From the NCBI GenBank assembly GCA_029070945.1, contig JAIEBK010000051.1:88530-122574 (forward strand): a stretch of 34,045 nt of DNA, in the 5' to 3' direction. A model generated the notes under the pieces. It was not told where the DNA came from and ran no database searches. It worked only from the letters and a program-made list of their open reading frames with translations. Below are positions 1 to 34,045 of the stretch, piece after piece; position 1 is the stretch's first letter, and every line of letters begins with the position of its first letter. The translations under genes were made by a program, and so were the position numbers. Origin of the DNA: Muribaculaceae bacterium (GTDB taxonomy: Bacteria; Bacteroidota; Bacteroidia; Bacteroidales; Muribaculaceae).

Positions 1-1868
1 GCTCCAAGCAGCACACGCGAGACGATCCATTGGTCCTGCTTCGGGAACAGGCGATGATTCCATACCAGCTGCACCTGCCCTTTGACAAACTGAGAGAACG
101 GTGTGCCGAAAAGAGTCTTCTTACCCTTCACTTTGGCCAGATCATAGCATACATCGAAAAGATTGCCGGCCTCGGTAAACGACGCAGTGAAGGTAATTTC
201 ATTGTTCTGCTCCCGCTCAAACCATCTGTTGTATGTGTATGTATAATTCAGCTGAGGGATAAAGCGGCTCTCGAAGCTGAGGGCCACAGCCGGATTCATC
301 GCCATAACCGAGTCGAAATTCTCCGTTGTCCGGATAAGTTTATTATAAGTGAGTTTAAAGGGAGTAAACGAGTTCATCGCATGCCTTGTCGCCCGCCATT
401 CGTAGGTGATGCCCATATTGTATTCAGCCATCATGAAGTATTTGGGTCGGTTCAGCACCGAGCCGCCGATAGAAACAGTAGTCCAGTTCAGATCACGCGT
501 CGAGCGTGGAATGAACTTAGGAGCAAGGAGACGGGGAAATGCGAGTGAGGCCTGAAGACCGAAGTCGTAGGAATTGAATACGGAAGACCGATTGCGACCT
601 GTCTGCCACTCATAATCGGCATTGAGGGAGACATTGAGCTTTTCCGCGCCTCCGAAAATATTGTTGTGGGTAAAGGATGCGATCAGGCCCGGACCTATAT
701 AGGAATTCGACTTCGAAGTCGCATTCAGCTCGATCGATGCTTCCATCGGGCGGTCATAACGGCATGTTATGTATACATCCATGAGAGGATTGGCAGCTGA
801 TGTATCCGCCGGCACAGGCTGTATCTGGATATTGGAGAATATTCCCAGACGTGAAAGACGGGTCTGGGTACGGTCCATGTCGCGCACGGAAAACACCTTA
901 CCCTCCCTGAATGTGATGCAACCGGGGATAAGACCCTTGCGCACCCTCTGCGGGCGCATGATGATCAGTTCTCCCTTATCGGTCTGCGTGGTGTCCGGGC
1001 GTCCGCGACCGAAAGCCTCGTTGCGCTCGAGTATCGTCACTATATTGCGCGTCCTGTATTTGAGGAGTGCCATCTCGGGAAGGTTGTCGGCGAAATTAAG
1101 ACGCATCGCCACGGCATGCGGCGTCATAAATGTGTCGGCAAGGAATTCCAGATATTCCGGACGAAAATAATAGTACCCTCGGTTTCGAAGGCTGTTAGCC
1201 ACTTTCACCCGAAGTGAGGAAAGGGAATCTACACAGAAAACGGATCCTTTCTGAAACCACTTGCTCTGCATCGCTATGGAGTCGACGAAGGTCTTGATGC
1301 GGCTTGCCGGCTGCCTGAAATATTCGATGGTATCGATCCTGTATGGAGAAGAAACATCAAAAGTCCAGGCTATACCGGCCTTCTTGGGATTCTTCTTATC
1401 AGGAATCTCCTCATATGTGACGGTAGATCCGAAATAACCGTTGTCGGCGAGGATCTGCTCCACCATTTTTGTACGCATCGGAGCACGTACGTCTGAGACG
1501 AGTACCGGCTGTTCCACCAACAGTCTGTAAAGCCATCCGTACACACCCTTGGCCGAGTCATTCCAGTGATTGTAGACCCAGAGGCCATATGGGAACGGGT
1601 AGCGCACATATGGAGTTATAAAAGGCAAGCTATTGTTAGGCTTCACGTCTACAGACTGTCTGAGCTCAGACACGAGGGCCGACGGCAGTTTCTCGTCGCC
1701 CGTAGGATTGATCTGAATCTTCTTTATTCCTGTATAAAGCACCTCATCCTCACCAAGACGACTGGTTGTGCTGCAGGCTCCGGCGAGCAACAGAGTGACA
1801 AACAGAGCCGCGAGTGAAACTGCAGCTCCCTTGATAGGGCATATATTATGATTGCGATGGATCTTCAT
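1..1868 (-). CDS. tamL: TamL, BamA/TamA-like outer-membrane lipoprotein (3' end cut by window edge)
   Basis: This minus-strand frame is open from ATG 1866-1868 to the left edge (622 residues, no stop in the window). Residues 1-32 form a lipoprotein signal peptide: a basic start, a hydrophobic stretch and LLLAGAC with the lipid-accepting Cys at 32. Residues about 45-370 look like POTRA-type domains, and from about residue 374 the alternating pattern of an outer-membrane beta-barrel begins (RPMEASIELNATSKSNSYIG). A BamA/TamA-family barrel carrying a lipid anchor is the known Bacteroidota variant TamL. The gene lies 86 bp downstream of tamB on the same strand, as expected for TamB-TamL partners acting in outer-membrane homeostasis. 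The lipobox is slightly atypical (Ala at -3), so the anchor is inferred. The family is firm; the alternative would be another BamA-like insertase. Confidence 0.85.
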   Translation of the reverse strand, partial: MKIHRNHNICPIKGAAVSLAALFVTLLLAGACSTTSRLGEDEVLYTGIKKIQINPTGDEKLPSALVSELRQSVDVKPNNSLPFITPYVRYPFPYGLWVYNHWNDSAKGVYGWLYRLLVEQPVLVSDVRAPMRTKMVEQILADNGYFGSTVTYEEIPDKKNPKKAGIAWTFDVSSPYRIDTIEYFRQPASRIKTFVDSIAMQSKWFQKGSVFCVDSLSSLRVKVANSLRNRGYYYFRPEYLEFLADTFMTPHAVAMRLNFADNLPEMALLKYRTRNIVTILERNEAFGRGRPDTTQTDKGELIIMRPQRVRKGLIPGCITFREGKVFSVRDMDRTQTRLSRLGIFSNIQIQPVPADTSAANPLMDVYITCRYDRPMEASIELNATSKSNSYIGPGLIASFTHNNIFGGAEKLNVSLNADYEWQTGRNRSSVFNSYDFGLQASLAFPRLLAPKFIPRSTRDLNWTTVSIGGSVLNRPKYFMMAEYNMGITYEWRATRHAMNSFTPFKLTYNKLIRTTENFDSVMAMNPAVALSFESRFIPQLNYTYTYNRWFEREQNNEITFTASFTEAGNLFDVCYDLAKVKGKKTLFGTPFSQFVKGQVQLVWNHRLFPKQDQWIVSRVLLG

Positions 1869-1931
1869 CCTTTTTCCTGATAAGACTTTTTTAAGATTGA
1901 TACTATACTTTCTTATGGATGGCTATGGCAG

Positions 1932-1954
1932 TGTGCCGACACCCGGTCGGCGCA
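1932..1954 (-). other. Stem-loop between tamB and tamL
   Basis: A 9-bp stem (1932-1940 with 1946-1954, one G-U pair) and a 5-nt loop start immediately after the tamB stop codon at 1955-1957. No T-run follows on the minus strand. It is therefore more likely an mRNA-stability or processing element between two co-transcribed genes than a terminator. Confidence 0.4.
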
Positions 1955-4900
1955 TCACTGCATTGTCTTAACCGAGTCTGTCGATACCGGCGGAATATCC
2001 TTAACGTTTAAGAGGGAGTCTACCGGGGCGGGAACCACTATGGCCTTTTTCGGTTTCTTCCAAAGCTTGCTGAGGCCGAAATGAGTGAGTTCGGTAAAGT
2101 AGGCAAGCCTCCTCCTCAACGACAGACCGACACCCGTCTCAGTGATCTCACCCTCGAGCACACTCTCAAATCCCGTATGACGGAACAAGCGGGCATTGAG
2201 GCTCATATTGTTGGTCTGCTTCAGGATATACTCGAATGCTATGTCGCTTATAAGATTCTGCTGGAAATTCTCATCGGCCGACGCATCGGTAGAATAGTTA
2301 CCTCCGACGATTATCTTGAAACGATTGTTGAGCAAGGATTTCGACACCTGATAAGAATACGAGGTATTTGTATTTGTGGCGCCATTAGTGCCCGTCTCAT
2401 ACTGATCCACACCAAGATTGATATCCACACCCTTCACATTGTCGGCAAGGAATCTGTTGACGGAAGATGTAAGGAAACTGTAAAGGCTGCTTGTGGCGAT
2501 ATTCGAGCCTACCGACTTCGCACTGGGACCGGTGTAGGAACCGGTGAGCAATAGGTTCATAGCCTGCTGCTGGCGCTGATCTGCCGTCATCGACTGAAGT
2601 TCATTGCTGATGCTCATGTCGTCATCGGTCGAAAGATCGAACACAACCGAAGGCGCGGAAAGCGTGTTGCCCACCTTTAGGGTGACAAGGAAGTTGACGA
2701 GACGGGTGTTTCCGCTCATCTGAATGCTGGCCTTGACCTGATCTGTAGCCATGATGGAGAGAGCCGGGTTAAGAATGTCACCATTCCAGGTGATATGGCT
2801 GTTCTGATCGAAGGTAAAGCTCTTCTTACCGATTACGGGCACACTGTAGTTGGCAAAGCCATTGCCGGTATAGAGTGTCCCGTTGAGCTTCATGTCGCCC
2901 ACATAGTTCTGGAAATAGTTGAGTGTTCCCGAAGGATTGCACTCCACCTTTCCCTGATTGCCGAGATTGACCATCACATGTGTGCCCTGCGAGATGATGG
3001 CCTTGGCGGTGATCCTCATGCCGAGCGAGGATGTAAGCGAATCGGCTTTAGCCACCTGAGTGGTATCTGAAAAATTAACGAACTTCACCACGCCCTCTGC
3101 GCCACGCTCACCGGTGAGGGCATCGCTTGTCATCACCATATTATAAGTCACATCCGATGCAGGAAGGATATTCACGGTGGCGTCGACATTCATTCTTGAC
3201 ATGGGTCCTTTCACCGAGGCATCAAGATCAGTAAACAGTTTCCCCGAAATCTCGGAGCCCCCCTTGTTGCCTACAAGCTGGATATTGGAAGCCTTGGCGG
3301 AAAGGTCAAACTTCATGTCAGACATTTTCGTCGCATCCACTGTGCCACGAAGGGTAAGGGGATTATTATTGACCGCGTATACCTCGAATTCATGGAAATC
3401 GAGCACATTGTCTGTTACTGTTATAGGATCTCGGTCGAAGCGGAAGCGTGTGCCGAGCATGTTTACAAACACTCCGACAGAATCGCATGATATGCTTCCG
3501 TTGAGTTTCGGGTCAGTAAACGAGCCGCTAAGGCTCATATCGCCGTCAAGATGTCCCGACACCTTCATGGTCTGCGGGGGTAAGAATGGATTTGCAATAT
3601 CAAGCGGGAACTTTGTGAGTATGAGTTTCAGACGTTCCGCAACAAGACCGGCTGAAGGATTGACAGAATCAGGAGCAAGGATGAACTGTACGGCAGCAGC
3701 CTCGGCGCCATCTACCATCATGCCGATTTTTCCCGCGCTCTTTCCCTTGTTGCCCATACCGGCGGCAAGGGTGAAATCGAAATCACCCACTCGCTTACGG
3801 TCGTAGAATACATCCTTAATGTCAAGGGTACCCTTCCCTACAAGGGCTTTGCCTGTGTAGCGGACGTTAATGTCTGAGTTGACACTTGCCGTCACCGGCG
3901 GAGGATTGAGCATCATATGCGTGAAATCTTCCACCTGTATATTCTTCAGGTTAAGATGGAGATTATCCTGTCCTTTTTCGTTTTTCTCAGTTCGCAGAAG
4001 TATGCTGCTTCTGTCGCTGCTTGCCTCGAGATTTGCGTTAAGCTTATGGCTTGAGATCGTATAATCGATATAGTTGTCAAGATTGAAGGTCCACGGAAGG
4101 TATGCGATGGTCGCCTTAAGCGGAGTGAAGCGTACAGACACCACCGAATCCGCCATAGATGCGGTGAAACCAAGGCGATAGCCCATCTTCTTCTTTATAT
4201 TATGCTGTACGAGATATGCCGACAGACGGTTTTCACCCATATATCCGCTCACCCTCACATCAGCGAACTCATCGAAAGATCCGGGACGGTTGCCGAGGTG
4301 TACGACATAATCGAGCAGGTTGCCGCGTGAGTGAAGCCCGAATGTTATTGTATCGAGTCGCATCGACTCCGTACGCAGGGCATTAAGCACTGCTGAACCG
4401 TTGATTATGGAGTCTTTTGAAAGATTCACATTCAGGTCGCCGATACTCATTCCTGAAGGAGAAAGGAACTGAGACACTATGCCATTACCTTCGATATCGG
4501 CCGAAAGAGTGAACGGCGGCAGTTTTTCCTCAAGCTTCTCCACGTCGATGCGACGCTCTTCGAGAATCTTTGGAATCATGGCTGAGACTTCGGTAAATCT
4601 CTTAACCAAAGATTCAAGCCCCGAAGGAGAGACGAACTTTACGTCGGCCCCGCGTGCGTCTATGAAGCAACTGACATCTGAAGGAGTCGAGACGAAACGG
4701 AGGTCGACGCCATCCGGAATCTGCAAATCCTGATCGGCGAGATGCCAGTCGATCGACTGAGCCTTCAGGTCGACATCATATATCCATGTATGGGGTGATG
4801 CCGTTCCATTGATGTGAAAGAGTAAGCCGCCTTCATTCTTAGTCTCGGAGAGACCGAGCGCATAAAGATCCACATTATGTATATCGGCGGTTACATCGGC

Positions 4901-6886
4901 CTGGTAAAGATTATCGGAAATTCGTCCCGATCCGTTGATATCAAAGGAAAGCAGTGGATTGGGAGAGTTAGCCTTCAGGGAGAAGTCTTCGTTGCGAAGG
5001 GTGGCAAGGAGAGTGATATCCTTTATCGGATGTCCATTGTAGACCGCACTTGCAAGGTCAAGGCGCACGTCGGTGTGCGCTCCGCGCTTCTCCGGATTGA
5101 ACCCGGCACCGTTGGCAGAGAGAGAAGCGGTAACAGGTCCGATGGTCTTGTCGCCGATGAAAGCGCCGACATTAAGAGATTTCACCGATGCCTTCACATC
5201 ATATCTCTCGGAATTCATTCCCACATGTCCGTTGGCAGCGAGATTTCCTTGTGGAGTCGTCATCCTGAAGTCCGCGGCATAGTTCTCCCTGTTTGCCGAA
5301 GCTGTTCCTTTGATGTTAAGTGTAGGGATGTTGATGCCGTCGAGCTGCACGAATTTCTTAACGATACCCGGGCGCCGTAGCTCACCGTCAAAAGTCAGAT
5401 TGGCAACCATTTGCTTCATGTCCAGAGCATTTTTAGCCTTTCCCTTCGCCCGGAGCGACAGGGTGCCCGGGAGAGCCACGTCAAACTGCTCGATATCCGC
5501 GTCGCCAAGAGTGCCTGAAGCCTTAAGGACAGCGTTGAGGGGTGTGGTGGCAGGCACTGCGGATGTATATGCTGCAAGATCGGGCATGAAGCTGTTTACA
5601 TCGTTCATTCCCAGACTCGCGTCGATATTCACGTCAAGCAGCGCCGTAGGCTCGAAGGCCAGAAGTGCGTTGGGGATCGCCGCAGAGGCCTTTACCCGGG
5701 AGAATGGTGTCCGGATATCGAAATCACGGAGCCTCATCCCGGCTGAATCCATAGAGAAAACCCCGGATCCCTCCGTAATGGTAAGACCACACTGCTCCAT
5801 ACCGCTCAGTTCCTTTACGGGGAGGGAAATATCCGTAGCGCGGTTATAGAAATCCTCAATATCTATGTTCAGAGAGTTTACTCTTATGTCGTTGGCATCA
5901 AAACCTGCCACCTTCGGGGATCCGGCCACTGCATATCGGGCATCGAATGAATTCAGTGTTATATGGTCGGCCACAATCACCATGGGAGCTGATTGGGAAG
6001 ATGAGTCAGCCGGCTGCACAGGAGCGGGATGCTCTTTGACGTATTCAAGCGAAGGGGCGAGCATCAGTGCGCTTCCGCTGTTAGCCGTCACATCGCCGAT
6101 ACGAATTGTATTCTCGCGAAGGTCTATCACGCCGTCATCAAGTGTCAGATGCCCTGCGTCAAACCTCAGTGTATCTATAGTCGGAAGCATCGACATCGTA
6201 AAAAGCAGATTGTCGATGCGAAGTTTCTTTGCTGTAATAAGAAAAGGAGTCGAAGTAGTGTCCTGCGGAGTAGGTTTCTGTTTCCATACGTCCATATCGA
6301 GAGTTATGACACCATCCCTCAGGTATGCATCGTTGAGGGAGATCTCACTTGTCCGAATGTTGGCACCCGACTTATCGTCGACTTCAAGCAGCCCGGCCTT
6401 TACGGTCATGAGCATCGATGAGTCAGGCGAAAGCATACGGTAATAGCCGTCTCGCAGCCTGAGACGCTTTATCTGGACGTCAAGGCTGAGAAGAGGCCGG
6501 AGCTTAACGTCGACTATAGCCTCACGCGCAAGAACCATTGTGTCACCGGAAGCCTCCACCACGCTTACACCAGAGAGTGAAAGATTGACCGGAAACTTGA
6601 GCCTTAACTTATCAATACCTATCTTCATGCCGGTCTTGTCCGCTACCATTTTAGTCGCAGTCCTTACGGCAAAGTCCTGCACTGGAGGTATATAAAGGAG
6701 TACCGGAATGAGGAGTATCAGAACAATGATGCAACCGATCACCTTCAACGGGCGACGGATCCATGCATTGCGTATAAGATGCTTCCTGACTTTAGGAGCA
6801 GACGCATCTTTCTTCTCCTCCGATTGTGGAGTCGGGGTGGGATTATCGTTGGATTGCATTTGCAGGTGTAGATATAGTCTATACAT
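1955..6886 (-). CDS. tamB: TamB-like translocation and assembly module protein (DUF490/AsmA-like)
   Basis: This 1643-aa protein has a short basic cytoplasmic N-terminus, one membrane anchor at about residues 49-68 (VIGCIIVLILLIPVLLYIPP), and then a very long repetitive beta-strand-rich region. The beginning is AsmA-like (KTGMKIGIDKLRLKFPVNLSL). The C-terminal 350 residues are typical of the TamB domain, including LSTDDDMSISNELQSMTADQ and the segment that ends with the LRRRLAYFTELT region. TamB proteins span the periplasm as a hydrophobic groove and are thought to conduct phospholipid or assist outer-membrane assembly with a TamA-type barrel. The gene directly precedes tamL, consistent with a TamL-TamB pair. 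The start is uncertain: ATG at 6859 (MQSNDN, 1634 aa) gives a more normal cytoplasmic N-terminus than the ATG at 6886. No clear promoter is visible upstream. Confidence 0.9.
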   Translation of the reverse strand: MYRLYLHLQMQSNDNPTPTPQSEEKKDASAPKVRKHLIRNAWIRRPLKVIGCIIVLILLIPVLLYIPPVQDFAVRTATKMVADKTGMKIGIDKLRLKFPVNLSLSGVSVVEASGDTMVLAREAIVDVKLRPLLSLDVQIKRLRLRDGYYRMLSPDSSMLMTVKAGLLEVDDKSGANIRTSEISLNDAYLRDGVITLDMDVWKQKPTPQDTTSTPFLITAKKLRIDNLLFTMSMLPTIDTLRFDAGHLTLDDGVIDLRENTIRIGDVTANSGSALMLAPSLEYVKEHPAPVQPADSSSQSAPMVIVADHITLNSFDARYAVAGSPKVAGFDANDIRVNSLNIDIEDFYNRATDISLPVKELSGMEQCGLTITEGSGVFSMDSAGMRLRDFDIRTPFSRVKASAAIPNALLAFEPTALLDVNIDASLGMNDVNSFMPDLAAYTSAVPATTPLNAVLKASGTLGDADIEQFDVALPGTLSLRAKGKAKNALDMKQMVANLTFDGELRRPGIVKKFVQLDGINIPTLNIKGTASANRENYAADFRMTTPQGNLAANGHVGMNSERYDVKASVKSLNVGAFIGDKTIGPVTASLSANGAGFNPEKRGAHTDVRLDLASAVYNGHPIKDITLLATLRNEDFSLKANSPNPLLSFDINGSGRISDNLYQADVTADIHNVDLYALGLSETKNEGGLLFHINGTASPHTWIYDVDLKAQSIDWHLADQDLQIPDGVDLRFVSTPSDVSCFIDARGADVKFVSPSGLESLVKRFTEVSAMIPKILEERRIDVEKLEEKLPPFTLSADIEGNGIVSQFLSPSGMSIGDLNVNLSKDSIINGSAVLNALRTESMRLDTITFGLHSRGNLLDYVVHLGNRPGSFDEFADVRVSGYMGENRLSAYLVQHNIKKKMGYRLGFTASMADSVVSVRFTPLKATIAYLPWTFNLDNYIDYTISSHKLNANLEASSDRSSILLRTEKNEKGQDNLHLNLKNIQVEDFTHMMLNPPPVTASVNSDINVRYTGKALVGKGTLDIKDVFYDRKRVGDFDFTLAAGMGNKGKSAGKIGMMVDGAEAAAVQFILAPDSVNPSAGLVAERLKLILTKFPLDIANPFLPPQTMKVSGHLDGDMSLSGSFTDPKLNGSISCDSVGVFVNMLGTRFRFDRDPITVTDNVLDFHEFEVYAVNNNPLTLRGTVDATKMSDMKFDLSAKASNIQLVGNKGGSEISGKLFTDLDASVKGPMSRMNVDATVNILPASDVTYNMVMTSDALTGERGAEGVVKFVNFSDTTQVAKADSLTSSLGMRITAKAIISQGTHVMVNLGNQGKVECNPSGTLNYFQNYVGDMKLNGTLYTGNGFANYSVPVIGKKSFTFDQNSHITWNGDILNPALSIMATDQVKASIQMSGNTRLVNFLVTLKVGNTLSAPSVVFDLSTDDDMSISNELQSMTADQRQQQAMNLLLTGSYTGPSAKSVGSNIATSSLYSFLTSSVNRFLADNVKGVDINLGVDQYETGTNGATNTNTSYSYQVSKSLLNNRFKIIVGGNYSTDASADENFQQNLISDIAFEYILKQTNNMSLNARLFRHTGFESVLEGEITETGVGLSLRRRLAYFTELTHFGLSKLWKKPKKAIVVPAPVDSLLNVKDIPPVSTDSVKTMQ

Positions 6887-7026
6887 TGAGTAACAATCCC
6901 CGACGAGTAAGGTTTAAATGTTTAATCGTTTAATTGATTAATTGTTTAATTGGGAATTGGGAATTTGAAAATGTGGATTTACGAAATATGCTCAATAACA
7001 TATGATTTTATTTGGCGGATATAGGC
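6887..7026. other. Divergent intergenic region with short-period AT-rich repeat
   Basis: The spacer between tamB (minus) and the arabinose operon (plus) contains reiterated GTTTAATTG-like units at about 6911-6968. I found no exact TAnnTTTG element for tamB on the minus strand. No gene is visible. Confidence 0.4.
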
Positions 7027-7034
7027 TATTTTTG
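7027..7034 (+). promoter_or_regulatory. Promoter -7 element of the arabinose operon
   Basis: TATTTTTG matches the Bacteroidota -7 consensus TAnnTTTG exactly. A TTTG lies at 7011-7014, but its spacing (12 nt) is shorter than the usual 19-21 nt, so the -33 element is weak or absent. That would fit a regulated promoter. The expected transcription start is near 7040, just upstream of the palindrome at 7058-7076. Confidence 0.55.
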
Positions 7035-7057
7035 TAATTTTACGGCCGAAAGGGAAA

Positions 7058-7076
7058 GAGTGTAAATTTTACACTC
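7058..7076. promoter_or_regulatory. Perfect palindromic operator, probable AraR site
   Basis: GAGTGTAAATTTTACACTC is a perfect inverted repeat with 9-bp arms around one central base. It lies about 20 bp downstream of the predicted transcription start and 66 bp before the first gene, where a bound repressor would block transcription. The operon encodes an AraR-type Nudix/winged-helix repressor. That this is its site is inferred from position and symmetry; I see no second copy of this quality in the window. Confidence 0.65.
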
Positions 7077-7142
7077 AATAAAAGAAACATAAGGACTGAC
7101 TGACACCCGGAATGACAAAAAACTTAATAACACAATAATATC

Positions 7143-8300
7143 ATGATCAAAGCGACAAGAACTTTTATGATGCTTGCCGGCGCGGCTATAGCCTTCACAG
7201 CCTGCAACACAACCAAAGAAGCTCCGCAGACTACCCTGTCGGGGCTTGATCCGCAGAATTTCATCGGTGAATACGAAGGGAAGGCCACAGCCCTCTACAC
7301 ACTGAAGAATGCCAACGGCATGGAAGTGTGTGTGACTAATTTCGGCGGACGTATCGTATCCATCATGGTGCCCGACCGCAACGGCGATTTCAAAGACGTC
7401 GTGCTTGGTTTCGACAGCGTTCAGGCATATTTCCCTGAAAACAACCAGAGTGACTTCGGAGCGTCTATCGGACGCTACGCCAACCGTATCAATCAGGGCA
7501 AGATCGTGATCGACGGCGACACAATCCAGCTTCCTCAGAACAATTTCGGCCACTGCCTGCACGGAGGCCCGACGGGATGGCAGTATAAGGTGTACTCAGC
7601 CGAGCAGCCCAACGACTCTACCGTAGTTCTGACCATGGACAGTCCTGACGGTGACAATAATTTCCCCGGCAACGTTAAGGCACAGGTGACCTACACCCTT
7701 ACCGGCGACAACGCCATCGATATTGCCTACAAGGCAACTACCGACAACCCGACATATATCAACATGACCAACCACTCCTACTTCAATCTTAACGGAGATC
7801 CGACACAGCCCATCACCAACAATATTCTGACAGTCAACGCATCTCGCTTCACTCCCGTCGACGCCACATATATGACCACCGGCGAGATACTCGACGTCAA
7901 GGACACTCCGATGGACTTCACCACCGCCAAGGAAGTAGGCGCGCAGATCGAAGAGGTTGACTTCGAGCAGATCAAGTTCGGCAACGGCTATGACCACAAC
8001 TGGGTGCTCGACACCAACCGTGACGCCGGTCAGGTGGCAGCCACACTCTACTCCCCCACTACCGGAATCCAGCTTGAGGTGCTGACCGACGAGCCCGGCA
8101 TACAGGTGTATACAGGCAACTTCCTCGACGGCACAGTGACCGGTAAGAAAGGCATAGTCTACCAGCAACGCACCGGTATCTGCCTCGAGACCCAGAAATA
8201 TCCGGACACTCCGAACAAACCCGAGTGGCCCTCCGCACTCCTCAATCCGGGCGAGACATACACAAGCCACTGCATATTCCGCTTCTCAGCAGTGAAATAA
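7143..8300 (+). CDS. Aldose 1-epimerase (mutarotase), lipoprotein
   Basis: This 385-aa galactose-mutarotase-family enzyme interconverts alpha and beta anomers of an aldose; here the substrate is probably L-arabinose. It opens with a lipoprotein signal peptide (lipobox FTAC, Cys21), which suggests action in the envelope before import. The family residues are visible: His140 in CLHGG, His211 in NHSYFNL and the general base Glu349 in CLETQ. The 71-residue spacing between the two histidines equals that in E. coli GalM as I recall it. It is the first gene of the arabinose operon, 91 bp before the symporter. Alternative substrates such as galactose or glucose cannot be excluded from sequence alone; the neighbours argue for arabinose. 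Confidence 0.92.
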   Translation: MIKATRTFMMLAGAAIAFTACNTTKEAPQTTLSGLDPQNFIGEYEGKATALYTLKNANGMEVCVTNFGGRIVSIMVPDRNGDFKDVVLGFDSVQAYFPENNQSDFGASIGRYANRINQGKIVIDGDTIQLPQNNFGHCLHGGPTGWQYKVYSAEQPNDSTVVLTMDSPDGDNNFPGNVKAQVTYTLTGDNAIDIAYKATTDNPTYINMTNHSYFNLNGDPTQPITNNILTVNASRFTPVDATYMTTGEILDVKDTPMDFTTAKEVGAQIEEVDFEQIKFGNGYDHNWVLDTNRDAGQVAATLYSPTTGIQLEVLTDEPGIQVYTGNFLDGTVTGKKGIVYQQRTGICLETQKYPDTPNKPEWPSALLNPGETYTSHCIFRFSAVK

Positions 8301-8306
8301 TACGAA

Positions 8307-8344
8307 TAAGGTCTTTAAGGTCTTTAGGATCCTTAAAGACCTTA
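8307..8344 (+). other. Intercistronic hairpin with duplicated left arm
   Basis: A 14-bp perfect stem pairs 8307-8320 with 8331-8344 around a 10-nt loop. The left-arm motif AGGTCTTTA is present twice, so the right arm can pair with either copy. No T-run follows. It lies between the mutarotase and symporter genes and could set relative mRNA stability within the operon. Confidence 0.5.
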
Positions 8345-8391
8345 CCCCAACTGAAAAATCAACAACATAACAACCTAACAACCCCAAAATT

Positions 8392-10080
8392 ATGGCATTA
8401 TTAGACTGGATCGTGGTCGCGATCTTCGCATTGGCTCTGATAGGCATCATCGTATGGGTGATGAAGCAGAAACAGAACAATGCCGACGACTACTTCCTTG
8501 GCGGCAAGGACGCCACATGGATCGCCATCGGCGCCTCCATCTTCGCATCAAACATCGGATCAGAACACCTTATCGGCCTCGCCGGCTCCGGCGCGGCTTC
8601 AGGTATGGCAATGGCTCACTGGGAAATCCAGGGCTGGATGATCCTTCTCTTAGGCTGGGTATTCGTGCCCTTCTACAGCCGATCCATGGTGATCACCATG
8701 CCGCAGTTCCTTGAGAAACGCTACAACCCGGCATCGCGCACCATCCTCTCCGTTATCTCACTTATCAGCTACGTGCTTACGAAAGTAGCGGTTACTGTTT
8801 ACGCCGGAGGTCTTGTATTCCAGCAGGTATTCGGCATCGAAAGCCTCTGGGGAATCGATTTCTTCTGGATCGCAGCTATCGGTCTTGTAGTCATCACTGC
8901 TCTCTACACCATCTTCGGCGGCATGAAGTCAGTGCTCTACACATCAGTGCTTCAGACGCCTATCCTTCTTCTCGGCTCCCTCATAATCCTCGTGCTCGGC
9001 CTTAAGGAACTTGGAGGCTGGGATCAGATGATGGCTATCTGCTCTGAGGTGAAGGTGAATGAATACGGTGACTCAATGGTCAACCTCATCCGCGACAACC
9101 GCGACGCACAGTATCCCTGGCTCGGTGCACTTATCGGTTCTGCAGTGATCGGTTTCTGGTACTGGTGTACCGACCAGTTCATCGTGCAGCGCGTGCTTTC
9201 CGGCCGTGATGAGAAGCAGGCACGCCGCGGTACGATCTTCGGCGCCTATCTGAAGCTCCTCCCTGTGTTCCTCTTCCTCATTCCCGGCATGATCGCCTTT
9301 GCACTCCATCAGCAGCTCGGAAGTTTCCTTCCTCTCACCCCCGAAGGTCTTCCCAACAGCGATGCCGCATTCCCGACCCTCGTTGCAAAACTTCTCCCTG
9401 CCGGCGTGAAAGGTCTTATCGTCTGCGGTATCCTCGCAGCCCTCATGTCCTCACTCGCATCGCTATTCAACTCATCGGCAGCCCTCTTCACCATCGACTT
9501 CTACCAGCGCTTCAAGCCTAACACCGACCCGAAGAAACTCGTAAAGATCGGCCAGGCAGCAACCGTAGTGATCGTGATCCTCGGTATACTCTGGATTCCC
9601 GTGATGCGCTCGGTGGGCGATGTACTCTATCTCTATCTGCAGGACGTACAGTCAGTGCTCGCTCCGGGCATAGCCGCGGCATTCCTCTTGGGTGTCACCT
9701 GGAAGAAAGCAACGGCTAAGGGCGGTATGTGGGGTCTGATAGCAGGTCTCGTAGTGGGTATCACCCGTCTTGGAGCCAAGGTATATTATAGCAATGTAGG
9801 TGCTGCCGCCGACGGTAGCCAGTCATGGTTCCAGTGGCTCTTCTATGATACTAACTGGCTCTTCTTCTGCGGCTGGATGCTGGTGTTCTGCCTTGCAGTT
9901 ATCTTTGTGGTCAGCATGTTTACTCCTGCTCCGGATCCCGAGAAGATCAAAGGTCTCGTATTCGGCACTTCCACTCCTGAAGAGCGTGCCGTGACACGCG
10001 CAAGCTGGGACAAGTGGGATGTCATCCACTCCTGCATCATTCTCGGCATCACCGCGGCCTTCTACTGGTATTTCTGGTAA
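8392..10080 (+). CDS. araP: Sodium:solute symporter (SSS/SGLT family), probable L-arabinose transporter
   Basis: This 562-aa inner-membrane protein has about 14 hydrophobic segments spread along its whole length, beginning with WIVVAIFALALIGIIVWV. SGLT-type signatures include DDYFLGGKDATWIAIGAS near the N-terminus and FWYWCTDQFIVQRVLSGRD in the middle. Members of this branch import a sugar with Na+. The gene sits between the mutarotase and araR, so L-arabinose is the likely substrate. The symbol follows the name used for arabinose permeases in Bacteroides reconstructions and is tentative. The start ATG at 8392 is preceded by an A-rich leader without a Shine-Dalgarno sequence, normal for this phylum. 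Confidence 0.9.
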   Translation: MALLDWIVVAIFALALIGIIVWVMKQKQNNADDYFLGGKDATWIAIGASIFASNIGSEHLIGLAGSGAASGMAMAHWEIQGWMILLLGWVFVPFYSRSMVITMPQFLEKRYNPASRTILSVISLISYVLTKVAVTVYAGGLVFQQVFGIESLWGIDFFWIAAIGLVVITALYTIFGGMKSVLYTSVLQTPILLLGSLIILVLGLKELGGWDQMMAICSEVKVNEYGDSMVNLIRDNRDAQYPWLGALIGSAVIGFWYWCTDQFIVQRVLSGRDEKQARRGTIFGAYLKLLPVFLFLIPGMIAFALHQQLGSFLPLTPEGLPNSDAAFPTLVAKLLPAGVKGLIVCGILAALMSSLASLFNSSAALFTIDFYQRFKPNTDPKKLVKIGQAATVVIVILGILWIPVMRSVGDVLYLYLQDVQSVLAPGIAAAFLLGVTWKKATAKGGMWGLIAGLVVGITRLGAKVYYSNVGAAADGSQSWFQWLFYDTNWLFFCGWMLVFCLAVIFVVSMFTPAPDPEKIKGLVFGTSTPEERAVTRASWDKWDVIHSCIILGITAAFYWYFW

Positions 10081-10091
10081 TCCAATCAATG

Positions 10092-10223
10092 CATAATGCA
10101 TAATTCATAATGCATAATAATGCGACTCCGTGAAGTAACCAATCATACGACTTCGAAAGAGCACCAAAATTATGCATTATGAATTGTAAATTATGAATTA
10201 TGCATTATGAATTATGCATTATG
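10092..10223. repeat. 27-bp perfect inverted repeat of the ATGCATAATTC type spanning the araR start
   Basis: The left arm is 10092-10118 and the right arm 10197-10223, perfectly complementary over 27 bp and separated by 78 nt. Both are built from reiterated TTATGCATTATGAA units. A partial extra copy of the right arm lies at 10170-10185. The right arm ends exactly on the araR start codon (10221-10223). Related AT-rich units occur at 24376-24394 and 32173-32204. Confidence 0.8.
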
Positions 10224-10868
10224 AATTACTATAAGGAGCATAGCAGACATTACGTCGGCGTGGACTGCGTGATCTTCGGACTCCATGAAGGAAAACTCAA
10301 CATACTTCTCATCAAGCGACGCATGATGCCCGGACGGGATAAATGGTCGCTGATGGGAGGATTCGTCGAGGACAATGAATCTCTTGAAGACGCAGCAAAA
10401 CGTGTGTTGTTCCAGCTGACAGGCCTTGAAAACGTCTATATGGAACAGGTTGGCACTTTCGGAGCGATCGACCGAGATCCGGGAGCAAGAGTAATATCGG
10501 TGGCCTATTGCGCCCTGCTCAATTTTGACGAGCAGGATCACCAGAGAGTCACTGACAACGATGCCTGCTGGGTGCCGCTGGATGAAATGCCGGAACTCTT
10601 TTTCGACCATCCGCTCATTGTGGAGAAAGCATTGGACTATCTGCGTCAGCAGGTCAATCGGAAGCCGTTAGTGTTTCAGTTCCTTCCGGAACTCTTCACG
10701 CTGAGTCAGCTTCAGTCTGTATATGAGGCGATTCTCGGCGAGAAACTCGACAAGAGAAATTTCCGTAAGAGAATCCTGGATATATACAATCTTGAAAAAA
10801 CGGATAAGATAGACAAGAGTGGATCGAAGAGAGGAGCAACACTTTATAAATTGAGAATTGAGAATTAA
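10221..10868 (+). CDS. araR: AraR, Nudix-related transcriptional regulator of L-arabinose use
   Basis: This 215-aa protein has a Nudix-fold N-terminal domain (residues about 10-140) and a winged helix-turn-helix (about 150-212). The Nudix box at 46-68 starts canonically (GGFVEDNES), but its catalytic REUxEE part reads KRVLFQ. Hydrolysis is therefore lost and the domain probably binds an effector, as in NrtR-type regulators. Bacteroides thetaiotaomicron AraR, encoded in the same gene setting, is a known member that responds to L-arabinose. A longer reading from 10200 would only add residues translated from an intergenic repeat; ATG 10221 is preferred because the conserved start MNYY begins there. 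The gene is embedded in the operon it should control, 22 nt before araD. Confidence 0.92.
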   Translation: MNYYKEHSRHYVGVDCVIFGLHEGKLNILLIKRRMMPGRDKWSLMGGFVEDNESLEDAAKRVLFQLTGLENVYMEQVGTFGAIDRDPGARVISVAYCALLNFDEQDHQRVTDNDACWVPLDEMPELFFDHPLIVEKALDYLRQQVNRKPLVFQFLPELFTLSQLQSVYEAILGEKLDKRNFRKRILDIYNLEKTDKIDKSGSKRGATLYKLRIEN

Positions 10869-10890
10869 AATTTTGTTTTTGAACTGAAAT

Positions 10891-11574
10891 ATGCTTGAGA
10901 AACTAAAAGAAGAAGTATATAAGGCTAATATGGACCTTGTGAAGCATGGTCTCGTTATCTTCACATGGGGCAATGTATCCGGCATCGACCGTGAAAAGGG
11001 TCTCGTCGTGATCAAACCGAGCGGTGTTGACTACGACGTAATGAAGCCTGAAGACATGGTGGTCGTAGACCTCGAAGGAAACATTGTGGAAGGAAACCTT
11101 AAGCCATCGAGCGATACTCCGACTCACCTGGCAATCTACCGGGCATGGCCTGAGGTAGGAGGTGTGGTACACACCCACTCCACATTCGCTACCGGCTGGA
11201 GCCAGGCAGGACTTGACATACCCAACATCGGCACCACCCATGCCGACTATTTCCACGAGGCAATTCCCTGCACGGCAGATATGACGGAAGAGGAAGTGAA
11301 GGGAGCCTATGAGCTTGAAACAGGCAACGTCATAATCAAGCGCTTCGAGGGAATGAACCCGATGCACACTCCGGGAGTGCTTGTAAAGAATCACGGACCT
11401 TTCGCATGGGGCAAGGATCCGCATGACGCAGTGCACAATGCGGTGGTGATGGAACAGGTAGCCAAGATGGCGAGCATCGCCTTCGCGGCTAATCCCAACC
11501 TGACCATGAATCCGCTTCTTGTAGAGAAGCATTTCAACAGGAAGCACGGCCCGAACGCATATTACGGACAATAA
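10891..11574 (+). CDS. araD: L-ribulose-5-phosphate 4-epimerase
   Basis: This 227-aa class II aldolase/epimerase converts L-ribulose-5-phosphate to D-xylulose-5-phosphate, the last step of arabinose catabolism before the pentose phosphate pathway. The zinc-site motif is present: His94 and His96 in [14 protein letters not shown], with Asp75 in SSDTPTH matching Asp76 of the E. coli enzyme. The third histidine is in the KNHGPFAWG segment. Length matches the family (about 231 aa). It follows araR by 22 nt and precedes araA by 108 bp. Confidence 0.95.
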
Positions 11575-11660
11575 GTTGTCATCGTTTTCATCGTTGTCGA
11601 CGTTGTCACAGACACACAATGAAACGCTATGAAAACGACAAAAAGACAAAAACGAAATAA
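11575..11660 (+). repeat. Conserved-core hairpin repeat, copy A (araD-araA spacer)
   Basis: Directly after the araD stop comes a pyrimidine-rich arm of GTTGTCATCGTT-like hexamer units, a core CACAGACACA, then a purine-rich arm (ATGAAAACGAC and variants). The arms are roughly complementary. The first 17 nt, AATAAGTTGTCATCGTT, and the core are shared with copy B after araA. Confidence 0.65.
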
Positions 11661-11682
11661 TAACCTTTTAAACTAAAATACA

Positions 11683-13209
11683 ATGTACGAGAATCTTGAA
11701 ATATGGTGGGTGACTGGCGCACAGTTGCTCTATGGAGGCGACGCTGTGGTTGCAGTCGACGCACACTCTAAGGAAATGGTAGACGGTCTCAACAATTCCG
11801 GACGTCTTCCGATTAAGGTAGTCTACAAAGGCACTGCAAACTCCTCCAAGGAGGTTGAAGCAGTGATGAAGGCCGCCAACAACGACGCAAAATGCGTGGG
11901 CATTATCACATGGATGCACACCTTCTCGCCCGCCAAGATGTGGATTCACGGCCTGCAGGCTCTCCGCAAACCGCTACTCCACTTCCACACTCAGTATAAC
12001 GCCGAGATACCCTGGGACACAATGGACATGGACTTCATGAACCTTAACCAGTCAGCACACGGAGACCGCGAGTTCGGACATATCTGCGCCCGCATGAAGG
12101 TACGCCGTAAGGTAGTGGTCGGCTATTGGAAAGACGCCAATACTCAGGATCGCATCGCAGTATGGCAGCGTGTTGCAGCTGCATGGGCCGACGCACAGGA
12201 CATGCTCGTCCTCCGCTTCGGCGACCAGATGAACAACGTGGCTGTTACCGACGGCGACAAAGTAGACGCTGAAATGCAGCTCGGCTATCATGTAGACTAC
12301 TGCCCTGTAAGCGAGCTCATGGAGCACTATAAGAAAGTATCTGACGAAGACACTAAGAATCTGATATCCGTATACTTCAAGGAATACGCTCACGACGCAG
12401 CCCTTGAGGATCCTTCCACTGACGGATACAAGTCTGTCTATGAGGCTGCCAAGGCAGAACTCGCCCTCCGCAGTATCCTTAAGGAGAAAGGCGCCAAGGC
12501 ATTCACCACAAACTTCGACGACCTCGGCACACAGGACATCAACGACCCGAACTTCGTAGGTTTCGACCAGATTCCGGGTCTCGCATCACAGCGACTGATG
12601 GCCGAAGGCATCGGCTTTGGTGCTGAAGGCGACTGGAAGTCCGCAGCCCTTTACCGCACACTCTGGTATATGAGTCAGGGAATGGGTAAGGGATGCTCCT
12701 TCCTCGAAGACTACACCCTCAATTTCGACGGTGCGAACAGCTCCATCCTCCAGGCACACATGCTTGAGGTATGTCCGCTCATCGCAGAAGAGAAACCCCG
12801 CCTCGAGGTACACTTCCTCGGCATCGGTATCCGCAAGGCTCAGACTGCACGCCTTGTCTTCACCTCTAAGCCCGGCGACGGCATTACAGCCACTGTAATC
12901 GACCTCGGCAACCGATTCCGACTCATCGTCAACGATGTGGAGTGCATCAAGTCCAAACCGCTTCCCAAGCTTCCTGTAGCATCCGCACTCTGGATTCCGA
13001 AGCCGAACTTCGAGATCGGCGCAGGAGCATGGATCATGGCAGGCGGCACACATCACTCCTGCTTCAGCTACGACATCACTCCTGAATACTGGGAAGACTA
13101 TGCCGAGATGGCCGGTATCGAGATGGTCCGCATCGACAAGGACACCACCATGCAGGGCTTCAAGCGCGAGCTGAGATACAATGATGTGTATTACATGCTG
13201 AATAAATAA
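11683..13209 (+). CDS. araA: L-arabinose isomerase
   Basis: This 508-aa cytoplasmic isomerase converts L-arabinose to L-ribulose. The metal and catalytic residues known from E. coli AraA are in place with a constant offset of 9: Glu315 (GAEGDWK), Glu342 (FLEDY) and His359 (LQAHML). The C-terminal histidine is one of His457/His458 (GGTHHSC). Length is close to the usual 500 aa. It lies between araD and the kinase and is separated from both by copies of the same hairpin repeat, which suggests coordinated but individually tuned expression. Start ATG 11683 gives the family N-terminus (WWVTGAQLLYG). Confidence 0.97.
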   Translation: MYENLEIWWVTGAQLLYGGDAVVAVDAHSKEMVDGLNNSGRLPIKVVYKGTANSSKEVEAVMKAANNDAKCVGIITWMHTFSPAKMWIHGLQALRKPLLHFHTQYNAEIPWDTMDMDFMNLNQSAHGDREFGHICARMKVRRKVVVGYWKDANTQDRIAVWQRVAAAWADAQDMLVLRFGDQMNNVAVTDGDKVDAEMQLGYHVDYCPVSELMEHYKKVSDEDTKNLISVYFKEYAHDAALEDPSTDGYKSVYEAAKAELALRSILKEKGAKAFTTNFDDLGTQDINDPNFVGFDQIPGLASQRLMAEGIGFGAEGDWKSAALYRTLWYMSQGMGKGCSFLEDYTLNFDGANSSILQAHMLEVCPLIAEEKPRLEVHFLGIGIRKAQTARLVFTSKPGDGITATVIDLGNRFRLIVNDVECIKSKPLPKLPVASALWIPKPNFEIGAGAWIMAGGTHHSCFSYDITPEYWEDYAEMAGIEMVRIDKDTTMQGFKRELRYNDVYYMLNK

Positions 13210-13303
13210 GTTGTCATCGTTGTCGGTGTTGTCATCGTTGTCACAGATACGTGGTAAGGCGATGAAAACGACGAAAACGATGAAAACGACGAAAACAAGA
13301 AAA
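13210..13303 (+). repeat. Conserved-core hairpin repeat, copy B (araA-kinase spacer)
   Basis: Immediately after the araA stop, a GTTGTCATCGTTGTC-type arm (13210-13244) is followed by the core CACAGATACG and a purine-rich arm of four reiterated GATGAAAACGAC-like units (13259-13297). The latter ends just before the ATG of the kinase at 13305. Same family as copies A and C. Confidence 0.65.
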
Positions 13304-13304
13304 C

Positions 13305-14903
13305 ATGCCTGAAAAAATAAAACAGACCATTGAATCGGGAAAAGCCGTGCTCGGAATCGAGTTCGGCTCTACCCGAATCAAGGCCGTTCTCATCGACGAG
13401 AACAATAATCCGATAGCCCAGGGAAGCCACGAGTGGGAAAACCAGCTTGTCAACAGCCTCTGGACCTACAGCCAGGAGGCAATATGGTTCGGACTGCAGG
13501 ACTGCTACAGAGACCTTCGCGAAGACGTGAAGAATAAATACGGCGTTGAGATAAAGAAACTCGCCTCAATCGGCATCAGCGCCATGATGCACGGATACAT
13601 GCCTTTCGACAAAGCCGGCAATATGCTCGCCCCCTTCCGCACATGGAGAAATACCAATACAGGTGAGGCTGCCGCTATTCTCTCGAAAGAATTCGACTAT
13701 AATATTCCCCTCCGCTGGAGTATCTCCCACCTCTATCAGGCTATCCTGAACGGTGAGGAACACGTAAAAGACCTTGCTTTCCTCACCACACTCGCCGGAT
13801 ATATCCACTGGCAGCTTACAGGAGAGAAAGTAATCGGTATAGGCGACGGAAGCGGAATGCTGCCCGTAGATCCGGAGACAAAGAACTACAACGCCAGGAT
13901 GGTGAAGAAGTTTGACGAGATGATCGCCGACAGGAACTTCGACTGGAAACTTGAGGACGTGCTTCCTAAAATCCTTGTAGCCGGAGAGAACGCCGGCTAC
14001 CTCACGGAGGAAGGCGCGAAGCATCTCGACATCTCCGGAAATCTTGAGGCGGGAGCTCCGCTTTGTCCTCCCGAGGGTGACGCCGGAACCGGAATGGTGG
14101 CAACCAACGCCGTGAAGCAACGTACCGGCAATGTTTCGGCTGGCACATCTTCATTCTCCATGATTGTGCTTGAAAAAGACCTCAGCCGGCCATATGAGAT
14201 GATCGACATGGTCACGACACCCGACGGAAGCCTCGTTGCTATGGTGCATTGCAACAACTGTACTTCCGACCTTAACGCGTGGGTAGGACTCTTCCGTGAG
14301 TATACAGAGCTGATGGGTGTGCCCGTGGATATGAACGAGATATTCGGCAAGCTCTACAACAATGCCCTCAACGGCGATGCGGACTGCGGAGGCCTCGTAA
14401 GCTACAACTATTTCTCCGGGGAGCCTATCACCGGACTGAGCGAGGGTCGTCCCCTCTTCGTACGTAAGGTAGGCAACAAATTCAATCTCGCGAACTTCAT
14501 GCGGGCCAACCTGAACGCGGCTGTAGCTTGCCTCAAGATCGGTAATGACATCCTTTTCGATGAGGAGAAGATCAAGGTAGACCGTATCACGGGCCACGGC
14601 GGCCTCTTCAAGACTCCGGGCGTAGGACAGCGCATCCTCGCTGCAGCCCTCAACTCCCCTATCTCAGTCATGGAGACGGCTGGTGAAGGTGGCGCATGGG
14701 GCATGGCATTGCTCGCCGGATATCTCGTAAACAACGTAAACGACCGCAATCTGGCCGACTATCTGGAGATGGAAGTCTTTGATGGCAACACCGGCACGAG
14801 CATTGCTCCTACAGAGGAAGACGTGGAAGGCTTCAACCGCTACATAAAGAACTATCTTGAGGCTCTTCCGGTGGAGAAAGCCGCTGTTGAATATTTTAAG
14901 TGA
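13305..14903 (+). CDS. araK: FGGY-family carbohydrate kinase, probable L-ribulokinase of the Bacteroides AraK type
   Basis: This 532-aa FGGY kinase has the N-terminal phosphate-binding segment GIEFGSTRIKAVLID and, centrally, the CPPEGDAGTGMVATN segment with the likely catalytic Asp. The ATP-binding part near the C-terminus reads TAGEGGAWGMALLAGY. Homologues are often annotated as xylulokinase, but in Bacteroides arabinose loci this protein takes the place of AraB and phosphorylates L-ribulose. No other kinase is present in the operon, which supports ribulokinase activity here. It is the last gene before a strong terminator. The exact substrate is inferred from context. Confidence 0.88.
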   Translation: MPEKIKQTIESGKAVLGIEFGSTRIKAVLIDENNNPIAQGSHEWENQLVNSLWTYSQEAIWFGLQDCYRDLREDVKNKYGVEIKKLASIGISAMMHGYMPFDKAGNMLAPFRTWRNTNTGEAAAILSKEFDYNIPLRWSISHLYQAILNGEEHVKDLAFLTTLAGYIHWQLTGEKVIGIGDGSGMLPVDPETKNYNARMVKKFDEMIADRNFDWKLEDVLPKILVAGENAGYLTEEGAKHLDISGNLEAGAPLCPPEGDAGTGMVATNAVKQRTGNVSAGTSSFSMIVLEKDLSRPYEMIDMVTTPDGSLVAMVHCNNCTSDLNAWVGLFREYTELMGVPVDMNEIFGKLYNNALNGDADCGGLVSYNYFSGEPITGLSEGRPLFVRKVGNKFNLANFMRANLNAAVACLKIGNDILFDEEKIKVDRITGHGGLFKTPGVGQRILAAALNSPISVMETAGEGGAWGMALLAGYLVNNVNDRNLADYLEMEVFDGNTGTSIAPTEEDVEGFNRYIKNYLEALPVEKAAVEYFK

Positions 14904-14947
14904 TCACATCACACGCTAAATATCGGCAACTAACCGGTGAATAACGA

Positions 14948-14987
14948 AACAGGTCCATTCCTATAACGGGGATGGATCTGTTTTTTC
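14948..14987 (+). terminator. Terminator of the arabinose operon
   Basis: A 14-bp stem (14948-14961 with 14969-14982, two G-U pairs) has a 7-nt loop and runs into a TTTTTT tract. It lies 45 bp after the kinase stop codon. Confidence 0.85.
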
Positions 14988-15032
14988 TTAAGAAGTTCTG
15001 CCGCCTGTTATGGATGGTGAGAAAGAATACAT

Positions 15033-15240
15033 AAAAACGCTGTGGCCGGGATTTTCGCAAACTCCGGCCACAGTGTGATTTTTTAGATATTGCATCCACT
15101 TTCACAAGCAAAAACAACACTTACTCAACCACTAACTTACAAATTATATCACTATTACTTAAAAAGCTTTAGACTTGCTTGTCAAGAGAAATAAAAATGC
15201 TATGCCAATTATTTCAAACCAAACTCTTTCCTCTCTTGAC
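15033..15240 (-). ncRNA. Candidate minus-strand non-coding RNA
   Basis: A minus-strand promoter is visible: CAAAATTA at 15245-15252 reads TAATTTTG on the minus strand (TAnnTTTG). An ATTG (plus-strand CAAT, 15273-15276) lies 20 nt upstream as a near -33 element. The predicted start near 15240 coincides with the first base of an 11-bp stem (15232-15242 with 15179-15189). The transcript would run about 205 nt to a strong 14-bp hairpin (15037-15084) followed on this strand by TTTTT at 15037-15033. A second 8-bp helix (15104-15111 with 15175-15182) shares bases with the first, so alternative folds are possible. No convincing protein is encoded. I do not recognise a known RNA family; a 6S-like RNA is one possibility to test. 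Confidence 0.5.
15037..15084. terminator. Strong bidirectional terminator hairpin
   Basis: A GC-rich stem around CTGTGGCCGG/CCGGCCACAG, extended to 14 bp (15037-15050 with 15063-15076), has a T-tract on both strands (15079-15084 plus; 15033-15037 minus). On the plus strand it would only back up the terminator at 14948, so the minus-strand candidate RNA is its more likely client. Confidence 0.75.
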
Positions 15241-15252
15241 AATGCAAAATTA

Positions 15253-15444
15253 ATACTTTTATTTCGATTGTGCAATAGTTGGAACTATAAATTTACCCCC
15301 CCCGGTCATTTTAACCAATTTTGCGACAAATTGACCATTTTATAAAATATCTCAGGCTTTTGTCCCGAGTCTTCGAAGTAAGGACTGACAGACCATAAGA
15401 AAATAAAAACTCATTTAGATGAGACAGAATACGGATTTTTTCAT
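15253..15444. other. Non-coding stretch upstream of aminopeptidase P
   Basis: There is no gene here. It contains the near -33 element of the minus-strand promoter (15273-15276), an uninterrupted run of eight C at 15296-15303, and a small AT-rich inverted repeat (CAATTT/AAATTG) around 15315-15332. Such a C-run is unusual in AT-rich intergenic DNA and may be length-variable; I cannot assign it a role. Confidence 0.4.
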
Positions 15445-15452
15445 TATATTTG
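15445..15452 (+). promoter_or_regulatory. Promoter -7 element of the aminopeptidase gene
   Basis: TATATTTG matches TAnnTTTG. The expected start near 15459 would give a leader of only about 13 nt before ATG 15472. No TTTG at the usual -33 distance is seen. Confidence 0.55.
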
Positions 15453-15471
15453 CATTATAATATGGAAAGCC

Positions 15472-17262
15472 ATGGAAAAGATCGAAAAGAAAAGGCTCGA
15501 TGCGCTGCGTAGGGTGATGGCTCAACAGGGAATCGACTGCTGCATCATCAACAGCACAGACCCTCACCAAAGCGAGATCCCGGCTGCGCATTGGCGTGGA
15601 AGGGAATGGATGACCGGATTCAAATCTGAAAACGGCACCAACGGCATAGCCGTAGTGACTAAAGATCGCGCATATGTATGGACAGACAACCGTTTCTTCA
15701 TTCAGGCTCGTCAGCAGCTCGAGGGAACAGGTTTTGAGATGATGCCGCTCGATGGTCCTGAAGGCGTGGATCTTGTGGAATATATTGCGGACATGATGCC
15801 TGAAGATTCAGTGGTGGCGATCGATGGAATGACCTTCAGCAGTACTGACGCTGAAAAGATGCGGGAAGCTTTCGAGGAGGCCGGTCTGCACTTCGCCACC
15901 GACTTCCCGATGTTTGACTATATCTGGCCCGATCGGCCGGAACAACCGCTCAACCGGCTCTTCATACACGACGAGGATATCGTAGGGGAAACCGTAGAAT
16001 CAAAAATATCAAGAATCCTTACGGAAGTGGATAAGGAGGGAGCCGACGCCATCCTCATATCCGCATTGGATGACATAGCATGGGCCACCAACCTCAGAGC
16101 CGCCGGCGACGTGGTATTCAGTCCGATGTTTCTTGCCTATCTGTACCTTGACAAGGAAGGCAGCCGGATCCTATTCATCAACGAAAAGAAACTGACTGAA
16201 GAAGTAAGGGAGTTCCTGAAGAAATACGATATTGAGATACGCGGATATGATGAAGTCACAAGGTTTGCAGAGACCCTTTCGCCCTCATCCTGTGTTCTGA
16301 TCGATCCCTCGCTTACTTCAATCACCATAGCCGAGGCAATTCCCACAGCCATTGAGGGAGGCAAAGGAGTAGCGAAATTAAAGAGCGTAAAAAACGAGAC
16401 CATGCTCGCCCACTGGCGTACTGCCATGGAAAAGGACGGAGTAGCTCTCGTGAAGCTATTCAAATGGATAGACGAGGAATTTCCTGCCGGAAAGCTTACA
16501 GAGATGTCTATAGCAAGAAAGCTCAGGGAATGCCGTCTTGCCGATCCTGACTGCGTAGATGAAAGTTTCGCTGCCATTGTCGGCTGGAACAGTCACGGAG
16601 CCATCGTCCACTACGAACCGAGCGACGAAACAGACGTGCCGGTCACAGGACAAGGCCTGCTTCTGATCGACAGCGGAGGACAGTACACACATGGCACCAC
16701 CGACATCACGCGCACAGTCGCGCTTGGAGGAGAGCCGACAGCAGAACAGAAACATGACTTCACGCTCGTACTGAAGGGAATGATAGCACTTGCAACAGCT
16801 ACATTTCCTAAAGGGACCCGCGGAGCACAGCTCGATATCCTCGCACGCAGGTATCTCTGGAACGAAGGGAAAGCCTATTACCACGGCACAGGACATGGAG
16901 TGGGTTTCTTCATCAACTGCCATGAGGGCCCCGCTCAGATACGAATGAACGATATACCTGTTCCTCTCGAGCCGGGAATGGTGATGAGCGACGAACCGGG
17001 ACTCTATATAGAAGGCAAATACGGCATCAGATGTGAGAACATGCTGGCCGTTGAGCATTGGAAGAACAACGAGTTCGGTGAATTCTACCGATTCCGGAAC
17101 CTTACGCTCTTTCCATTTGACAGAAATCTTATCGAATGGGAGATAATCACACCGGAAGAAAAACGATGGCTGGAAAGCTACAATAAGGAGATCATCGAAC
17201 GCCTCTCCCCTCTTCTGGACGCGGATGAAAAAAAATGGCTTGAATCAAAGATCAATGGTTAA
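15472..17262 (+). CDS. pepP: Xaa-Pro aminopeptidase (aminopeptidase P, M24B, long form)
   Basis: This 596-aa metallopeptidase removes N-terminal residues that precede proline. It has the three-domain long architecture: two creatinase-like N-terminal domains (about 1-320) and the C-terminal pita-bread domain. All five dinuclear-metal ligands are visible: Asp400 (LLIDSGG), Asp411 (TTDITRT), His475 (GTGHGVG), Glu508 (SDEPGLY) and Glu522 (IRCENM). No signal peptide is present, so it is cytoplasmic. It is followed after 100 bp by the gamma-carbonic-anhydrase gene, possibly in the same transcript. Confidence 0.95.
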   Translation: MEKIEKKRLDALRRVMAQQGIDCCIINSTDPHQSEIPAAHWRGREWMTGFKSENGTNGIAVVTKDRAYVWTDNRFFIQARQQLEGTGFEMMPLDGPEGVDLVEYIADMMPEDSVVAIDGMTFSSTDAEKMREAFEEAGLHFATDFPMFDYIWPDRPEQPLNRLFIHDEDIVGETVESKISRILTEVDKEGADAILISALDDIAWATNLRAAGDVVFSPMFLAYLYLDKEGSRILFINEKKLTEEVREFLKKYDIEIRGYDEVTRFAETLSPSSCVLIDPSLTSITIAEAIPTAIEGGKGVAKLKSVKNETMLAHWRTAMEKDGVALVKLFKWIDEEFPAGKLTEMSIARKLRECRLADPDCVDESFAAIVGWNSHGAIVHYEPSDETDVPVTGQGLLLIDSGGQYTHGTTDITRTVALGGEPTAEQKHDFTLVLKGMIALATATFPKGTRGAQLDILARRYLWNEGKAYYHGTGHGVGFFINCHEGPAQIRMNDIPVPLEPGMVMSDEPGLYIEGKYGIRCENMLAVEHWKNNEFGEFYRFRNLTLFPFDRNLIEWEIITPEEKRWLESYNKEIIERLSPLLDADEKKWLESKING

Positions 17263-17362
17263 TAATTAAAGGTTATGACAATACCAAGCTAAATCGGGAT
17301 ATAACAAGATAAATCGAGATTAATCAGGATAACTCCAATTTATAACTGAAAATTTAATAAAA
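17263..17362 (+). repeat. Degenerate short repeat in the spacer before the carbonic-anhydrase-like gene
   Basis: Three loosely related units (TAAATCGGGATA, TAAATCGAGATT, TTAATCAGGATA) lie between about 17290 and 17332. No promoter element or terminator is recognisable. Confidence 0.35.
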
Positions 17363-17884
17363 ATGGCAATAATACAGGAAGTGAGGGGATTTACCCCGGT
17401 GATCGGCAAGGACTGTTTCCTTGCGGCAAACGCAGTAGTGGTAGGCGACGTCGTGATCGGCGATGGATGCAGCATCTGGTTTGGAGCGGTGCTCCGCGGA
17501 GACGTTAACTCAATCAGGGTGGGCAACGGCGTCAATATCCAGGATGGCAGCGTACTGCATACACTATATGAGAAATCCACAATTGAGATCGGCGACCATG
17601 TGTCGGTAGGACACAACGTTGTGCTCCATGGCTGCAAGGTCGAGGACTACGCCCTCATAGGCATGGGAGCTGTGGTGATGGACAATGCCGTAGTCGGAGA
17701 AGGAGCGATAGTCGCCGCAGGTTCGGTCGTACTTAGCAATACCAAGATCGGCAAGCATGAGCTATGGGCCGGGTGCCCGGCCAAGTTTGTCAAGATGGTG
17801 GAGCCGGAAAAAGCCAAGGAGATGAACATAAAGATCGCCAACAACTATCATATGTATTCCACCTGGTATGGACCGCAGGATTGA
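17363..17884 (+). CDS. Gamma-carbonic-anhydrase-family hexapeptide-repeat protein
   Basis: This 173-aa left-handed beta-helix protein shows hexapeptide repeats from about residue 12 to 140, with RGDVNSIRVGNGVNIQDGS as the family signature. The three zinc-ligand histidines are conserved: His66 (SVLHTL), His84 and His89 (VGHNVVLHG). The family (CamH/YrdA/PaaY type) includes carbonic anhydrases, but many members have no measured activity, so enzyme function is only possible here. Its last 17 nt overlap the start of the FBPase gene, implying translational coupling. Confidence 0.88.
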   Translation: MAIIQEVRGFTPVIGKDCFLAANAVVVGDVVIGDGCSIWFGAVLRGDVNSIRVGNGVNIQDGSVLHTLYEKSTIEIGDHVSVGHNVVLHGCKVEDYALIGMGAVVMDNAVVGEGAIVAAGSVVLSNTKIGKHELWAGCPAKFVKMVEPEKAKEMNIKIANNYHMYSTWYGPQD

Positions 17885-19904
17885 TCTGCCGGTAGCGGTA
17901 GACATCAATGATGCCCGTAAGGAAGACCGTGAGCGGGAGACAGACCTGAGAATACTCAGTCTGCTCTCGCAGACCTTTCCCAACGTGCAGGCGGCAAGTA
18001 CCGAGATCATAAACCTCGAGGCAATACAGAATCTACCGAAAGGAACAGAGCATTTCGTGGCCGACCTTCACGGCGAGAACGAAGCCTTCTCCCACATACT
18101 CCGCAACGCGTCGGGCAACATACGCCGAAAGGTGACGGAGATATTCGGCACATCACTGCGCGAGCAGGATATCCGCAATCTCTGTACGCTCATATATTAT
18201 CCGGAGAGCAAACTGGAGTATACGAAGGCCGACGAGGACAACATGGACGACTTCTACAGCGTGACACTCCATCAGCTCATCCTTGTGCTACAGTCCGTAT
18301 CCTCCAAATACACCCGCTCACGTGTGAGGAAGGCCCTTCCAAAGGAATATGCATATATCATAGAGGAGCTTCTGCATGAATCTCCTACCGACTATGACAA
18401 GGACGCATATTTCCGCCGGATCATCGAGACTATCATATCTACCGGACAGGCCGACAACTTCATCATCGCGCTCTGCAACGTGATCCAGCGGCTGAGTATC
18501 GACCAGCTGCATATCCTGGGTGATATCTTCGACCGCGGTCCGGGGGCGCACCTGATAATGGATACGCTATGCGCCTACGAGCGGTTTGATATCCAGTGGG
18601 GCAACCATGATGCGCTGTGGATGGGAGCGGCTGCCGGCAATGACGCCTGCATAGCCAACGTCTTGCGACTGTCGCTTCGCTACGGCAACATGGCAACCCT
18701 CGAAGACGGCTACGGCATCAACCTCGTGCCTCTTGCCACGTTCGCGCTCGAAACATACGGCGATGATCCCTGTGAGGGATTCGGCCCTCATATTATGGAC
18801 GGAGAACACGCTCCGGATGAAAAATCGCTGCAGCTCTGGGCTAAGATGCACAAGGCCATAAGCATCATCCAGTTCAAGCTCGAAGGACAGACTATTGACC
18901 GACGGCCTGAATGGAAGATGGAAGACCGCAGACTCCTGCATCTGATAGATAAAGAGAAGGGTGTGATCAACCTTAATGGCAAGGAATACGAGCTTAAGGA
19001 CACCAATTTTCCGACAGTATCGGCAGAATCACCTTACGAACTCACACCGGAAGAGGCATCACTCGTAGAGAAACTTCACCATTCGTTTATGGTGAGCGAT
19101 AAACTCAACCGGCATGTACAGTGTCTGCTCTCGCACGGATGCATGTATGCGATCTATAACTCCAACCTGCTCTTCCACGCTTCTATGCCTCTTAATGAAG
19201 ACGGAAGCCTGAAGGAGGTGGAACTGAACGGAACCGGATACAAGGGACGTGAGCTGATGCACCGTATCGGAATGATGATGAGGGCCGCTTTCAACGACGA
19301 TACAGATCCGGAACTACGGAAGTTCGCTATTGACTATTACTGGTATCTCTGGTGCGGAAAGGACTCTCCTCTTTTCGACAAGTCGAAAATGGCTACCTTC
19401 GAGCGGTATTTCATAAAGGACATCTCCACCCATACGGAAGAGAAAGGAAACTATTATAAGCTGCGCAACGACGAGAAGATAATCGATGGAATCCTGGATG
19501 CTTTCGGCGTGGAAGGTGAACACCGCCACATCATCAACGGCCACGTGCCGGTGAGGGCGGCCAAAGGGGAAAGCCCGATGCGTGCCAACGGAAAACTGCT
19601 CGTCATCGACGGAGGTTTTTCAAAAGCATATCATTCCACCACGGGCATCGCGGGTTATACCCTCGTCTATCACAGCCGCGGACTTGAACTCGTGCAGCAT
19701 GAGCCGTTCGAATCGGCTGAGAAAGCCGTGAAGGAAGGCACCGATATCCTTGGTTCAAAACAGATCGTGGAGCTGTCGGCAAAGCGGCTTCGTGTACGCG
19801 ACACCGACAAAGGCCATGAGCTTCAGGGGCAAATCGACGAACTGAAAGACCTCCTGCACGCCTTCCGTCATGGACTGGTAAAAGAGCGGCATCTCTCGCG
19901 ATGA
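17868..19904 (+). CDS. fbp: Fructose-1,6-bisphosphatase, class III
   Basis: This 678-aa enzyme hydrolyses fructose-1,6-bisphosphate to fructose-6-phosphate in gluconeogenesis. It is the large class III type of Firmicutes and Bacteroidota, built on a calcineurin-like metallophosphatase fold. Metal-site motifs are Asp66/His68 (ADLHGEN), Asp219/Asp222 (GDIFDRG), Asn246/His247 (GNHDALW), and late INGHVPV and IDGGFSKAYH. Start ATG 17868 overlaps the previous gene by 17 nt. No later in-frame ATG gives a complete N-terminal domain. Terminal sequence is intact. Confidence 0.95.
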   Translation: MDRRIDLPVAVDINDARKEDRERETDLRILSLLSQTFPNVQAASTEIINLEAIQNLPKGTEHFVADLHGENEAFSHILRNASGNIRRKVTEIFGTSLREQDIRNLCTLIYYPESKLEYTKADEDNMDDFYSVTLHQLILVLQSVSSKYTRSRVRKALPKEYAYIIEELLHESPTDYDKDAYFRRIIETIISTGQADNFIIALCNVIQRLSIDQLHILGDIFDRGPGAHLIMDTLCAYERFDIQWGNHDALWMGAAAGNDACIANVLRLSLRYGNMATLEDGYGINLVPLATFALETYGDDPCEGFGPHIMDGEHAPDEKSLQLWAKMHKAISIIQFKLEGQTIDRRPEWKMEDRRLLHLIDKEKGVINLNGKEYELKDTNFPTVSAESPYELTPEEASLVEKLHHSFMVSDKLNRHVQCLLSHGCMYAIYNSNLLFHASMPLNEDGSLKEVELNGTGYKGRELMHRIGMMMRAAFNDDTDPELRKFAIDYYWYLWCGKDSPLFDKSKMATFERYFIKDISTHTEEKGNYYKLRNDEKIIDGILDAFGVEGEHRHIINGHVPVRAAKGESPMRANGKLLVIDGGFSKAYHSTTGIAGYTLVYHSRGLELVQHEPFESAEKAVKEGTDILGSKQIVELSAKRLRVRDTDKGHELQGQIDELKDLLHAFRHGLVKERHLSR

Positions 19905-19944
19905 CCTGAGGTGTAATTTAACTGTTGAAAAATAAAATATTTTT

Positions 19945-19974
19945 TTTGTTTTTGAGAATAAATTATTATTTTTG
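19945..19974 (+). promoter_or_regulatory. Promoter with -33 and -7 elements
   Basis: TTTG at 19945-19948, 18 nt, then TATTTTTG at 19967-19974 make a near-consensus Bacteroidota promoter. The expected start is about 19981, giving a 40-nt leader to ATG 20021. This excludes upstream starts for the secreted protein. Confidence 0.75.
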
Positions 19975-20020
19975 CATTGAAGTTGTTTATAACCCAATAA
20001 TTCACTTAAAATCTAACACA

Positions 20021-21580
20021 ATGATTAAACAATTACTTATGTCGGCAGCTGTCGCTGCTATGGCATTCAGCGTAAGCGCTGAGCCAAAGGTCCTTTGGGA
20101 AGCTCCTTCCGCCGAGGGAGTACTTACTGACTGGGGTAAACCCGTCTATTCTTTAACCGCTGCAGATGCAGCTCAGATCAAGGCCGGCGACAAAATTGTC
20201 ATTACAGTGGCAAGCGCCGACAAAGAGCTCTCCCAATATCCCCAGGTATCCATCATAGACGGGACTAACGGAGGATGGCCTCCGTTGATAGGGTCCATAG
20301 TCAATGAGGCTTGTGAGGTATCATTTGGCATCACTTATGATATAGCAACCAAGATTCATGAAAACGGCATCTCCTTCAATGGAAACGCAACCTACATATC
20401 AAAGGTCATGCTGGAAGAAGGATCAATCGAGGTTGGTCCCTACACTGTATGGTTCGGACCGAAGCAGTGCGCGTGGGGTGACGGAGTTTCAATTCCTAAA
20501 GAAGTTTTTGCTGATGTTAAAGCCGGCGATAAGATAAAAGTACAGTTTGATAAATCAGCATCCGAACATACGCTTCAGATCATACTTGGAGGATGGAGTG
20601 GCTGGAATCTTCCTACTTATGAGGCATGGAAATACGATTTCTATACTGTGGATGAAGAAACCGGCTGGATTACCCTCGATCTTGTAGAGGCTCTTGCAGC
20701 ATATGTAGTAGGAGAAGGAGATGAAGCTACTACATATGACGCTTTCTCACTCCTTAAGAACGGTGGCGTTGTGATGCAGGGTCCATGTGTTGTAAATCAG
20801 GTGCTTTTCGAGCCCGCAGCTGAGGAGCCAACCGTAAATTACTATGCTGTCGGCAGTTTCCAGGGTTGGGATCCTGAATCTCCTGCAGTGTTCACATTTG
20901 CTGACGGTGTCTATACCCTTGTGGCTGAAAAGACCGCATCTATGAAGATCTCGACTATGGCAGGCAACTGGGATGATTTTAATTCCGCAACTATAGCTCC
21001 GACCGACAATATAGGAAACGGCGTATTCAAGTTTGAAGTAAAACAAGATTATCAATTCACACTTGACTTCGAAGCTGACTGGACAGTGACTATCGATCCG
21101 TCAAATCAGACCATCAAGTTTACTACCGAGGACGCAAGACCGGAATTTGACATTTATTTACGCGGCGACATGAACGGCTGGGGTGTTGATGAGGCATGGA
21201 AACTCACAACAACCGACGGTAACCTCTACACGCTTGCCAATGTAAGCATGGAAGCAGGAACAGAATTCAAGATCGCTGATTCAGCCTGGGGTACAATAAA
21301 CTACGGCTCAGACGAGACAATTGCTCCGGATACTGCCGTAACTCTCGTCTACAATGGCAATAATTGCAAGCTCACACAGTCTGTAGAGAATGCTACAGTT
21401 GAATTCAATCTCACTGACAAGACACTTTTAATCAGCACCGGCTCTGGTATTGAATCCATCAGCAGTGACAATGCTTCCGCTGTATACTACAACCTTCAGG
21501 GTGTAAAGGTAGCTAATCCGACCAAAGGCAACCTCTACATCGTCAAGAAAGGTACGAAGACAAGCAAGGTAGCTTTCTAA
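20021..21580 (+). CDS. Secreted SusE/SusF-like modular protein with C-terminal sorting-type tail
   Basis: This 519-aa protein has a signal peptide MIKQLLMSAAVAAMAFSVSA cleaved before EPKVLW. Two related beta-sandwich segments follow (about 22-140 and 143-263; both contain a W, a KAGDKI motif and a Trp-rich turn), resembling carbohydrate-binding modules. Then come two SusE/F-type domains, about 273-372 (YYAVGSFQGW) and 376-470 (YLRGDMNGWG). The last 40 residues contain VYYNLQGVKVANP and a basic end, the pattern of the C-terminal secretion/anchoring tails common in Bacteroidales. Polysaccharide binding is inferred; the ligand is unknown. No susC/susD or glycoside hydrolase lies nearby, which is unusual for SusE/F relatives. 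Confidence 0.75.
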   Translation: MIKQLLMSAAVAAMAFSVSAEPKVLWEAPSAEGVLTDWGKPVYSLTAADAAQIKAGDKIVITVASADKELSQYPQVSIIDGTNGGWPPLIGSIVNEACEVSFGITYDIATKIHENGISFNGNATYISKVMLEEGSIEVGPYTVWFGPKQCAWGDGVSIPKEVFADVKAGDKIKVQFDKSASEHTLQIILGGWSGWNLPTYEAWKYDFYTVDEETGWITLDLVEALAAYVVGEGDEATTYDAFSLLKNGGVVMQGPCVVNQVLFEPAAEEPTVNYYAVGSFQGWDPESPAVFTFADGVYTLVAEKTASMKISTMAGNWDDFNSATIAPTDNIGNGVFKFEVKQDYQFTLDFEADWTVTIDPSNQTIKFTTEDARPEFDIYLRGDMNGWGVDEAWKLTTTDGNLYTLANVSMEAGTEFKIADSAWGTINYGSDETIAPDTAVTLVYNGNNCKLTQSVENATVEFNLTDKTLLISTGSGIESISSDNASAVYYNLQGVKVANPTKGNLYIVKKGTKTSKVAF

Positions 21581-21603
21581 ACCGACCTTAACCTTCCAAA
21601 ATA

Positions 21604-21644
21604 AACCGGGATCGCATTAAACCTTTTGCGATCCCGGTTGTCTT
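21604..21644 (+). terminator. Terminator of the SusE/F-like gene
   Basis: A perfect 13-bp GC-rich stem (21604-21616 with 21627-21639) and 10-nt loop are followed by a short T-rich stretch (TTGTCTT). Confidence 0.75.
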
Positions 21645-21756
21645 ATAGATATAAGTAAGAAATTAGTTTCATGATGTTAGGTTAGTAAAATGTATTATGG
21701 AAAACACTAAGCGGCAGCTGTCTGTGAAGATGACTGCCGTTTTCATGTATACTCCA

Positions 21757-21864
21757 CGATTTTGTTAATCGTACTTAATAAAAACAACAATATTACGAAT
21801 TTCATTAATCATGATTAACAAAATCGCAGTTCTATGTAATTTTGTTTGGTATGATTAACAAAAT
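21757..21864. promoter_or_regulatory. Cluster of operator-like repeats upstream of the AAA ATPase
   Basis: CGATTTTGTTAATC (21757-21770) is a perfect inverted copy of GATTAACAAAATCG (21813-21826). ATGATTAACAAAAT also occurs as a 14-bp direct repeat at 21811-21824 and 21851-21864. The middle copy overlaps a 14-bp palindrome TTAATCATGATTAA (21805-21818). The last copy lies between the -33 and -7 elements of the promoter, so a protein bound there would block RNA polymerase. The binding protein is not known. Confidence 0.6.
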
Positions 21865-21876
21865 TCATTATCTTTG
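21845..21876 (+). promoter_or_regulatory. Consensus promoter giving an apparently leaderless transcript
   Basis: TTTG (21845-21848), 20 nt, then TATCTTTG (21869-21876) fit the Bacteroidota consensus. The start ATG is at 21881, only 4 nt after the -7 element, so transcription should begin at or within a few bases of the start codon. Another TAnnTTTG match is at 21837-21844. Confidence 0.7.
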
Positions 21877-21880
21877 CAGT

Positions 21881-23092
21881 ATGGAAATCATCAGAAGAGA
21901 TACGTATATCAACCACATCATGCGTTATATAGACAAAGGCGTGATGATCGCAATTACAGGACAGCGTCGTGTAGGGAAAAGTTATATACTCCGGCAGCTT
22001 GTCCGGGACATACAGGAAAAAAATCCGGAAGCAAACATAATCTATATCAATAAGGAGAAAAAGAAATTCGCCGACATTCGCACGGATGATGACCTATCGG
22101 CATATCTTGAGGGAAAGATAGAAGAGGATAAGGACAATTATCTGCTCATAGATGAGGTTCAGGACATCAAAGGATTTGAGAACACACTCAGAAGCCTGAA
22201 CGCAGACGAAGAATGCAGGATAATAGTCACGGGAAGCAATGCAAAGATGCTCTCGTCTGAACTTTCCACATATCTGGGAGGGAGATATATCGACATTCAT
22301 ATCCAAAGTCTTTCCTACAGGGAATTCCTGACTTTTCACAGCCTCGAGGATTCACAGGAAAGTCTTGAGAAGTATCTTTCCTTCGGAGGCCTCCCCCATC
22401 TCTATAGACTTGGACTTGAGAACGAAGATATGGTCTGGGAGTATATCCACAATATCTATAATACCATCGTACTGAAAGATGTCGTAGAACGCGAAGGATT
22501 ACGCAACGTGACGTTGTTTGAAAATATAATGCGGTTCACTGGTGATAATACCGGTCAGCTCATGTCGGCTACATCTATTTCAAAGTATTTGAAATCCCAG
22601 AAAATAGACCTTACCCCTCTAACTGCTATAAACTACCTTAGATCAGCAGGGAATGCCTATATTGTCAACAAGGTTCAGCGTTATGACATACATGGGAAGA
22701 AACTGCTTGAGTCAAATGACAAATATTATTTCGAAGATCTCGGTCTGAGAAATTCACTTGCAGGAAGCGATCGGACTAAAGATATAGAGAAACTGATGGA
22801 AAACGCGGCATTCCTTCATCTGAAAGACCTTGGATACAAGGTTTTTGTCGGGACTTTACCAAGCGGAGAGATTGATTTTGTAGCTGAGAAGAACGGCAAA
22901 ACTGCATATTTCCAGATAGCATATATGCTGACTGACGAGAAGACTATGGAACGGGAATTCGGAAATCTGTTGACTATAAAAGACAATTATCCTAAATACG
23001 TCATTTCTATGGATCCCATCTCAAAACCAAAGGACTATGACGGCATCACCCACCTATCCCTCCGCCAGATGCTGACGAAGGATAATTTCTGA
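21881..23092 (+). CDS. AAA+ ATPase with DUF4143-type C-terminal domain
   Basis: This 403-aa protein belongs to the large ATPase family found in many Bacteroidota genomes. Walker A is GQRRVGKS (residues 27-34), and Walker B is the LLIDEVQD segment at about 86-93. The middle carries the TGSNAKMLSSELSTYLGGR sensor-like stretch, followed by a winged-helix segment. The C-terminal part resembles a PD-(D/E)xK nuclease fold (SGEIDFVAEKNGKTAYFQIAY), but the usual ExK is replaced by QIA, so nuclease activity is doubtful. The biological role of the family is unknown; a defence or stress role is sometimes proposed. ATG 21881 is chosen because upstream in-frame codons overlap the promoter. Confidence 0.88.
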   Translation: MEIIRRDTYINHIMRYIDKGVMIAITGQRRVGKSYILRQLVRDIQEKNPEANIIYINKEKKKFADIRTDDDLSAYLEGKIEEDKDNYLLIDEVQDIKGFENTLRSLNADEECRIIVTGSNAKMLSSELSTYLGGRYIDIHIQSLSYREFLTFHSLEDSQESLEKYLSFGGLPHLYRLGLENEDMVWEYIHNIYNTIVLKDVVEREGLRNVTLFENIMRFTGDNTGQLMSATSISKYLKSQKIDLTPLTAINYLRSAGNAYIVNKVQRYDIHGKKLLESNDKYYFEDLGLRNSLAGSDRTKDIEKLMENAAFLHLKDLGYKVFVGTLPSGEIDFVAEKNGKTAYFQIAYMLTDEKTMEREFGNLLTIKDNYPKYVISMDPISKPKDYDGITHLSLRQMLTKDNF

Positions 23093-23177
23093 CCCATTAC
23101 TCAGAATTAAACCATCCTTGATGTCATTACCTCTGCCCTCTATGAAATAGACATATTAGTGCCCCGACTCATAAAAC

Positions 23178-23185
23178 TATCTTTG
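23178..23185 (+). promoter_or_regulatory. Promoter -7 element upstream of the tandem repeat
   Basis: TATCTTTG matches TAnnTTTG; a degenerate -33 (TTAG, 23156-23159) is 18 nt upstream. The start near 23192 would place the whole 112-bp tandem repeat inside the 5' leader of the gene at 23335. Confidence 0.5.
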
Positions 23186-23204
23186 TTGCATGAGTAGAGT
23201 ATAT

Positions 23205-23316
23205 CCTTAAACCATTTAAACCCTCTTAAACCCTTATAAACCATTTAAACATTCTAAACCCCTTAAACCATTTAAACCCTCTTAAACCCTTATAAACCAT
23301 TTAAACATTCTAAACC
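23205..23316 (+). repeat. Perfect 56-bp tandem duplication with 9-10 bp internal period
   Basis: Positions 23205-23260 and 23261-23316 are identical, head to tail. Inside each unit the motif TTAAACC (variants TATAAACC, TTAAACA, CTAAACC) recurs about every 9-10 bp, near one helical turn. The array ends 18 bp before the ATG of the next gene. Confidence 0.9.
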
Positions 23317-23334
23317 TTTTAAACACTCACAGCA

Positions 23335-23754
23335 ATGTATTCAAACAATCAGAACAACATCGGCCCGGAGATCATCAAGAAAGCACTCTGGGGAGTAGGC
23401 GCAATCATCGTGGTAATAGTGGCTATGGCGTTCATCCGCCCGTGGTATAACGTATGGAGCCAGGAAATGGAAGGCAAGGCGGAGTTTGCTAAGGCAGAGC
23501 AGAACCGTAAGATCAAGATAGAGGAGGCAAAGGCCAATCTCGAAGCGGAAAAGCTGAACGCACAGGCGGAGATCGAGCGGGCTAAAGGCGCGGCCGAAGC
23601 AATTCGCATTGAGAACGGCAGCATAACGCCTACCTATATCCAGTATCTGTGGGTACGTCAGCAGTCTGACCTTAACAACAAGACTGTGATCTACGTGCCG
23701 ACGGAGACCAACCTTCCGATACTGGAGGCACCGAGAATGCTCCTTGATAAGTAA
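23335..23754 (+). CDS. Small membrane-anchored coiled-coil protein resembling the C-terminal part of SPFH/band-7 proteins
   Basis: This 139-aa protein has a membrane segment at about residues 18-36 (LWGVGAIIVVIVAMAFIRP). An Ala/Glu/Lys-rich helix follows (about 45-93, e.g. EEAKANLEAEKLNAQAEIERAKG) with strong coiled-coil character. Next come PTYIQYLWVRQQ and a PTETNLPILEAP end, typical of the region after the SPFH domain in stomatin/prohibitin-like proteins. The SPFH domain itself is absent and no remnant lies upstream, so it is a stand-alone short form rather than a recent truncation. A scaffold or membrane-protease-associated role is only a guess. Confidence 0.7.
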   Translation: MYSNNQNNIGPEIIKKALWGVGAIIVVIVAMAFIRPWYNVWSQEMEGKAEFAKAEQNRKIKIEEAKANLEAEKLNAQAEIERAKGAAEAIRIENGSITPTYIQYLWVRQQSDLNNKTVIYVPTETNLPILEAPRMLLDK

Positions 23755-23792
23755 GTGACGCGTTTTACGTTGTGCGACAACGACGGTAATTA

Positions 23793-23824
23793 TTTGCATA
23801 AGTCGGGGATTTTTAGTAATTTTG
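23793..23824 (+). promoter_or_regulatory. Upstream promoter P1 of rpsU
   Basis: TTTG (23793-23796), 20 nt, then TAATTTTG (23817-23824) are consensus elements. The -7 region is nearly identical to P2 over about 20 nt. Its transcript would include a perfect AAGGAGGT at 23873-23880, inside a possible 8-codon reading frame starting at 23867. Confidence 0.65.
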
Positions 23825-23929
23825 CACTCAAAAGAGACTTAAACAACATTATCAACCATAAAAATCATGCGGAAGGAGGTTGTAGACGACTGAAAAAATA
23901 GAAAAGATTCAATTTTTTAGCCGAAAAAT

Positions 23930-23960
23930 TTTGTCAGGTTGCGGATTATGAGTAATTTTG
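23930..23960 (+). promoter_or_regulatory. Downstream promoter P2 of rpsU
   Basis: TTTG (23930-23933), 19 nt, then TAATTTTG (23953-23960). The expected start near 23967 gives an 80-nt leader that can form an imperfect hairpin (about 23970-23998). Confidence 0.7.
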
Positions 23961-24046
23961 CAACCGCAAACGGAATGCACGCTTAAGTGCCATCCGCTTA
24001 CAACCACGAAAATATATAAAAACCAATAAAACAAGAAAACAAAAGC

Positions 24047-24238
24047 ATGATTATCGTACCCGTAAAAGAAGGCGAGAACATCGAGAAAGCCCTCAAGAAA
24101 TTCAAGCGCAAATTCGAGCGCACAGGAATCGTAAAAGAACTCCGCAGCCGTCAGGCATTCGAAAAGCCGTCGGTGACCAACCGCAAGAAAATGATCAAGG
24201 CCATCTACGTGCAGCAGCTGCGTCAGAACGAGGAGTAA
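24047..24238 (+). CDS. rpsU: 30S ribosomal protein bS21
   Basis: This 63-aa basic protein begins MIIVPVKEGENIEKALKKFKRK, the Bacteroidota bS21 form, and has the expected length. In Bacteroidota ribosomes bS21 has been reported to help hide the anti-Shine-Dalgarno sequence, which fits the lack of Shine-Dalgarno sequences in this window. Its own start is preceded by an A-rich stretch without one. Two tandem promoters drive it, and a hairpin follows. Confidence 0.97.
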   Translation: MIIVPVKEGENIEKALKKFKRKFERTGIVKELRSRQAFEKPSVTNRKKMIKAIYVQQLRQNEE

Positions 24239-24268
24239 TCGATCTGCCTACACTACGATACAATACAA

Positions 24269-24308
24269 TAATTGGTCGCATTTTCTTATTGGGGAATGCG
24301 ACCAATTA
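24269..24308. terminator. Hairpin terminator after rpsU
   Basis: A perfect 14-bp stem (24269-24282 with 24295-24308) surrounds a 12-nt loop. There is no clear T-run after it, so termination efficiency is uncertain. Confidence 0.55.
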
Positions 24309-24400
24309 CTATATTGCCTGATGCTAATCATAATTTAGCCGACTCGCTTTATTTTTCCAATTGAATTAGTATTAAGAATTATGCATTATGCATTGATAAA

Positions 24401-25300
24401 ATGATAAGTGAGTTTCTGAAATATCTGGAGCTGGAGCTCAACCGAAGCCGGCTGACTGCGGATGCCTACGGACGCGACCTCCGTGAACTGTCGGCTTTTC
24501 TCGGTAAAGAGGAGGATTTGCCCGACCCCGCCACCGTCACGACGGCTGATATCCGTGCGTGGCTGGCTGATATGGCACGCAACGGACTTTCGCCGCGCAG
24601 CCTACGCCGCAAGACACAGGCCGCCCGCGCTTTCTTCAGATGGATTCAGAAACAAGGACTGATCGCCAACAATCCGGCTTCAGACGTGCAACTTGCCAAG
24701 ATCGGACGTAAACTCCCGGAATTCGTCAGAGAACAGGAGATGGAAGATATACTCGCCAACCCGATACCGGAAGGTGATCCGATCCTAAATATGCGTAACA
24801 GGCTTATCATAACGATTCTTTATTCATGCGGCCTCCGACTCGACGAGCTCGCTAAGCTTTCCGACGCCGATATCGACTTCCACCAGAAGGAGATAAGAGT
24901 GCATGGCAAGCGTGACAAGACACGTATCATTCCTGTCGCAGACGAACTCTTAGCTGAAATCCGGGAATGGCAGACAGTAAGAGACGGACTCTACGCGTTG
25001 CCTTCTCCTGCCCCTCTGCTATGTTCGAAACGCGGCAGACTTTCAAGAGTGACTATCTACGGGATAGTCCATAAACTTCTGATGCCGACAGGAGCCACCC
25101 ATAAAAGTCCGCACTCGCTGAGGCACACATTCGCGACATCGCTTCTTAACAATGGAGCTGAAATCAACTCAGTGAAGGAACTGCTCGGACATGCGTCACT
25201 TCAATCGACGCAGATCTACACACACCTCACATTCTCCGACATGAAAAAGGCATACGACAACGCCCATCCCCGTGGGTCGGCAAAGGGAAAGGAAGGTTAG
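24401..25300 (+). CDS. xerC: Tyrosine recombinase XerC/XerD type
   Basis: This 299-aa chromosome-dimer-resolution recombinase has an N-terminal SAM-like core-binding domain (about 1-85) and a catalytic domain. It has the complete catalytic set: Arg146 (CGLRLDE), Lys170 (HGKRDK), His238 and Arg241 (HSLRHTFAT), His264 (LGHAS) and Tyr273 (TQIYTH). Length and the rpsU neighbourhood point to the housekeeping Xer protein rather than a mobile-element integrase. XerC versus XerD cannot be settled from sequence alone. An AT-rich repeat unit (24376-24394) lies just before the start. Confidence 0.88.
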   Translation: MISEFLKYLELELNRSRLTADAYGRDLRELSAFLGKEEDLPDPATVTTADIRAWLADMARNGLSPRSLRRKTQAARAFFRWIQKQGLIANNPASDVQLAKIGRKLPEFVREQEMEDILANPIPEGDPILNMRNRLIITILYSCGLRLDELAKLSDADIDFHQKEIRVHGKRDKTRIIPVADELLAEIREWQTVRDGLYALPSPAPLLCSKRGRLSRVTIYGIVHKLLMPTGATHKSPHSLRHTFATSLLNNGAEINSVKELLGHASLQSTQIYTHLTFSDMKKAYDNAHPRGSAKGKEG

Positions 25301-25388
25301 CGATCAACGATAATTGATCAGCGCGTAATGCGGAGAATTTTAAAAGCCGAAAAGTGGTTAAAAATTAGGAAAATCCGATAAAATGTAT

Positions 25389-25396
25389 TATCTTTG
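25389..25396 (+). promoter_or_regulatory. Promoter -7 element of pnp
   Basis: TATCTTTG matches TAnnTTTG, with a degenerate -33 (TTAG, 25365-25368) 20 nt upstream. The start near 25403 gives a leader of about 97 nt containing a strong hairpin. Confidence 0.6.
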
Positions 25397-25410
25397 CAGA
25401 CTGAACGCAG

Positions 25411-25449
25411 AAAGGGCATTGAGCGGCTATGCGGCTTGATGCCTTTTTT
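25411..25449 (+). promoter_or_regulatory. Terminator-like hairpin in the pnp 5' leader
   Basis: A 14-bp stem (25411-25424 with 25434-25447, including G-U pairs) with a 9-nt loop has a TTTTTT tract on its 3' side. It lies between the promoter and the pnp start, 50 nt before ATG 25500, and could act as an attenuator or as a substrate for autogenous decay control. Confidence 0.55.
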
Positions 25450-25499
25450 GCACTGAAAGCGACAAAGTAAACGAAAAACAAGAAAGAACTTAAACAAGA

Positions 25500-27806
25500 A
25501 TGAAACCACAGCCAATCAAGAAAACCATTGAGCTGGGCGACGGCCGCACTATTACGATAGAAACCGGCAAGCTCGCCAAACAGGCGGATGGTGCGGTGGA
25601 AGTACGCATGGGCAACACCATGCTTCTCGCTACCGTCTGCTCCGCGCAGGAGGCCAACGAGGGTGTAGACTTCATGCCCCTCACAGTAGAGTACAAGGAA
25701 AAATACGCCTCTATCGGACGTTACCCCGGCGGTTTTCTGAAACGCGAAGGACGCGCCAGCGACTATGAGATCCTCACGTCGCGCCTCGTAGACCGCGTGC
25801 TACGTCCTCTCTTTCCCGATAATTACCACGCTGAAACATTCGTAAACGTAACCCTCTTCTCCGCTGACGAGAACGACGCTCCGGACGCCCTTGCCGGCAT
25901 CGCGGCTTCTGCCGCACTCGCATGCAGCGATATTCCATTCAACGGACCTATATCCGAAGTGCGTGTGGCCCGCGTCAAAGGCGAATGGGTGATCAATCCT
26001 ACATTCTCCCAGATAGAGGATGCCGATATCGAACTGATGGTCGGCGCCACCTACGATAACATCATGATGGTGGAAGGAGAGATGGACGAAGTCAGCGAAG
26101 CTGACCTGCTCGAGGCGCTGAAAGTAGCCCACGAGGAGATCAAAAAGCACTGCCTTGCCCAGATGGAGCTTATGAAAGAAGCCGGCAAGGAGACCAAGCG
26201 CGAATACTGCCACGAGGTGAATGACGACGCGTTGCGCGCCGACGTTCATGAGAAATGCTATGATAAAGCTTATGCGATTGCCAAGACCGGAAGCGCCGAC
26301 AAGCAGTGGCGCAACGAATCATTCAAGGCGATCCGCGACGAATATATAGAAAATCTTCCTGAAATGACAGAGGAGCAGCTTGCCAACTACACTGAGGAAC
26401 AGCGTATCGCCATGGTGAAACGCTACTATCATGATGTGGAGAAAGAGGCTATGCGCCGCTGCGTTCTCGACGAGGGCATCCGTCTCGACGGCCGTAAGAC
26501 CACGGAAATCCGCCCCATATGGATCGAAACCGACTACATACCTGGACCTCACGGATCAGCAGTCTTCACCCGCGGCGAGACCCAGGCCCTTGTGACAGCA
26601 ACACTTGGCACCACACTCGACGAGAAGATCGTAGACGACGTGCTCAATCAAAGCAAGGAACGCTTCCTGCTTCACTATAACTTCCCTCCCTTCTCCACAG
26701 GCGAAGCTCGGCCGCAGCGTGGTGTAGGACGCCGCGAGATCGGACACGGCAACCTTGCACACCGCGCGCTTAAGCGTATGTTCCCCGACGGATTCCCCTA
26801 CACATGCCGTATCGTCAGCGATATTCTTGAGTCTAACGGCTCATCCTCTATGGCTACAGTATGCGGCGGCACACTCGCCCTTCTCGACGCAGGTGTGAAG
26901 ATGAAGCGTCCCGTAGCCGGCGTTGCCATGGGTCTTATCTCCGACCCGGGAGCCACAAAATATGCAGTTCTCTCAGATATTCTCGGCGACGAGGATCACC
27001 TCGGCGACATGGACTTCAAGGTTACAGGTACTGAAAACGGCATCACCGCCACTCAGATGGACATCAAGTGTGACGGCCTCAGCTACGAGATCCTCGCCAA
27101 GGCACTCGACCAGGCACGTCAGGGACGCCTCCATATCCTCGGCAAGATAGCCGAAGCTATTCCGGAAGCCCGCGAAGACTATAAGCCTCACGTACCGCGT
27201 CTGATCACCATCGAGATCCCGAAAGAGATGATCGGTGCAGTTATCGGCCCGCAGGGTAAGGTGATACAGGGTATTCAGGAAGAGACCGGCGCCACAATCT
27301 CGATCGACGAGGATGAGAAGCTCGGCATCGGCAAGGTAGAGATAGCATCGAAAGACAAGGCCAGCATCGACGCCGCTCTTGCCAAGATCAAGGCTATCGT
27401 TGCCATGCCTGAAGAGGGCGAGACCTATGAAGGCAAGGTGCGCTCGATCCTCGACTTCGGTGCGTTTGTAGAGTTCATGCCGGGTCGTGACGGACTTCTC
27501 CATATAAGCGAGATATCCTGGGACCGCCTCGAGAATATGGAGGCATCCGGACTCAAAGAGGGCGACACCGTGAAAGTGAAACTCATCGAGATCGACAAGA
27601 AGACCGGCAAGTATCGTCTCTCCATGCGTGCGCTTACCGAGAAGCCGGAAGGCTACGTAGAGCGTGAGGCACGCCCGAGAGGAGAACGCGGAGAGCGTCC
27701 CCGCCGTGACGGCGACCGTCCGCGTCGCGATGGAGACCGCGGACCGCGCGGACCGCGTCGTGAAGGAGGAAACGACCGTGGACCACGCGGACCACGCCAC
27801 GAGTAA
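25500..27806 (+). CDS. pnp: Polyribonucleotide nucleotidyltransferase (PNPase)
   Basis: This 768-aa phosphorolytic 3'-5' exoribonuclease works in RNA turnover. Domain order: RNase PH domain 1 (about 10-235, with [18 protein letters not shown]), helical linker, RNase PH domain 2 (about 315-550, with [10 protein letters not shown]-like [15 protein letters not shown]), KH domain ([18 protein letters not shown], about 575-635) and S1 domain (about 640-715). An unusual Arg/Gly/Asp-rich tail of about 45 residues follows, built from repeated RPRRDGDR and RGPRGPR units. This tail is probably disordered and RNA-binding. The gene is monocistronic, between its own promoter and a strong convergent terminator. 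Confidence 0.97.
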
Positions 27807-27820
27807 TCAGACTTAAAAAT

Positions 27821-27870
27821 ATAAATGCTCCCCCATTTCTGACTTTGGAATGGGGGAGCATTTATGTTTT
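27821..27870. terminator. Shared convergent terminator between pnp and the DUF4421 operon
   Basis: A 17-bp stem containing ATGCTCCCCCA/TGGGGGAGCAT (27821-27837 with 27849-27865) is followed by TTTTT on the plus strand and an A-rich flank on the other side. It can serve both directions. Confidence 0.85.
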
Positions 27871-27872
27871 TA

Positions 27873-27932
27873 AGAGTTAAGAGTAAAGGATTAAAATTGA
27901 GAGTTAATGGTTAAAATTAAGAGTTACGGGTT
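27873..27932. repeat. Degenerate AGAGTTAA/GGTTAAAATT repeat
   Basis: Units such as AGAGTTAAGAGTAAAGG, AGAGTTAATGGTTAAAATT and AGAGTTACGGGTT recur about every 20 bp. Another instance of the locus-specific short-period spacer repeats in this window. Confidence 0.5.
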
Positions 27933-29156
27933 CTAAAAGCGGATGCCTCCTGACAGGGTGACAGTCTCCACCGCATTGAAAAGCGAAATACGCTTTGACT
28001 GGTACCAGTGACCGCGGATACGCCCCTGAAGTCCTGCAAACCAGTTGCCGCTGTTGAACGTAAACGAAGTCATAGCCCGCCCGCTGATTGAAAACAGCTT
28101 TGCACTTCCATTCTCCGAATCCGCATAACAATGGTTGAAACCCACACCGGGAATAACCGTAATATTGTATAGCCAATGCGGGCTGAGCACACAGTTGTAG
28201 CCATATCCGACGAGAAGGTTATAGTCATTGTAATGAAACTTATAGTATAGATTCTGAAACTTCAGGTATGGAATAAGTTTCATAGGAAGCCCAGCGAAAT
28301 CAAATGTGATGTTCTGATTACAGTATGCGAAACCCGCCATCCAGCAACCCTGACTCTTTTTCTGATACTTTGAAAAGTTATATGCAGCTCCCTGCGAATA
28401 CTTATATCCATTGAAGAAGTAGTATGCGTCAATTCCGAAATTTGTCATCTCTACTCCTGAAAAAGGCTCCCTGAGATGTCCTTTATAGTCACCGAATGTT
28501 CTGATATTACATCCCTGACTGAAATAATAATAGCCATCGGCACTGAATCGCGCACAGTTGAAGCCGAACTCCTGCTTTCTGTAGTTGATCGGGCTTCCGG
28601 TAAGCAGATGGGTCATATCAAGTGAATAGGTGTAGCTGACGGCCATATACTGCAGCGAAGCACCCAGCAGGACATGAAAGGGAGTCGACATTATCGAATT
28701 GAACTGAGGGTGTATCTTCATGTAGTATGAATTCGCCCAGTTGTCGTTGATCAGCCGGGCTCTCCATTTCTTTCCAGTTCCCACCACATATTCTGGATCT
28801 GTAGAGCTGAAGACCCTGTCGCCCCAGTTATATATCTTCACGCAGAAACCGAGAAATTTAGGCCACTTCACCGTCGGATCGTCCATTTTCAGTTTCCCTT
28901 TCCTGAAGAGATACCACCAGTTACGGTCTCCCTCATCCTCGGAAGCGACAGAATCTGCGGGGAGCGGCACATTCCATCGCGCCAGCTCCGGCGCGACGGG
29001 TATTATGGAGTCTGCCTCATTCACTTCCGCTATCTCCACCGGCGTCCACCGTAGTTCATCTGGAAGGAAATCCTGTTCCAGCCCTGACGCCCATACGGGC
29101 AATGTCAGAAGCATCATTGAAAAGAGTGTTATAATATCAATCCTTACGTCCCGCAT
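27933..29156 (-). CDS. DUF4421-family probable outer-membrane or envelope protein
   Basis: This 407-aa protein has a signal peptide (MRDVRIDIITLFSMMLLTLP, then VWASG). An N-terminal linker is followed by the DUF4421-type segment with DPEYVVGTGKKWRARLINDNWANSY. The rest is rich in aromatic, alternating beta-strand pattern and ends in GGIRF, typical of an outer-membrane beta-barrel terminating in Phe. Function unknown. The start at 29156 follows the mltG stop by 1 nt, so it is the last gene of the hpf operon; a longer in-frame start at 29234 would bury the signal peptide. An envelope role is inferred from the barrel-like pattern and the mltG neighbour. Confidence 0.75.
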   Translation of the reverse strand: MRDVRIDIITLFSMMLLTLPVWASGLEQDFLPDELRWTPVEIAEVNEADSIIPVAPELARWNVPLPADSVASEDEGDRNWWYLFRKGKLKMDDPTVKWPKFLGFCVKIYNWGDRVFSSTDPEYVVGTGKKWRARLINDNWANSYYMKIHPQFNSIMSTPFHVLLGASLQYMAVSYTYSLDMTHLLTGSPINYRKQEFGFNCARFSADGYYYFSQGCNIRTFGDYKGHLREPFSGVEMTNFGIDAYYFFNGYKYSQGAAYNFSKYQKKSQGCWMAGFAYCNQNITFDFAGLPMKLIPYLKFQNLYYKFHYNDYNLLVGYGYNCVLSPHWLYNITVIPGVGFNHCYADSENGSAKLFSISGRAMTSFTFNSGNWFAGLQGRIRGHWYQSKRISLFNAVETVTLSGGIRF

Positions 29157-29157
29157 A

Positions 29158-30225
29158 TCAATAAATACCCCTGCGGTCAAGCTCGCGCTTGTAGCGACGG
29201 GCGTTGGCCTGATGTTCGGAATATGTAGCCGCAAAATTATGATAGCCCGAGAAGTCCTCTTTCGCGCACATGAATATGTAGTCGTGAGGACGGCTGTTGA
29301 GAATCGCGTCGATGGTTTCTACCGAGGTAGTACGTATAGGGCCCGGAGGCAATCCCTGATGTATATAGGTATTGTATGGACTCTCTATCGATCTCGGATT
29401 TTTGACCCGCTTTACGGAAAAGTCTCCACCGGCATATCTCACGGTCGGATCCGCTTCAAGCCGCATACCCTTCTTGAGACGATTGATATAGAGCCGTCCT
29501 ATCGTCCCCTTCTCATCAAGTTTGTTTGACTCCTCGTCTACAATAGAGGCTACTGTCATCACCTGGGCCGGAGTAAGGCCGAGAGACTCGGCTTTAGCCC
29601 TGCGCTCCTGGTTCCATACGTCATCATAATGCGCGCCGATCTTCCGTACTACCTCTAAAGGTGACGCATTCCAGTAGAATTCATATGAATCATTGAGGAA
29701 TAGAGACAATGCCTGTTCCGTCGACAGACCGTATGCTTTCATTATTTCAGGATCGGAAAGGACCGCCGCGATAGAATCACCGGTGAAATCGAAACGTGCG
29801 GCCACTTTCTCCTCCAGCACGGGAAGGAGGCGAAATCCGTTGACGGTAATGGTCAGCGGCTCCTGAGGACCGCTCGTCAGCCTGCGCGTAGCTGTCAGCG
29901 GACTCATACCGGCCTCGATAAGGTAGGCGCCATGACGTGTTTTGAGATCTGTGCCGCGCAATCCGACGAGTCGACTGACCTTTTTAGCAAATGGTTCACC
30001 AAGATATTCAGCTATAGAATCGCGAAGCTGCTCCTTCGTGGCATTTGCCGGAATCCTTACAACCGCGCTTGACGGAGCCATGCCCGAGAATAGCGCCATC
30101 CAAAGGGCACATCCTGCCACAGCGCAGAAGCAGAAGGCCGCTATGGCAGCCATCTTCCTTCTGATAACTTTCTTTTCATTATCGGCGGCAGACTTTCGTC
30201 CGCCTTTTTTCTTACTATCTGTCAT
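29158..30225 (-). CDS. mltG: Endolytic murein transglycosylase MltG (YceG-like)
   Basis: This 355-aa inner-membrane protein has a transmembrane segment at about residues 25-47 (MAAIAAFCFCAVAGCALW). A LysM-like region (about 55-120) is followed by the YceG catalytic domain. Signature segments are TVASIVDEESNK (about 224-235, where the catalytic glutamate lies), LYINRLKKGMRLEADPTVRY and LPPGPIRTTSVETIDAIL. MltG cleaves nascent glycan strands and influences glycan length. Its ATG overlaps the stop of the aminotransferase gene by 4 bp (ATGA), and the next gene starts 1 nt after its stop. Confidence 0.93.
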   Translation of the reverse strand: MTDSKKKGGRKSAADNEKKVIRRKMAAIAAFCFCAVAGCALWMALFSGMAPSSAVVRIPANATKEQLRDSIAEYLGEPFAKKVSRLVGLRGTDLKTRHGAYLIEAGMSPLTATRRLTSGPQEPLTITVNGFRLLPVLEEKVAARFDFTGDSIAAVLSDPEIMKAYGLSTEQALSLFLNDSYEFYWNASPLEVVRKIGAHYDDVWNQERRAKAESLGLTPAQVMTVASIVDEESNKLDEKGTIGRLYINRLKKGMRLEADPTVRYAGGDFSVKRVKNPRSIESPYNTYIHQGLPPGPIRTTSVETIDAILNSRPHDYIFMCAKEDFSGYHNFAATYSEHQANARRYKRELDRRGIY

Positions 30226-31370
30226 GCTATGAATTCATTAATGATTCGGGCTACCTCTCCTGCCTGCTCAGGAGTGAGGTTGGCGATCGGCAGACTGATG
30301 CACGTATGTGATAACGCAAGCGACGGATCATTTTCCCGCGGATTGAAACTGTGCTCGTAGCAAGGTTGATATACCGGAGGGGTAGGATAATGCACATCGG
30401 TGGGGACTCCCTTTTCGGCGAGATAATTCCTGAGAGCATCACGGTGCTCCTCCGGCACACGGATCACATATTGATGCCACACCTGTCGCATATCCGGAAA
30501 AATCTCGGGGAGGGTCACCAGATCGTTCCTGATACCGGCGGCATAGGCCCTCGCCACCGCATTGCGTCGGTCTGACTCCTCGTCAAGGCGGCGCAGCTTC
30601 ACCCTTAGCATCGCGGCCTGAATCTCGTCGAGACGGCAGTTAAAACCGGCATAACGGTTACGGTAACGCTCCGTGGAGCCGTAGTTGGCAAGAGCCCTGA
30701 CCACGTCTGCCAGCTGACGGTCGTTAGTGACGACCGCTCCCGCATCTCCGAGAGCACCTACATTTTTGGTAGGATAAAAACTGAACGCGGCCGCATCAGC
30801 AAGATTTCCTGTCATTCTTACGCCGTTTAATCCGGGCTCGGCTGACAAGGCTCCGATTGCCTGTGCGTTGTCCTCGAATATGAGTATCCCCCGGTCGCGC
30901 AGTTCCCTCGCTATCTCAAGATTCCATGATGGAGTGCCGTAAAGATGCGTGACAAGGACCGCCTTGACGCGCTCCTCACATTTCCCCTCCTCAGACTGAC
31001 GGATCACGTCGAGCGCCTGCTCCCAGTCGAAATTCATAGTCCGTGGTTCCGGATCGATTATGATGGGTGAAAGGCCGAACTCCGTGACAGGTAGCAGCGT
31101 AGCTATATAAGTGTTGCCTGCTACCATCACTCCGTCGCCCTTATGCAGCAGACCAAGCTCCATATAGCCTTTCAGTATGAGGCGAATGGCGTCGAGGCCA
31201 TTGCTGACGCCTATGGCGTAACGGGCACCGCACAGATCGGCCAGCTCATTTTCAAACGCTTTTGTCTCAGGACCATGCAAATAGCAGCCGCTTCTAATGA
31301 CTTTAGAGGCGGCTTCTTCAAGCTCTGCGAGGAGCGGAGCATTAGTCTCCGCAAGATTTAAGAAATTCAT
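30222..31370 (-). CDS. fdtB: DegT/DnrJ/EryC1/StrS sugar aminotransferase, FdtB-like
   Basis: This 382-aa PLP enzyme is predicted to aminate a dTDP-3-keto-6-deoxy-hexose, probably forming dTDP-3-amino-3,6-dideoxy-galactose. The PLP lysine is Lys202 (SFYPTKNVGALGD), the cofactor-binding acidic pair is Glu166-Asp167 (EDNAQAIGA), and the substrate-side motif is NYGSTERYRNRYAGFNCRLDE. The start ATG 31370 (MNFLNLAETN) overlaps the 3' end of the isomerase gene by 29 nt; an upstream in-frame start at 31475 would overlap it far more. The pairing with FdtA makes FdtB more specific than a generic DegT call. It overlaps mltG by 4 bp. Confidence 0.85.
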   Translation of the reverse strand: MNFLNLAETNAPLLAELEEAASKVIRSGCYLHGPETKAFENELADLCGARYAIGVSNGLDAIRLILKGYMELGLLHKGDGVMVAGNTYIATLLPVTEFGLSPIIIDPEPRTMNFDWEQALDVIRQSEEGKCEERVKAVLVTHLYGTPSWNLEIARELRDRGILIFEDNAQAIGALSAEPGLNGVRMTGNLADAAAFSFYPTKNVGALGDAGAVVTNDRQLADVVRALANYGSTERYRNRYAGFNCRLDEIQAAMLRVKLRRLDEESDRRNAVARAYAAGIRNDLVTLPEIFPDMRQVWHQYVIRVPEEHRDALRNYLAEKGVPTDVHYPTPPVYQPCYEHSFNPRENDPSLALSHTCISLPIANLTPEQAGEVARIINEFIA

Positions 31371-31764
31371 GATATTCGTCAAGATCACGGATATAGTCCG
31401 ATTCCTCGTAATGATGATCACACAGTGCGAGACATACGGTTCCGGTCGTGAAGTCGTGCATGGAGTCCCACACACCCGGAGGTATGAGCACCCCCTTGTT
31501 GGCCCGGTTCATGCGTATCACTATCTCGTCCTCGCCGTCAGTAAGATGAAGGTCGAATGAGCCTGAGACGGCTATCAGCACCGTGGTGTTCTCGCGGTGG
31601 GCATGTCCGCCGCGGGTCTCGCCTCCGGGGACGTCGTAGATATAGAATACACGCTTGATGGAAAACGGCACGTGGCAACCCTCCTCTATGAAGGAAAGGT
31701 TGCCCCGTGGATCACATACTTTTGAGAATTCAAATATCCTTACTTTGTCGAGAAGACGTCCCAT
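31342..31764 (-). CDS. fdtA: dTDP-4-keto-6-deoxyglucose 3,4-ketoisomerase, FdtA-type cupin
   Basis: This 140-aa single-domain cupin (FdtA/QdtA/WxcM-like) has the characteristic GGHAHRENTTVLIAVSGS segment with the active-site histidines and the PPGVWDSMHDFT segment. Such enzymes move the keto group of a dTDP-6-deoxyhexose from C4 to C3, making the substrate for the neighbouring aminotransferase. It starts 3 nt after the hpf stop codon. No dTDP-glucose synthase or dehydratase (rmlA/rmlB) nor N-acyltransferase is in the window, so the pathway must draw its substrate from elsewhere. Confidence 0.87.
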   Translation of the reverse strand: MGRLLDKVRIFEFSKVCDPRGNLSFIEEGCHVPFSIKRVFYIYDVPGGETRGGHAHRENTTVLIAVSGSFDLHLTDGEDEIVIRMNRANKGVLIPPGVWDSMHDFTTGTVCLALCDHHYEESDYIRDLDEYHEFLKSCGD

Positions 31765-31767
31765 CCG

Positions 31768-32061
31768 TCACTTCTTTTCCTTATTGCGTTCCAGACGGTT
31801 CTCGAGTGCTACGAGAGCAAGGTCAAGAGCCTCTTCAAAGGAGTCTGCAGTCTTGGAAGCGAAGATCGGAGACGAGCCGGGAACAATGAGTTCCACACCG
31901 GCTTCCTTGTTCATGTTGGTCTCCGGCTTCACGAGGGTATAGTTGACGTTCACGCCGCTTATGGCATCAAACCTGCGGACGAGCTTTTCGATTTTCTTGT
32001 TGGTGAAGGCTTCGAGCTTATCGCTGATGTCGAAATGGATTGCCTTGATCTTAACGTCCAT
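31768..32061 (-). CDS. hpf: Ribosome hibernation-promoting factor (HPF/RaiA family, short form)
   Basis: This 97-aa protein has the beta-alpha-beta-beta-beta-alpha pattern of the S30AE family: MDVKIKAIHFDISDKLEAF at the start, IEKLVRRFDAISGVNVNYTL in the middle, SFEEALDLALVALENRLERN at the end. It binds idle 30S/100S ribosomes. ATG 32061 is preferred; a TTG at 32067 would add only two residues. It heads a compact operon with sugar and envelope genes rather than lying next to rpsU-xerC as I recall for Bacteroides. Confidence 0.92.
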   Translation of the reverse strand: MDVKIKAIHFDISDKLEAFTNKKIEKLVRRFDAISGVNVNYTLVKPETNMNKEAGVELIVPGSSPIFASKTADSFEEALDLALVALENRLERNKEKK

Positions 32062-32336
32062 AGTCAATGAGTTTTAATGGTGGTACAACAATTCTGGAGA
32101 GACCTTCCCTGCTCCATCCTGAATACTCCTCCTATACCTTAATAACACCCACAGGCTACAAAAGTTGCGGTTCAATTCATAATGCATAATTCACATTTCA
32201 TAATTAAGACCCCAGGGACTCTGAAATTTTATGAGATGGGGTCTTAAATCATGCTACCGGAATGCAATTATAACTTTTCATCTCCGACTTACGTTATAAC
32301 TATATGATAATAACCTAAAATTAATCAAAAAAAGAC
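32062..32336. other. Divergent intergenic region with AT-rich repeat and large hairpin
   Basis: Between hpf (minus) and the lipoprotein (plus). It contains an ATTCATAATGCATAATTC-type repeat (32173-32204) and an 11-bp perfect stem with a 22-nt loop (32204-32214 with 32237-32247) without a T-run on either strand. A near -7 element for hpf (AACTTTTG on the minus strand, 32159-32166) is present; none is clear for the lipoprotein. Confidence 0.4.
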
Positions 32337-32837
32337 ATGAAGACTTTAAAATTCTTTGGCCTATGCGGACTCGCATTCATCATGGCATCCTGTGGCGGTA
32401 ACGCCAACAAGGAAAAAGAGGCGGAAGCTCAGGCAGCCAACGAGGCATTCCTGGCAGAACAACCTGTAGAAAGCGGCATCTATGACGCCACATACTTTGA
32501 CATAAAGGGCAAAGACAGCCGTAAGGGCCAGTTTGACGGACGCGTGATCTACTCACTCAGTCCTGATCAGTCAGCTGTTTTCGTATACGAAAACGGTAAC
32601 CGCACCAAGATCAAGAACATTCTGATGCTCGAAAAGGGCTTCCAGAAGGAAGACAGCGTATACGTGGCCACAGATAAACAGGGTGTTCCCGTAATTGTGG
32701 GCAACGACAGTACAAACATGTATATCAACTATATCGCCAACAACGATACCGTCACGATAACATTCAACCCGAAGGCCCGCAACACATACACACCGCTCGA
32801 GGCTCTTGCCAAGATAAAGGAAGAGGCCGGAAAGTAA
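32337..32837 (+). CDS. Small lipoprotein of unknown function
   Basis: This 166-aa protein has a lipoprotein signal peptide, with lipobox MASC and Cys19 as the lipidated residue. An Ala/Glu-rich linker (about 24-45) follows, then a compact beta-rich domain (about 48-150). In that domain a segment DGRVIYSLSPDQSAVFVYENG resembles the folds of small copper-resistance-like or META-like envelope lipoproteins, without a decisive motif. I do not recognise the family. It ends 9 bp from the convergent tatC stop. Confidence 0.8.
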   Translation: MKTLKFFGLCGLAFIMASCGGNANKEKEAEAQAANEAFLAEQPVESGIYDATYFDIKGKDSRKGQFDGRVIYSLSPDQSAVFVYENGNRTKIKNILMLEKGFQKEDSVYVATDKQGVPVIVGNDSTNMYINYIANNDTVTITFNPKARNTYTPLEALAKIKEEAGK

Positions 32838-32846
32838 GCGATGGAA

Positions 32847-33647
32847 TCACCTGGAAGCCGATCGTGAAATGAGGATAGAAACCTCATACAGAATCCATAT
32901 CGGCAGTGAGACTATTAGCAATGTGAAAGCATCGGATGTGGGCGTGATGATCGCGCACACCACAAGAATGACAAGCACCGCATGGCGCCTGTATTTCGTA
33001 AGGAAGCCGGAATCGATGATTCCGGCTTTCGTCGCTATATACGACAGCACCGGAAGCTCACACATCAGTCCCATGAACAGGCAGAGCATGATAAGCACGC
33101 TCATGTACGACTCAAGCGATATAAGATTTGTCACCTCCGGCGATACCTGATATGTACCCAGAAAACGAAATGTAAGGGGGAATATAATGAAATAGCTGAG
33201 CGCCACACCGGCAAGAAACATAAGATACCCTCCGGTCAGCAGCCTTACGGAATATTTGCGTTCCTTCTCATAAAGGGCAGGAGAAATGAAACCGAACACC
33301 TGATGGAGAATATACGGCGAGGCTACTATCAGACCGACACAAAAAGCAGTCTTCATGTGTATCATAAACTGCTGGGCCAGTCCGGTATTGATAAGTGCCA
33401 CGTCAAATGTATCGACGACTCTGAAGCCGAGCCTGTCTGACAGACCAGACAAAAGACGATAAAGAATAAAATCGGGCGACTTCGGAGCGAGCACCACGGC
33501 AAACACCTCATCTTTCAGACAGAACGCCGCTACCGTGAATATCAGTGTGACGGCAAGGATGCGCAGCAATACGCCACGCAACACGTCCAGATGGTCCCAG
33601 AATGTCTGCCCGGAACCATCATGCAGGTTATCCGACGTTTTTCCCAT
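32847..33647 (-). CDS. tatC: Sec-independent protein translocase TatC
   Basis: This 266-aa inner-membrane protein has six hydrophobic segments and the TatC signatures FWDHLDVLRGVLLRI near the N-terminus and FGLIVASP-like CVGLIVASPYILHQVFGFISPALYEKER in the middle. It recognises twin-arginine signal peptides of folded cargo. It follows tatA by 9 nt in a tatA-tatC operon. Its 3' end is 9 bp from the convergent lipoprotein gene with no recognisable terminator between them. Confidence 0.96.
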   Translation of the reverse strand: MGKTSDNLHDGSGQTFWDHLDVLRGVLLRILAVTLIFTVAAFCLKDEVFAVVLAPKSPDFILYRLLSGLSDRLGFRVVDTFDVALINTGLAQQFMIHMKTAFCVGLIVASPYILHQVFGFISPALYEKERKYSVRLLTGGYLMFLAGVALSYFIIFPLTFRFLGTYQVSPEVTNLISLESYMSVLIMLCLFMGLMCELPVLSYIATKAGIIDSGFLTKYRRHAVLVILVVCAIITPTSDAFTLLIVSLPIWILYEVSILISRSASR

Positions 33648-33656
33648 CGTCGGAAT

Positions 33657-33878
33657 TCACTTTTTATCTTTGTCTGCCTCTTTTTTCACATCCTCTTTGT
33701 CTTCATCGTCAAGACCGGACTGTACTTCCTTCATTCCATCCTTAAATGAGCGGACTCCTTTGCCAAGCCCTTTCATAAGTTCAGGAATCTTCTTGCCTCC
33801 GAAAAAAAGAAGCACTACAAGTGCGATAACGAGTATCTCTGAAAGGCCGAGGCCGCCGATAAAGTTTAATGTTGTCAT
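33657..33878 (-). CDS. tatA: Twin-arginine translocase subunit TatA/E
   Basis: This 73-aa protein has the TatA pattern: short N-terminus, transmembrane helix ([17 protein letters not shown]), the [13 protein letters not shown] hinge and amphipathic helix, and a highly charged tail ending in [11 protein letters not shown] 33878 (MTTLNF) is the family-like start. The reading frame stays open further upstream only because it runs through a hexamer repeat, giving a Met/Thr/Val/Lys-rich extension that is not protein-like. Confidence 0.94.
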
Positions 33879-33968
33879 CGTTGTTGTCATTGTTATCGTT
33901 GTCGTCGTTGTCATCGTTTTCACCGTTTTCACCGTTTTCACCGATACGCGATGACAACGATGACAACA
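33879..33968. repeat. Conserved-core hairpin repeat, copy C (upstream of tatA)
   Basis: Units of GTTGTCATCGTT followed by three CGTTTTCAC units, the core CACCGATACGCG (about 33939-33950) and a right arm GATGACAACGATGACAAC. The right arm (33949-33967) is complementary to 33898-33916 at 18 of 19 positions. The first repeat units overlap the tatA start (33871-33890). Same family as copies A and B in the arabinose operon. Confidence 0.65.
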
Positions 33969-33974
33969 AAAAAC

Positions 33975-34045
33975 TCAGTCCTGCGGAATCACTTCCTGCA
34001 TATATATTGCGTCGAGGCTCCAGAGGGCCGCGTCGTTAGTGCTGA
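33975..34045 (-). CDS. 3' end of an unidentified gene (cut by window edge)
   Basis: The minus-strand frame ending at the TGA 33975-33977 encodes STNDAALWSLDAIYMQEVIP followed by QD. It is the only frame reaching the tat operon on this strand with a clean end just before the repeat element. Too little is visible to name it. Confidence 0.5.
   Translation of the reverse strand, partial: STNDAALWSLDAIYMQEVIPQD

Follow-up and report, generated by a model that had tools for sequence, protein, structure and literature searches.

Results

Position and signals of the RNA gene

The spacer between a sugar kinase gene and a peptidase gene on a contig of a Muribaculaceae bacterium raised the question of whether it holds a gene of its own and, if so, what that gene would do. 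We analyzed the spacer within a stretch of 34,045 nucleotides, which is referred to here as the window. An RNA gene of approximately 210 bases is located in this spacer, on the minus strand at 15030-15244 (Table 1). The signals proposed in a first-pass annotation, made from the sequence alone, were all found: the minus-strand box TAATTTTG and the ATTG element upstream of it are present, the 11-bp stem at the predicted 5' end pairs perfectly, and the 14-bp terminator is accompanied by a T5 tract. The plus-strand kinase gene, to which a terminator of its own had also been assigned, indeed carries a hairpin and T-run at approximately 14941-14984.

Judged from its motifs, the promoter of the RNA is of the Bacteroidales vegetative type. 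As a sequence motif only, a TAnnTTTG-type box occurred within the upstream 160 bases in 51 of 55 aligned loci, compared with 10.2% in shuffles, and the four misses include one locus (L054) whose upstream sequence comprises 2 bases only. By eye, a TTG-type -33 element stands at a similar spacing upstream of the RNA in many relatives. A run of eight C is located at 15296-15303, between the promoter of the RNA and the M24 gene, and near relatives also have at least eight C.

Table 1. Features of the RNA gene and of the adjacent genes (positions in the window).
Feature	Position	Strand	Description
-33 element ATTG	15273..15276	-	3/4 match to TTTG; 20 nt from -7 box
-7 promoter box TAATTTTG (TAnnTTTG)	15245..15252	-	read from sequence; box recurs in relatives
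5' hairpin	15179..15242	-	stem 15232-15242/15179-15189; 13 bp in predicted fold
Linear core	15133..15178	-	weak local pairing only in predicted fold; 15159-15133 highly conserved
Central domain	15075..15132	-	closing helix GUGGUU/AAUCAC, internal loop, hairpin with GUGA cap (15105-15102)
Intrinsic terminator stem-loop	15040..15073	-	stem of 10+4 bp; GCGA loop 15058-15055
T5 tract of terminator	15033..15037	-	predicted 3' end at about 15030-15033
M24 aminopeptidase gene	15472..17262	+	divergent; usual neighbour of the RNA
FGGY sugar kinase gene	13305..14903	+	convergent with the RNA in this clade

Predicted fold

The minimum-energy fold of 15030-15244 has an energy of -65.6 kcal/mol, compared with -43.6 +/- 3.9 kcal/mol for 200 dinucleotide shuffles, none of which was as good (z -5.6). 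Three features had been absent from the earlier annotation, namely the central hairpin with its GUGA loop, the GCGA loop of the terminator and a highly conserved stretch at 15159-15122. This conserved block of approximately 35 nt takes in one side of the closing helix, and nine 10-mers of the core are each common to 46 of the 55 aligned rows. We consider the linear core a candidate seed or protein site. The loop UUUGGUUUGAA..AAUUGGCAUAGCAUUUU of the 5' hairpin (15189-15232, minus strand) is nearly identical in 10 of the 55 rows and free in other clades, and may be a clade-specific site.

Alternative folds had been suggested on the basis of an 8-bp helix (15104-15111/15175-15182) competing with the 5' stem. 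The helix is real in the sequence but absent from the minimum-energy fold. Judged by eye, its sequence is almost invariant among near relatives and cannot be recognised in the divergent loci L153-L155 and L163, so covariation gives a switch no support and we rejected it.

Conservation of the structure in relatives

A covariance model (R1) was built from 16 loci including that of the window. On 55 aligned loci the model gave 44.6-159.5 bits, with 151.9 bits for the window, itself a member of the training set. These 55 rows represent 55 chosen sources; the contig-end fragments L041, L062, L064 and L084, the short forms L150, L159 and L167, and L166 were left out. In the alignment of relatives, which had been proposed as a check on the first annotation, the promoter, the 5' stem, the central hairpin and the terminator are all conserved, and covariation is seen in the central hairpin and most of all in the terminator.

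RNAalifold, applied to a 35-row MAFFT alignment that was thinned by hand from the 55 and not fitted to the model, recovered the closing helix, a small inner helix, the central hairpin and the terminator. Compensated double changes were found in 19 of 27 pairs, with 14 in the terminator, 2 in the central hairpin (where a U-A pair is changed to C-G in 6 rows) and 3 in the small inner helix, which is often broken. The closing helix had no compensated double change in these 35 rows and showed changes on a single side only; in 4 rows, for example, G-U is replaced by A-U. Among the 16 rows, 13 pairs showed compensated double changes (12 in the terminator) compared with 8.2 in shuffles, and 94.4% of cells were paired compared with 36.8-49.3% in slid controls, the structure being derived from the same alignment.

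GNRA apices were found on the central hairpin in 55 of 55 rows and on the terminator in 52 of 55, in a search that accepted only GNRA loops closed by 3 bp or more. When the stems were anchored on their loops instead of on a fitted alignment, 0 to 4 of 1000 partner swaps reached the observed pairing at positions 2-6 from the loop of the central hairpin, and 0 of 1000 did so at all 12 positions of the terminator; the values at positions adjoining the loop are biased by the way the search was defined. The 5' hairpins differ in sequence between clades, and among the 16 first loci z was below -2 in 13, with -0.37 as the weakest value. For the larger set of 51, z fell below -2 in 23 and below -1 in 41; the start of the model truncated some of these segments, and in 7 of the 51 the segment began at a box at least 130 nt away.

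A shortened form occurs at the same locus in L150 (9961-10052), L159 (10014-10106) and L167 (9957-10048). The core is kept in these three, and the central GNRA hairpin is lengthened and followed by Ts, as if turned into a terminator.

Distribution among genomes

A DNA search of 61 genomes gave some match in 36, many of them to the promoter stretch only; counted from the table, the stretch of the RNA itself was matched in 18, own genome included, all of the same genus. A 20-letter core pattern was found in 47 stretches of the named collection, of which 45 come from metagenome-assembled genomes and two from isolates (Isolate-036 and Isolate-037), in records titled Muribaculaceae, Porphyromonadaceae, Bacteroidales, Bacteroides or Muribaculum. 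A single pattern match lies on a viral contig (L087). R1 found nothing there at E 1 or better and the neighbourhood appears unrelated; the match was put down to chance, and a phage origin was rejected.

With Infernal's stricter filters, which lose weak matches, R1 matched 36 of 101 relatives, all within the same genus. When 397 genomes of the family were searched in this way, 57 had a match at E 0.01 or better. Fifty-four of the 57 belong to the genus, and at least one of these (G366) holds only a match to a second RNA family, described below as family 2. The matches in other genera (g47, g65 and g58; L156-L158; 29.2, 36.4 and 43.7 bits) resemble, by eye, the ends of coding genes and were discarded. 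Under the same filters a broader model, R2, matched 4 of 295 genomes of the order including our own; the other three lie near the threshold and are unconvincing, and by eye they resemble a gene end (L210), the GUUAG-type RNA (L211) and a bare terminator (L212). From these searches across the family and the order, the RNA is, as far as seen, restricted to one genus of Muribaculaceae. It has one strong R1 copy per genome; G009, G337 and G431 contain additional weak matches, which are members of another family.

In the searches of relatives and family, R1 had no match in nine genomes of the genus that are 92-100% complete, a point that we counted against the preferred reading given in the Discussion. 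These nine are among ten genomes of that completeness that all carry the M24 gene, and R2 gave two matches on the ten M24 loci. One of them (G030, 32.9 bits) belongs by eye to family 2. The other is a weak, diverged match (20.9 bits, E 0.021) in the M24/nucleotidyltransferase spacer of G007 (L213:3635-3741), where by eye a promoter, a hairpin and a GNRA-loop terminator flank a strongly changed core.

Gene order

Gene order was compared in 34 of 40 fetched loci, with L152, L156, L157, L158, L170 and L171 excluded as family 2 or gene-end matches only. The M24 gene is present in 25 of the 34, always on the strand opposite to that of the RNA and directed away from it, with an extra reading frame in between in at least L144 and L164. 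Seven loci are without it, and L133 and L134 stop at the contig end. On the other flank, a sugar nucleotidyltransferase gene (an assignment checked with PF13562 for three members) is found in 13 loci, on the same strand as the RNA in 11 and on the opposite strand in 2. In the clade of the window, an arabinose operon occupies the flank away from the M24 gene. Another pair of genes flanks the RNA in L153, L154, L155 and L163. In L153 this pair encodes a DUF4296 protein and an outer-membrane barrel, with lspA and a class I tRNA synthetase gene next to it, and by BLAST the genes of L154, L155 and L163 match those of L153.

These arrangements bear on whether the RNA may act in cis, as a leader or attenuator, on the gene that follows it. 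The same-strand nucleotidyltransferase gene in 11 of 13 loci and the same-strand next gene in L153-L155 and L163 would suit such a role, but the RNA and the downstream gene lie on opposite strands in the window, in the arabinose-operon loci (L132, L133, L148 and L149) and in 2 of the 13 nucleotidyltransferase loci, and further loci have different neighbours. Because of this gene order, a cis leader is largely refuted, and we regard it as highly improbable. The neighbours change from M24/nucleotidyltransferase to M24/arabinose operon to DUF4296/barrel while the RNA stays, which indicates an independent gene. Comparison at the sequence level establishes the boundaries of this gene, its structure, its conservation and its independence from its neighbours.

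Terminators and AT-rich promoter-like boxes are common, and a promoter and a terminator might thus face a spacer by chance, without a functional RNA. However, sequence and structure are conserved across 55 loci with different neighbours, and this comparison effectively refutes the chance reading, to which we give hardly any credence.

Comparison with known RNA families

No Rfam family was found in the window at gathering thresholds. The first-pass annotation had inferred a stand-alone structured RNA, possibly 6S-like or undescribed. Bacteroidales-1 (RF01693), which we take to be the 6S RNA of this order, has a model length of 179, similar to that of the RNA, and no match in the window; its separate match lies elsewhere in the same genome (C17; 94.7 bits, cut-off 60). 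The fold of the RNA also consists of three hairpins around a mostly linear stretch and not of one long rod, and the 6S-like part of the proposal was accordingly abandoned. The stand-alone, undescribed part is strongly supported by the promoter, 5' stem, central hairpin and terminator conserved in relatives. Among the best matches of a literature search, none dealt with regulatory RNAs of Muribaculaceae themselves, and none was found for a Muribaculum intestinale sRNA.

At permissive thresholds, the GibS model (RF04182) aligned to the window end to end with 19.6 bits (E 3.2) and to two relatives with 16.1 and 23.8 bits, all far below the gathering score of 115. BTnc231 (RF04180) aligned to two relatives with 14.9 and 21.6 bits, below its gathering score of 80.4, and was not listed for the window. 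The two models align to the RNA in different registers. A GibS search of 37 genomes gave better matches elsewhere (up to 44.7 bits), and one listed match at E 1 or better, with 21.3 bits in G002, falls on this RNA. Among 149 genomes of the order, 48 had a BTnc231 match at E 0.1 or better, none over the cut-off. Since no family reaches its cut-off, the RNA is none of Bacteroidales-1, GibS and BTnc231 by the curators' rules, and we rejected membership in the latter two. That it is nevertheless 6S RNA, a member of another known family or a homologue of GibS or FopS is very unlikely: the weak end-to-end matches and the similar layout count in favour of it, but the low scores, the shifted registers, the better GibS matches elsewhere and the separate Bacteroidales-1 locus argue against it.

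In the published description of GibS (PMC7366714), this Bacteroides RNA is intergenic, approximately 145 nt long and mainly single-stranded at positions 1-38, with promoter motif 2. On the one hand, GibS resembles our RNA in its intergenic position, linear AU-rich region, central hairpins and intrinsic terminator, together with the weak full-length match. On the other hand, GibS is described without the 5' stem-loop and has promoter motif 2 in place of the TAnnTTTG box. BTnc231 and the FopS family (PMC11697453), to which BTnc231 may belong, are similar in having a linear region followed by a terminator. FopS has 14 paralogues in B. thetaiotaomicron, with a single-stranded 5' stretch and a terminator (PMC11697453); compared by description, it is multicopy, whereas our RNA is present as a single strong copy in each genome and has two hairpins more. 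BatR is described as conserved in Bacteroides species beside other genes (PMC10861873), and that description sets it apart from our RNA.

Coding capacity, targets and partners

No reading frame is kept across the 55 rows. The sequence ATGGCAAGTC occurs in 27 of them, giving 10 different peptides of 7-15 residues, and 28 rows are without it, including that of the window, which lacks the ATG.

The core was compared with the translation starts of 192 crudely called genes in 291 kb, approximately 11% of the genome, and no excess complementarity was found (mean -7.05 compared with -7.40 +/- 0.28 for shuffled cores; top five -12.6 compared with -13.5). Pairing with the M24 starts of 16 loci (mean z -0.67) or the nucleotidyltransferase starts of 8 loci (mean z 0.18) was not consistent, and these two candidates were rejected; the ends of BLAST matches or ORFs served as starts, and in several loci they miss the true start. 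The two M24 cases with strong pairing, L143 and L148, seem to fall within promoter DNA.

The main rival to a core that pairs with mRNAs is a protein-binding RNA, whose core and GNRA domain would bind, titrate or scaffold a protein without mRNA pairing. This role is in line with the strong conservation of approximately 35 nt, to which one strand of the closing helix belongs, and with the lack of a complementarity signal at the 192 gene starts; we counted that lack, and the length of the conserved block, which exceeds a usual seed, against pairing in trans. However, a conserved region of this kind can equally serve several mRNA targets. A search for RRM_1 proteins, which detected one in the control Bacteroides ihuae, gave none in the genome (82.8% complete), and an RbpB-type partner was therefore not seen. 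We consider protein binding a possible but unlikely explanation.

A second RNA family and other small RNAs

Another RNA-like repeat family (family 2) is present in the window at 21624-21750 on the plus strand, with GUUUCAUGAUGUUAGGUUAG...UAUUAUGGAAA followed by a terminator with a GUGA loop. The genome contains four copies at E 6.6e-9 or better, including that of the window, and several relatives also have copies. Family 2 contains GUUUCAU, the complement of AUGAAAC; its core outscores shuffled cores at gene starts but does equally well inside genes. By eye, our RNA, family 2 and further weak matches have in common an (A/G)GUUAGU stretch ahead of a GNRA-loop terminator. It is a doubtful, though conceivable, idea that RNAs with this stretch are clients of one non-RRM RNA-binding protein, an RNA chaperone of Muribaculaceae. 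GibS-model matches of 21-45 bits elsewhere in this and related genomes and a GUUAG-containing RNA-like element in G018 (L238) were also observed, which at the level of sequence suggests several more unnamed small RNAs in these genomes.

Discussion

We consider it fairly probable that this locus is a stand-alone small RNA gene of a new Muribaculaceae family apparently confined to one genus, with its own promoter and terminator and a core acting in trans. Because its own start signal, stems and stop signal are kept in dozens of related gut bacteria, the gene very likely makes a regulatory RNA, and this RNA is probably a trans-acting regulator. The layout of 5' stem, conserved linear core, hairpin domain and terminator resembles that of GibS and BatR as described (PMC7366714, PMC10861873), and the best reading is a new family of a known kind, the trans-encoded small RNAs.

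We infer that transcription would start at the RNA's own vegetative-type promoter and end at its own intrinsic terminator. The 5' stem-loop, whose structure is kept while its sequence drifts, would most likely cap and stabilise the RNA, and the linear core would be held between this stem and the hairpin domain with its GNRA cap. As with GibS and BatR in Bacteroides, the core would then most likely act in trans by pairing with a single mRNA or a small number of them.

Muribaculaceae are major bacteria of the mouse gut. A sharply bounded and strongly conserved RNA that is also present in two isolate records provides a direct entry to the small RNAs of this family, and it offers a test of whether small-RNA regulation outside Bacteroides obeys the same rules.
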